Of a stretch of DNA of 50,141 bases, positions 1 to 50,141 are shown piece by piece. A program made the translations under genes and the position numbers. The notes beneath the pieces were generated by a model that was not told where the DNA came from, made no database searches, and saw only the letters and a program-made list of their open reading frames with translations. Position 1 is the first letter of the stretch. Each line of letters starts with the position of its first letter. The stretch is from Treponema sp. CETP13 (GTDB lineage: Bacteria; Spirochaetota; Spirochaetia; Treponematales; Treponemataceae), in NCBI GenBank assembly GCA_001885315.1, contig MLPZ01000019.1, forward strand, positions 1-50,141, read 5' to 3'.

Positions 1-111
1 TCCATATGCTGAATTTATAGTGCTTTTGTCCATTGTATTAAATACTTCTGAACAACTAGTTAGGAGGAACAACATAGAACAAAAAAGTAAAAATAATAAC
101 TTTTTTTTCAT
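1..111 (-). CDS. lipoprotein, N-terminal fragment (gene runs off left edge)
   Basis: The reverse strand from 111 is open to the window edge (37 codons) and starts with a bacterial lipoprotein signal: Met-Lys-Lys-Lys, a hydrophobic stretch rich in Leu and Phe, then a lipobox LLTSC with the Cys at residue 20. After the Cys come SEVFNTMDKS and onward, a typical polar linker. A GAGGG ribosome binding site lies 8 bases upstream of the ATG. The protein would be exported, cleaved before the Cys, acylated and anchored to a membrane. The function cannot be told from the visible part. The neighbouring LacI-like operator repeat would fit a sugar-binding lipoprotein, but that is only a guess. Confidence 0.8.
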   Translation of the reverse strand, partial: MKKKLLFLLFCSMLFLLTSCSEVFNTMDKSTINSAYG

Positions 112-131
112 GGTTTTACCCTCATCTTTGT

Positions 132-157
132 ATTAAACCGATTTATTAAACCGATTT
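132..157. promoter_or_regulatory. tandem 13-bp repeat, LacI-like operator candidate
   Basis: The 13-base unit ATTAAACCGATTT occurs twice head to tail with no spacer (132-144 and 145-157). Its core AAACCGATTT is a near-palindrome with a central CG, like operators of many LacI-family repressors. The pair lies about 20 bases upstream of the start codon of the minus-strand lipoprotein gene, so a bound repressor could block its transcription. The repeat is seen; the regulator class is inferred. Confidence 0.45.
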
Positions 158-241
158 AAATTAATTGTAGGACTGAATTTTTCAAGTGTCAAGAAATTTT
201 ATTGAAAAAGAAATATATATTCATCTATCACGTAAACTTAC

Positions 242-271
242 TTGACGGGGGTTTTTCACTCATGGTATATT
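242..271 (+). promoter_or_regulatory. sigma-70-type promoter for yajC-secDF
   Basis: TTGACG (242-247), an 18-base spacer, then TATATT (266-271). Transcription would begin near 278, leaving a leader of about 55 bases before yajC. The spacing and match to consensus are good. Confidence 0.55.
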
Positions 272-283
272 AGGTGAACACAT

Positions 284-316
284 TTTTTTTAGATAGCTGT
301 TTTATAGCTAAAAAAA
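284..316 (+). other. hairpin in the yajC leader
   Basis: TTTTTTTAG (284-292) and CTAAAAAAA (308-316) are perfect reverse complements. The 15-base loop contains a further partly pairing AGCT motif. The hairpin lies inside the predicted yajC leader just before the AAGGAA ribosome binding site. It is mostly A-U pairs, so it may be weak or chance. Confidence 0.25.
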
Positions 317-332
317 CACAAAGGAAATATAT

Positions 333-716
333 ATGGTTATGAATTTTTTATTACAAGCGCAATCTAGTCAACAAGGTATGTTGATGACAATTCTACCTTT
401 TTTGCTCATTTTTGTAATTTTCTACTTTTTTTTAATTCGTCCTCAGAATAAAAAACAAAAACAAACTGAAAAAATGATTTCAGCTATTAAAAAGGGTGAT
501 AAAATAACGACTATTGGCGGCATACATGGTGTTGTATCTTCTACTAAAGAAAAAACAATTATTGTAAAAGTAGACGACAATTGCAAGCTTGAATTTTCTC
601 GAACAGCAGTTGCCTCTGTAGATAATCCAAAGAAAGAAACGGTAGAGAGTGTAGGCAAGAAAGCTAAACAAGCTAAAATCGATGAAACAACAAAAGACGT
701 TGTAGACGAAACATAA
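333..716 (+). CDS. yajC: YajC, accessory subunit of the Sec translocon
   Basis: 127 residues. An N-terminal membrane segment (about 16-36, rich in Leu, Ile and Phe) is followed by the family signature FLIRPQNKKQKQ and a small cytosolic domain with the GDKITTIGGIHG motif, then a charged Lys/Asp/Glu tail. YajC associates with SecD-SecF at the cytoplasmic membrane and supports protein export and membrane insertion. AAGGAA lies 6 bases before the ATG at 333; an in-frame ATG at 339 is the alternative start. It heads a three-gene operon with secD and secF, 49 bases before secD. Length and architecture are normal for the family. Confidence 0.95.
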   Translation: MVMNFLLQAQSSQQGMLMTILPFLLIFVIFYFFLIRPQNKKQKQTEKMISAIKKGDKITTIGGIHGVVSSTKEKTIIVKVDDNCKLEFSRTAVASVDNPKKETVESVGKKAKQAKIDETTKDVVDET

Positions 717-765
717 AGAAGACAAAACTTCTAAATAATATAAAAAAAGAAATTTGGAGTAACCA

Positions 766-2514
766 ATGGGTAAACGAAGTAGATTCGTTCTTATACTGGT
801 GATTCTGGCTGTTTGTTTTGCATTTTTGTGGCCAACTATTAAGTGGTACTCAAATACTCCTAAAGAGGTGCAAGCATTAGCGTTGGGATCTTTAGATAAG
901 ATTAAGGATTATTCACAAGTTCAAGCTGCAGAAGACTTGAACTCATTAAAAGCAGTCTATAAGACTGACAAAACTGCTGTCCTTCCAGAAGAATACAGTT
1001 ATTTGGCTAAAGAAGCTAAAGCTATTTATAAAGCTGCCAAAAGTGATGATTATTCATCACCTATGACTATTCGTGAGGTTCTAGTTGCGTTTTCTAGCGA
1101 AGATGAAGCGTTAGACGTTATAGAAAGTCAATATCGCAAAGAAATATTAGCTGCTAAAAGTACATACAATAGTGCGGTTAAACTTGGACTTGATTTATCC
1201 GGAGGTATGAGTGTTACTGTAAAAGCAGATCTTGATGCTGCTATTGCAAATCAAGAAGGATCTGCAGCTGTTGATAATATAGAACAGTTTAAATCAGATG
1301 CAATGACACAAGCTATAGATACACTAACAAGTCGTATAGATAAATTTGGGCTTACATCTCCTACTATTAGGCAACAAGGTGAGGATCATATCTATATAGA
1401 GCTTCCTGGTGCTGCTGAAACAGATAGCATAAACTCAATTATAATGGGTGCATCTGTTTTGACTTTTCGTCTTGTAGATGATGAAGCAACTACTAGTTTT
1501 AATAAATATTATTCAGCAAATCCTTCAACAACATTTACTGCTAGGGGTGAATTGCTTGATCCTTCAATTGTACCTGATGACTGTGAAGTTTTAGGACTTT
1601 ATAAAAAAGACAATTATGGCTTGGATGAAAGAACAGGATATCTTGTTGTAAAAAAAGATATTGTTCTTGATGGTGAACATGTAAAATCTGCTAGTGTAGG
1701 TACTGACGGCATTACAGCTGAGCCACAAGTCAATCTTTCACTTGATAGTGAAGGTGCTGAAATTTTTGGTGATTTTACAGCTGCAAATGTAGGTAAATCG
1801 CTTGCGATTGTCTCTGATACAAAAATAAAATCATACGCACGTATTAATGAAGCTATTCCAGGTGGTCAAGTAGCTATTTCTGGGTTTGATCTTGACGAAG
1901 CTCAAAACTTACAAAAAGTCTTACAGACAGCTTGGCTTAGTGTTCCACTCTCTGTAGAGAGTCAACAAATTGTAGGTGCATCACTAGGTGAGCAATCTAT
2001 TAATCAGGGTATTCGTGCTATTGTTTTAGGCCTTGTTTTAATTATGATTTTTATGCTGTTATGGTATCGAGGAGCTGGTATAAATGCTGTTGTTGCTCAG
2101 ATACTTAACTTGTTTATAATGTTTAGTGTTCAATCAGCACTTAGTTTAACGTTAACCCTTTCTAGTATGGCAGGTATGATTCTTACTATTGGTATGGCAG
2201 TTGATGCTAACGTTGTTGTTTTTGAACGTATTCGTGATGAGCTTAGGTTAGGTAAAGGTCGTGCGGCTTCTATTGACGCCGGTTTTAATCATGCTTTTTG
2301 GGCAGTTATGGATTCAAATATAACAACATTTATTGCTGCTATATTCCTATCTCAACTTGGCTCCGGTTCAATACAAGGTTTTGCTGTAACGCTTGCAATT
2401 GGTGTTGTATCTTCTGTATTTACAGCGTTGTTTGTATCTAGACTTATATTTGATTTTGGAACACAACAGCTTAATCGTGAAAAAATAAGTATTGGCGGAG
2501 GGGTAAAAAAATAA
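766..2514 (+). CDS. secD: protein translocase subunit SecD
   Basis: 582 residues. One N-terminal membrane segment (about 7-24), a large extracytoplasmic region containing the GLDLSGG signature (the usual GLDLRGG) and a P1-type head, then five membrane segments in the C-terminal third. That third carries the RND-type motif GMAVDANVVVFERIRDEL. SecD and SecF use the proton gradient to pull exported proteins out of the SecYEG channel. The start has GGAGT 6 to 7 bases upstream. The stop codon overlaps the secF start by one base, so the two are translationally coupled. Confidence 0.96.
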   Translation: MGKRSRFVLILVILAVCFAFLWPTIKWYSNTPKEVQALALGSLDKIKDYSQVQAAEDLNSLKAVYKTDKTAVLPEEYSYLAKEAKAIYKAAKSDDYSSPMTIREVLVAFSSEDEALDVIESQYRKEILAAKSTYNSAVKLGLDLSGGMSVTVKADLDAAIANQEGSAAVDNIEQFKSDAMTQAIDTLTSRIDKFGLTSPTIRQQGEDHIYIELPGAAETDSINSIIMGASVLTFRLVDDEATTSFNKYYSANPSTTFTARGELLDPSIVPDDCEVLGLYKKDNYGLDERTGYLVVKKDIVLDGEHVKSASVGTDGITAEPQVNLSLDSEGAEIFGDFTAANVGKSLAIVSDTKIKSYARINEAIPGGQVAISGFDLDEAQNLQKVLQTAWLSVPLSVESQQIVGASLGEQSINQGIRAIVLGLVLIMIFMLLWYRGAGINAVVAQILNLFIMFSVQSALSLTLTLSSMAGMILTIGMAVDANVVVFERIRDELRLGKGRAASIDAGFNHAFWAVMDSNITTFIAAIFLSQLGSGSIQGFAVTLAIGVVSSVFTALFVSRLIFDFGTQQLNREKISIGGGVKK

Positions 2515-3740
2515 TGAAAAAGATTATACATTTTAGTAAATTATTTGTACCGTTCGCTATCATGAGTGTTGCAATAATACTGTTTGGTGTTTTTGGGCTT
2601 GTAACAAAAGGTTTTAATCTTGGTATTGATTTTCAAGCCGGTTTAATTCAAGAAGTAGCTATAGCTCCATCTGCTGTGGAATTAACCTATGATGGCTCAG
2701 CGACTGTTTCTGTACAATTACAGAATACAAGTATGTCTATTGTTGTTGCTGGGGTTGGAGCACAAAATGAGACTTTTGATTATCCTTATGTAACATATGA
2801 TACGGTAGAAAAACTTGTTGATGGCATTAATACTATCGATGATGTAACTGCAGTCTTAAAAGCTGCTCCTCAAACGAGTACTGTTGGATTATTTGGTAAT
2901 TCAGCTGTAAGTACGGTTCTTTCTGATATTCCGTATTATTTGCATTATAGTGGTAGTGATACTCCTAATATAACTATAGAACAGGTTCGATCTGCATTAG
3001 AAGGGACACTTGACGCAGTAGTTAAACAAACTGGTAAAGCTGAAGAGAATACTTTTCAGATTCGTGTTAGTGATGATGGAACTGATCCTGAAGTTTCTCA
3101 CACTATTCAAAGATCTATCGCTAATTCTTTAGCCGATGCTTTTGGAGCTGATAATTATGCAATTATGCAAACAGATTTTATTGGGTCTTCATTTTCTTCA
3201 ACCTTAGTTTCTTCTTCAGTTTTGTTAGTACTTGGTGCACTTGCTCTTATTTTGATTTATGCTTCAATACGATTTCATTGGGATTTTGCGTTAGGCGCAG
3301 TTCTAGCTGTTATTCATGATGCATTAATTATGATTACTTTTATTGTGTGGGCTCGTTTAGAGTTTAATTCAACAATGATTGCAGCTATACTAACAATTGT
3401 TGGTTATTCAATAAACGATACAATTGTTATATTTGACCGTGTTCGCGAAAATCAATCGCTATTAAAAGTTAATAAGTTTAGTAAATTAATTGATATATCA
3501 ATGAGTGAAACTCTTACACGTACAATCATTACTTCTTTGACAACACTGTTGGCTGTTTTCTCGTTATATTTCTTTACTTCAGGAGATATGAAAGAATTCG
3601 CTCTCGCATTGATTGTTGGTATTGTGTCTGGTACCTATTCTACGATTTATATTGCAGGTGGTTTTACTACTTTATGCCGAAGAAATTGGAAGCCTTCAGA
3701 TGAAGAGAAAGCTTCTCAGGTTAAAGTTGTTGAATATTAA
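2514..3740 (+). CDS. secF: protein translocase subunit SecF
   Basis: 408 residues, longer than the roughly 320 of enterobacterial SecF because the extracytoplasmic domain between the first and second membrane segments is enlarged (about residues 40-230). The N-terminal FNLGIDFQAG corresponds to the GIDFxGG motif. The C-terminal membrane part carries VGYSINDTIVIFDRVREN, the SecF form of the motif also seen in SecD. It is the partner of SecD, coupled to it by a one-base overlap, with a GGAGGGG ribosome binding site inside the end of secD. A terminator follows at 3763. Confidence 0.96.
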   Translation: MKKIIHFSKLFVPFAIMSVAIILFGVFGLVTKGFNLGIDFQAGLIQEVAIAPSAVELTYDGSATVSVQLQNTSMSIVVAGVGAQNETFDYPYVTYDTVEKLVDGINTIDDVTAVLKAAPQTSTVGLFGNSAVSTVLSDIPYYLHYSGSDTPNITIEQVRSALEGTLDAVVKQTGKAEENTFQIRVSDDGTDPEVSHTIQRSIANSLADAFGADNYAIMQTDFIGSSFSSTLVSSSVLLVLGALALILIYASIRFHWDFALGAVLAVIHDALIMITFIVWARLEFNSTMIAAILTIVGYSINDTIVIFDRVRENQSLLKVNKFSKLIDISMSETLTRTIITSLTTLLAVFSLYFFTSGDMKEFALALIVGIVSGTYSTIYIAGGFTTLCRRNWKPSDEEKASQVKVVEY

Positions 3741-3762
3741 TATTTAAAATTTTATTAAAAAA

Positions 3763-3791
3763 ATGCTCCGTTTTTACGGAGTATTTTTTTT
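3763..3791 (+). terminator. intrinsic terminator after secF
   Basis: ATGCTCCGT (3763-3771) pairs with ACGGAGTAT (3776-3784) over nine positions including one G-U pair, with a four-base loop, followed by a run of T to 3791. It closes the yajC-secD-secF operon. Confidence 0.85.
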
Positions 3792-3793
3792 GC

Positions 3794-3822
3794 TTTACGT
3801 ACGAGTTAAAAACTGTTACATT
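3794..3822 (+). promoter_or_regulatory. promoter of the fliG paralogue, predicting a leaderless mRNA
   Basis: TTTACG (3794-3799), a 17-base spacer, TACATT (3817-3822), then seven bases to the ATG at 3830. Transcription would start at or one base before the start codon, and no Shine-Dalgarno sequence is present. Confidence 0.45.
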
Positions 3823-3829
3823 ATCGTAT

Positions 3830-4897
3830 ATGGCTGAGAGTGATTTAGATTATCTAATACAACATAGTGGACTTATAAAGGTTCCTTCTGACAAGAAAAC
3901 TTCAAACATCAAAGAAAAAAATAATTTTCGCAAAGTTGCAAAATTTCTTGTTCTTCTAGGTGTAGATGAAGCAGCGAAAATACTGAAACACCTTGAACCC
4001 GAAGAAATTGAAAAAATCGTACCCGAGATTGCTTCAATTCGGAGCGTACCTGATGATGAGGCAACTACGATTTTTGCAGAATTTAAAGCCCTTACCAAAC
4101 AACAAAAAAATAAGGGTGGGGTTAATACTGCTCGTAGTATTTTAGAAAAGGCTTTTGGATCAGTAAAAGCTGAACAGATGATTCAAGAAAGTGTTCCATA
4201 TTCTAATGGGGAACCGTTTAGCTATTTAAAAGATATCGATGGTGAGCAATTATGGTTGTTGCTAAAAGATGAAGGAACTCCAGTTAGAGCTTTAGTGCTT
4301 TCAAAAGTACAGCCGACTATGGCAGCTGAAAGCATAAAAAAAATGAATAAGGATGATCAAAAAGAATTATTGATTCGTATGGCTCACATGAAGAGTATGG
4401 ATGCTGATGTAATTCGTCGAGTTAATCTATCTATGCACGAAAAATTACAATCCCTAAATACAACAAAATCAAATCAGGTTGATGGGCGAGGAGCTCTTGC
4501 AGAAATCCTAAAAAAAATGCCTGTTGCTGATGAAAATTCCATTCTTGGAATACTTGGGGCAAAGGATCCAGAACTTGAGAGAAATTTACGAGATAAATTA
4601 TTTACACTTGATGATGTTCTTGAAAGTGATGATAGATTTTTGCAAAAGAAGCTCCATTCTATGGAAGATGTTGATATAGCTTTTCTTATAGCTGGTAAAA
4701 AAGAACAGTTTCGTTCAAAAATTCTTAAAAATGTATCTAAAACTCGTGGTGATGTTATTTTAGAAGAAGAACAGCTTAAAAAACCCATGTTAAAATCTGA
4801 TGTAGAAAAAATTACGAATAAATTTGTGAATGAACTTCGTGTGGCTTGGGAAGAGGGCAAACTTATTTTAAAATCTGACGACGCTATTTATGTTTAG
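3830..4897 (+). CDS. FliG paralogue (FliG1-type flagellar motor switch protein)
   Basis: 355 residues, with FliG homology along the length. The N-terminal domain includes the KFLVLLGVDEAAKILKHLEP region (about 39-58). The middle domain has EGTP at 148-151 where canonical FliG has EHPQ. The C-terminal domain includes a DDR-containing helix region and a DVEKITNKFVNEL segment near the end. FliG sits in the rotor between the MS ring and FliM and receives torque from the stator. Spirochaetes are known to encode two FliG proteins; the canonical one is in the fliF-fliH-fliI operon, whereas this one stands alone after secF. With the altered EHPQ motif it is most likely the divergent FliG1 type, a specialised or structural variant. 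There is no ribosome binding site; the mRNA is probably leaderless. Confidence 0.85.
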   Translation: MAESDLDYLIQHSGLIKVPSDKKTSNIKEKNNFRKVAKFLVLLGVDEAAKILKHLEPEEIEKIVPEIASIRSVPDDEATTIFAEFKALTKQQKNKGGVNTARSILEKAFGSVKAEQMIQESVPYSNGEPFSYLKDIDGEQLWLLLKDEGTPVRALVLSKVQPTMAAESIKKMNKDDQKELLIRMAHMKSMDADVIRRVNLSMHEKLQSLNTTKSNQVDGRGALAEILKKMPVADENSILGILGAKDPELERNLRDKLFTLDDVLESDDRFLQKKLHSMEDVDIAFLIAGKKEQFRSKILKNVSKTRGDVILEEEQLKKPMLKSDVEKITNKFVNELRVAWEEGKLILKSDDAIYV

Positions 4898-4925
4898 GAT
4901 TTAATAACATATAATTAAATTTTTA

Positions 4926-4955
4926 TTGTCAATGTATAGTTAAAACCAGTATATT
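4926..4955 (+). promoter_or_regulatory. promoter of the M16C peptidase, predicting a leaderless mRNA
   Basis: TTGTCA (4926-4931), an 18-base spacer, TATATT (4950-4955), then six bases to the ATG at 4962. A second -10-like TATAAT (4956-4961) abuts the ATG. No ribosome binding site lies upstream of the gene. Confidence 0.5.
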
Positions 4956-4961
4956 TATAAT

Positions 4962-7900
4962 ATGCTAAAAATTAATGACATTTATCAAGGGTGGAAAGTA
5001 CTTGATATCAAAATTCTTTCCGATTATAAGTCTACTGGAATATGGCTTCGTCACATTAGTTCAAATATGGAAATCTTTCATTTATTGAATGATGAAGAAG
5101 AAAATTTGTTTTCTTTTGGTTTTAAAACTTTACCTAAAGATTCTACTGGTATACCACATATTATTGAACATTCTGTTTTGGCTGGTTCTAAGCATTATCC
5201 ACTTAAAGATCCCTTTATACAATTATGTAATCAGAGTGTAAAAACCTTTTTAAATGCTATGACATATCCTGATAAAACTGTGTATCCTGCTTCTTCTATT
5301 TCTGAAGCAGATTATTTTAATCTTATGGCCGTCTATGGTGATGCTGTTTTTTTCCCTCTACTTACTAAAAACACTTTTGAACAAGAAGGTTATCATGTAG
5401 AGATAGATGATAAGAACAAATTATCGATTCAAGGTGTTGTTTATAATGAGATGAAAGGAGCTTTTTCTGAGTTTAATAGTGTTGTTTTTAGTGAAGTTAA
5501 TAAGACTCTCTGGCCCAATACTGTTTATGCTGTCGAATCAGGTGGGGATCCAGCAAACATTCCTCAGTTAACATATGACGATTTTAAAACATTCCATAAA
5601 AAATACTATTCTCCTTCTAATTGTCGTCTGTTTTTATATGGAAATATTTCTACCGAGAAACAAATTGATTTTATAAATCAAAAATTTTTAAATGAGTTTT
5701 TAACCAATAACGTTAATTTAGATGATGTAGATAATTTAAAGGAAACAACGAGAAATGAAGTTTCTTATAATTTAAAACCTATTAAACAAACAGTCTATTC
5801 TACAGTAAAAGGTCCTTCAGGAGAGAATGATAAAGGGGCTTGCGTTGTGATAAGCTGGCATTTGGGGGATACTTCTGACACTGTAAATGTAATGCAGTCA
5901 ACCTTTCTTGCAGAGTTACTTATGGGAAACGATTCTTCTCCCCTTGCAAAAGCTCTTATTGATTCAAAACTTGGTGATGATATTTTTCCTTGGCGATCCT
6001 GCGATTTAGATGAAAAATGGATTTGTATGGGGGTTGGATTACGTGGTGTAAAAATTGAAAATACCAAAAAAATCGAAAAAATTGTTTTTGAAACACTCTC
6101 TAAGTTGGTTACTGATGGTATTCCAGAAGAGTTTATTGATTCTACAATCATGGCTGTAGATTTTGAACATCGTGAAGTGACGCGTTCTTATGGACCGTAT
6201 GCTCTTCAATTAATGGATAAAGTTTATCGTGGGTGGATGAATGGGGTAGATCCTTTTTCGTCTCTGTTTACACGGGAAGCTTTTGAGCAGATAAAACAAA
6301 ATCTAAAAAAAGATTCTAAGTATATTCAAAATCTTATAAAAAAAATGCTTATTGAAAACAAACACCGCGCTTGCATTACAGTAATTCCTGATAAATCTTA
6401 TACAGATGAAATGAATGCTAAAGAACAAAAAAACATTGATTCTTTAATTTCAAATATGAGTGAGGTTGATAAGACGACTTATTTTGAAAAAGTGCGCAAA
6501 AATCAAAAAAAATTAAAAGATGCACAATTAAAGGAAGAAAGTGAAGAGAATCGCTTATTAATACCTCATTTATATCCAAGTCAATTAAAATCTACTGTAG
6601 ATACTATCACAACTACTCAAACTAAAATTGGGGACGTTCCTTTAATCGTACACAATCAGGCTACAAATGGGATTGTGTATGTAACAGTTGCTGTTCCGGT
6701 TGATGTATTAGAAGTTAAAGACTATCCCTATTTACCATTATATTCGTTTTTACTTACGAATACAGGATGTAATGGTAAAACCTGGGCAGAAACAGAGGCT
6801 AGTTCTGCACGAGTCTTGGGTGGTTTAAGTGCAAAACCGTTTGTAGCTTCTATAGCGCCAACCCCAAATGCAATAGAACTTTCTCATGGTAAAAACAAAG
6901 ATATCATGGGAAGACACTGGATTTTTGTGAACTTAAAAATGCTTGAAGAAAAATCAGAAGACGCTTTACAAGTTTTATTCGATTTTTTGGATACGGCTGA
7001 TTTTACAGATATTACACGCTTAAAGGATATTTTACTAAAGTTAAGAAACTCTTTAGATAATTCTGTTGTTCCTGCAGGTCATCAGTTTGTTCTATCTCGG
7101 ACGGGATGTACTTCAAGTCGTACAAAAGCTGTCGATGAAATTTGGAATGGGCTGTCACAATTGCTATTTTTACATACATTAGCCGATTCCGATTTAAGAG
7201 AAGTAGCTGTGCGTTTGCAAAGTATTCAAAAAAAATTACAAAATTCTGGAATGCTATTAAATATAACTGCTGATGATTCAGGTTTAACAACAGTGCAACC
7301 TTTCTTAGAACATTTTCTTAAAGGGCGAAAAGCTCCAATTTTAGCGAAAAAACATTCTGATCAAGATTTTTATGCTCTGACCTTTATAAAGGGTATAACC
7401 CAAGAGAGTACAGGTTCTTTTTCATCTGTTTCTTATACACCACGTTATATCGTTCCTTCTCAAGTAGGGTTTGCTGCTTCGTGTTTACCAGCCTCTGCAT
7501 ATAACACAAAAGAGTCAATTGGTGAAAATTTATTAGCTCATTGGTTAAGTAATACTGTTTTGTATGAAAAAATACGCACAGTAGGAGGCGCATATGGGGC
7601 TGGAGCGGGGGCTGATTCTTTTAATCAGATATTTACGTTTTATACATATCGAGATCCAGATCCTGATAAATCAATCAACGTTTTTTTAAAAAGCCTAGAT
7701 GAAGCAATCCAAGCTAAACTTGATAAAACAGAAATGGAAAGAATAATTACTGGTTGTTATAGCAAACTTGTACAACCAAGATCTCCTTCTGCAAATGGGT
7801 TTACTGGTTTTATTAGACTGCTATACGGAATTTCAGATGAGGACAGACAGCAAAATCTTAAAACCATTTTGTCTGCAACGGCCGATGATTTGCATTTAGC

Positions 7901-8000
7901 TGCACAAAGAATAAAATTAAAATCTAATGCAGTGCAATCGGCGATAATTTCAGGGAAAAATCTAAGTTATACTGGAAATAATATAATTTTGCCTGTATAA
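4962..8000 (+). CDS. M16C-family zinc metallopeptidase (PreP/falcilysin type)
   Basis: 1012 residues, the normal size of the PreP/M16C group. The inverted zinc motif HIIEH is at 66-70 and the third ligand region GVVYNEMKGAFSE follows about 90 residues later. There is no signal peptide, so it should act in the cytoplasm. These enzymes form a closed clam-shell of two halves and degrade unfolded peptides of a few dozen residues, such as cleaved leader peptides. The second half contains the Arg/Tyr-rich substrate-binding part (VLYEKIRTVGGAYGAG) expected of the family. The gene has its own promoter and no Shine-Dalgarno sequence. It is followed by two genes that may be co-transcribed. Confidence 0.93.
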   Translation: MLKINDIYQGWKVLDIKILSDYKSTGIWLRHISSNMEIFHLLNDEEENLFSFGFKTLPKDSTGIPHIIEHSVLAGSKHYPLKDPFIQLCNQSVKTFLNAMTYPDKTVYPASSISEADYFNLMAVYGDAVFFPLLTKNTFEQEGYHVEIDDKNKLSIQGVVYNEMKGAFSEFNSVVFSEVNKTLWPNTVYAVESGGDPANIPQLTYDDFKTFHKKYYSPSNCRLFLYGNISTEKQIDFINQKFLNEFLTNNVNLDDVDNLKETTRNEVSYNLKPIKQTVYSTVKGPSGENDKGACVVISWHLGDTSDTVNVMQSTFLAELLMGNDSSPLAKALIDSKLGDDIFPWRSCDLDEKWICMGVGLRGVKIENTKKIEKIVFETLSKLVTDGIPEEFIDSTIMAVDFEHREVTRSYGPYALQLMDKVYRGWMNGVDPFSSLFTREAFEQIKQNLKKDSKYIQNLIKKMLIENKHRACITVIPDKSYTDEMNAKEQKNIDSLISNMSEVDKTTYFEKVRKNQKKLKDAQLKEESEENRLLIPHLYPSQLKSTVDTITTTQTKIGDVPLIVHNQATNGIVYVTVAVPVDVLEVKDYPYLPLYSFLLTNTGCNGKTWAETEASSARVLGGLSAKPFVASIAPTPNAIELSHGKNKDIMGRHWIFVNLKMLEEKSEDALQVLFDFLDTADFTDITRLKDILLKLRNSLDNSVVPAGHQFVLSRTGCTSSRTKAVDEIWNGLSQLLFLHTLADSDLREVAVRLQSIQKKLQNSGMLLNITADDSGLTTVQPFLEHFLKGRKAPILAKKHSDQDFYALTFIKGITQESTGSFSSVSYTPRYIVPSQVGFAASCLPASAYNTKESIGENLLAHWLSNTVLYEKIRTVGGAYGAGAGADSFNQIFTFYTYRDPDPDKSINVFLKSLDEAIQAKLDKTEMERIITGCYSKLVQPRSPSANGFTGFIRLLYGISDEDRQQNLKTILSATADDLHLAAQRIKLKSNAVQSAIISGKNLSYTGNNIILPV

Positions 8001-8040
8001 TAAATATATCATTGATTTTGTTTTTACAAGGATAGATATT

Positions 8041-8256
8041 ATGAATAAAAAAATTAAAGATACAGCAGTTCTTATGCGACAACTTGTTTCTGATATTCAA
8101 GGGGCTCCATATCCTGGTGATATAAGTAATGAACTTTATAAGATCTGGTATGAACATATTCAACGAGATGCAATTGCGGCTCTTGGGTATATAGATGAAA
8201 ATTTCCCAATTGATTGCTCTACAGATATTGATAATACAATTAAAAAGGCATTCTAA
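8041..8256 (+). CDS. small conserved-looking protein of unknown function
   Basis: 71 residues starting MNKKIKDTAVLMRQLVSDIQ. It is soluble and predicted mostly helical, with a GAPYPGDIS loop and no Cys pair or signal peptide. I do not recognise a family. AAGGAT lies about 10 bases before the ATG and the gene sits 40 bases after the M16C peptidase and two bases before the next gene, so translation of the latter is probably coupled to it. The good ribosome binding site and tight packing argue that it is real. Confidence 0.7.
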   Translation: MNKKIKDTAVLMRQLVSDIQGAPYPGDISNELYKIWYEHIQRDAIAALGYIDENFPIDCSTDIDNTIKKAF

Positions 8257-8258
8257 TA

Positions 8259-9395
8259 ATGCCTTTAACACATAGATTAATTCGCAAAAATAGAGCTATG
8301 CTGTCTGGTAGTCAGAAACGCAATGGTTATATGACTTGGTGGCATTCTTTTACAGGTAAAAATACTGTAACTGGTGAAATTAAGTCTTTTTTTGTTGAAA
8401 TTTATATTATTAATCCAATGCGTTCACCTAAAACTGTGGTCTATGGCCAATTGTATAGTCAAAAAACGAAAGAACATATGCCTTCTTATATAGTTGTGAA
8501 GGCTGGGGCGTGGGGTAAAAATGCAAAACAAATTCATAATTTTTATACATGTTCAAAATTAGAAAAAAATAACAAAATTTTAGATCTTAACATTGGTACA
8601 ATTCATGTATCAGAAACTGAACTTTCTGGTTCGGTTAAAATGGACTATAAAATAGCTAAATTGCATCCTGAACTCATGAGCGATGGTGGCAATATGTCAT
8701 GGAAACTCACAATGAGTAAAAAATTACCGTATGACATGGGTTTTAGAACATCTGCATTAGTTAGTAAATTAAATATATTTGAAATGTACTCTCATGTACA
8801 AGGAATTGAAACTTTATTTGATGGAGTTGTTGCTTTAGATGGTCAAACATATAGAGTCACATCAAATAAGTCATTTGGCTATACAGATAAAAAATGGGGA
8901 ACAGATTTTGCAAATCCTTGGCTTTGGCTTACATCAAATAATATTGTTAGTGAAATAACAGGTAAAAAACTTCCAAATACTTGTTTTGATATAGGCACCG
9001 TTTGTCCTAAGATTTTTAGTATTCCTTTAAAACAGAGTTTATTTGCATGTTTTTATTATGAGGGAATTAAATATACTTTTAATTTTTCGAAATTAAAAAA
9101 GCAATGTAAATTAACATATGAAATTAGAGAAAATTCAGAAGTCATACATTGGCTTTTATCATGCTCAAACACTAAATATCTGTTAGATATAGATATTTTT
9201 TGCAAAAAAGAAGAAATGCTTTTTATGAATTATGAGGCTCCGAGTGGAGAAAAACTTCATAATCATTTATGGAGTGGTGGAACCGGATATGGAGAACTTA
9301 AATTTTTTATTCATAAAGGCAAAGATTTAGAACAAGTAGAATATGCTAAAATTTATAATTGTGGTTGCCAATATGGTGAGTTTGATCAAATATAA
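8259..9395 (+). CDS. tocopherol-cyclase-like / lipocalin-type barrel protein
   Basis: 378 residues, no signal peptide. The middle carries a pattern recalled from the tocopherol cyclase family: SFGYTDKKWGTDFANPWLW (around residues 208-226), preceded by LPYDMGF and HVQGIETLFDG. That family is a pair of lipocalin-like barrel domains related to CrtC and AttH, and binds hydrophobic ligands. Only plant and cyanobacterial members cyclise tocopherol; in an anaerobic fermenter the substrate must be something else, perhaps a lipid or lipid precursor. The start overlaps the end of the small upstream gene region (two bases apart) with an AAAAGG ribosome binding site. Family assignment is by memory of the motif, so moderate. 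Confidence 0.65.
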   Translation: MPLTHRLIRKNRAMLSGSQKRNGYMTWWHSFTGKNTVTGEIKSFFVEIYIINPMRSPKTVVYGQLYSQKTKEHMPSYIVVKAGAWGKNAKQIHNFYTCSKLEKNNKILDLNIGTIHVSETELSGSVKMDYKIAKLHPELMSDGGNMSWKLTMSKKLPYDMGFRTSALVSKLNIFEMYSHVQGIETLFDGVVALDGQTYRVTSNKSFGYTDKKWGTDFANPWLWLTSNNIVSEITGKKLPNTCFDIGTVCPKIFSIPLKQSLFACFYYEGIKYTFNFSKLKKQCKLTYEIRENSEVIHWLLSCSNTKYLLDIDIFCKKEEMLFMNYEAPSGEKLHNHLWSGGTGYGELKFFIHKGKDLEQVEYAKIYNCGCQYGEFDQI

Positions 9396-9409
9396 TAAAT
9401 GCTAAAAAT

Positions 9410-9442
9410 GCTTATGTAACGAGGTACCTCAGTTACATAAGC
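9410..9442. terminator. 33-bp near-perfect palindrome, bidirectional terminator candidate
   Basis: GCTTATGTAAC (9410-9420) and GTTACATAAGC (9432-9442) are perfect complements. The centre GAGGTACCTC is itself a palindrome, so one strand can fold into a nearly unbroken stem with a single bulged A. It lies between the converging genes at 8259-9395 and 9451-11490. On the reverse strand it is followed by a short T-rich run. Confidence 0.6.
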
Positions 9443-9450
9443 TTATACTT

Positions 9451-11490
9451 TTATGTATTTTTTAGTATTCTAATCATACCATCTTTTTTAGGATTAGTAG
9501 TAAATCCATTATCAGTATATAATTCGTAAGAGGCGCCTTCTCCGAGTATTTCTAATTTTGAATAGTCCAGTTTATCTGTGCAATTACAAATTGGGGCGAG
9601 AGGGATAATGGCGTTTCCTTTGATAAAGAATACAACTTGGTTAAGATCACATTCTATATAATTATCTCCTTTTGTAAGAGATTTTGTAGAAAGTATTTCT
9701 CCATCTTGCCAAACTATTTTTGTCATGTTCTCTGGTAAATATACATATCTTCCTCGAGTATTTTGAGTGTATATCGGAGCTATCATAATTTCATTACCAA
9801 GCATTAGTTGATCTTCAATCTCAAGAACTCTAAAATCTTTTGGATAGTCAAATGTTAAAGGACGAAACATCATTGTATTGTTAAGAGCTGCCTTCATGTA
9901 TTCAGAATAAAGATATGGGATAAGTCTGTAACGCAGTTGTACAATGCTTTTAAAATCATTTGTTTGTTCAAATTGGTAACATTCTTGTTCTCGAGTGCCT
10001 AAAGCAGAATGATTTCTAAATAACGGTGTAAAAATACTTAACGCATACCATCGTAAAAGAAGGTCCCTAGTAGTGTTTCCTCCAAACCCTCCTGTGTCTG
10101 CTCCTGTGTATAGGAAACCACACATGTTTAGTGAAGGAAGCATTTTTAAATTTAATAAAATATGTTGCCACCATGATTGATTATCTCCCATCCAAATTCC
10201 ACCGTAGCGGTGCATACCAATATAACTAGATCTAGAAAACATTAATAATCGTTTATCTGGTGATATTGTCTTAAATGCTTCTCCTGCTGCACGGGTCATG
10301 TTATAACCAAAAAGGTTATGTAATTTATCATGACAAATAATCCCTTGTGTTGTTTTATGATAAAACCGTTTATAGTCTTTTTCATTGTTAGATATGCTAT
10401 GCATTAGCGATCGAGTTTGAAAAAATGATTTAATATCTAAATTTTCCTTTTCACATTCTTTTAGTTTTGTGAATGTTTCTGAAAGACCTTCTTCGCTATA
10501 AAAAATAGCAGGTTCGTTCATATCATTCCAAAAGCCTTCAATGCCTTCATCTGTAAGTATTTTGTATTTACTTCCAAACCAAGAGCGAACTTCGGGATTT
10601 AAAAAGTCGGGAAAGTGTGTTTTTCCAGGCCAGACACCAGCAACAAAATTTGTCCCATCTTTTCTTTTACAAAAGAAATCATGAGTTTTCCCTTCTTCAT
10701 AAATATCATAATTTTCTTCTATTTTTACACCAGCATCAATAATTGGTACAAGTCTAACCCCATCTTTTTTTAGTTCGAGAACAAGATCTTTTAAACTTGG
10801 AAATTTTTGAGTATCAATTGTAAAGTCTTTGTAATTAACCATGTAATCGATATCTAGATAAATAGAATCGAGTGGAATACCGGCTTGTTTATATTTTTGA
10901 TACACTGTTCTAATGTCATTAGCATTTTTATATCCCCACCGACTTTGGCCCATTCCAAAAGCCCAACGGGGAGGAAGATAACTTTGTCCAATGAGAGCAC
11001 GAAACTGTGTAATAATGTTTGTAAGAGGAGAGCTGTTATCAGGAGTTATTTCATACACATATAAGTTATTATCTTCAATTTGTATTTTGAGTTCGTTAGT
11101 TTTTGTATACCCAATATCAAAAGTAACTTTTCCTGGATAATCGAAAAAAAGTGCAAATGTAGAATCCGGTGTTTCTGGATGATAGATCATAATAAAGTTA
11201 TGAGCTCCATAAAGAGATTCTTTATTTTCTGTATGAACAGGATCATCTGTGCACCAACTTTTATAAATCCACCCTCGTTTATTAATGCCACGGTTAGCCT
11301 CGCCTAGTCCATATACAATGTCTGTGTCTTTGAGAGTGTAAGTCCATGTAAAAGAGTGTGATTTATCTTCTGTTAGAATAATTTTTGTTGTTCCATTTAC
11401 TATTGTCTGAGTAGGATATTTATTACTCTGTAATTTTTTTACTACGGCATCCGTTTCAAATGGGGCTCCAAATTGGTATTTTTGTATCAT
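9451..11490 (-). CDS. glycoside hydrolase family 31 (alpha-glucosidase / alpha-xylosidase type)
   Basis: 679 residues, cytoplasmic. An N-terminal beta-sandwich precedes a (beta/alpha)8 barrel with the GH31 landmarks: PPRWAFGMGQSRWGYKN, the loop IYLDIDYM, the nucleophile region WNDMNEPA and the acid/base Asp in WMGDNQSWW. A C-terminal beta domain follows. GH31 enzymes release alpha-linked glucose or xylose from the non-reducing end of oligosaccharides; the sequence alone does not settle which. AAGGAG lies 6 to 7 bases before the ATG. It is divergent from the AraC-family regulator at 11627, which probably controls it. The xylose isomerase at the other end of the window would suit an alpha-xylosidase role. 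Confidence 0.92.
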   Translation of the reverse strand: MIQKYQFGAPFETDAVVKKLQSNKYPTQTIVNGTTKIILTEDKSHSFTWTYTLKDTDIVYGLGEANRGINKRGWIYKSWCTDDPVHTENKESLYGAHNFIMIYHPETPDSTFALFFDYPGKVTFDIGYTKTNELKIQIEDNNLYVYEITPDNSSPLTNIITQFRALIGQSYLPPRWAFGMGQSRWGYKNANDIRTVYQKYKQAGIPLDSIYLDIDYMVNYKDFTIDTQKFPSLKDLVLELKKDGVRLVPIIDAGVKIEENYDIYEEGKTHDFFCKRKDGTNFVAGVWPGKTHFPDFLNPEVRSWFGSKYKILTDEGIEGFWNDMNEPAIFYSEEGLSETFTKLKECEKENLDIKSFFQTRSLMHSISNNEKDYKRFYHKTTQGIICHDKLHNLFGYNMTRAAGEAFKTISPDKRLLMFSRSSYIGMHRYGGIWMGDNQSWWQHILLNLKMLPSLNMCGFLYTGADTGGFGGNTTRDLLLRWYALSIFTPLFRNHSALGTREQECYQFEQTNDFKSIVQLRYRLIPYLYSEYMKAALNNTMMFRPLTFDYPKDFRVLEIEDQLMLGNEIMIAPIYTQNTRGRYVYLPENMTKIVWQDGEILSTKSLTKGDNYIECDLNQVVFFIKGNAIIPLAPICNCTDKLDYSKLEILGEGASYELYTDNGFTTNPKKDGMIRILKNT

Positions 11491-11626
11491 AAAAACTCCT
11501 TAAAAATCTAGTATGCATTATATTTTATCTTTCTTATTATAGCTATAGTATTGTTGTATAGAAGTTTTGTCTTGTGTTATTATAGAAGAATATATAACAA
11601 TATTCACTTTTTGTGAGGGGCAATAG

Positions 11627-12505
11627 ATGCTTGATGTCAGATATAATGAGAGAAGAAAAAGAGGAACCGATGCCTTTCCGATTGCTTATTATCATGAATT
11701 TACTTCTAAGGCGGGGTATTTTTTACCTTTACATTGGCATATTGAGCATGAAATTTTGCATGTATTAAAAGGCATATACCCATTGTTTATTGATGGAAAG
11801 GAATATGAACTACAGCCTGGAGATGTTTGTTTTATTCAGAATGGTATACTTCATGGAGATGGTAGTAAAAAACCGGATTGTGAATATGAATCTGTCGTTT
11901 TTGATCTAAATATTATTAGAAATCGAGCCTTTGATAACGATGAGTTCTTAATGAAAATGGAAAAACATATAATTAGAGTAAAACCTTTTGTTAATGAAAA
12001 TTCGACTGATAAATTATATGTTGCGGATGTTATGCCTGTTTTTAAGTATATGCGGGAGCAAAGTCCTGGTTTTAAATTTGAAGTATGTGGTTCTCTTATG
12101 CGGTTTTTTGCGCGGATTCAACGTGATCATTTATATTCTGAAATACCAGTAAGTTCTACTTCTAGCTTATATGTACGCTCTCATAGGCGAATTGACCAAT
12201 TAGAACGTGTTTTTGAATTTATTAAGCAAAATTACAATACAAAGTTTACTCTAACAGAATTATCTGGTGTAGCAGGAATGTCCCCTAAATATTTTTGTAA
12301 AGTATTTAAGTCAATGACAAACCATTCTCCTATGGAGTATGTGAATGTTTATCGTATAGAGCAAGCCAGTTATTATATAAAAAAAGAAGAAACCTCTATT
12401 ATCGAGATTGCTATGGCATGTGGCTTTAATGATTTTAGTTACTTTATTAAAATTTTTAAAAAATACCGAGGAATTACGCCTTATCAATATAGAAAACAAG
12501 CGTAA
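11627..12505 (+). CDS. AraC-family transcriptional regulator with cupin sensor domain
   Basis: 292 residues. The N-terminal cupin has the His cluster LPLHWHIEHE (about 37-46) and GDVCFIQNGILHG, typical of sugar-sensing AraC members. The C-terminal third has two helix-turn-helix motifs: LTELSGVAGMSPKYFCKVFK, and IIEIAMACGFNDFSYFIKIF followed by the family signature YRGITPYQYR. GAGGGG precedes the ATG. It diverges from the GH31 gene across a 136-base region, and is likely an activator of that gene responding to a released sugar. It converges on the DUF4954 gene with only six bases between stop codons. Confidence 0.93.
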   Translation: MLDVRYNERRKRGTDAFPIAYYHEFTSKAGYFLPLHWHIEHEILHVLKGIYPLFIDGKEYELQPGDVCFIQNGILHGDGSKKPDCEYESVVFDLNIIRNRAFDNDEFLMKMEKHIIRVKPFVNENSTDKLYVADVMPVFKYMREQSPGFKFEVCGSLMRFFARIQRDHLYSEIPVSSTSSLYVRSHRRIDQLERVFEFIKQNYNTKFTLTELSGVAGMSPKYFCKVFKSMTNHSPMEYVNVYRIEQASYYIKKEETSIIEIAMACGFNDFSYFIKIFKKYRGITPYQYRKQA

Positions 12506-12511
12506 ATCTGT

Positions 12512-14701
12512 TTATATGATGCCTGCAAAAAAAGTTTCTAAATTGGCATTAAAAGATAGTGTCGATTTTTTTAGTTCATGTAAGAAAGTATTATCTTCTA
12601 GTTTTCCTAGAACAGCATCCATCTCGGCCTTGTTTTCAAAAGTTATTGTTCTAAAATAGTCAGTGTAATCTTTTTGTCGTGATGAAATTGAATTATTATA
12701 CATATAATTAGAAACCTCAAGAACGTCAGCTTTTATGTCTTTAAAAATTTCTTTATCAAATTCTTCTATTGGCTGTGAATATAAAAATTCTAATAGGTAT
12801 AAAGCGTAACGGACTTTATATTCTGCATAATGGCTTTCACAAAAATCGTAAAAAGCATGAACTTCTTGCCAATTATTAATTTTTTTCGATTTTATATCCT
12901 TTGATAAACGCTCTAAGAGTTCTTGAGGAATAATTTGTCCTCCAACATTTTCCCATTTAGTGTAAAGATGTATTTTTTTTACTGCTGTAATCATTTTAGT
13001 TGTACAACGGGTAATTTTTTCTCTCTTACAAAATTCAATAATTGATCTAACTGCAAAATACTTTACAATTTTGCGATATTCTTTGTATCCTTTTGCTGCT
13101 TTTATTATAATAGCACCATGTTTTTTCATTGAACTTCCATCATAAAGAGTTAGGTCTTCTTTTGGATGTTGATGTAAGTAATCTTTAGCGCATTGATAGA
13201 CTTCAGTGTTGCAATGAGAAAATTCTGGATGGTGTTCTTTTAACCAACAGGAAGTGAGCGTAATTATTCTATCAAGAGAATAAAGAATTTCTTGAATTGT
13301 ATCTGGTGCTAAAGGGTCTGTTTCTATGTGTTGTGATTTTATAACTCTTTTATCTCGTTTTATAAATTTAGAATTATTTCGAACAATAGCAAACATATTA
13401 TATTGAAACCAATATGCTGGCAGAATAGTAACTGCTTTATCTTTTCCATTTGTAGCTATGAGACTAAAAGGATATGTAATATTTAATTCATACGGGTACG
13501 AGCCTTTTGCAATGAGAGAAAAAGAAGCGAATTTGCAATTATGCTTAAAATCTGAACAAAGCCCAGGCCAAAAACCTCGTTTTGCTAATATTTCACCATC
13601 TGGACTCCTACTATTATGATTAGATCCAATTGTAGCCCCAGAAGCTATATTAGATTGCCCGCCAATTGTAGATGCAATAAGAAATGATGAATTGTGATGC
13701 TGTTCATGGAACGGGAAAATAAGGTTATTTAAAAGCTCACAGCATGAAACTGTTGAATTATCACCTAAAACAGTATTTAACAAGCGAGCTCCATATTTAA
13801 TTTGACAATTTTTGCCAAGAATAAAACGTACAGCAACTGTTTGGTAAAATGCTTTTGAACCGTATCCCATAATGCCATTTACCATTTCAACACCTTCTCC
13901 AATTTGAGATGGAGAGTCTTCGTTAGATAAAACAGTAATATTTTTAAGCTTAAAAGCTCCTTTTATATATGCACACGAACCAATTTTGGCATCTTTAATG
14001 AGGCTCGTGTTCTTTATAACTGCATCATCAAATACAATTCCACTTGTTTTGGTTATTTTATCATTTCCAAATTCAGCTAACTCAATAAATCTTTTTTGGA
14101 GTTCTGTATCTGAACGGTTTCTGCTCCAAATATAGGCATCAGCAGGTATCATATCCTCAAAGGGAAGTACTTTTCTTTTCCCATTTTCATTACCAATTTC
14201 TATCCAAATACGATTTTTTTCTGGTTCATCTGCTTTAAGCCATCCATTTCCAAATTTTGAGTGTGAAGTACAACTCATCTCTTGAATGTTAAATAGAATG
14301 ACTCGATTACCAATACGATAATTAGCAAGATAATGAACGTCACGAATACATACATCATTTCCAATAACACAACATACAATAAACGAATTATATATTCCCG
14401 TTTCAAGCACAAGGTCGTGATATTGTAATGTTGCATGGCTCAAGTTTCCTATGACGCTTTCTCCTACAAAACGTGTTTGCCAAATTCTATTAGGATCAAA
14501 AATATCTGTTACAAATAAATTACTCCAATCTTTTTGAGTCGAACTATTGTGATTTGCTTCTAGTATTTTAATTTCTTGTGCGTTAGGATGACGGAACCCT
14601 TTTTTGTCATTTTCTGAAGGAAAGTATCTATTATAACTTGCTTGTAGTGCTGGTATTGTATCTGAATGAGGTTCTCTTGCAATATATTGAACTTTTGACA
14701 T
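12512..14701 (-). CDS. DUF4954 protein with left-handed beta-helix region
   Basis: 729 residues. The N-terminal two thirds contain imperfect hexapeptide turns such as IGNDVCIRDVHYL, IGNRVILFN, IGSCAYIKGAF and LGDNSTVSC, as in left-handed beta-helix acyl- or nucleotidyl-transferases. The C-terminal third is alpha-helical and charged. The layout and length match DUF4954 proteins I recall from Treponema and Bacteroidetes, whose function is not established. The hexapeptides suggest a trimeric sugar or acyl transferase-like role, but no catalytic His was identified with confidence. A GGAGAG ribosome binding site precedes the start. Confidence 0.75.
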   Translation of the reverse strand: MSKVQYIAREPHSDTIPALQASYNRYFPSENDKKGFRHPNAQEIKILEANHNSSTQKDWSNLFVTDIFDPNRIWQTRFVGESVIGNLSHATLQYHDLVLETGIYNSFIVCCVIGNDVCIRDVHYLANYRIGNRVILFNIQEMSCTSHSKFGNGWLKADEPEKNRIWIEIGNENGKRKVLPFEDMIPADAYIWSRNRSDTELQKRFIELAEFGNDKITKTSGIVFDDAVIKNTSLIKDAKIGSCAYIKGAFKLKNITVLSNEDSPSQIGEGVEMVNGIMGYGSKAFYQTVAVRFILGKNCQIKYGARLLNTVLGDNSTVSCCELLNNLIFPFHEQHHNSSFLIASTIGGQSNIASGATIGSNHNSRSPDGEILAKRGFWPGLCSDFKHNCKFASFSLIAKGSYPYELNITYPFSLIATNGKDKAVTILPAYWFQYNMFAIVRNNSKFIKRDKRVIKSQHIETDPLAPDTIQEILYSLDRIITLTSCWLKEHHPEFSHCNTEVYQCAKDYLHQHPKEDLTLYDGSSMKKHGAIIIKAAKGYKEYRKIVKYFAVRSIIEFCKREKITRCTTKMITAVKKIHLYTKWENVGGQIIPQELLERLSKDIKSKKINNWQEVHAFYDFCESHYAEYKVRYALYLLEFLYSQPIEEFDKEIFKDIKADVLEVSNYMYNNSISSRQKDYTDYFRTITFENKAEMDAVLGKLEDNTFLHELKKSTLSFNANLETFFAGII

Positions 14702-14829
14702 AATAAATCTCTCCGTAATATACTATATAGATAACTACTACTATATCATAAAAGTTGATTATTAGCCAAACTTAAAGGTAGTTTATAAAAATACTACTTT
14801 TATAAGATATGGGCGTATGTTGATGATTA

Positions 14830-14838
14830 TGGTATACT
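14830..14838 (+). promoter_or_regulatory. extended -10 promoter, predicting a leaderless mRNA
   Basis: TGG followed by TATACT (14833-14838) forms an extended -10 element. Seven bases separate it from the ATG at 14846, so transcription would begin at the start codon. There is no clear -35 box and no ribosome binding site. Confidence 0.45.
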
Positions 14839-14845
14839 TTGGCGT

Positions 14846-17701
14846 ATGAAAAATACTTGTTGGTATAAATATATCTTTTTTTTTATTAGCTTCATAGTAT
14901 GTATTCCCGCTTTTTCCGAGAATATATTAACTAGAGAAGGCTTTTATGCATATAAATTAGATAATGGACTAGAATTGTATGTTCAAGAGGATTTTTCTTC
15001 TGCCTTAGTTCATATGACATATGCTGCTAAGGCTGGTGTGTCTTCTCAGTTACCTAGTACGGTTGGTTTCTTTAAATTATATTCAAAACTTTTCTGGCAA
15101 AATAACGATATTCCTTTACAAGATTTTGTTGATTGTGGTTGTAGTGATTTTATAGCAAATTGTACTGCGGACTGTTCACTGTATTCTCTTTCTATGTCTT
15201 TACTTAGTTGGCAAAAGGGATTGGAACTTTTTAGTAAAAACATACGGAATCCTTCATTTTCTAACACTTCTATTTCTATAGAAAAAGAAGCTATGAGCAA
15301 TGATATGATTTCGTTTTTTAACTCGAGCTCTGGCTTTATAAATAGTGCAATTGATTCACGTATTTTTTCTCATTCTCCTTGGAAACATGACAGTAGCTTT
15401 TATCCAGAAATGTTTGTAAACATGAAAACTGAAGATTGTGCGATGCGATTACAATTAATTTCAGATTTGTATTACACACCAAATAATTCTGCATTATTTG
15501 TTACAGGTCCAGTTTCGGCTGAATCTGTCGCAGAAACTGTTAAAAAATTGTTTTCTTCTTGGAAAAGAGGAGTTTATTCTATAAGTTCAGAAAAAAATTC
15601 TGAATTGCCAGATTCTCGTCGTTTTGTTCTTGTGTCAGATAATTTTTCTAGTTCTATGAATCAATTGGTTGTTCAATACACAGCACCAGAATTATTTGCA
15701 GATTTGCCCTTCTCTGTGGCAGCGTATGCACTTTCGAATTTTTTAGAAAATGGGAAAAAAACGAATGATACAAGTCTCACTTTTAAACAATCAGTTATAG
15801 AGGATTCTTTTACCGGTATTTCTGAACCTGATTATGTTAATAGTTCCTTTTCTCTTGATGGCGAGTATTCAAGAGTTATAATTCAATCTCTTATGAAAAA
15901 CAACACCTCTCCGGTAGAACAGGTTAATCATATTTCAAATGCTTTAAATAATACGATACAAAACATTTCCAATGAGCAATTAACAGAAATAAAGAGGATG
16001 AGCCTTGCTTCGATATATGAATCGATAAGTTCTTCTGTTTCTTTTATCGATCGGCTAGCTTCTTTTTGGGCGTATGGAGGGATTTCTTATAATGAAAAAT
16101 ATTTACAAACATTAAAATTACTATCTGTTCAAGAAATAAAGGATGTTTGTATAGAAAAACCGTGGTATTTTTTAATTATTCATACAGAAACCTATAATAA
16201 ATACAAAGATGAGTTAAAGGCTGCTGGTTACAAGGTAATTTCCTCTTATGCAAATTCTCAATTTATAAAAAGTTTATATGCACCTTATCAAGAAAAGAAA
16301 ACTATTAATTCCGAAATAGCTCTTAAAGAAAGCAATATAGAGAATCTTAGTGCAGAAGAAGTGTCTCCTGAACAAAAAGCTGTGAGAGAATGGGTAAAAA
16401 GTAATTTAGCTAATGTATATCAAACAAAATTATCAAATGGAATTCCGGTAAGTGTAAAAACAATAACAGGTTCTACAACTTGCTCAATGATTATTTCGTT
16501 AACAGGTTCTAAAGATGGTGTAGTGCAAAATATAGATAAGGTTGTTGTAAAAGCTCTGACAAAATTACTAGATGCCCAGTTATCGAAGTTGTATGAGGAT
16601 ACCAGTATTAATAAAATTCCAGACACGAAATGTTGGAGCTCTCTTTTTACAAGTTCGATTCAAATTAATTGTCTTAAAGAAGACGTAAATACAATTTTAA
16701 GTTCTTTTGTCTCTCTCCTTGTATATGGTTCGATTACTCCTTCTGTTGCAGATGAATGTGTCTTTTCTGAATTATATGAGCAAAAAGCAAAGGCTCAATC
16801 TTTACAATTTCAGTTGTATTCGAAAGCAATGCAATTATTTTATGAAGAAAAATCTGTTGTAGATGCTTTCGATACAGATACTGATTCTTTGTTCCAAATT
16901 AATTTTGATCAGATTTTAGAATGTTATACTAATTTTTTGGATGCAAGTCGGCTTAGTTTAGTTGTTGCTGGAAATGTTAATGATGATTTTTTGTCGGTTG
17001 CAGAGCAGACATTTGGAGTGCTTAAAGATTTTTCTAAAGTTGAAGAAGTTACAGGAACGACAAAAGAAAACAAACCTAATTTACAAATTCCAAATCTGCT
17101 TCAGAATATTCGATTACATCATACTTTTACTACTGACATTCCGGCAGAACTTGCAGGTCCTGCTCCCGAAAAGCTCATCCCTACAACGGATTTTTCTGAT
17201 CCAGCACAACTTTATATTGAATTGCCTAAGTTGTCGTCTACAGATTTAATGATATATAGATCAATCTTAGGGTTACTTGTTGATATCTTAAATAAAGAAT
17301 TAGCTTCAATGTCAAATCCTCCTGCGGAGTCTGTATCTGTATATTTTTCTCCAGATTTTGAACCTTATTCTTGTTTGCGTTTTGAGAAGGTTCATAGTCG
17401 TAATGCTTTGCAAAAAATGACAGAAACGTATCTTACTCAGTTTTCTTCTAATTTCACAAATGAAATGATGCAACAAGCAAAATTAAAATCGAGTACATAC
17501 GATTTTTCCAAAACATCGAGTGTTAGTGGAACGGCTTTGCTTATGAATTCTAGTTTACATGTTTATGGTAAAGCTTCTATGTATATTACAAATTTTGAAA
17601 GTTTGTATTTTGCACAACTAGAACAGTTTGTTTCTGTAACTCATTTTTTTAATGACGAATATGCTAGAACATGGCTTTTTTCATCTGATACAAAATCATA
17701 A
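14846..17701 (+). CDS. exported M16-like protein lacking the zinc motif (pseudo-peptidase)
   Basis: 951 residues. A signal peptide covers about residues 1-24 (hydrophobic core then PAFSE), so the protein is periplasmic. Two tandem M16 halves are recognisable: LDNGLELYVQED (39-50) and, in the second half, LSNGIPVSVKTITG. Where an active M16 enzyme has HxxEH, this one has Lys77, Ser80 and Lys81 in GFFKLYSKLF, so all three residues of the motif are gone. It is unlikely to cleave peptides and may act as a chaperone or a partner of an active subunit, as in the PqqL or mitochondrial core/MPP-alpha situations. The gene is followed by the AEC transporter after 20 bases. The start lacks a Shine-Dalgarno sequence. 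Confidence 0.85.
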   Translation: MKNTCWYKYIFFFISFIVCIPAFSENILTREGFYAYKLDNGLELYVQEDFSSALVHMTYAAKAGVSSQLPSTVGFFKLYSKLFWQNNDIPLQDFVDCGCSDFIANCTADCSLYSLSMSLLSWQKGLELFSKNIRNPSFSNTSISIEKEAMSNDMISFFNSSSGFINSAIDSRIFSHSPWKHDSSFYPEMFVNMKTEDCAMRLQLISDLYYTPNNSALFVTGPVSAESVAETVKKLFSSWKRGVYSISSEKNSELPDSRRFVLVSDNFSSSMNQLVVQYTAPELFADLPFSVAAYALSNFLENGKKTNDTSLTFKQSVIEDSFTGISEPDYVNSSFSLDGEYSRVIIQSLMKNNTSPVEQVNHISNALNNTIQNISNEQLTEIKRMSLASIYESISSSVSFIDRLASFWAYGGISYNEKYLQTLKLLSVQEIKDVCIEKPWYFLIIHTETYNKYKDELKAAGYKVISSYANSQFIKSLYAPYQEKKTINSEIALKESNIENLSAEEVSPEQKAVREWVKSNLANVYQTKLSNGIPVSVKTITGSTTCSMIISLTGSKDGVVQNIDKVVVKALTKLLDAQLSKLYEDTSINKIPDTKCWSSLFTSSIQINCLKEDVNTILSSFVSLLVYGSITPSVADECVFSELYEQKAKAQSLQFQLYSKAMQLFYEEKSVVDAFDTDTDSLFQINFDQILECYTNFLDASRLSLVVAGNVNDDFLSVAEQTFGVLKDFSKVEEVTGTTKENKPNLQIPNLLQNIRLHHTFTTDIPAELAGPAPEKLIPTTDFSDPAQLYIELPKLSSTDLMIYRSILGLLVDILNKELASMSNPPAESVSVYFSPDFEPYSCLRFEKVHSRNALQKMTETYLTQFSSNFTNEMMQQAKLKSSTYDFSKTSSVSGTALLMNSSLHVYGKASMYITNFESLYFAQLEQFVSVTHFFNDEYARTWLFSSDTKS

Positions 17702-17715
17702 TAAAAGTATATACT
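17687..17715 (+). promoter_or_regulatory. promoter of the AEC transporter, predicting a leaderless mRNA
   Basis: TATACT at 17710-17715 lies six bases before the ATG at 17722; a weak -35 GATACA (17687-17692) is 17 bases upstream, inside the end of the previous gene. No ribosome binding site is seen. Confidence 0.35.
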
Positions 17716-17721
17716 TGTTAT

Positions 17722-18732
17722 ATGAATGCACTTTTTTTTGCTTTAAATGCTGTTTTACCTATTTTATTGTTAGCAGCTTTTGGATTTTATTTGCGCGTTA
17801 AAAAAATTTTTTCACATGCTTTTTTTATTGAAGGAAATAAATTCTGTTTTAGATATGCGTTTATGGCACTTATGTTTGTGAATGTGTATAGTATAGACAA
17901 TGTAGGAGAAATCCCTTGGCATCTGGTCTGGGTCGCTGTTTTTTGTATTTTGTTACTTTTTCTTGTTGGAATTCCTTTTGTTGTTATTTTTGTAAAAAAA
18001 GATACACAAAAAGGGGTTGTTTTACAGAGTTTTTTTCGTTCTAATTTTGCTGTCATAGGGTTATCATTTGCAAGCAATATGTTTGGTAATGAAGGAATGA
18101 GAACCGCTGCTCTTATGTCTGCAATCACAGTTCCTTTATATAATATTCTTGCAGTTATTGCACTTTCAATATTTATTAAAAATGATTCTGGACAAAAACA
18201 AAATGTTGTTAGACAATGTTTACGTGTCTTAAAAAATATAGCTACAAATCCTTTAATCATAGGAGTGGGGGCAGGTTTTGTCTGTGTTTTTGTACGCCCA
18301 TTTTTAGGTGGCTGGACTTTAGAAACAGGACAATTTTCTTTTTTATTTAATGCTATTCAAACTTTTTCTCAACTTGCTATGCCTATGGCTATTGTTATGC
18401 TTGGGGGGCTGTTTAACATTTCTAATTTAAAAAATGAGTTTGGCCTAATTGCTGCATCTACGCTAGTTCGTCTTGTTGTTGCCCCTGTGATTGGTATGGC
18501 AATTGCACTTATTGCACCGCACGTACTTAAAATTGAGCAATTTACTCCACCTCAATTAGCTGCCTTGCTTTCTTTGTATGGGGCTCCTCAAGCTGTTGCC
18601 AGTGTGGCAATGGCAGAAGAAATGGGTAGTGATTGTGAACTTGCAGCGCAACTTTTAGTCTGGTCTACCCTTTTTTGTATACTTACTATGTTTATTTATA
18701 TTGTAATATTAAGAAGTGTTGGTTTGTTTTAG
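17722..18732 (+). CDS. AEC-family membrane transporter (auxin efflux carrier superfamily)
   Basis: 336 residues, about ten membrane segments with the family pattern: an N-terminal LPILLLAAFGFYL, a long loop after the fifth segment, and AMPMAIVMLGGLF and LLSLYGAPQAVASVAMAEEMG in the C-terminal half. Bacterial AEC members export or take up small carboxylates such as malate, malonate or lactate, and the exact substrate cannot be read here. It starts 20 bases after the M16-like gene. A second AEC gene lies at 28760-29701 and both appear to have leaderless starts. Confidence 0.88.
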   Translation: MNALFFALNAVLPILLLAAFGFYLRVKKIFSHAFFIEGNKFCFRYAFMALMFVNVYSIDNVGEIPWHLVWVAVFCILLLFLVGIPFVVIFVKKDTQKGVVLQSFFRSNFAVIGLSFASNMFGNEGMRTAALMSAITVPLYNILAVIALSIFIKNDSGQKQNVVRQCLRVLKNIATNPLIIGVGAGFVCVFVRPFLGGWTLETGQFSFLFNAIQTFSQLAMPMAIVMLGGLFNISNLKNEFGLIAASTLVRLVVAPVIGMAIALIAPHVLKIEQFTPPQLAALLSLYGAPQAVASVAMAEEMGSDCELAAQLLVWSTLFCILTMFIYIVILRSVGLF

Positions 18733-18783
18733 ATCTTTTTTTCGTTTATATCAATTTTTGAGATTTCATGATATGTTGTATAA

Positions 18784-21342
18784 ATGAATAAACCTATTGA
18801 ATTGCTTGCTCCAGCGGGCAATAGAAACGCTTTTTTAGCTGCTATTGCAGCTGGTGCAGATGCCATTTATTTTGGGCTCGAGGAATTTAATGCCCGAAAA
18901 CGAGCTGAAAATATAAAATTAGCTGATTTACCTTTTTTGTGCGCCACGGCTCATGTGCATCAGTGTAAATGCTATATGACACTTAATATCATTTTTTTCG
19001 AAGATGAATTTGAACTGATTTTTTCATTAGTTGGCAAAGCAGTAGAAGCTGGAATAGATGCAATTATTGTACAAGATATTGGAACAATACAATTTCTGGA
19101 ACAGAATTTTCCAAATCTTGCAGTTCATGTTTCTACACAAGTAACCACCCATAATACGGCACAAATTGATTTTTTAGCACAATTCAAGAATGTAACTCAA
19201 ATAAATTTGAGTAGAGAATTGTCTCTTAAAGATATTGAGCTTATTAATGCAAAATTAGCAGAACACCATCTTAAAAGTGAAATATTTGTTCATGGTGCAT
19301 ATTGTATTTCATATTCTGGTCAATGTTATATGTCTGCTTTACTCTATGGCGAATCAGGTAATAGAGGGGAGTGTGTTCAACCTTGTCGTCGAGCTTATAC
19401 TGTAGACTATGCTGGAAACGACGAAAAACAGACTGAATTTACGCCCTTCAATTTAAAAGATAATTGTGCTTTTAATGTAGCCACAGAACTTGCTCAAACT
19501 GGGGCAGATAGTTTTAAGATAGAAGGACGTATAAAAGGGGCTGAGTATGTTTGGGCTGTTGTAAGTGCATGGCGGAAAAAATTAGATGAGATAGGATGTG
19601 GAAAATTTCATGAATATAAACTGATGAAAAAAGAAGAAGTTGATATAAATAAATTTCTTCAAGGAAGTTTTAATCGTGGTTTTTCTGATGATTACTTACA
19701 AGGGCGTGCTAGTTCAGTAATGTTTGCGTCACAGAACGGAAAAGCAGATGAAAAAAACAAATCGGTCTTTCATGTAGGAACTGTAATCTCCTATACTGCA
19801 GATACAAAACAGCTTGTTTTACGTGAGCGTAATAAAACCAAAGGTAATCCTGGGTATGGTTCAAATATAAAGGAGTGTGGATTGCCTATTGGTACAAAGC
19901 TTACGATTCGTAATCCTGATGCTAGTTTTGTGTGTTCTGGAGAAATAACTAAAGTTATATCTAAGCCAGGGTTAAAAACAGGGAGTGCAACCTATGAATT
20001 TCATTTAACAAGTAAACCTAATCCAGATAATCCTTTAAGAATAGCACGTGGACAAGTTGTTACTGCACAACCATTATTAATATCGAGTGATAAACTAAAA
20101 AAGTTATGCGATGTAATTGCTGCTTCTGGAAATCGTGCTCTAAATGATAAAGGTGTAAATGGTGGTGTAGGAATAAATATAATAGTTTCTGGGGAAATAG
20201 ATGATAAACTTACTGCTGAATTTAAATCTTTAAGAGGAAAATCTATTATTGTTAATTCAGAAAGTCTTTTATCAAAAGCTCAAAACAGAGGGCTTTCTAA
20301 AGAAACATTGCAAAGCAAACTTTGTGCTTTTGGTGGAACTTCATATGAACTAGAACAGCTTGATTGTTCTGGTATTAAGGGAATGAAAGATGGAGAAAGT
20401 TCTCTCTTTTTACCCTTAAAAGAACTTAAATCTATGCGAAGATTAGCAGTGAAAAAACTTGATGAGTTGCAAGATACAGATACAAAAAAACAAAACAACA
20501 ATTCCTTGCAGCCAAGCAAACCTTCACCAGATTTAGTGGATATGTCACCCGTTGATTCTAAAGCAGAAAATGTAAAAAATAAGTATGCTGTCGTATATAA
20601 TAATCTAGAAGCACTTGAAGCGGAGCGCAATACTAAAACCAGGCTAGGGACAAAAGAATACGAAATCTCATATAGGATATTAGAGATTCCTTTAGAATGG
20701 ACTTCTCAAACAGAAGACTATGTACTTACTCATAGAGATGTAATACCCTTATTTTCTGCGATTTTATTTGCAGCAGATTTAGATAGGGCTGAAAGGTTAC
20801 TTTCTAAGTTCTCGAAAGGTCAACTTGTATGGTGCGAAAATAGCGGTTTGGCATATTTAGCACAAAAAAAAGGCCTAAAAGTAATTGTGGGTTCCAACTT
20901 GAATGCGACGAATGAACATACAATCGAAACTTATAAAACGTTGTTAGGTTGTGAGGCGGTGGTTCTTTCTCCTGATATTTCTACTGAAAAAATGGTATCA
21001 TTGCAAAAATATTCAAAAATAGGAACGACTATATGGGGATATTTAACAAGTAATCAATTACTTATGCAAAGTAAACAGTGTTTGGTTAAAAATATTCCCG
21101 ATGAGAATGGTAAGCTTTGTCTTAAAAAAGATTGTGATCGTGATTGTCTACTAAAATGTAATAGGCGTGTTAGTTTTAAAGATCTACAGAATAATCATTT
21201 AATTGGGGTTAATCGGCCAGGATTTTATAGCGCTCTGTATAAAAAAGAGATATTAAATCGTCAATCTTTATTATGTACACCCTATGGTGAAAAATTAAAT
21301 GCTATTGTTAATACTTGGATTATAGACGCACGAAAGCTTTAA
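18784..21342 (+). CDS. U32-family peptidase / RlhA-type protein
   Basis: 852 residues. The N-terminal half is a TIM-barrel U32 domain starting IELLAPAGNRNAFLAAIAAGADAIYFG, with the U32 signature around residues 174-205 (FVHGAYCISYSGQCYMS then GNRGECVQPCRR), whose Cys residues bind an iron-sulfur cluster in characterised members. A central domain resembling DUF3656 follows, then a C-terminal part with another Cys cluster (CLKKDCDRDCLLKC). Relatives include E. coli RlhA (5-hydroxycytidine in 23S rRNA) and collagenase-type U32 proteins; tRNA or rRNA hydroxylation is the more likely role. No clear Shine-Dalgarno sequence precedes the ATG. Confidence 0.85.
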   Translation: MNKPIELLAPAGNRNAFLAAIAAGADAIYFGLEEFNARKRAENIKLADLPFLCATAHVHQCKCYMTLNIIFFEDEFELIFSLVGKAVEAGIDAIIVQDIGTIQFLEQNFPNLAVHVSTQVTTHNTAQIDFLAQFKNVTQINLSRELSLKDIELINAKLAEHHLKSEIFVHGAYCISYSGQCYMSALLYGESGNRGECVQPCRRAYTVDYAGNDEKQTEFTPFNLKDNCAFNVATELAQTGADSFKIEGRIKGAEYVWAVVSAWRKKLDEIGCGKFHEYKLMKKEEVDINKFLQGSFNRGFSDDYLQGRASSVMFASQNGKADEKNKSVFHVGTVISYTADTKQLVLRERNKTKGNPGYGSNIKECGLPIGTKLTIRNPDASFVCSGEITKVISKPGLKTGSATYEFHLTSKPNPDNPLRIARGQVVTAQPLLISSDKLKKLCDVIAASGNRALNDKGVNGGVGINIIVSGEIDDKLTAEFKSLRGKSIIVNSESLLSKAQNRGLSKETLQSKLCAFGGTSYELEQLDCSGIKGMKDGESSLFLPLKELKSMRRLAVKKLDELQDTDTKKQNNNSLQPSKPSPDLVDMSPVDSKAENVKNKYAVVYNNLEALEAERNTKTRLGTKEYEISYRILEIPLEWTSQTEDYVLTHRDVIPLFSAILFAADLDRAERLLSKFSKGQLVWCENSGLAYLAQKKGLKVIVGSNLNATNEHTIETYKTLLGCEAVVLSPDISTEKMVSLQKYSKIGTTIWGYLTSNQLLMQSKQCLVKNIPDENGKLCLKKDCDRDCLLKCNRRVSFKDLQNNHLIGVNRPGFYSALYKKEILNRQSLLCTPYGEKLNAIVNTWIIDARKL

Positions 21343-21398
21343 AGTTATACTTAACTTAATATATATTTAAGAAACTGAAATAATATTAGGGTGAATGT

Positions 21399-22283
21399 AT
21401 GAAAATTGCACAGATGTTTGAGAATAGAACTCTTTTTTCGTTCGAGGTGTTCCCACCTAAGCGTACAAGTTCGGTAGATACTATTTTAACAACTCTCGAT
21501 GGTTTAAAAGGTCTTAAGCCAGATTTTATTAGTGTGACTTATGGAGCAGGTGGTTCTGTTGTAAATAATGAAACAGTAAGAATTGCAAATCTTATTCAAA
21601 ATCAGTATGGCATTGAAACTCTTGCTCATTTAACCTGTGTTGAATCTAGTAAAAATGATGTTGACGCAATTTTATCACAGCTTCAAGATAGTGGAGTAGA
21701 AAATGTACTTGCGTTACGTGGGGATTTAAAACCTAATGAACAACCAAAAGACGATTTTAAATATGCAAGTGATTTAGTCTCATATATTATCAATAAAACA
21801 AAAAATCGCTCAAATGGTAGTTTCGACGTATGTGGAGCCTGCTATCCAGAAGTCCATGGTGAAGCGAAAGATTCTGTCGATGATATTTTGAATCTCAAAA
21901 AAAAGGTTGATGCAGGAGCAACTCACTTAATCTCGCAACTTTTTTTTGATAATCAAAAATTTTATGACTTTAAAGAACGAGCTCGAATTGCTGGTGTAAA
22001 TGTTCCAATTGAAGCAGGCATTATGCCGGTAGTTAAAAAGTCGCAAATAGAACGTATGGTTCTAATGTGTGGGGCGAGTTTGCCTTCAAAATTTGTAAAA
22101 ACTATGCAACGTTTTGAGCATAATAGCCAAGCACTTCGTGACGCGGGAATTGCATATGCAGTTGATCAAATTGTAGATCTTGTTTCTAATGGTGTAGAAG
22201 GTATTCATCTTTATACTATGAATAATCCCTATGTTGCATGCAAGATTAGTGAAGCCGTCGAGAACATAGTGCGGTGTAAATAA
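21399..22283 (+). CDS. metF: methylenetetrahydrofolate reductase
   Basis: 294 residues, the size of bacterial MetF. It has the N-terminal FSFEVFPPK motif with the catalytic Glu, ISVTYGAGG (46-54 region), ALRGD and GACYPEVHGEA, all conserved around FAD and folate. It reduces methylene-THF to methyl-THF. It begins a metF - activation domain - metH operon (19 and 9 bases between genes), so the product feeds directly into methionine synthase. AGGGTGA precedes the ATG. No Wood-Ljungdahl genes lie alongside, so methionine supply is the simplest role. Confidence 0.95.
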   Translation: MKIAQMFENRTLFSFEVFPPKRTSSVDTILTTLDGLKGLKPDFISVTYGAGGSVVNNETVRIANLIQNQYGIETLAHLTCVESSKNDVDAILSQLQDSGVENVLALRGDLKPNEQPKDDFKYASDLVSYIINKTKNRSNGSFDVCGACYPEVHGEAKDSVDDILNLKKKVDAGATHLISQLFFDNQKFYDFKERARIAGVNVPIEAGIMPVVKKSQIERMVLMCGASLPSKFVKTMQRFEHNSQALRDAGIAYAVDQIVDLVSNGVEGIHLYTMNNPYVACKISEAVENIVRCK

Positions 22284-22302
22284 AGAAGGTCTTGTCATTA
22301 AA

Positions 22303-22998
22303 ATGGATGAAAAAGATATTCAACTTACCACATTGAATCGTAAAGAAGCTCTTCGGTATATGGGGTATAAAAATATAAATTCTCTTTTTAATACTTCGAA
22401 TTCAAAAAAAATTATAACAGACTTTCAAACAAAAGAATTATTGGATGCTGTAGAAAAAAAGGTGTTTAATGCGGCACAACCAAAGTATACATGGCGCCTT
22501 TTTTCTCGTGAACAAGTACCATTAGATTTATTAACCAACCAAGGAAATGATATTGTTACTCATTTACAGGGATGCACGCATATTGTATTTTTGTGTGCAA
22601 CAATTGGTCCTCAAATAGACAGGCTTATTCGAAAATTGCAAATTACTGACATGGCACAAAGTATTGTTGCAGATAGCTTATCTAGTGTTGCTGTAGAACA
22701 AGTTTGTGATAAACTAGAGCTAAAAATTTCTGATGCTGTAGAAAAAAAATTGGGTAAGATCTATTTGACCTTTCGCTTTAGTTGTGGTTATGGAGATTTC
22801 CCCTTAGCAATACAAAATCAATTTTTAAGTGTTTTAGATGCAACACGGCAAATTGGGGTTACCGTTACAGAAGGTGGTCTTATGGCTCCTATAAAATCTG
22901 TTTCGGCGGTAATAGGAATTTCTAAAAAACCTGTAAATAAACAGCGACGGAATTGTAAAAGTTGTTCGCGATATGATACTTGTAAAATACATGATTAG
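22303..22998 (+). CDS. free-standing methionine synthase activation-domain protein
   Basis: 231 residues. The C-terminal half matches the cobalamin-dependent methionine synthase activation domain: FRFSCGYGDFPLAIQNQFLSV followed by VTEGGLMAPIKSVSAVIGI, corresponding to the SAM-binding RxxxGYG and MxPxxSVSG motifs. It ends in a Cys cluster, NCKSCSRYDTCKIHD, that may bind a metal or FeS centre. In E. coli this domain is the C-terminus of MetH and re-methylates oxidised cobalamin using SAM and an electron donor. Here it is a separate gene just upstream of a MetH that lacks it. GAAGG lies upstream of the ATG. Confidence 0.88.
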   Translation: MDEKDIQLTTLNRKEALRYMGYKNINSLFNTSNSKKIITDFQTKELLDAVEKKVFNAAQPKYTWRLFSREQVPLDLLTNQGNDIVTHLQGCTHIVFLCATIGPQIDRLIRKLQITDMAQSIVADSLSSVAVEQVCDKLELKISDAVEKKLGKIYLTFRFSCGYGDFPLAIQNQFLSVLDATRQIGVTVTEGGLMAPIKSVSAVIGISKKPVNKQRRNCKSCSRYDTCKIHD

Positions 22999-23007
22999 GA
23001 GTTTTTG

Positions 23008-25563
23008 ATGAATGTAAAAGAATTGCTACAGACAAAACCTGTTATTTTAGATGGCGCGATGGGAACCGTTCTTCAAAAACGAGGGCTAGCTGTTCCTGGT
23101 GCATTACCAGAAGTTCTATCAATAACAAAAGCTAATGAACTTGTTTCTATTCATCGTTCCTATATTGAATCTGGTGCACAAATTATATATGCAAATACAT
23201 TTGGTGCAAATTCTTACAAAGCAAAAGATTCTGGATATACTGTTGCCGAGTTGGTCAGTGCAGGGATTAAAAATGCTAAAAAAGCTGCCTTGACTGCTAC
23301 TCGTCCTCCTTTTTTCCCTGAGGAGCAAGAAAATGCTTTTGTGGCTCTTGACATTGGACCTATTGGGCGACTTATGCAACCTAATGGTGATATGACAGAG
23401 AATGAAGCATATCTAATGTTTCAAGAGGTAATGAGTGCTGGGGTTAAAGCTGGAGCAGATTGTATTGTTCTTGAGACCATGACAGATTTACTCGAAATAA
23501 AAACGGCGTTGCTAGCTGCAAAAGAGCTAGATTGTAGTAGTTTGACAGATGGTAAAATAGATGAAATCCCTGTCTTATGTACTATGACTTTTGAAGACTC
23601 TGGAAGAACTTTTGTTGGTGTAACTCCGGCTGCTGCTGCAATTACTTTATCAGCTTTAGGTGCTGATGCTATTGGTATGAATTGTTCGCTTGGTCCTAAA
23701 CAAGTTTTTCCTATTGTTAAAGAGCTTTGTGCATATACAAATAAGCCTGTTATTGTAAAACCAAATGCTGGTTTGCCAGATCCTGTGACAAACGATTATG
23801 ACATAGATGCTTTTGAGTTTGCTCAAGTTATGAAAGATCTTATTCCTTTGGGCGTTTCTGTCTATGGAGGCTGTTGTGGCACAACTTTTCAGTTTATTAC
23901 AGAACTTTCGAAAGTAATACATAACACATTTAAAGATAACGTTTCTTTCGGGGATATTAATACATCCAAAGATTGTAATTCAGTTTTAAAAAAACAAGAG
24001 CAAAAATCGTTTCTTTGCAGTTTTGGAAAAGTTGTCACGGTTGATCGACCTCTAATAACAGGAGAGAGAATTAACCCAACTGGTAAAAAATTATTTAAAG
24101 AAGCTTTAGTTAATCATAATATAGATTATGTATTAAAGCAGGGGCTTGCACAAATAGAAGCAGGAGCGGATATTCTAGATGTAAATGTTGGAGTTCCGGG
24201 GCTTGATGAAGTTAAAACACTTGTTGAAGTAGTAACTGCTTTACAATCTGTTAGCGATATTCCGTTACAACTTGATTCATCTGATCCAAAAGCTTTAGAG
24301 GCTGCCTTAAGGATTTATAGTGGAAAACCGCTTGTTAACTCTGTGAATGGTGAGAAAAAATCGCTTGATAGTATTTTGCCTTTAGTAAAAAAATATGGAG
24401 CAGCCGTCGTTTGTCTTACACTAGATGAAAACGGTATTCCACAGACCGCAGAAGAGCGATTTGCAATTGCTAAACGGATTGTAGAAAGGGCAGATTCATT
24501 AGGAATTAGCCGTAGTGATTTGTATGTTGACTGTTTAACGCTTACAGTTTCTGCCGAACAAAACCAGGCTGTCGAAACTTTAAAAGCATTGCGCATGGTA
24601 AAAGAAAATCTTGGTGTAAAAACAACATTAGGTGTTTCAAATATTTCATTTGGTTTACCAAACCGAGAACTTATTACTCGTACTTTTTTGACTATGGCAT
24701 TAGAGACAGGCCTTGATCTTGCCATTATTAATCCAAACAAAGAAGCGATGAGTGGAACCATAAAAGCTTTTAATGTATTGCATAGCTATGATGAAAGTAG
24801 TCGCTCGTATGTAGAAGCCTATAAAGACTGGAAACCACTTTCTAAAAGCGATGCAATAATTGGAACATCGGCAGAACAGACCCAAGGACACGGTACGTCT
24901 CAAATAACAGATTCTGCAATAGCAAATGATAGTGTACTTTTTGTTGCAGTCCAGGCTGGACTAAAAATGGATGCAAAAAATGCTACAAAGCAATTGATCG
25001 CTCAAGATGTCGCTCCGATGGAAATAGTCGAAAAACATCTCATCCCAGCTTTAGATGCAGTAGGTACAGATTTTGAAACTGGACGCCTTTTTCTGCCACA
25101 ACTAATACAATCTGCATCTGCGGCTCAGGAGTCATTTTCGGTAATTCGAAGTGCTCTAGATTCTGCTGGCAAAAAATCCGTTTCAAAGGGAACTATTGTT
25201 ATAGCTACTGTAAAAGGCGATGTTCACGATATAGGTAAAAATATTGTAAAAGTATTGCTTCAAAACTACGGATATAACGTAATTGATTGTGGAAAAAATG
25301 TCCCACCACAAACGATAGTTGATGCAGTTATAAAGTATGATTGTAAGCTTTGTGGGCTTAGTGCTCTTATGACTACTACACTTTCTTCTATGCAAGAAAC
25401 AATAAATCTTATCCATGAGCAAAAACCTGATTGCAAAGTTATGGTTGGTGGAGCTGTTCTTACAGAAGACTATGCAAAAACAATACAAGCTGATTTTTAT
25501 GGTAAAGACGCTCAATCATCTGTTGCTTATGCAAATTTGGTATTTGGAAATCATCAAAGTTAA
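23008..25563 (+). CDS. metH: cobalamin-dependent methionine synthase, without activation domain
   Basis: 851 residues from the ATG at 23008, which follows AGGAG by six bases; a TTG three bases earlier is not needed. Domains in order: homocysteine-binding barrel (about 1-310) with zinc Cys in MNCSLGP and GGCCGTT; methyl-THF-binding barrel (about 335-600) starting RPLITGERINPTGKK; cobalamin cap (about 610-700); and Rossmann cobalamin domain with DVHDIGKNIV, whose His is the lower cobalt ligand. The protein ends after this domain; the reactivation domain is encoded by the preceding gene. It transfers methyl from methyl-THF to homocysteine. Confidence 0.95.
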   Translation: MNVKELLQTKPVILDGAMGTVLQKRGLAVPGALPEVLSITKANELVSIHRSYIESGAQIIYANTFGANSYKAKDSGYTVAELVSAGIKNAKKAALTATRPPFFPEEQENAFVALDIGPIGRLMQPNGDMTENEAYLMFQEVMSAGVKAGADCIVLETMTDLLEIKTALLAAKELDCSSLTDGKIDEIPVLCTMTFEDSGRTFVGVTPAAAAITLSALGADAIGMNCSLGPKQVFPIVKELCAYTNKPVIVKPNAGLPDPVTNDYDIDAFEFAQVMKDLIPLGVSVYGGCCGTTFQFITELSKVIHNTFKDNVSFGDINTSKDCNSVLKKQEQKSFLCSFGKVVTVDRPLITGERINPTGKKLFKEALVNHNIDYVLKQGLAQIEAGADILDVNVGVPGLDEVKTLVEVVTALQSVSDIPLQLDSSDPKALEAALRIYSGKPLVNSVNGEKKSLDSILPLVKKYGAAVVCLTLDENGIPQTAEERFAIAKRIVERADSLGISRSDLYVDCLTLTVSAEQNQAVETLKALRMVKENLGVKTTLGVSNISFGLPNRELITRTFLTMALETGLDLAIINPNKEAMSGTIKAFNVLHSYDESSRSYVEAYKDWKPLSKSDAIIGTSAEQTQGHGTSQITDSAIANDSVLFVAVQAGLKMDAKNATKQLIAQDVAPMEIVEKHLIPALDAVGTDFETGRLFLPQLIQSASAAQESFSVIRSALDSAGKKSVSKGTIVIATVKGDVHDIGKNIVKVLLQNYGYNVIDCGKNVPPQTIVDAVIKYDCKLCGLSALMTTTLSSMQETINLIHEQKPDCKVMVGGAVLTEDYAKTIQADFYGKDAQSSVAYANLVFGNHQS

Positions 25564-25572
25564 TATAGTATT

Positions 25573-26853
25573 TTATCTATTATTTTTTTTACTCGTCTTA
25601 TTTATGTACATTCGTGCATCAGCTTGTTCTATGTAATCTAATAGTAAATCTGTATTTGGTACAAAGGATATTCCAAATGAGAAATGTATGTGCTGTCCTA
25701 TTTTTGTTTCAACAATTTTGTTTTTGATTCTTTCTATAATTGCTTTAGTCTGTATTTCTTTTATTCCACTAAAAATAAGTAGAAATTCATCTCCTCCAAG
25801 CCTAATAATTGCATCATCGCTTCGTAGTATGCTTTTAGTACATTGTACAAGAGTTTTTAATAGTTCATCTCCATATACATGGCCATATTTGTCATTTACT
25901 TTTTTAAAATTGTCTAAATCTAACATAGCTAGAGAACATGACCTTCTTGGATTTTGTTTCATAAATGTATGAATGTAAGATCGTGAATATGCTCCAGTTA
26001 ACTCATCCAATATAGCTTTATTTTTAAAAATATCTCTATCTTGAGAAAGTAGCTTTATCTTCTTATTCATGAAGCGAATAATAAAAAAATAGATAATAAA
26101 TGCAATTATAATAATAAAAATAATTATTCTTATAATTACTAATAATGAGATTTCATTAATTTTAGAAAATATTGTTGTTTTAGAAGCTTTTACTGATAGA
26201 ATAGTGCCATTAGTAAGTGTTTCATTGTAATATAAATAATTAGTATCTTCTTCTGGTTGTCCATTTGTTATTACTGTTAATGAATATGAATCAGTATTTA
26301 GTTCTGCTATAATTTTATTTAATGAAAAATAAACTATATCATATCCTACTATTTTTTTATTAGTAGAAATAGGAGATTCAACTTTTAACACATAGGTAGA
26401 ATCATTTTTATAGATTGTATATATAATTGTTTTAGAATTGAGGTTATTAGAAACAGCGAAATTGTCATGATTGTTATTTATTATATGGATGAGAGTCTTG
26501 CCGTTTATTATTCGTTGTGCAGAAAGTAAATTATCTAAAACATCTATACCATCTTTATATTTTTGTTTAGAAAATCCAGCTAATTCATTAAAAGTTATTT
26601 TGTTATCCTCATATTCTGCTATTTTATCTCGAATTGCAGATCGACTTGAAAGACTCTTAGATCCTTGAATATTCTTTTCTATTTCATTTTTAAAAATCTG
26701 AGTAATATTTGTGGCAGCATTATTAAAGTTTGCAATATTATTTCTTAGTATAATATTTCTCATTGGAAGATAAATACCAAGTAAAATAAATACAATACTT
26801 AAAATTAATATTAAAATACTGACTTCTTGTGTTCTTTTTATAACCTCTTTCAT
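25573..26853 (-). CDS. membrane-bound diguanylate cyclase (GGDEF)
   Basis: 426 residues from the ATG at 26853, chosen because GAGGA lies five to six bases before it; the longer TTG start at 26871 contains that site. One membrane segment near the N-terminus (about 11-30), an extracytoplasmic sensor region of roughly 190 residues, a second membrane segment rich in Ile (about 225-250), then a GGDEF domain. The active-site motif is RLGGDEF, and the inhibitory I-site RSDD lies exactly five residues before GGDEF, so product feedback is expected. It makes cyclic di-GMP in response to an external signal. It converges with metH. Confidence 0.93.
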   Translation of the reverse strand: MKEVIKRTQEVSILILILSIVFILLGIYLPMRNIILRNNIANFNNAATNITQIFKNEIEKNIQGSKSLSSRSAIRDKIAEYEDNKITFNELAGFSKQKYKDGIDVLDNLLSAQRIINGKTLIHIINNNHDNFAVSNNLNSKTIIYTIYKNDSTYVLKVESPISTNKKIVGYDIVYFSLNKIIAELNTDSYSLTVITNGQPEEDTNYLYYNETLTNGTILSVKASKTTIFSKINEISLLVIIRIIIFIIIIAFIIYFFIIRFMNKKIKLLSQDRDIFKNKAILDELTGAYSRSYIHTFMKQNPRRSCSLAMLDLDNFKKVNDKYGHVYGDELLKTLVQCTKSILRSDDAIIRLGGDEFLLIFSGIKEIQTKAIIERIKNKIVETKIGQHIHFSFGISFVPNTDLLLDYIEQADARMYINKTSKKNNR

Positions 26854-26911
26854 TAAATCCTCAATAATCAAAATATCATATATTTAAATATTTAGCAATT
26901 TTAGAGTTCCT

Positions 26912-26926
26912 TGTAACTTAGTTACA
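26912..26926. promoter_or_regulatory. inverted repeat TGTAAC-N3-GTTACA, operator candidate
   Basis: A perfect dyad of six-base arms around TTA lies between the diguanylate cyclase and the AhpD-like gene, centred about 46 bases before the likely transcription start of the latter. A near copy (TGTGAC-TTT-GTTACA) lies at 27600-27614. CRP/FNR-superfamily regulators use sites of this style; the family is inferred. Confidence 0.5.
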
Positions 26927-26952
26927 TAATTATTATAAAAGAATCTTTATAG

Positions 26953-26958
26953 TATAAT
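26953..26958 (+). promoter_or_regulatory. -10 box for the AhpD-like gene
   Basis: TATAAT, 27 bases before the ATG at 26986. No good -35 box is present, as often at promoters that depend on an activator; the dyad at 26912 is suitably placed. Confidence 0.4.
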
Positions 26959-26985
26959 AATATATATTAAGTGGAGTATAAAATT

Positions 26986-27594
26986 ATGAAATCACGTAAA
27001 TTTTTAGGTAGAAAACTCTATTCTTTTTTTGAAACATATATAATAACAGTGAAAGCTTTTAGAATGATGCCTGTTATGGCTCGTGCTGAGAAAAACAAGC
27101 TTGTGTCAAAACAGTTTAGGGAACGGATAATGCTTGCTGTTACAAATGTAAACGGCTGTCCTATGTGTTCTTATGCTCATACTAAAATGGCCTTAGAGAG
27201 TGGTATGTCAAATTCTGAAATACAAAACTTGCTAGATTCAGAGCCTAATCTTAATCATAGTTCTATTCCTGAAGAAGAAGCAGCGGCTATCTTTTTTGCA
27301 CAGCATTATGCTGACAGTCGCTGTAAACCAGATAAAGAAGCTTGGCAAAATATTGTTGATCGTTATGGGAGGCAAAAGGCTTTAGCGATTCTTAGTGCAA
27401 TAAGAATTATTACAATGGGAAATGCTTTTGGGGTTCGTTTGGGGGGGATTACAGATCGAATTCATGGTAAAGAATTCGATAAGAGAACAAATCCGCTTAC
27501 GAGTATACTCTTTTTGTTAGCTTCAATAATTACTATTCCATTTGTACTTATACATGTTCTTGTATTAAATTTATTTAAAATTAAATATATATAA
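26986..27594 (+). CDS. AhpD / carboxymuconolactone-decarboxylase-like protein with membrane tail
   Basis: 202 residues from the ATG at 26986, preceded by GTGGAG at a nine-base spacing; the GTG of that site is an apparent but unlikely earlier start. The AhpD fold is marked by NVNGCPMCSYAHTKMALESG (about 54-73), with the CxxC and following His that carry out peroxidase-type thiol chemistry. The C-terminus has a hydrophobic segment of about 22 residues (SILFLLASIITIPFVLIHVL), so the protein is probably tethered to the membrane, unusual for AhpD. It precedes the CxxC peptide and Fe-S membrane protein, suggesting a shared thiol or electron-transfer role. Confidence 0.8.
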   Translation: MKSRKFLGRKLYSFFETYIITVKAFRMMPVMARAEKNKLVSKQFRERIMLAVTNVNGCPMCSYAHTKMALESGMSNSEIQNLLDSEPNLNHSSIPEEEAAAIFFAQHYADSRCKPDKEAWQNIVDRYGRQKALAILSAIRIITMGNAFGVRLGGITDRIHGKEFDKRTNPLTSILFLLASIITIPFVLIHVLVLNLFKIKYI

Positions 27595-27599
27595 GTTTT

Positions 27600-27614
27600 T
27601 GTGACTTTGTTACA
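27600..27614. promoter_or_regulatory. inverted repeat TGTGAC-N3-GTTACA, second copy
   Basis: Matches the 26912-26926 dyad in 13 of 15 positions. It lies just after the AhpD-like stop codon and about 52 bases upstream of the predicted start of the next transcript, so the same regulator may control both transcription units. Confidence 0.45.
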
Positions 27615-27643
27615 GTTAAATCTAAGAATTTTATTAAGGTAGA

Positions 27644-27652
27644 TGTTATAAT
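27644..27652 (+). promoter_or_regulatory. extended -10 promoter for the CxxC peptide gene
   Basis: TGTTATAAT gives a TG-N extended -10 (TATAAT at 27647-27652), 22 bases before the ATG at 27675. No clear -35 box. Confidence 0.45.
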
Positions 27653-27674
27653 AAAATAATTCTTGGAGATAATC

Positions 27675-27818
27675 ATGACTAAAACTAATAAAATCATACG
27701 TTATGTTGTACTTATTCTTTCTCTTCTTTTTATAACTATAGGATTCTTGCGAAGAGAGCATCTTGTTGTTTTACAAAAAGCCGTTCATATTTGCCTAGAA
27801 TGTATTGGGATAGGTTAA
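27675..27818 (+). CDS. 47-residue CxxC membrane peptide (CD1871A-like)
   Basis: A short open frame of 47 codons with TTGGAG six bases before its ATG. The product starts MTKTNKIIRY, has one membrane segment (about 9-24, Val/Leu/Ile-rich) and ends ICLECIGIG with Cys40 and Cys43. This length and the CLECIGIG ending match what I recall of the CD1871A family of small CxxC-containing proteins, which in Clostridia also sit beside 4Fe-4S membrane proteins. Function is unknown; a membrane thiol or electron relay for the neighbouring NapH-like protein is plausible. It is 22 bases before that gene. Confidence 0.82.
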   Translation: MTKTNKIIRYVVLILSLLFITIGFLRREHLVVLQKAVHICLECIGIG

Positions 27819-27840
27819 AATTGGCAATGGATAGGAGAAC

Positions 27841-28746
27841 ATGATGAAAGAAAAAAGAGTGAAAACAAAAGTTCAAAAAAGTGAGCGTAAACGTACTATA
27901 ATTCAATTAATAGCTACCGCTTTTTCTAACGGATATGTGGTTGGGTTTTTTAAACATACAATTTTTACTGGTAAGTCTAAGATGTTTTGTGTTCCAGGAC
28001 TTAATTGTTATTCTTGTCCAGGTGCTCTGGGAGCCTGCCCAATTGGAGCGATTCAAGCTGTTCTTGGAAGTAAAAAATTTAATTTTTCGTATTATGTGTT
28101 TGGACTCGTTGCGTTTATTGGCGTTATGTTTGGTCGGATTGTATGTGGCTTTTTATGTCCTTTTGGGTTACTTCAAGATTTACTTTACAAAATACCTGTC
28201 CCTAAAATACACATTCCCAAAAAAGTAGATAAACCATTACGGTGGCTTAAATTTGTCATTTTAGTTGTCTTTGTTATACTATTGCCTATTTTTGCTGTTA
28301 ACCAATTTGGGATTGGTGATCCTTTCTTTTGTAAATATATTTGTCCTCAAGGTGCTCTTGAAGGGGGAATTCCTCTTGTAAGTTCTATTCCTAGTTTACG
28401 TGAAAACTTAGGATTTTTATTTAATTGGAAGATGGGCTTGTTAGCTTTTTTTATTCTTTCTTCAATGTTTATTTATCGCCCATTTTGTAAATTTGTTTGT
28501 CCATTAGGTGCTTTTTATGCGCTTTTTAATAAGATAAGTTTTTTTCAAATGCATGTGGATATGACAAAATGTATTCATTGTGGGAAATGTGAAAAAACGT
28601 GCGATATGAATGTTGAAGTGCTCAAAAATATTAATAGTATGGAATGTATCCGTTGTGGCAAATGTAAATCAGTTTGCCCTACAGGTGCAATTAGTAGTGG
28701 ATTTAAAAACGCAGGGATTAAATATCATAAAATAGATCAAAAATAA
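27841..28746 (+). CDS. NapH-like 4Fe-4S membrane protein
   Basis: 301 residues with about five membrane segments. Four Cys-x3-Cys-Pro type motifs lie along the membrane part (SCPGALGACPIGA, CGFLCPFG, CKYICPQG, CKFVCPLG) and two ferredoxin-type [4Fe-4S] motifs lie at the C-terminus (CIHCGKCEKTCDM and CIRCGKCKSVCPTGA). This is the polyferredoxin layout of NapH, CcoG and related proteins that move electrons at the membrane. AGGAG precedes a double ATG; the second, at 27844, has the more usual spacing. With the AhpD-like protein and CxxC peptide it probably forms a transmembrane redox module. Confidence 0.88.
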   Translation: MMKEKRVKTKVQKSERKRTIIQLIATAFSNGYVVGFFKHTIFTGKSKMFCVPGLNCYSCPGALGACPIGAIQAVLGSKKFNFSYYVFGLVAFIGVMFGRIVCGFLCPFGLLQDLLYKIPVPKIHIPKKVDKPLRWLKFVILVVFVILLPIFAVNQFGIGDPFFCKYICPQGALEGGIPLVSSIPSLRENLGFLFNWKMGLLAFFILSSMFIYRPFCKFVCPLGAFYALFNKISFFQMHVDMTKCIHCGKCEKTCDMNVEVLKNINSMECIRCGKCKSVCPTGAISSGFKNAGIKYHKIDQK

Positions 28747-28759
28747 CAAAGACTTATTT

Positions 28760-29701
28760 TTAGGCTCCAATAAAAAACATTACTATCATAAGAATAATCA
28801 GTGTGACAGGGGTATATAGCACAAGAAGATTATTATAGAAAATATTTTCTTTTTTATATTTTTCTCCCAAGAAAACAGTAATAATGAAAGGCGGTGGAAG
28901 TAGAAAAAAAATGATAAAAGCATAAATCATTATCTGATTTATATCCATGACATATCTTGTCGTAAAAAATGCTAAAAGTGTGCCAAAAATACCAACAACA
29001 ATAAGTCTAACTCCTATCAAATGAAGGGCAGATTTCCATTCTATTTTCTTAAAATTCAACTGAGCTCCGATAATTAAAAGAATTAGTGGAGTAACAATAC
29101 CTGAAAGAATATCTGCAGAAGATAATAACCCAAGAATTATAGGATTGTATTCTATGTGACTGTAAATTCCGGAAAGATTAAGAAATAAGGCAGAGAGAAT
29201 AGCAATAATAATTGGAGATTTAAAAAAAGATTTAATAATCTTTTTAAAGTGAACCTTGCCTATATTTTTTGCTTCGAGAAGTGGTGCATATACAAACCAG
29301 ATGTAGAATTCATGCCCAAGCCCTATTAAGAGAATATAATGAAGATTTTCGACTCCGAAGAGGCTAGTAAAAAGTGCGACTCCTACCATTCCAAATTCAA
29401 AACCTGTAAAGAAAAAAGGTGAAAAAGGATACTGGCACATTCCAGTTTTATTAAGAATAATACCTGTTACATATAGAAGATTGCAAATAATAAAAGTTCC
29501 TGCAAATAACAGAATATAACTTGCCTCAACTTTCATTGTTAAAAAAGACATAAAAAGAATAGCGGGAAGCCCAGCGCTTACAATAATTTTTTTTAAGCCT
29601 ACTACCATGTCTTCTTTAAGAACTTCGGTTTTTTTAAGAAAAAAACCAATAAGCAAAAGAAAAAATATTGGGAAAAACTTGATAAATATATCTAATACCA
29701 T
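28760..29701 (-). CDS. AEC-family membrane transporter, second copy
   Basis: 313 residues, about ten membrane segments, with family features such as FFPIFFLLLIGFFLKK at the start and LSGIVTPLILLIIGAQLNF in the middle. Like the gene at 17722 it probably moves a small organic acid, but the two are clearly diverged, so substrates may differ. It converges on the Fe-S membrane protein with 13 bases between. The start codon has no Shine-Dalgarno sequence; a promoter lies so close that the mRNA should be leaderless. Confidence 0.87.
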   Translation of the reverse strand: MVLDIFIKFFPIFFLLLIGFFLKKTEVLKEDMVVGLKKIIVSAGLPAILFMSFLTMKVEASYILLFAGTFIICNLLYVTGIILNKTGMCQYPFSPFFFTGFEFGMVGVALFTSLFGVENLHYILLIGLGHEFYIWFVYAPLLEAKNIGKVHFKKIIKSFFKSPIIIAILSALFLNLSGIYSHIEYNPIILGLLSSADILSGIVTPLILLIIGAQLNFKKIEWKSALHLIGVRLIVVGIFGTLLAFFTTRYVMDINQIMIYAFIIFFLLPPPFIITVFLGEKYKKENIFYNNLLVLYTPVTLIILMIVMFFIGA

Positions 29702-29707
29702 TTTATA

Positions 29708-29736
29708 ATAATGAATGTAAAAGAATTTCTTGTCAA
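29708..29736 (-). promoter_or_regulatory. promoter of the second AEC gene, predicting a leaderless mRNA
   Basis: On the reverse strand a perfect TTGACA (29736-29731), a 17-base spacer, CATTAT (29713-29708), then six bases to the ATG at 29701. This is the clearest case in the window of a start codon placed at the transcription start. Confidence 0.55.
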
Positions 29737-29813
29737 TTCTACTTATCCCGATTACAATCTATATAAGTATTTATTAACTTGTTCAAATAGTATTAAAAAA
29801 AGTGATTTGTTTT

Positions 29814-30719
29814 TTAATCCGCTAGGGTAGTTGTTTTTGCTTTTTTTATTGTTTTATCTAAAGCACATACAATAGACATTTTATCTACATGTAATTCGTT
29901 GGCAATTAGTTGACATTTTGTAAGTAACAAGTAGTACAGAGATTTGCGAGGAGTTTCACTTAAGCTTTCATAATTACCTTGTCCTTTTGCAATAACCATA
30001 TCTACAGTGTTATATAAGTTTTTGAATTCTTCTGAGCAACGATCTATTACGGTTCCAAGAGAACCATCACCATTTTCAACTATAGTTGAAAAATCTTGCA
30101 TATGAACTTGTAATGCATCGCCTAATATTACATCATTTACAGCTGGTTTACCTCGAACTCCATAAAAAATTTGTATTGACGGATACTGTTTTTTTATTGT
30201 TTGAATAAAAAGTTTATCAAATACTATTTCTCCACAATTATCTCCAAGATATAGTACTGTTTTGCTCTTTGATAAATCGGACAATAATTGTTCTGAGTTG
30301 TCTATGCCAAATGGAGTATTCTCTATTGTTTTAATTGACTCCAATAATTCGTCAATCGAAAAATTTCTTTGTATAGCAAGATCTAACATGTTTCCTAAAA
30401 TGGCTGTTGCTAATGCTGTTTTTAATGGATTTTTTGAATTTTGAATTGTTTTTTTTAGTTCAGGAACATAGGTTAAAAACTTTTGGTTATATTTTTTTCT
30501 AATTTCTTTATATAAATCTCGTCCGTCAAAATGACTAAGAAATGTCTGCCAAACAATACCATATATTTCTGGTGATGTTTTTGTTTTTAAATCTTGGTTG
30601 TAAATTGCATTAAGAACTTCTTTTAGTAAATCAAATCTTTCAGAATCGAGTTTCTCTATTTCAGCAACTTTTTTAACTTGATGGAGAATACAATTAGCAC
30701 ATTCTAATGCAAATTTCAT
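29814..30719 (-). CDS. DUF89 / ARMT1-family metal-dependent phosphatase
   Basis: 301 residues. The N-terminal CxxC (Cys7 and Cys10) and the metal-site motifs LGDNCGEIVFD, RGKPAVNDV and KGQGNYESLSE identify the prokaryotic DUF89 group. Family members are metal-dependent phosphatases thought to remove damaged or excess sugar phosphates (house-cleaning), and some act on fructose or sedoheptulose phosphates. GAGGT lies ten bases before the ATG. A striking palindrome sits in its promoter region. It is followed on the same strand by the AEC gene, but that has its own promoter. Confidence 0.88.
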   Translation of the reverse strand: MKFALECANCILHQVKKVAEIEKLDSERFDLLKEVLNAIYNQDLKTKTSPEIYGIVWQTFLSHFDGRDLYKEIRKKYNQKFLTYVPELKKTIQNSKNPLKTALATAILGNMLDLAIQRNFSIDELLESIKTIENTPFGIDNSEQLLSDLSKSKTVLYLGDNCGEIVFDKLFIQTIKKQYPSIQIFYGVRGKPAVNDVILGDALQVHMQDFSTIVENGDGSLGTVIDRCSEEFKNLYNTVDMVIAKGQGNYESLSETPRKSLYYLLLTKCQLIANELHVDKMSIVCALDKTIKKAKTTTLAD

Positions 30720-30736
30720 ACTACATTACCTCTATT

Positions 30737-30760
30737 AAGTATACGTGTTAGTGTATACTT
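30737..30760. promoter_or_regulatory. 24-bp palindrome upstream of the DUF89 gene
   Basis: AAGTATAC (30737-30744) and GTATACTT (30753-30760) are perfect complements separated by eight bases. The site is about 18 bases upstream of the DUF89 start codon, where a repressor dimer would block transcription; GTATACTT-like sequence could itself serve as a -10 region. Confidence 0.5.
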
Positions 30761-30790
30761 AGAATCTTTTACAGCAGTATATATAATTTT

Positions 30791-30849
30791 AAAAAAAGCT
30801 ACAATTCAAAACATATTAGAAATACTAATACCATAATTGAATCGTAGCT
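30791..30849 (-). terminator. terminator of the hdr-flx-fumarate reductase operon
   Basis: On the reverse strand a 13-base arm (30849-30837) pairs with 30809-30797, all positions including one G-U, and is followed by seven T. The loop region holds a further inverted repeat (TATTAG / CTAATA). It begins 24 bases after the last stop codon of the operon. Confidence 0.88.
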
Positions 30850-30872
30850 CTTTTTTTAAAACGCTTTGGTTA

Positions 30873-31118
30873 TTAAAGTTTTGCTTCTACCTTATTTTTC
30901 CAAAAATCAGAAAAATTTTCTTCAGTAATACCTGTAATTACTTCGCCATCAATGCGGAGATTTGCACCTGGTTCTTCACAGTGTCCAAGACACATACATC
31001 CTGCAAGTTCGATTTTGTTTTCTAAACTTTTTTCTTTAATAGTTTTTTTTAGTAGTTCAAGAATTTGAGGACCACTTTTAACATGGCAAGAACTGCCTAA
31101 ACAACATTCAATTTTCAT
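30873..31118 (-). CDS. small [2Fe-2S] thioredoxin-like ferredoxin (NuoE C-terminal-like)
   Basis: 81 residues. Cys6 and Cys11 in CLGSSCHVKSG, and a second pair in CMCLGHCEEPG, give the four-Cys pattern of the thioredoxin-like [2Fe-2S] ferredoxin fold found in NuoE and HydC-type subunits. The helical N-terminal domain of true NuoE is absent. It is the last gene of the 13-gene operon, 48 bases after the exchanger gene, with GAGGT before the ATG. It probably shuttles electrons to or from the Flx-Hdr or fumarate reductase parts. No partner-specific residue can be named. Confidence 0.83.
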   Translation of the reverse strand: MKIECCLGSSCHVKSGPQILELLKKTIKEKSLENKIELAGCMCLGHCEEPGANLRIDGEVITGITEENFSDFWKNKVEAKL

Positions 31119-31166
31119 ATTTCTACCTCACATAAAATACCGGTAAAAGCCGGAAGTTTTGTTTGC

Positions 31167-32402
31167 TTATGCAAACATAATAACTAATTTTGTGGCCAAT
31201 ACAATTGCAACTAAAGCAATTGGATAGGTTGTTGCGTATGCAGATGCAACTTCGTCTGTACCAGCTGTTTGAATAAGAGTGCCAAGAGCTGGAGTGCTTG
31301 TCATTCCCCCCGTTATAGAACCTAAATTGTTAAATATTTCAAGTTTAAATGCATATTTAGCAATTAAAAATCCTGCAATCATTGGAACGCAAGTTAGTAT
31401 TGCTCCGTATATAAAATACGAAACTTTTACGTTAGCAATAAAGTTAACACCCCCGGGAACTCCTGCACCTATTAAGAATAAAACTAGTCCGAGTTCACGA
31501 AAAAAGTTTAATGATTCTTTTGGCATACGGCAGTCAATACGTCCAACATGCTGGAAATGACCAATTATTAAACCTGCAATTAACGTTCCTCCTGATTTAC
31601 CAAGAGAAAAGTTAATACCAGGTATTTTTATTGCTCCGATTAAGCATCCCAGTGCAATTGCTAAAAAAAATGGGAAAAATCCAAATTTATCAAGTTTTAT
31701 AAGATTTCCTTTTGGAGTAGGAATCTTTACAGCACTGGCGGCTACAAAACTTTCTCTTTCTGCCTTTATATCTATTTTTAGAATTTTAGGAATGATTTGA
31801 ACAAAAAGTACTACTCCTAAAATACCAAAGATATAAGCAATACCATATCCTGCAACAAGTTGATCTGGATCTCGCAAAGCTCCAGTTGAAGAAACTGTTC
31901 CAGCTACAGCGGCAGCAGCTTCTTTTGCAGAGGCCAAACCAGGGGTACTGGTAAGTCCTCCGGTCATTAACCCTACTGCCATTTCTGGAGAAAGGTTTTT
32001 GTCTAGATGCAAAAATAGTAATGCTGTTATTGAACCGAGTGCAATAATAATAATTCCGTTTAATAAATAAACAATAGAACTTTTATTCATTGTGCGAAAG
32101 AACTTTGGTCCTGCAATAAGTCCAACTGCTGTGACAAAAAGAGCTGTTCCTAAGCCTGAAATCAGACTGAACTTAGATTTTATAGCAGCATCAAATAATA
32201 CTATTTTTGTATTTCCAATACTAAACTCAGGTACATAGCTGACCAAGATGCCCCAAATAAGGGCAACAAGCAGTACTCCGGCTGTTCCTAAAGAAATACC
32301 TTTTATACTGAATCCGCCAACTATGTATCCAAGTGCGGCTATAGCAAATACTACAAAATAAATTGAAAGAGCTGAATTAGCTACACCTGCGAAATATGAC
32401 AT
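31167..32402 (-). CDS. AspT/YidE-type dicarboxylate or amino-acid exchanger, no RCK domains
   Basis: 411 residues, ten or more membrane segments. The two internal halves each carry the family signature: GGLTSTPGLASA in the first and GGMTSTPALGTL in the second, as in aspartate:alanine exchangers and YidE/YbjL. In YidE-type proteins two TrkA-C (RCK) domains lie between the halves; here only a short hydrophilic linker (about 205-235) is present. Its location inside a malate-fumarate-succinate operon makes fumarate, malate, aspartate or succinate the likely cargo, for instance a fumarate or aspartate in / succinate out exchange. Its ATG overlaps the stop codon of the flavoprotein gene by one base. 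Confidence 0.78.
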   Translation of the reverse strand: MSYFAGVANSALSIYFVVFAIAALGYIVGGFSIKGISLGTAGVLLVALIWGILVSYVPEFSIGNTKIVLFDAAIKSKFSLISGLGTALFVTAVGLIAGPKFFRTMNKSSIVYLLNGIIIIALGSITALLFLHLDKNLSPEMAVGLMTGGLTSTPGLASAKEAAAAVAGTVSSTGALRDPDQLVAGYGIAYIFGILGVVLFVQIIPKILKIDIKAERESFVAASAVKIPTPKGNLIKLDKFGFFPFFLAIALGCLIGAIKIPGINFSLGKSGGTLIAGLIIGHFQHVGRIDCRMPKESLNFFRELGLVLFLIGAGVPGGVNFIANVKVSYFIYGAILTCVPMIAGFLIAKYAFKLEIFNNLGSITGGMTSTPALGTLIQTAGTDEVASAYATTYPIALVAIVLATKLVIMFA

Positions 32403-34021
32403 TATTTTGCTTCAAACCTCGGATTTCCATGTGTATATGTTGGCAAAAGCATTGGTGATACTTCGTCTCCAGTAATTCCTGCTGCTTTTCGCTCTGATGA
32501 AAATTTATTTACATGCTCGAGGGAAAGTTTTCCTATTTTTGTGTTTTTTGCGGCAGCTGCAGCAGCTTTACCTGCATCACGACCGAAAACAATTATATCT
32601 AACAAGGAGTTCCCCATAAGTCTGTTTCGACCGTGGATTCCGCCAACTGCTTCACCTGCAACAAAGAGGTTCTGTACGCTAGACATACACTCTGTGTCAA
32701 TTTCGATACCACCATTTTGATAGTGAAGGGTAGGGTAAACAAGCATTGGTTCTTTTCTAATATCAATACCATATTTGGCAAACATTCGCATCATAGCAGG
32801 GATTCTTTTTTCTATGGTTCCTTCACCACTAATTTTTTCAATCATTGGGCTATCGAGCCAGATACCAAATCCATGTTGTGTTGGAACACCTTTTTTGCGA
32901 TCGCCACATTCTCTAATAAGAGATGCTGCAGCAACGTCGCGGGTTTCAAGAGGATTCATAAAGACTTCTCCATCAACATTTACAAGTTTTGCACCAAGAG
33001 AGCGTACTTTTTCTGTTACTAAAGCACCAAAAATTTGTTCAGGAAAAGCTACTCCAGTAGGATGATATTGCAATGTATCTTGATACAAAAGTTTTGCACC
33101 TGCGCGATAAGCAAGGACTAAACCATCTGCAGTTGCGCCATAGTGATTTGTGGTAGGAAATCCTTGGTAATGCATACGTCCAGCCCCACCTGTTGCAATA
33201 ATTACTGTTTTTGCTTTTGCAATAGTAATTTCTTGTGTTTCCATGTTTAGAAGAACAGCTCCTGCTGCTTTTCCGGTTTCATCCAAGATAATTTCAATAG
33301 CAGAAGTAAATTCAACCATTTTAATGCCTTGGTTTTGTGCTTCATCTCGAATAGTACGCATAATTTCAGCACCAGAATAATCTTTTGCAGCATGCATTCT
33401 TTTTCGGGATGTACCACCACCATGGGTTGTAATCATTGTTCCATTTTTGTCTTTATCAAATTCAACACCTAAATCATTTAGCCATTTTATAGCCTCTGGA
33501 GCTTCGGTAACAAGTTTTGCAACAAGTTCTTTCTTTGCTGCAAAGTGTCCTCCACCGTAAGCATCTAAAAAGTGTTGTGCTGGAGAGTCGTTAGGTTTAT
33601 CGGCTGCTTGGATACCCCCTTCTGCCATCATGGTATTAGCATCACCATGGCGAAGTTTGGTTACCATCATAACCTTTGCACCTGCTTTATTAGCTTCAAG
33701 TGCTGCTGAAGTTCCAGCTCCACCACCACCAATAACAAGAACATCGACATCATAGTCAACCCGGTCAAGTTTTACGTCTTCAGGTTTTACACGACCATTA
33801 GCTTGTAAAATTGTAGCCAATTCTAAAGGAGCTTTTTCTCCTTTATTTGGTCCAATTTTAAGGTTTGTAAATTGTGATTTTATATAATCTGGATGATAGG
33901 TTTCGAGAAGTTTATCTTTTTCTTCTGCACTCATACGTTTAGGATCCATAGGAGTGTTCTTATCCCTATTTGCTTCAACTTTTTTCATCGAATCAAGCAT
34001 TGCTTTTGAATATACTGCCAT
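32402..34021 (-). CDS. fumarate reductase / succinate dehydrogenase-type flavoprotein subunit
   Basis: 539 residues. An N-terminal extension of about 90 residues precedes the FAD-binding VLVIGGGGAGTSAA. The dicarboxylate site of the family is intact: HPTG with His320, the catalytic-type Arg361 in ETRDVAA, His433 in LHYQNGG and Arg467 in GRNRLMGNSL. The sequence stops soon after the final FAD-binding segment (VFGRDAG), so most of the C-terminal helical domain of FrdA is missing. It should reduce fumarate to succinate using FAD. The partner is the iron-sulfur subunit encoded ten bases upstream. No membrane anchor gene is present, so the enzyme is soluble. Whether FAD is covalent cannot be read here. 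Confidence 0.88.
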   Translation of the reverse strand: MAVYSKAMLDSMKKVEANRDKNTPMDPKRMSAEEKDKLLETYHPDYIKSQFTNLKIGPNKGEKAPLELATILQANGRVKPEDVKLDRVDYDVDVLVIGGGGAGTSAALEANKAGAKVMMVTKLRHGDANTMMAEGGIQAADKPNDSPAQHFLDAYGGGHFAAKKELVAKLVTEAPEAIKWLNDLGVEFDKDKNGTMITTHGGGTSRKRMHAAKDYSGAEIMRTIRDEAQNQGIKMVEFTSAIEIILDETGKAAGAVLLNMETQEITIAKAKTVIIATGGAGRMHYQGFPTTNHYGATADGLVLAYRAGAKLLYQDTLQYHPTGVAFPEQIFGALVTEKVRSLGAKLVNVDGEVFMNPLETRDVAAASLIRECGDRKKGVPTQHGFGIWLDSPMIEKISGEGTIEKRIPAMMRMFAKYGIDIRKEPMLVYPTLHYQNGGIEIDTECMSSVQNLFVAGEAVGGIHGRNRLMGNSLLDIIVFGRDAGKAAAAAAKNTKIGKLSLEHVNKFSSERKAAGITGDEVSPMLLPTYTHGNPRFEAK

Positions 34022-34030
34022 AATTATCTC

Positions 34031-34735
34031 CTATTTCTCAATTTCACGATTGTTATAATCTTTTTTAATTTCTTCAACAGGTTCTGACATAATTGCGTCC
34101 ATGTCGTTTTTATATAAACCATCAAGAATGTCTTGAACACGTTTTTCTAAGTGATCAGATTTTGGTGCAATGTATTTACCGTTTAATCGTCGTGCTAATA
34201 AAGCTACCTGATTGTGAGAAATTCCTGCTGGGCAACGTGATGAACAAATACCGCACATTACACAGTCAAAAGATTCTTCGGCGCATTTTTCAAACTCGCC
34301 ACGTTGAGCATATGCAATGTATTGCATAACGTTTATATCTTGTGGACAAGCTTTTGTACAGGCATTACAACCTACACAAGAGTAAATTTCTGGATAGAGT
34401 TGCATCATAATTTGCTGTGTAGGTTTAGCGTTTTCAATGTTAAAAACACGTTTATCCATAGGAAAGAAAGGAAGTGTTGCAATGTACATTCCTTCTTCTA
34501 CTTGTTGCTGGCAAGCAAGGCATGTTTTAAGTTCATTTTCACCTTTTATACGGTAAATAGTTGCACAAGCACCACAAAATCCATTACGACATCCAACTCC
34601 GCGTACTAGTTTATAACCTGCATATTCCATTGCGGTCATTATTGTTAGGGAATTAGGAACAGCATATTCTTTACCCATTATAAAAACGTGTACTTTTTCT
34701 TCATTTTCAATATCATTTGTCTTTTTTTCAGACAT
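34031..34735 (-). CDS. iron-sulfur subunit of a soluble fumarate reductase (TfrB/SdhB-like)
   Basis: 234 residues. The N-terminal plant-type [2Fe-2S] domain has Cys49, 54, 57 and 72. The C-terminal domain has two full four-Cys motifs, CVGCNACTKACP (120-131) and CVMCGICSSRCP (158-169), so two [4Fe-4S] clusters. Quinone-linked SdhB/FrdB instead has one [4Fe-4S] and one [3Fe-4S] near the quinone. The pattern resembles the iron-sulfur part of methanogen thiol:fumarate reductase TfrB, but the CCG domain of TfrB is lacking; HdrB in the same operon supplies such domains. AAGGAG precedes the ATG. It likely carries electrons from Hdr-Flx to the flavoprotein. Confidence 0.88.
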   Translation of the reverse strand: MSEKKTNDIENEEKVHVFIMGKEYAVPNSLTIMTAMEYAGYKLVRGVGCRNGFCGACATIYRIKGENELKTCLACQQQVEEGMYIATLPFFPMDKRVFNIENAKPTQQIMMQLYPEIYSCVGCNACTKACPQDINVMQYIAYAQRGEFEKCAEESFDCVMCGICSSRCPAGISHNQVALLARRLNGKYIAPKSDHLEKRVQDILDGLYKNDMDAIMSEPVEEIKKDYNNREIEK

Positions 34736-34753
34736 ACTAAACTCCTTTTTATT

Positions 34754-35581
34754 CTAATATTCAGGTGGTAATTCACCAAGTTCATCGAATCTAAATACAG
34801 GTCCGTCTAAACAAACGTATTTATCACCAATATTACATCTACCACATTTTCCGATTCCACATTTCATACGCAATTCCATTGTTGTATATATGTGATCATC
34901 TTCAAATCCTAGTTCTTTTAGAGCCTGAACAGTAAATTTAATCATAATTGGCGGTCCACAAATAAGAATGTATTGGCTTTTATCAGGATTGAGTTCGGTA
35001 ACATACGAAGGAACAAAACCAACATGGCCATCCCAGCCTTCTTGTTCACGGTCAATTGTGATATACGGTGTTATGTTAGGGTCTTTTTCCCATTCTTCTG
35101 TAATTTCTTTGTAGTCAACCAAGTCATCTTTAGATCTTGATCCATAAATTACTTCAATTTTTCCGTAGTTTTCAGGTTTTGCACGACAGTAGTTTATAAC
35201 AGAATGAAGAGGAGCAAGTCCAATACCACCAGCAATAAATAACAAGTCTTTGCCTTTTAATTCGCCTTCTACAGGGAATGGACGCCCATAAGGACCTCGT
35301 ATTGTAATTTCGTCACCAACTTCCAATCCGTGAAGTGCATTAGTTAAGGACCCTGCATTTTTAATGGAGAATTCTTGATATTCTTCAACTGTAGGTGAAG
35401 ATGTAATAGATATCATGGCTTCTGAAATGCCAGGAATTGAAAGTATTGCACATTGTCCAGGCATGTTATCAAAAAGTTTTTTGCCATCTAATCCTACAAC
35501 ACGAAACGTTTTAACATCTGGGGTTTCTTGTGTAATTTTAATAACTTTACCTACGTAAGGTATTAATGCATCTTGTGCCAT
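34754..35581 (-). CDS. flxA: FlxA-type NAD(P)H-binding flavoprotein with C-terminal [2Fe-2S] site
   Basis: 275 residues, ferredoxin-NADP reductase fold related to AsrB and PyrK. The FAD-binding barrel comes first (about 8-100), followed by the nucleotide site AGGIGLAPL and a CGPPIM motif. The C-terminal Cys cluster MKCGIGKCGRCNIG then VCLDGP binds a [2Fe-2S] centre. In Flx-Hdr complexes this subunit oxidises NADH and hands electrons inward. The ATG overlaps the stop codon of the upstream gene by one base and follows AAGGGGG. Confidence 0.9.
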   Translation of the reverse strand: MAQDALIPYVGKVIKITQETPDVKTFRVVGLDGKKLFDNMPGQCAILSIPGISEAMISITSSPTVEEYQEFSIKNAGSLTNALHGLEVGDEITIRGPYGRPFPVEGELKGKDLLFIAGGIGLAPLHSVINYCRAKPENYGKIEVIYGSRSKDDLVDYKEITEEWEKDPNITPYITIDREQEGWDGHVGFVPSYVTELNPDKSQYILICGPPIMIKFTVQALKELGFEDDHIYTTMELRMKCGIGKCGRCNIGDKYVCLDGPVFRFDELGELPPEY

Positions 35582-36678
35582 TATTTATCCCCCTTAATAG
35601 AGTCATCTGCATTGATTGTTTCGATAACTTTAATAATATTGTTATGTGTAGGACATTTTTGCAAACAACGTCCACAGCCTACACAAGCAAAAGTATTTTC
35701 ATATCGTGCTGGGTAGTAAACTAATTTATGCATAAAACGTTGTCTAAATTTTTGATACTGTTGGGTACGAGGATTAGCAGCGGCCATTTTTGTAAAGTCA
35801 GAATACATACAACTATCCCACGTTCTAAAACGTTTAATACCGGTTCCTGTGTCCATATCTTTTATGTTGTAACACATACAAGTTGGACAAACATAGGTAC
35901 AAGTACCACATCCAAGACAAGATTCAGCCATATGTTTCCATGTTTCTGAATTAAAAATTGGATTTAAGTTTTCGTGTGTAAACTTGCTTAGGTTTTGGTT
36001 AGCAAACTTTTGAGAATCCATTACAGCAGTAATTTCATCTTTAAGTTTTTCGACAGGGGCTGTTTCAGCATCCATGTCGGCTCCTGCACTGGTTAATTCA
36101 GCTTTTATAGAATCAAGTAATTTTGTACCTTTTTCTGTTTTTGCTTCGAACCACACATTTCCATCATTCATCCATGTACTTATGTCACCAATAGGAAATT
36201 CTTTACCGTTTCCGTCTTTTCCATTAGAAGGATTAGCAGCGTCAATATCAAATAATTTGCAAAAACAAGTAGGGGCTGCCTCATTACAAGCCATTGTAAT
36301 AACAGTTCCGTGTTTTCTGCGGTTTTCGTAATATGAATCGACAGGGTTTTGATTTAAATAAACGCGGTCTATAAGTGAAAAGGCTTTTGCGTCGCATGCC
36401 TTTACACCAAAGACAACAAAATCTTCTATTTTCTCATGGCTGTCAATAACTTTAAAGTTTTTTGAAGTACCTTTTATTTCATATAAATCTTCTTTTTTTG
36501 GAAAGAAAAAATCTTTTGCGCTACGAACAGTGTTTTGTGCTCTTGAATATTCAACACCTTCTGCCCATTGAGCATATTCTGCTTCGCCATCTTTCTTTTC
36601 TACAGGCATGTATAATGCTTGTTTAGCAGCGATAGCGGCAAAAACATCGTTTAATTTAGCTTCTGATACTTTTATCAT
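35581..36678 (-). CDS. flxB: FlxB-type (AsrA-like) 4Fe-4S protein
   Basis: 365 residues. The N-terminal part resembles anaerobic sulfite reductase subunit A (FVVFGVKACDAKAFSLIDRVYL). Two C-terminal [4Fe-4S] motifs follow: CLGCGTCTYVCPTCMCYN and CVGCGRCLQKCPTHNN. It is predicted to connect the NADH-oxidising FlxA with the other iron-sulfur subunits. It lies between flxC and flxA with one-base overlaps on both sides, implying stoichiometric production. The B/C naming of the two ferredoxin-like subunits is tentative. Confidence 0.85.
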   Translation of the reverse strand: MIKVSEAKLNDVFAAIAAKQALYMPVEKKDGEAEYAQWAEGVEYSRAQNTVRSAKDFFFPKKEDLYEIKGTSKNFKVIDSHEKIEDFVVFGVKACDAKAFSLIDRVYLNQNPVDSYYENRRKHGTVITMACNEAAPTCFCKLFDIDAANPSNGKDGNGKEFPIGDISTWMNDGNVWFEAKTEKGTKLLDSIKAELTSAGADMDAETAPVEKLKDEITAVMDSQKFANQNLSKFTHENLNPIFNSETWKHMAESCLGCGTCTYVCPTCMCYNIKDMDTGTGIKRFRTWDSCMYSDFTKMAAANPRTQQYQKFRQRFMHKLVYYPARYENTFACVGCGRCLQKCPTHNNIIKVIETINADDSIKGDK

Positions 36679-37631
36679 TATTTTTTGCCTCCATGTGATT
36701 CACAGGCTTCGCTTCTTGCAAAAATAATTGATGGATTTGCATCGCTTTCTTTGTAACTTTGAAGTGGTGAATCACCTTCTACTTTTTCGCCAGCCTGATA
36801 ATCGCCATATAGTTCGTTTAAGTCTTTTATAACCTTTCGATTAAGCAAGTGAAGTGGAATATTTTCTGGGCATACACGTGAACATTCGCCACAATCGGTA
36901 CAGCGACCTGCAACGTGAAAAGCACGAATTATGTGGAACTGATTTTCTTCAAAACTGTTAGCAGCAATTCTTTGGTCAACTCCAAGTGTTGGGTTGTCAA
37001 AAACGCATTGAATACAAGAACAAGCAGGGCATACGTTTCGACAAGCGTTACAACGAATACATTTACTTAACTCAGCTCTCCAAAAGTCAAATCTTTCATC
37101 TGGTTGTTTAGATTCAATTTCTGATACTTTATCAAAGCGATGTGCGTTTTGAGCTTCTTTATCAGCAGTTTCATCTTCTGCAACGCCTAAAAGTTCGTCT
37201 TTTACAACATGTGTTTTACCAAGACAAAATTCACAAGGAGCGGCTTCGCCACTTAATGTTCCGTCCTCATTACTTTTTATTTCTTCGTTACAAGGAACAC
37301 CGATTATATAAGTATTCTCGCGTTTTACTCGATATTCTTTTATAAGTTGGTTAAAACTATAGGTATCGTTTGGTTTTAAGAAAGCAAGTATTTTACCCTC
37401 TTTCTTAGTTTCTTCTATTAAGTATTTAGAAAGATTTGCTGCGCAATATTCATTATAAACAAAATTTTTGTCTAATCCGTCTGCACTTGTAAATACAGCA
37501 GGGGTTACATCGTAATCGAATAACCCTTTTTCCCAGCCAATTACACGGTTTACGGTTCCGTCAGCAAGCAACTCTTTTGCACGTGCAATCATTTTTGACT
37601 GCAACTCTGCAGCTGATTTTATATTTTGCAT
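36678..37631 (-). CDS. flxC: FlxC-type 4Fe-4S protein
   Basis: 317 residues. The N-terminal half resembles the F420-hydrogenase beta / coenzyme-binding type of domain (YIIGVPCNEEI). The C-terminal half has a Cys-rich region CIRCNACRNVCPACSCIQC and a second motif CTDCGECSRVCPENIP, for at least two [4Fe-4S] clusters. It is an electron-transfer subunit of the Flx part. It overlaps flxD by 13 bases and flxB by one base, and GGAGG precedes its ATG inside the end of flxD. Confidence 0.83.
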   Translation of the reverse strand: MQNIKSAAELQSKMIARAKELLADGTVNRVIGWEKGLFDYDVTPAVFTSADGLDKNFVYNEYCAANLSKYLIEETKKEGKILAFLKPNDTYSFNQLIKEYRVKRENTYIIGVPCNEEIKSNEDGTLSGEAAPCEFCLGKTHVVKDELLGVAEDETADKEAQNAHRFDKVSEIESKQPDERFDFWRAELSKCIRCNACRNVCPACSCIQCVFDNPTLGVDQRIAANSFEENQFHIIRAFHVAGRCTDCGECSRVCPENIPLHLLNRKVIKDLNELYGDYQAGEKVEGDSPLQSYKESDANPSIIFARSEACESHGGKK

Positions 37632-38095
37632 CGGATATCCTCCAGTTGTTTATTAGGACCTAAGTCGGTAATTTTTTGCACAAACTCGTTCATTACTTTT
37701 CCAAAACGAGCTCCTTCTGCAGCAGAAACCCAGTCTAGCCCAGTTCTATTTCGATCTATTCCTAAATAATCTAGCATACTAAACATGAGTGTCATTCTTC
37801 GGCGTGCATAAAAGTTACCTGTTGTATAATGGCAATCACCAGGGTGACAACCGCAAATAATTACCCCATCTGCTCCCCGTTGATAAGCACGAAGTATAAA
37901 CAATGGGTTAATACGGCCAGAACAAGGGACACGTACAATTTTTACGTCAGCAGGATATTCAATTCGGTTTGTTCCTGCTAAATCTGCTCCAGTATATGAA
38001 CACCAGTTACAGCAAAATGCAATTACTTTTGGTCTAAAAACGCCAGGGGCACTTTCAGGGCCGTGCATTTCGTTTGTTTCTTTAGTTACAGACAT
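37619..38095 (-). CDS. flxD: FlxD / MvhD-like [2Fe-2S] adaptor
   Basis: 158 residues. Conserved Cys of the MvhD family are in FCCNWCSYTGADLAG, VRVPCSGRI and IICGCHPGDCHYTTGN. MvhD in methanogens links the hydrogenase to HdrA; in bacteria FlxD links the Flx NADH-oxidising part to HdrA. The gene overlaps hdrA by ten bases and flxC by 13, and GGAGG precedes its ATG. No hydrogenase subunit lies nearby, which favours NADH over H2 as donor. Confidence 0.92.
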   Translation of the reverse strand: MSVTKETNEMHGPESAPGVFRPKVIAFCCNWCSYTGADLAGTNRIEYPADVKIVRVPCSGRINPLFILRAYQRGADGVIICGCHPGDCHYTTGNFYARRRMTLMFSMLDYLGIDRNRTGLDWVSAAEGARFGKVMNEFVQKITDLGPNKQLEDIRCKI

Positions 38096-40077
38096 AATTG
38101 GTCAACCTCCGCCATGATTTGTTTATTAGAGAATCCTTTTAGATCCATAGCTCCTGATGGACAGGCAACGGTACAAGCACCACATCCAAGACAAACAGCT
38201 GGATTAACCTGAGATACACGTCTAATAATTGTTGTGCGATTAGGTCCACGGAATTCTTTTTCTTCATAAGTAATAGCACCTGCAGGGCATACATTTGCAC
38301 AAGCTCCACAACCATTACATTTCATTTCGTCGCTTTCTGCTACACAAGGGTTAGTTGCGAGTTTGTCTTTAGAAAGTAAGCCAAGAACTTTTGCAGCAGC
38401 ACCAGAAGCCATACATACTGTTTCTGGAATATCACGAGGTCCGGCACATGTTCCAGCAAGAAAAACTCCTGCGGTTGGGCTTTCTACTGGACGTAATTTA
38501 GGATGTGCTTCTACCATAAATCCGTTTGTATCTATAGAAGCATTTAACATTGTAGCTACGGATTGAGCTGTAGGATCTGGCTCCATTGCAGCAGCAAGTA
38601 CAACCAAATCTGCATCTATATGAAGTTGTTTATTCATAAGTAAGTCAGAAGCTTGAATTTTTAATGTACCATCACTAGATGGAACTACTTTACCAATGCT
38701 ACCTTTTATATAGTGAACATTGTAACGCTCAACGGCTCGACGATAAAATTCATCAAAAGCTTTTCCAGGGGCACGAACGTCTATATAAAATACATAAACA
38801 TCTGTGTCTGGATATTTTTCGCGAATCATCATTGCGTGTTTTGCTGTATACATACAGCAAATTTTAGAACAATATTCTTTACCACGACAACTTGTATCAC
38901 GACTACCAACACAAGACTGGAATACAATAGTTTTTGGATGTTTACCATCTGAAGGGCGGAGGAGTGTACCACCAGTAGGGCCGGCAGCATTCATAAGTCT
39001 CTCTAATTCGAGGGAGGTTATAACATCTTTGCTTTGTGAGTATCCAAACTCTTCAAATTTGTCAACTTTAATTGGTTTAAAACCTGTTGACATAACAATT
39101 GCGCCATATTTCTTTTCTATAAGTTCATCTTTTTGAGTATAGTCAATTGCATTAGAAGGGCAGACTTTTTCACAAATACCACAAACACCTTTTGTAAGTT
39201 TTAGGCAAGAGTTTTTATCAATTGCAGCAACATTAGGAATGGCTTGTGCAAAAGGAATATTAATTGCTTTTCTGTTTGCTAAGTTTTCGTTAAATGCATC
39301 TAAAACATTGTGCTGAGGGCATTTTTCGATACAAGCTCCACAACCTGTACATTTATCTTCATCAACAAATCGAGCTTTTTTGTTAATCTCAACTATAAAA
39401 TTACCAACAAAGCCACTAACTTTTTGAACTTCGGCAAAACTAATAATGTTAATATTAGGATGTTGTGCACATTCAACCATTCGAGGTGTCATAATACACG
39501 AAGCACAATCGAGGGTTGGAAATGTTTTATCAAGTTTAGCCATTGTACCACCGATTGTTGTTGATTTTTCAACAATGTCAACGGGGAAACCAGCTTCAGC
39601 AATATCAAGAGCGGCCTGCATACCTGCAATACCACCACCGATAACAAGAGCTCGTTTTTCAACAGGACTTTCGCCATCTTGTAATGGAGTGTTTAGATTA
39701 ACTTTTGCAATAGCAGCACGACCAAGAGCAACTGCTTTTTCAGTAGCTTGAGCCATGTCTTTATGAACCCATGCACATTGTTCACGAATGTTTGCACATT
39801 CAACCAAATATGGGTTTAAACCAGCTTCTTGAGCAGCTTTTCTAAATGTTTTTTCATGCATACGAGGAGAGCAAGAACAAACAACTACACCAGAAAGGTT
39901 TTCTTCTTTTATTTTTTCTTGAACAAGTTTTTGACCTGCTCCAGAGCACATAAACATATAATCTGTTGAATAAACAACACCAGGTTCATTTTGTAAGGTT
40001 TCTGCAACCTTCTTTACATCTACTGTAGCTGCAATATTAGTACCACAGTGACATACAAATACACCAATTCTTCGCAT
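38086..40077 (-). CDS. hdrA: heterodisulfide reductase subunit A (flavin-based bifurcation subunit)
   Basis: 663 residues, full length. In order: N-terminal domain with GVFVCHCGTNIA and CSCSPRMHEKTF; FAD-binding ALVIGGGIAGMQAAL (about 141-155); inserted ferredoxin motif CTGCGACIEKCPQHN; a thioredoxin-reductase-like core with FQSCVGSRD; and two C-terminal [4Fe-4S] motifs, CNGCGACANVCPAGAI and CLGCGACTVACPSGAM. In characterised complexes the HdrA FAD splits electron pairs between ferredoxin and the HdrB side. AAGGAT precedes the ATG. It lies between hdrC and flxD, the classic arrangement. No selenocysteine codon is involved. Confidence 0.95.
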   Translation of the reverse strand: MRRIGVFVCHCGTNIAATVDVKKVAETLQNEPGVVYSTDYMFMCSGAGQKLVQEKIKEENLSGVVVCSCSPRMHEKTFRKAAQEAGLNPYLVECANIREQCAWVHKDMAQATEKAVALGRAAIAKVNLNTPLQDGESPVEKRALVIGGGIAGMQAALDIAEAGFPVDIVEKSTTIGGTMAKLDKTFPTLDCASCIMTPRMVECAQHPNINIISFAEVQKVSGFVGNFIVEINKKARFVDEDKCTGCGACIEKCPQHNVLDAFNENLANRKAINIPFAQAIPNVAAIDKNSCLKLTKGVCGICEKVCPSNAIDYTQKDELIEKKYGAIVMSTGFKPIKVDKFEEFGYSQSKDVITSLELERLMNAAGPTGGTLLRPSDGKHPKTIVFQSCVGSRDTSCRGKEYCSKICCMYTAKHAMMIREKYPDTDVYVFYIDVRAPGKAFDEFYRRAVERYNVHYIKGSIGKVVPSSDGTLKIQASDLLMNKQLHIDADLVVLAAAMEPDPTAQSVATMLNASIDTNGFMVEAHPKLRPVESPTAGVFLAGTCAGPRDIPETVCMASGAAAKVLGLLSKDKLATNPCVAESDEMKCNGCGACANVCPAGAITYEEKEFRGPNRTTIIRRVSQVNPAVCLGCGACTVACPSGAMDLKGFSNKQIMAEVDQLCL

Positions 40078-40089
40078 CTATAGTATCCT

Positions 40090-40476
40090 TTATTTCTTGT
40101 ACTTTCTAAAAGCGCTTACGATTGCCTGTTGTGGCAAATCCGGATCAAGTTTCGATACAAGATCTTCTGCACTCATACGGTTTCCACCTTTTTCACGTAA
40201 AGCAGCATTTCTAATTGTTTCAATAATATTAGCTGGTTCTACTCCACGAGGACAACGTTCGACACAGGCAAAGCAAGAAAGGCATTTGTACAATGATTCT
40301 GATTTTAAAAGAGGTCCAATTTCACCTGTTTCTACCATATATACAAATTCATGTGGATGATATTCCATGTCGTCATAACTAGGGCATGTAGCTGAACATT
40401 TACCGCATCTCATACACTTGTTAGGATTTGCACCACTTTGTGCAATAATTTCATCACGAAGATCGTTAATATCCAT
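40090..40476 (-). CDS. hdrC: heterodisulfide reductase subunit C
   Basis: 128 residues. Two [4Fe-4S] motifs, CMRCGKCSATCPSY and CLSCFACVERCPRG, fill the core, with a helical C-terminus. HdrC passes electrons from HdrA to HdrB. Its ATG overlaps the hdrB stop codon by one base, and hdrA follows after 12 bases. The length is shorter than some methanogen HdrC but has all eight ligands. Confidence 0.93.
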   Translation of the reverse strand: MDINDLRDEIIAQSGANPNKCMRCGKCSATCPSYDDMEYHPHEFVYMVETGEIGPLLKSESLYKCLSCFACVERCPRGVEPANIIETIRNAALREKGGNRMSAEDLVSKLDPDLPQQAIVSAFRKYKK

Positions 40477-41357
40477 TATTTAGCTCCTTTTGCACATGGT
40501 GCATCTTTAACAGAAGCGCTTACACCACTTTTACCATTTTTGAGAGCTTCTTGAGCTTCTTTAGAGCCAAGTGCTGCTGCAAGAATTGTTGTAAAATATA
40601 CAACCGGAAGTTCTGGATGATTTCCATTTGTATTTAAGTTATACAAACAAAGAGGACACGCTGTTACCAGCATTTTAGCTCCCATATCTTCTGCATTTTC
40701 TAAAATCATGTTGCTTCGTTTTACAGGAATTGATTTATCTTCTAAAGTTGTATAAGCACCACAACATTCATTACGTTGAGCGTAAATAACAGGTTCTGCT
40801 CCAACAGCTTTAATAAAATCCTCTATAATTGTAGGGTTTTCTGGATTGTCCATCTGTAATACATCACTTGGGCGTAGTAACAAACAACCATAATAAGCTC
40901 CAATTTTCATATCTTTAAGAGGATTGGTTACTTTTTCGGCAAGTTTGTCAAATCCAACTTTGTCTCTAAGAACTTCGAGAAAATGTATTACGTTTGTTTC
41001 TCCATTGTAAGGTTGTTTTAATTCAAAATCTGAATCACCTTTCATATAGTTGTTAGCGCGTTTTCTCTGGTCTTCATCTGTAAGCATATCATTGTTTACT
41101 TGTTTTAGTACGTTGTGACATGCAGAACACATTGTTACCAATTCTTCGTTGTTGTCTTTTGCTTTTGCAAGTGCTCGAACAGATGACAATTTTGTTGCAA
41201 TTTCATCTTTTCCAATTGGATAAACGCCACCACAACATTGCCAGTTAGGAATTTCTTCTAGTTCTATTCCCAATTTATTTGCACTATACAAACCATATTG
41301 TTCTAAATCCTTAGCTTTATTTTTTAATGTACAGCCAGGATAATAACTAAATTTCAT
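40476..41357 (-). CDS. hdrB: heterodisulfide reductase subunit B, both CCG domains intact
   Basis: 293 residues. The first CCG domain has Cys9 (YYPGCTL), NWQCCGGVYP and MCSACHNV; the second has YYGCLLLRPSD, NECCGAYTTL and ACPLCLYNL. Both CX(n)CCGX(n)CxxC patterns are complete, so both non-cubane [4Fe-4S] clusters of HdrB are expected. In methanogens HdrB reduces the CoM-S-S-CoB disulfide; bacteria lack these cofactors and the acceptor is often unknown. Here the fumarate reductase genes in the same operon offer a candidate acceptor. A short Ala/Lys-rich tail with one Cys follows the last motif. AAAGGA precedes the ATG. Confidence 0.93.
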   Translation of the reverse strand: MKFSYYPGCTLKNKAKDLEQYGLYSANKLGIELEEIPNWQCCGGVYPIGKDEIATKLSSVRALAKAKDNNEELVTMCSACHNVLKQVNNDMLTDEDQRKRANNYMKGDSDFELKQPYNGETNVIHFLEVLRDKVGFDKLAEKVTNPLKDMKIGAYYGCLLLRPSDVLQMDNPENPTIIEDFIKAVGAEPVIYAQRNECCGAYTTLEDKSIPVKRSNMILENAEDMGAKMLVTACPLCLYNLNTNGNHPELPVVYFTTILAAALGSKEAQEALKNGKSGVSASVKDAPCAKGAK

Positions 41358-41377
41358 ATATCGTCCTTTCGGTTTAA

Positions 41378-42754
41378 TTAAACCATTTTTTCTGGATGAA
41401 ATACCTCATCAAATTTTTCTTCAGTTAAAAACCCAAGTGAAACACAAGCTTCTTTAAGTGAGATATTCTCTTCGTATGCTTTGTGGGAAGTTTTTGCTGC
41501 TTTTTCGTATCCGATGTAAGGATTAAGCGCAGTTACAAGCATTAGCGAATTATACAAATTATCATGCATTTTGTCTTTGTTTGCTTTTATTCCTACTGCA
41601 CATTTATCGTTAAAGGAAACAATAGATTCTGAAAGTAGTCGTACAGACTGTAAAAAATTATAGGCAATTACTGGCATAAAAACATTTAATTCAAAGTTAC
41701 CTTGAGTTGCAGCCATACCAATTGCAGCATCGTTACCCATAATTTGAACAGCAACCATAGTTACTTGTTCACATTGAGTAGGATTTACTTTGCCTGGCAT
41801 AATAGAAGATCCTGGCTCATTAGCTGGAATGCTAATTTCTCCTAATCCATCGCGAGGACCAGATGCTAGCCAACGGACATCGTTTGCAATTTTCATCATA
41901 TCTGCTGCTAATGCTTTTACCGCACCATGGGCAAAAACAATTTCATCTTTACTAGTAAGAGCATGAAATTTGTTAGAAGCTGTTATAAAATCTTTTCCAG
42001 TTAAATCTGCAATTGCTTTTGCAACAGAAACGTCAAACCCTTTTGGAGCATTTAATCCTGTTCCAGTAGCGGTGCCACCAAGAGCGAGTTCTTTTAATGG
42101 TTTTAAAGCTAATAAAACAAGCTCTCGATCACGTTCTAAAGAGGCTCGCCAACCACTAATTTCTTGAGAAAAACTTATAGGAACTGCATCTTGTAGATGT
42201 GTTCGACCACTCTTAACAATTCCTTCATTCTCTTTTTCTAATTTTATTAAGGTTGCTATTAATGTTTCTACTGCTGGTAAAAGTTTATCTTCGAGTTCTA
42301 ATACTGCAGAAATATGCATTGCAGTAGGGAACGTATCATTAGAAGACTGACTCATATTTATGTCATCGTTTGGATGACAAATTTTAGAGCCGGCAATTTC
42401 GTTTGCACGATTTGCAATAACTTCGTTTGCATTCATATTGCTCTGTGTACCAGAACCGGTTTGCCAAACAACAAGCGGAAAATGATCATTCAATTTACCA
42501 GAAATTACTTCATCGCAAGCTTTCCCAATTGCTACCATTTTCTCTTCTGTCATTTTAGTAGCATTTAAAGAATTATTAGCAATAGCAGCGGCTTTTTTAA
42601 GAAAGCCAAAAGCTTTTGTAATTTCTTTAGGCATTGTTTCAATACCAACACCTATTAAAAAATTTTCATGACTACGCTCTGTTTGAGCTCCCCAGTATTT
42701 ATCTGAAGGTACTTTTACTTCACCCATTGAATCATGTTCAATTCTATATTCCAT
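41378..42754 (-). CDS. fumC: fumarate hydratase, class II
   Basis: 458 residues, the usual length. It has [19 protein letters not shown] (substrate binding), [10 protein letters not shown] with the active-site His, and the SS-loop signature [16 protein letters not shown]. It interconverts malate and fumarate without an iron-sulfur cluster. It sits 14 bases after the malate dehydrogenase gene and 20 bases before hdrB, so it supplies fumarate to the reductase downstream. AAAGGA precedes its ATG. FumC resembles aspartase, but the N-terminal and SS-loop segments fit fumarase best. Confidence 0.94.
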
Positions 42755-42768
42755 GTGCAGTTTCCTTT

Positions 42769-43719
42769 CTAGTTAAAATTAAGGGTTTTGATGGTTTCTT
42801 TTAGACATTCAGCACTGTGATTTAACGCTTCGACTTCTGCATCGCTTAATGGAACAGCAAGTTTGCTTTCTACACCACGGCTTCCAACTACGGATAAGGT
42901 ACTAAGACAAACATCTTTAATACCGTATTCTCCATTCATCATTGAAGAAACAGTCATAGTTGTATCAACACCGCTAAATAGGCATTTAGCAATGTGACAA
43001 ACAGAAATAGCTACAGCATAAAATGTTGCACCTTTTCTCTTAATAACACGTCCACCAGATTTTCTAACATAGTCTTCAACCTCACTATGTACTAGAGGTG
43101 GTATCAATTTAGTTTTATCTGTTATGCATGATGCATAGTTATCAACAGGAATATTAGAAATATTTGCAATTGACCATGGAATAAATGATGAATCACCATG
43201 TTCACCAAATACATACGCATGTACATTTTTTTGGTTAATTTTGTAATATTCAGCGATACGTGAGCGTAAACGAGCAGTATCAAGAATGGTACCTGAACCA
43301 AAAATATGTTTTGGATCAATTCCTGAAGTAGTGTAAAATTGATAATTTAATACATCAATTGGGTTTGCAACGATTAAGTAGGTTGCTTCTGGGCAATATT
43401 TTGTAATTTCTGGAATAATACTCTTTGAAATATTTACATTTGCCTGGGCAAGATCAAGGCGTGATTGGCCTGGTTTTCGTGCCATACCTGATGTTACAAT
43501 AACAAGATCAGAACCTTTTGTTTGTTCATAATCCCCTGCATAAATGTTAGCAGCAGGGCAGAAAGGAAGTCCTTGTCTAATATCAAGTGCTTCACCAAGA
43601 GCTTTTTCTGTATTTATGTCGACTAATACTATTTCATTTGCAATTCCATTAACAGCCATTGTATAAGCAATAGTAGATCCAACACTTCCTGAGCCAATAA
43701 TAGTAACTTTGTGTCCCAT
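42769..43719 (-). CDS. mdh: malate dehydrogenase of the LDH-like fold
   Basis: 316 residues from the ATG at 43719, which follows GAAGGA by eight bases; an upstream TTG at 43749 has no such site. NAD is bound at [13 protein letters not shown]. The overall sequence is like L-lactate dehydrogenase ([12 protein letters not shown] with catalytic His174, LDTARLR), but the residue that sets specificity is Arg81 in MARKPGQSR, where lactate dehydrogenases have Gln. Arg here favours oxaloacetate/malate. The fumarase gene next to it supports malate. First gene of the 13-gene operon. Lactate dehydrogenase activity is the main alternative. Confidence 0.8.
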
Positions 43720-43816
43720 ATATATACCGTCCTTCGTAAAAGTTGACAATGAATCGAGTACCTCGCTTTTGGAGAAGTATTTCGCATTCGTTGCAGTATT
43801 TCAGTTTTCTTAAGAC

Positions 43817-43845
43817 ATTATAATAAAAACTTCAATCAATGTAAA
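43817..43845 (-). promoter_or_regulatory. promoter of the mdh-fumC-hdr-flx operon
   Basis: On the reverse strand TTTACA (43845-43840), a 17-base spacer and a perfect TATAAT (43822-43817). Transcription would start near 43810, giving a leader of about 90 bases that contains a small CGAG-GTA-CTCG hairpin (43753-43763). Confidence 0.6.
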
Positions 43846-43882
43846 TATATATATAAAAATATATTTATAAAATTTACCCGAT

Positions 43883-43902
43883 ATGTTAGATAAAAATAAC
43901 AT
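43883..43902. promoter_or_regulatory. dyad ATGTTA-N8-TAACAT, candidate LysR-regulator site
   Basis: Perfect six-base arms (43883-43888 and 43897-43902), centred about 80 bases upstream of the predicted start of the mdh operon, near where LysR-type regulators bind. It lies just after the lysR stop codon, so it might alternatively be a weak terminator stem. Confidence 0.35.
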
Positions 43903-43921
43903 TATATTAAGAATTTTGTGT

Positions 43922-44779
43922 TTATTTAATAAATTGTATGTGATTTATGATATATGAATAGAAATCAAGGCATTTTTTTGAACTTTTGGCGTTACTATTA
44001 ATACTCAAAACAAGTTGTCGACGGCAGATAGGACTTCCTACTGGAATGAGGGTAGCTTTATTGCTAGAAAATTTACCCCAACTAAAGGCTGGCCAAAAAC
44101 CAACCCCCATACCCGCTTCAATTAAGCTTCTAACAACTTGAGGACTATCACTTTCAAAAACAATATTAGGAATTATACCCACTGAATTACATAGTTGATC
44201 ACATACTTGTCGTAAAGGCTTTGAACCAGAAAAAGAAATAAAGGGAAAGTTAAAAAGTTCGTCAAGACGCAATGAGGTTCTTTTTGCAAGAACAGAAGTA
44301 ATAGGAACTGCAATGAATATTTCTTCGTCTAAGATAACGTCACTTTCTTGCCTTCCTTCTGCAGAAAGAACTGTCGAAATACTAATATCACAGTCTTTAT
44401 TTGTAGCATCTTGCATAAGAGTAAAAGATGTTTCTGGATGTTCTGTTCTATACTGGATAAGTAATTCAGTCATAAGAGCTGATGCTGCAGAAATATTTAA
44501 TTTTATAGGGATTTCGGCCAAAACAGGTTCTGAAAATTCTTTTGGAATATTTTGTAATGCAGCCATAATTGGTTTTAATAGTTTTTGTAAATGTCGGCCA
44601 TTATCATTTAGTTGAATATTCCGTCCTGTTCGTGTAAATAACGAAACATTAAGTTCGTTTTCTAATCTTTTTATACACTGACTGAGAGCCGGTTGCGCAA
44701 TGTGTAAAATATTTGCTGCTTTTGTCATATGTTCTAGTTGTGCCACCGTTAAAAAATACGTTAGTTGTTGAATTTCCAT
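43922..44779 (-). CDS. LysR-family transcriptional regulator
   Basis: 285 residues. The N-terminal winged helix-turn-helix is typical (LTYFLTVAQLEHMTKAANIL then AQPALSQCIKRLENELNVSLF), followed by a periplasmic-binding-like effector domain (about 90-285). It reads in the same direction as the mdh-hdr-flx operon and is the gene immediately upstream, so it is the prime candidate regulator, sensing perhaps a dicarboxylate. LysR genes are more often divergent from their target; here the divergent gene is the small membrane protein at 44895. AAGG precedes the ATG. Confidence 0.9.
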   Translation of the reverse strand: MEIQQLTYFLTVAQLEHMTKAANILHIAQPALSQCIKRLENELNVSLFTRTGRNIQLNDNGRHLQKLLKPIMAALQNIPKEFSEPVLAEIPIKLNISAASALMTELLIQYRTEHPETSFTLMQDATNKDCDISISTVLSAEGRQESDVILDEEIFIAVPITSVLAKRTSLRLDELFNFPFISFSGSKPLRQVCDQLCNSVGIIPNIVFESDSPQVVRSLIEAGMGVGFWPAFSWGKFSSNKATLIPVGSPICRRQLVLSINSNAKSSKKCLDFYSYIINHIQFIK

Positions 44780-44894
44780 TATTTACCTTCTAATTAATAA
44801 TATAAAAGTTATCAAATATATAAAAATAATATATTATACATTATTGAATTTAAGTGCTAAAGTCCACCCTATAGATATGTTTTAGGAGATATTA

Positions 44895-45224
44895 ATGGCA
44901 AATTTATTTGAAACTTTTATGATTTGCGCTTTTGGATGTTCATGGCCTATTAGTGCTTATAACAGTTGGAAATCAGGTTCTGCAGAAGGGAAAAGCCTTC
45001 TATTTAGTGTTATTATTCTGTTAGGATATTTTTTTGGAATGGCAGGGAAAATCATTGTAGGAAATATAAACTATGTGTTTATTTTTTATATATTGAATGT
45101 TGTTTTTGTTCTTTTAGATTTGGCTTTCACTATTAGAAATAAAGCAAAAGACAAAGCCAGAAGAAATGTGACAATAGTATCGCGCGAGGAAGAATTGATA
45201 TTTGCAGGAGCACACAATGACTGA
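44895..45224 (+). CDS. three-helix membrane protein, SemiSWEET / PQ-loop-like
   Basis: 109 residues with three membrane segments (about 4-22, 34-55 and 60-80) and a basic C-terminal tail. CSWPISAYNSWKSGSAEGKS between the first two segments resembles the PQ-loop region of SemiSWEET-type transporters, which work as dimers of three-helix units and move sugars. The match is by pattern only. TTAGGAG precedes the ATG. It diverges from lysR and overlaps the next gene by eight bases, so the two are coupled. Confidence 0.7.
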   Translation: MANLFETFMICAFGCSWPISAYNSWKSGSAEGKSLLFSVIILLGYFFGMAGKIIVGNINYVFIFYILNVVFVLLDLAFTIRNKAKDKARRNVTIVSREEELIFAGAHND

Positions 45225-45840
45225 AAATGTGCAAAAAAAGATAACTTGGTATCATAATTTAAATAAAATTGCAGTTAAGGGTAATATAGTGTTTGCAGGT
45301 TCTACCTTTGTGCAAAATTTTCCTATTCAGGAATTAGAGCGTAACTTTTGCGTAGAACAAAACGTCTATAATCGAGGAATTTCAGGGTTAACTATTGCTG
45401 ATTTTAAAGAAAGCCTTTCTGCATGCATTTTTGATTTAGAACCTTCAAAAATATTTTTAAATATTGGCGAAGAAGATGTAAATACTGTAACTTTTAACGA
45501 AGTAATGTTTGTTACTGAATATCTGCAAATTATAAAAGAAATAAAAAAAGAGCTCCCACTAGCAAGAATTTATGTTATAGGGCTTCTTCCGACTGTTAAC
45601 GGATATAAAAAAATAAACAAAGCACTGCAGCACTCTGTGTGTGGATGCGGATGTGAATTTATAGATTTTGAAAATGTTTTATTAGATTCTAATAGTTGTC
45701 TTAAAAAATGCTATAAATCTGATTGCTCTGCTATTTCACCTTCAGCTTATGTGGCAATTTTGCGCGATCTAAAAATGTTTTTTAGAAATCGCATGATGGG
45801 GTTTGGTGATGTTTGGAATATGGTAGAAAATTGGAGCTAG
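45217..45840 (+). CDS. SGNH/GDSL-hydrolase-fold protein with degenerate active site
   Basis: 207 residues from the ATG at 45217, six bases after GCAGGAG; the TTG at 45202 is not needed. SGNH landmarks: GNIVFAGSTFVQNF (block I, Ser of GDSL in GST), NRGISGLT (block II), LNIGEEDVN (block III, where GxND would be) and IYVIGLLPTVNGY. The block III Asn is Glu, and the C-terminal DxxH is absent (SDCSAISPSAY). Either it is an inactive relative or it uses other residues. No signal peptide. It overlaps the upstream membrane protein gene by eight bases and the LacI remnant on the opposite strand by four. Confidence 0.75.
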   Translation: MTENVQKKITWYHNLNKIAVKGNIVFAGSTFVQNFPIQELERNFCVEQNVYNRGISGLTIADFKESLSACIFDLEPSKIFLNIGEEDVNTVTFNEVMFVTEYLQIIKEIKKELPLARIYVIGLLPTVNGYKKINKALQHSVCGCGCEFIDFENVLLDSNSCLKKCYKSDCSAISPSAYVAILRDLKMFFRNRMMGFGDVWNMVENWS

Positions 45841-46454
45841 TTTTTTTCCTTTCTTAAATCTCGTACACTTTCTCTAATTTTCATTGAAGTAGGAATATAC
45901 GTTAAACGTGGGTAGAAAATCTCTTGATCTTTATGACTTTGTAATAAATCTAGACAAGTTTGAGCGATGGCAATTAATGGAATTTTAACAGTAGTTAATG
46001 GAGGAGTAAGATATTTCGCATTTGAAATGTTATTAAATCCAACAACGGAAATATCTTTAGGAATTTTGTATCCGTTATTCGAAAGTTGAGATATTACTGC
46101 CGTTGCCATTGTGTCATTTGCACACAGAATAGCTGTAGGTAATTTATCTAGTGAAAGCATTTTAGTGCATAGATTAATTCCTACTGCATAGGATAATTTT
46201 TCACCTATAAAAAAATATTTTTCGTTAAATAGGTTCTTGGTTTTTAGATAGTCAACAAATGTTAGAGCTCTTTTATCAGTTGTATTATCTTGAAATTCCA
46301 TTCCTATTTCTGTAATAACTTGTCCCCCCATAAATGCAATATCTTTATGTCCAAGAGATATTAAATAATCTAGCGCTTGCTTTGTTCCTAGTTGTGTATT
46401 TACCAGTATAGAATCAAATCTTGTAGCATCTTTTTTAGACAGAGTTTTGTTAAC
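45837..46454 (-). pseudogene. LacI-family regulator, 5' half deleted
   Basis: The reverse frame from about 46454 to the stop at 45837 encodes the C-terminal half of a LacI/GalR regulator: FDSILVNTQLG, ALDYLISLGHKDIAFMGG, LPTAILCANDTMA and KDISVVGFNN. These are the effector-binding domain. The DNA-binding helix-turn-helix and the first lobe are absent; upstream of about 46454 the frame meets a stop after a few codons and the DNA is instead the coding strand of a permease. A Met at 46331 could start a 164-residue product, but it would lack DNA binding and has no clear ribosome binding site. Confidence 0.82.
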
Positions 46455-46793
46455 TATCCTACAGATGTGTTAGAAGCTGCTCGAGTAGATGGAGCAAATG
46501 AATTAAAAATATTTTTTAGGATATTTGTTCCTTCTATGAAAGGAACCTATGCTGCAGCAGCTATTTATATATTTATGACGAGTTGGAATAATTATTTATG
46601 GCCTTTAATTGTATTGCAGACAAATGATCAACAAACAACGACATTATTAATATCGTCATTGTCGAGTGCATATAATCCTGATTATGGAGTAATTATGAGT
46701 GGAATTGCTATAGTTACTTTACCAGTTATTGTTATCTTTTTTGCTTTTCAACGACAATTTGTTGAAGGAATGCTTGGTTCTGTAAAACAATAA
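46428..46793 (+). pseudogene. sugar ABC transporter permease (MalG/LacG type), 5' half deleted
   Basis: The frame from about 46428 encodes the C-terminal half of a carbohydrate ABC permease: FFRQSF, the EAA loop VLEAARVDGANELKIFF with which the ATPase docks, FMTSWNNYLWPL, and the ending QFVEGMLGSVKQ. The N-terminal membrane segments are missing. Upstream the same DNA is the antisense of the LacI remnant. The sequence is otherwise free of stops, suggesting the loss is recent. A terminator follows at 46822. Confidence 0.85.
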
Positions 46794-46821
46794 CAATTGT
46801 ATTTACAAGTTCTAATCAAAG

Positions 46822-46858
46822 GACTGCACACTTATTGATGGTATGCAGTCTTTTTTTT
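46822..46858 (+). terminator. intrinsic terminator after the permease remnant
   Basis: GACTGCA (46822-46828) pairs with TGCAGTC (46844-46850), followed by eight T. It is the old end of the ABC operon and now lies between the remnant and the xylose genes. Confidence 0.82.
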
Positions 46859-46883
46859 CTAAGCGAAATAGATTACTTTAATT

Positions 46884-47858
46884 CTATTCAAAAGGGAAAT
46901 GATAATTCCAAGAATCGCGCAAATGATCACATATTTCCATAACTCGTATGATTTCTTTATGTGGCATCGAAGGCGTTTCTATAAGACCTTTAGAGATACA
47001 ATCCAAGCACTCTTGCACTTCATATTCAAATCCTGTTAATTGTGTAGGAATTTTATATTCCTTTATAAGTGTATAATTAGTATCATAGAGCTTAATAGCC
47101 TCGGGGTTGTTTATATTGGTAACTTCCAAATAACCCTTATCTCCGTTTATGACACCTCTTCTATCTAGATTTGCATAAATATTTGTTCGACATGTAGCAA
47201 TCATTCCATTTTCATAGAGTAGGCTAATACATTCTTTACCGTCAACGCCTGTATCTTTATCAAAAATAACCGATGATTCTATTTTATCAATATTTGATTC
47301 AAAAAACATTAGTGTAAAGTTTATTGGATATACACTTAAGTCAAGAAGAGCTCCTCCTGCCAAAGATTTTTCTCGTATTCGTTTATTTTCTTTAATATCA
47401 TATCCAAGATTAGAATCGACTGACTCTACAGTCCCAAGAACCCCACTTGCAATTATGTTTGATATAATTGTACGAGAAGGAAGATAACGAGTCCAAATGG
47501 CTTCTGCCAAAAGAAGTTTTTTGTCTTCTGCCATTTTTAATACTTCTTTTGCCATAGCGCTGTTTGCTGTAAAGGCTTTTTCACATAAAACATTCTTATT
47601 ATGATTTAGTGCATCTTTTATTAGTTGATAGTGATGTGAATGAGGAACCGCAATATATACCAAGTCTATTGCATCGTCACTTAGTAATTCATCATAAGAA
47701 CCAAACGCTTTTTTACTTTTATATATTTTTGCAAAGTTTTCTGCTTTTTCAAGCGATCTAGAAGCTACTCCATATAAAGTAACGTCGTCCATTAAATTAA
47801 TTGTCTCTGCCATTTTTGTTGCTATATTACCACACCCTAGAATTCCAATATTGTTCAT
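46884..47858 (-). CDS. Gfo/Idh/MocA-family sugar dehydrogenase
   Basis: 324 residues. The N-terminal Rossmann domain has GILGCGNIATKMAE; the characteristic EKP motif appears as CEKAFT (about 92-97), followed by LLAEAIWTRYLPS and LAGGALLDLSVYPI. These match the dihydrodiol dehydrogenase / D-xylose dehydrogenase branch. It lies 28 bases downstream of xylA on the same strand, so D-xylose or a related pentose is the likely substrate. The Pro of EKP is Ala here, a variant also seen in that branch. TAGGAG precedes the ATG. Confidence 0.87.
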   Translation of the reverse strand: MNNIGILGCGNIATKMAETINLMDDVTLYGVASRSLEKAENFAKIYKSKKAFGSYDELLSDDAIDLVYIAVPHSHHYQLIKDALNHNKNVLCEKAFTANSAMAKEVLKMAEDKKLLLAEAIWTRYLPSRTIISNIIASGVLGTVESVDSNLGYDIKENKRIREKSLAGGALLDLSVYPINFTLMFFESNIDKIESSVIFDKDTGVDGKECISLLYENGMIATCRTNIYANLDRRGVINGDKGYLEVTNINNPEAIKLYDTNYTLIKEYKIPTQLTGFEYEVQECLDCISKGLIETPSMPHKEIIRVMEICDHLRDSWNYHFPFE

Positions 47859-47886
47859 AAAATAACTCCTAATAGATTAAGTTTTT

Positions 47887-49215
47887 TTACCCAAACAAAT
47901 ACTGATTTACTAGACTTTCAAGATATTCTTGTTTTCCAGATATAAGTTTTGTTTGTGCAGTTTGACCAAGTTTTGCTAATTCAACTAAGTCCATTTTACC
48001 TTGTTCAAATTTTTTACCATTACCAGAGTCAAAACTACTATAGCGATTAGCTACAAATGCGTCTAATTTACCATCTTTAAGAATCTTATCTGCCATTATT
48101 AGTCCAAGAGCGAAAGTATCCATTCCTAAGATATGTGAAATAAATAAATCTTGCATATCTGTTGAATTTCGTCTTCGTTTTGCATCAAAGTTAAGACCAC
48201 CAAGCCCTAAGCCACCATTTCTAAGAATAACAAGCATTGCTCTCGTTGTTTCATATACGTCATAAGGGAACTCATCTGTATCCCAACCGTTTTGATTGTC
48301 GCCTTGATTAGCATCGACACTACCTAGCATTCCTTTGTCGGCACAAACTTGAAGATCATGATCAAAGGTATGTCCTGCAAGTGTTGCATGGTTGGCTTCT
48401 ATGTTGCATTTAAAATCGTTTTCAAGCCCTTGCTCTTTAATGAATGCAATTGCTGTTTCTGCATCATAATCGTACTGATGTTTTGAAGGCTCCATTGGTT
48501 TTGGTTCAATTAAGAAATTTCCTTTAAACCCAATTGATCTTCCATAATCTCTAGCCATTCTAAAAAATTGGCCAATATGATCTTTTTCGCGTTGCATATC
48601 GGTATTAATAAGGTTCATATAACCTTCACGTCCACCCCAAAATACATAGTTTGAAGCTCCTAGTTTTACATTGGCATCCAAACAGGTTTTAACTTTAAAA
48701 CCACATTTTTGAACGACATTAAAATCAGGATTTGAGGCTGCTCCGTTCATATAAGTGTCTTCAGAGAACATATTAGAAGTATTCCATAGTAGTTTTATTC
48801 CTGTCTCTTTTTGTCTTTCTAGGAACATATCTGTAATTTTAATGTAATTTTTGGCATATTCATCCATATTATTACCACTAGGGGCAACATCAGCATCATG
48901 AAAACAATAATAAGGAGTTCCTATCTTAGTAAAAAATTCAAATGCGGCATCAGCTTTTTTTTCTGCTTCGGTCATGGGGTCTTTATCAGCAAAAGGAAAA
49001 GTTATTGTAGCTCCTCCAAAAGGGTCTGTTCCATTTGCACAAAAACTATGCCAATATGCACAAGCAAATTTTAATTGCTCCTCCATTGTTTTACCTGCAA
49101 CTATTTTATCTTTATCATAGAATTTAAATGCTAGAGGATTGTCACTTTTAGGACCCTCGTACTTAATTTTTTTAATATTCTTAAAGTATTCTTTCTCGCC
49201 AAAAAAATAATCCAT
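47887..49215 (-). CDS. xylA: xylose isomerase
   Basis: 442 residues, the size of class II xylose isomerases. Active-site segments are present: YYCFHDADVAPSG with the catalytic His, WGGREGY, IEPKPMEPSKHQYD with the metal-binding Glu, IEANHATLAGHTF and SVDANQGD. It converts D-xylose to D-xylulose in the cytoplasm. AAGGAG precedes the ATG. Two inverted repeats lie in its promoter region. No xylulokinase is in the window. Confidence 0.97.
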   Translation of the reverse strand: MDYFFGEKEYFKNIKKIKYEGPKSDNPLAFKFYDKDKIVAGKTMEEQLKFACAYWHSFCANGTDPFGGATITFPFADKDPMTEAEKKADAAFEFFTKIGTPYYCFHDADVAPSGNNMDEYAKNYIKITDMFLERQKETGIKLLWNTSNMFSEDTYMNGAASNPDFNVVQKCGFKVKTCLDANVKLGASNYVFWGGREGYMNLINTDMQREKDHIGQFFRMARDYGRSIGFKGNFLIEPKPMEPSKHQYDYDAETAIAFIKEQGLENDFKCNIEANHATLAGHTFDHDLQVCADKGMLGSVDANQGDNQNGWDTDEFPYDVYETTRAMLVILRNGGLGLGGLNFDAKRRRNSTDMQDLFISHILGMDTFALGLIMADKILKDGKLDAFVANRYSSFDSGNGKKFEQGKMDLVELAKLGQTAQTKLISGKQEYLESLVNQYLFG

Positions 49216-49238
49216 AAAAAACTCCTTGTTATTAGATT

Positions 49239-49255
49239 AGTACAATAAACGTACT
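49239..49255. promoter_or_regulatory. operator candidate AGTAC-N7-GTACT in the xylA leader
   Basis: Perfect five-base inverted arms lie between the predicted xylA transcription start and its ribosome binding site, where a repressor would block elongation or initiation. Confidence 0.4.
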
Positions 49256-49271
49256 TTAAATATCTATGATT

Positions 49272-49299
49272 ATTATAACATAGGTGAGGTAATATCACC
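49272..49299 (-). promoter_or_regulatory. xylA promoter with upstream inverted repeat
   Basis: A perfect -10 TATAAT lies on the reverse strand at 49277-49272. The -35 region (49300-49295) is poor and is overlapped by an inverted repeat, GGTGA-N7-TCACC (49283-49299), suggesting an activator or repressor site. Confidence 0.4.
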
Positions 49300-49317
49300 A
49301 TGTATTAAATATTTTTC

Positions 49318-49332
49318 TGTGACTTAGGCACA
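49318..49332. promoter_or_regulatory. imperfect third copy of the TGTGAC-N3 dyad
   Basis: TGTGAC-TTA-GGCACA resembles the dyads at 26912 and 27600, with one broken pair. It lies about 70 bases upstream of the predicted transcription start of the dihydroorotate-dehydrogenase-like gene. Confidence 0.3.
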
Positions 49333-49360
49333 CAAAACAATAAATTAACCTTAACTAACA

Positions 49361-49388
49361 TTGACAGGTATGAAAAGGTTGCTATACT
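49361..49388 (+). promoter_or_regulatory. promoter of the PyrD-like gene
   Basis: Perfect TTGACA (49361-49366), a 16-base spacer and TATACT (49383-49388). The leader would be about 64 bases. Confidence 0.6.
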
Positions 49389-49458
49389 GAACACAACAGG
49401 ACAAACAATAAGAATTTGTTTTGTCTTTGTAATAAGAGTTATAAAAGGAGTTTTAGAT

Positions 49459-50141
49459 ATGGCTAATGTAACTACAACATATATGGGATTAAAATTAAAG
49501 AGCCCTGTTATAGCAGGTGCATCTGGATTGACATCAAATGTCAATATGATTAAAAAATTAGAACAAGCAGGAGCCGGGGCTATAGTTTGCAAATCTTTGT
49601 TTGAAGAGGAAATTCAACTACAATCACTTGAACAGAACAAAGAGCTGCATAAATATGATGATATAAACCCAGAAGGGCTAACTATCTATCCTGATATAGA
49701 ACATACAGGACCAGAATATCATTTGTATTGGGTTAAGAAAACTAAAGAAAACAGCAAAATTCCAATTATTGCAAGTTTAAATGCAGTGAATGAAGAAATC
49801 TGGATTGAATATGCCAAGAAACTTGAAGAAACAGGAGTTGATGGGATAGAGCTTAATTTATATAGTTCTCCTGATATTGTTCTAAGTACTTCTTCAAATA
49901 TAGAAGAAGAACAACTTTCTGTAATAAAAAAAATAAGAAAAGCTATAGACTTACCTATAAGTGTAAAACTTAGCCCTTATTACACAAACCTTAGTGGCTT
50001 TATTAAACAAATAGATGCTATTGGCATAGATGGCTTTGTACTTTTTAATCGTTTTTTTCAATCTAATATTGATATTGAAAGTGAAAAATTTACGTTTCCT
50101 TTTAATTTTAGCAATAAAGATGATAATCGTCTTTCACTGAG
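49459..50141 (+). CDS. dihydroorotate-dehydrogenase-like protein (5' part, runs off right edge)
   Basis: 227 complete codons are visible. The start at 49459 follows AAAGGAG by eight bases. The protein begins MANVTTTYMGLKLKSPVIAGASGLT, with the FMN-barrel features of the PyrD family: IVCKSLFEEE, PIIASLNAVN, GIELNLYSSPD and SVKLSPYYTN. Classical PyrD has NxSCPN and a catalytic Ser or Cys; here the segment reads NLYSSPD, so this is the DHOD-like side branch often annotated in anaerobes, not certainly a pyrimidine enzyme. It diverges from xylA. Confidence 0.83.
   Translation, partial: MANVTTTYMGLKLKSPVIAGASGLTSNVNMIKKLEQAGAGAIVCKSLFEEEIQLQSLEQNKELHKYDDINPEGLTIYPDIEHTGPEYHLYWVKKTKENSKIPIIASLNAVNEEIWIEYAKKLEETGVDGIELNLYSSPDIVLSTSSNIEEEQLSVIKKIRKAIDLPISVKLSPYYTNLSGFIKQIDAIGIDGFVLFNRFFQSNIDIESEKFTFPFNFSNKDDNRLSL

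Follow-up and report, generated by a model that had tools for sequence, protein, structure and literature searches.

Introduction

The 'succinate operon' of the succinate producer Pseudoclostridium thermosuccinogenes (CDQ83_RS03365 to RS03315) comprises genes for a fumarase, seven Flx-Hdr proteins, two fumarate reductase subunits and a putative succinate transporter; it is upregulated about 4-fold under CO2 limitation, and ferredoxin coupling or bifurcation has been proposed for it (PMC7282089). In tubeworm symbionts and Thioflavicoccus, a reductive TCA cluster joins tfrAB, named as methanogen Tfr homologues, to flxABCD-hdrABC and korABCD, with a proposal that electrons are shuttled directly (PMC6315080).

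Other known systems share parts of this arrangement. HdrABC-FlxABCD of Desulfovibrio vulgaris was reportedly tied, in 2015 work by Ramos and colleagues, to ethanol metabolism and not to fumarate reductase genes. Methanogen TfrAB is soluble and quinone-free, with a CCG half fused to TfrB, and takes its electrons from the CoM and CoB thiols. The E-type SdhABE and the 8-methylmenaquinol:fumarate reductase MfrABE are quinone-linked and have a separate CCG electron partner.

Here we describe an operon from a gut spirochaete that is an addition to the already described Flx-Hdr-linked type of fumarate reductase. We add a census of this type, a separate lineage for its iron-sulfur subunit, a prediction of non-covalent FAD, and a genome in which quinone genes were not detected.

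Results

A fumarase-Hdr-Flx-Frd-transporter operon in a gut treponeme

The window analysed is the whole 50,141-nt stretch of contig MLPZ01000019.1 from Treponema sp. CETP13, a gut bacterium of the Treponema family (Spirochaetota), whose 2.54 Mb genome (99.87% complete) was also searched. The operon lies on the minus strand with intergenic gaps of -13 to +20 bp, as in one transcription unit, and its genes follow in this order:

41378..42754, minus strand: first gene of the operon (ORF), its product read from the sequence as a putative class II fumarase, malate to fumarate
40476..41357, minus strand: HdrB, two CCG domains whose ten conserved Cys would ligate two non-cubane clusters (domain models)
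40090..40476, minus strand: HdrC, two [4Fe-4S] sites (domain models)
38086..40077, minus strand: HdrA, FAD protein with many [4Fe-4S] sites, the expected bifurcation site (HdrA2 model NF040770, 786 bits)
37619..38095, minus strand: FlxD, MvhD-type [2Fe-2S] linker subunit (PF02662 FlpD, E 5.8e-52)
36678..37631, minus strand: FlxC, 4Fe-4S dicluster protein (domain models; position as in FlxABCD)
35581..36678, minus strand: FlxB, HydB/AsrA-like 4Fe-4S protein (PF17179, E 5e-31; sulfhydrogenase beta models)
34754..35581, minus strand: FlxA, FAD/NAD(H)-binding, HydG/AsrB-like, predicted entry point of NADH electrons (PF00175 NAD_binding_1, E 1.7e-17; PF10418)
34031..34735, minus strand: FrdB-like subunit, one [2Fe-2S] and two four-Cys [4Fe-4S] sites (ORF, Cys count, homologue alignment, domain and structure comparison)
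32402..34021, minus strand: FrdA-like flavoprotein of fumarate reductase, with its FAD predicted to be bound non-covalently (PF00890, E 3.6e-70; active-site residues; structure model with PDB match 1kf6_A)
31167..32402, minus strand: AspT/YidE-family transporter, probable succinate exporter (PF06826, E 5.8e-62)

Among the operon proteins, transmembrane segments are predicted for the transporter only, and its AspT (AAEx) family contains the Corynebacterium succinate exporter SucE1 (PMC9527358). The fumarase has an 83-84% identical homologue at the equivalent position in relatives. Neither the ten CCG Cys of HdrB (63/63 sequences) nor the eight Cys of HdrC (64/64) vary. Two neighbouring genes of the window lie outside the operon: one for a membrane protein with NapH/NosR-like 4Fe-4S motifs (27841-28746) and, just downstream of the operon, one for a DUF89/ARMT1-like protein (29814-30719).

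Judged from the published description, the P. thermosuccinogenes operon matches the window operon in gene content and order, although the two organisms belong to different phyla. The seven subunit types shared with D. vulgaris HdrABC-FlxABCD are all encoded in one operon here. As described, the tubeworm symbiont and Thioflavicoccus cluster resembles the window in pairing fumarate reductase genes with Flx-Hdr.

The gene order is conserved in gut Clostridia and Treponema

A scan of named genomes gave at least 575 relatives, of which the 80 nearest were kept. Nearly all of these best 80 of at least 575 come from gut Clostridia (Ruminococcus, Blautia, [Clostridium] asparagiforme and others) and Treponema; the P. 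thermosuccinogenes strain, whose FrdB/FrdA genes are CDQ83_RS03325-20, is not among them. Other Clostridia in the set are 69-76% identical. As far as the contigs reach, all 80 loci keep the gene order of the window, with FrdB-FrdA after the Flx/Hdr genes. The full HdrBCA-FlxDCBA block precedes FrdB-FrdA in every locus holding both HdrA and HdrB (60/60); the contigs of the remaining 20 end before the missing Hdr/Flx genes. Fumarase is the first gene in 55 of the 80 loci. Of the 58 with sufficient downstream sequence, 44 have the transporter, which both Blautia loci lack. One of the nearest loci lies on an 'uncultured Treponema' contig (CALXOI010000040.1).

Four distant members (L046 to L049; 43-51% identical) vary in gene content. 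L047 carries FlxCBA-FrdBA, and Hdr-Flx genes are present in L048. L046 (2451-10350) has FrdAB and HdrBCA without Flx; its neighbour is an aldehyde ferredoxin oxidoreductase-like gene, and another donor may serve the same Hdr-Frd module there. L049 (2-1992) has FrdA-FrdB in reversed order, near a 2-hydroxyacyl-CoA dehydratase activator-like gene and with no Hdr/Flx gene on its 9-kb contig; it may use another donor or substrate. Since L046 lacks Flx and the short L049 contig has no nearby Hdr/Flx, other donors can probably serve FrdAB, a point against the bifurcating reading given below.

The FrdB-like subunit is a separate lineage

The FrdB-like ORF (34031-34735, minus strand) has an ATG start and encodes 234 aa. 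A direct count places Cys at 49, 54, 57, 72, 75, 120, 123, 126, 130, 151, 158, 161, 164 and 168, in agreement with the first-pass annotation, which had reported two four-ligand C-terminal motifs at 120-130 and 158-168. Both motifs (120/123/126/130 and 158/161/164/168) read CxxCxxCxxxCP. Their eight Cys are invariant in 85 homologues, as are 49/54/57/75; the latter are most likely the 2Fe-2S ligands because Cys 72 and 151 vary. These ligands predict one [2Fe-2S] and two [4Fe-4S] clusters in the subunit. Cys 161 is the extra residue relative to a three-Cys CxxxxxCxxxCP [3Fe-4S] site and is found in 85/85, whereas E. coli FrdB has CTFVGYCSEVCP there.

The annotation had further held that quinone-linked FrdB/SdhB keep a [3Fe-4S] site, a generalisation that does not stand. 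At four loci from other members of the phylum, an SdhB gene followed by an SdhE-type CCG gene encodes two four-Cys motifs, the E-type contrast to the window, and the SdhB-type subunit of the quinone-linked Wolinella E-type enzyme likewise has four plus four Cys (PMC2680327).

Nor did the proposal that the subunit resembles a methanogen TfrB separated from its CCG half survive comparison with domain models. Methanogen TfrAB is, like the window FrdAB, soluble and quinone-free, and TfrA and TfrB are the best-scoring NCBIfam models for the two window subunits. However, on the TfrB model NF004898 (cut-off 385 bits) the FrdB-like subunit scores 47.1 bits, compared with 161.5 for E. coli FrdB, 124 for E. 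coli SdhB and 173 for an E-type SdhB, the model thus lying nearer to ordinary FrdB than to the window subunit. On Fer2_3 (PF13085, cut-off 27) it reaches 17.9 bits, compared with 108.4 for E. coli FrdB, 106.9 for SdhB and up to 112 for true SdhB/FrdB; Fer2_4 fits its N-terminal domain about equally (20.8 bits). By these scores ordinary FrdB is nearer to TfrB than the subunit is, and on them we rejected the idea of a TfrB half. Domain models gave no CCG match within the 234 aa, so the fused C-terminal CCG domains of TfrB are lacking. That HdrB supplies the CCG half is a fair functional analogy and need not imply descent from TfrB.

In an unrooted tree of 26 rows, with no archaeal TfrB among them, the FrdB-like family split from all 13 SdhB/FrdB rows (100/100), placing it outside the quinone-linked FrdB clade. 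A TfrB model search of 393 genomes of the phylum gave no above-cut-off match, and hence no archaeal or fused TfrB row is in the tree; most matches were to a Fer4-CCG half only or an SdhB half only, SdhB plus SdhE gene pairs included.

The predicted structure (mean pLDDT 76.6, pTM 0.53) is good only domain by domain. For residues 12-90 the matches are the [2Fe-2S] domains of bifurcating hydrogenases and of the complex I subunit NuoG (Z about 8); for residues 99-192 they are CODH alpha (Z 10.4) and HdrC (Z 8.2). Foldseek returned E. coli FrdB as the best whole-length match (E 2.9e-4), but with an rmsd of 14 A and a TM of 0.24, a poor superposition that restricts trust to the separate domains; the two proteins share the order of their domains but not necessarily the arrangement. 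The FrdB-like subunit belongs to a lineage of its own, in which the 2Fe-2S domain is not of the SdhB kind and the dicluster domain is HdrC/CODH-like; the pipeline names 'TfrB' and 'FrdB' on these genes mask this.

FrdA keeps the fumarate reductase active site

The nearest PDB match of the FrdA model is E. coli FrdA (1kf6_A). The window protein has an N-terminal extension of about 85 aa, and the C-terminal helical domain PF02910 was not detected with domain models. It keeps the catalytic Arg and dicarboxylate-binding residues of E. coli FrdA (H320, T322, T336, E337, R340, R361, H433 and R467; 80-81 of 81 sequences). The position of the covalent FAD-linking His is occupied by Asn129, and Asn is found there in 81/81. 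Relatives with non-covalent FAD reduce fumarate and do not oxidise succinate (PMC9557727). With Asn at the FAD-linking position of complex II, FrdA should work in the reducing direction only.

FAD_binding_2 proteins include urocanate reductase, and FrdA scores under the cut-offs of the TfrA (338), SdhA/FrdA (276) and NadB (274) models, as might be expected were its true substrate another enoate. We regard this as very unlikely: the dicarboxylate-binding His and Arg are conserved, a fumarase is co-operonic in 55 relatives, and extracts of Blautia luti, in which frdAB is highly transcribed, reduce fumarate with methyl viologen (PMC12773636). By analogy with the B. wexlerae and B. schinkii loci, B. 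luti frdAB is probably of the window type.

A second FAD_binding_2 protein is encoded elsewhere in the genome (locus L180, 2716-4500, on contig C3). This predicted lipoprotein also has an FMN-binding-like region and may be a fumarate/urocanate-type reductase outside the cytoplasm; its PF00890 score (310 bits) is stronger than that of the window FrdA. It is unrelated to the operon.

No membrane anchor or UbiA gene was detected

The first-pass annotation had noted no cytochrome b or FrdC/FrdD gene in the operon, and had suggested a soluble enzyme that takes electrons from a protein partner. There is indeed no anchor gene within the operon, and genome-wide searches for the membrane anchors Sdh_cyt (PF01127), FrdC (PF02300) and FrdD (PF02313) gave no match, with a positive E. 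coli control. The genome also has no match to a UbiA prenyltransferase, for which the control was positive in 14/14 reference genomes. Since menaquinone and ubiquinone receive their prenyl chain from UbiA-type enzymes, the cell is probably unable to make quinone; it could still take up quinone from outside. These results, together with HdrABC-FlxABCD directly upstream in 80/80 nearest loci as far as contigs reach, support the suggestion of a soluble enzyme with a protein donor. Given the tight operon and the Hdr-Flx adjacency, succinate is likely made without a membrane electron chain.

HdrB scores nearly equally on the SdhE model NF042965 (144.8 bits, cut-off 500) and the HdrB model TIGR03288 (148.1 bits, cut-off 345), below both cut-offs, and E-type SdhB also carries two four-Cys motifs, as would suit a quinone-linked E-type enzyme in which HdrB serves as an SdhE-like membrane anchor. 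We give this reading almost no credence, as UbiA was without a match, FrdB falls outside the SdhB clade (100/100), and HdrA and the Flx subunits are the obvious alternative donor. SdhABE and MfrABE share with the window two four-Cys motifs and a separate CCG partner; unlike it, they are quinone-linked and have a Fer2_3-type 2Fe-2S domain and, in the SdhA partners examined, the FAD-linking His. Quinone linkage is unlikely on genome content, not on Cys count.

A probable NADH:fumarate reductase coupled to ferredoxin

The reading that we favour as probable is a cytosolic FrdAB built onto HdrABC-FlxABCD, forming an NADH:fumarate reductase that probably bifurcates electrons to ferredoxin. From the operon we infer a physical complex in which NADH electrons would enter at FlxA and pass through FlxB, FlxC and FlxD to the HdrA flavin, which probably splits them. 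One electron would go to ferredoxin and the other through HdrC/HdrB to the two [4Fe-4S] clusters and the [2Fe-2S] cluster of FrdB and on to the FAD of FrdA. FrdA would reduce fumarate supplied by the co-operonic fumarase, and succinate would probably leave through the AspT-type transporter. The net reaction would be 2 NADH + fumarate + oxidised ferredoxin -> 2 NAD+ + succinate + reduced ferredoxin.

The reduced ferredoxin could be used by Rnf for ion pumping. A clear RnfC gene lies on contig C5 (40810-42108, 466 bits), and reduced ferredoxin therefore has a use in this cell. A weaker RnfC-like gene (159 bits) on contig C3 (376000-384500) is followed by membrane and ferredoxin genes, a second Rnf-like system.

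With all ten CCG Cys kept (63/63), HdrB could be a conduit like the CCG domains of Tfr and SdhE, or could still reduce a disulfide. The latter would fit a scheme in which HdrB reduces a small-molecule or protein disulfide and the thiol feeds FrdAB as a diffusible carrier, much as CoM-SH and CoB-SH feed methanogen Tfr; a DsrC-like carrier is among the options raised for Endoriftia (PMC11636981). Such a carrier is improbable here: the genome has no DsrC match, the thiol-oxidising CCG domain of Tfr is absent from FrdB, HdrB is the sole CCG protein found in a genome-wide search, and the strict operon order suits a complex better.

A more serious competitor to bifurcation, if still an unlikely one, is that Flx-Hdr merely relays electrons, so that the whole complex would be an ordinary NADH:fumarate reductase that leaves ferredoxin unreduced. 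Seven Flx-Hdr subunits, HdrA included, would waste energy on a two-electron transfer that is downhill by about 350 mV from NADH to fumarate, and methanogen HdrA-type flavins bifurcate. H2 effects in P. thermosuccinogenes were also read as ferredoxin coupling (PMC7282089). On the other side, Moorella HdrABC-MvhD-MetFV gave no ferredoxin reduction and its bifurcation could not be demonstrated (PMC8578096), the main warning against bifurcation here, and one balance published for B. luti uses a simple NADH-dependent enzyme (PMC12773636). It also counts against the bifurcating NADH:fumarate reductase that we found no biochemistry for any member of this FrdAB-Hdr-Flx type.

Discussion

We tentatively extend the bifurcating NADH:fumarate reductase to a broader proposal, which we hold to be somewhat less likely than not: that the iron-sulfur subunit was assembled separately, from a hydrogenase/NuoG-type [2Fe-2S] domain and an HdrC/CODH-type dicluster domain, outside SdhB/FrdB/TfrB/MfrB descent, and docks on HdrBC. 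Fumarate would then be the high-potential acceptor that lets a bifurcating complex reduce ferredoxin, and this would hold for many gut Clostridia and treponemes. Should an Hdr-type bifurcating enzyme use fumarate in this way, gut anaerobes that form succinate would save energy first as reduced ferredoxin and then through Rnf. Energy would then be conserved in many gut anaerobes without quinone, cytochrome or a membrane fumarate reductase. Were this true, the system would offer a direct test of the enzyme proposed in 2019, and the energy balances for Blautia and gut treponemes would change.
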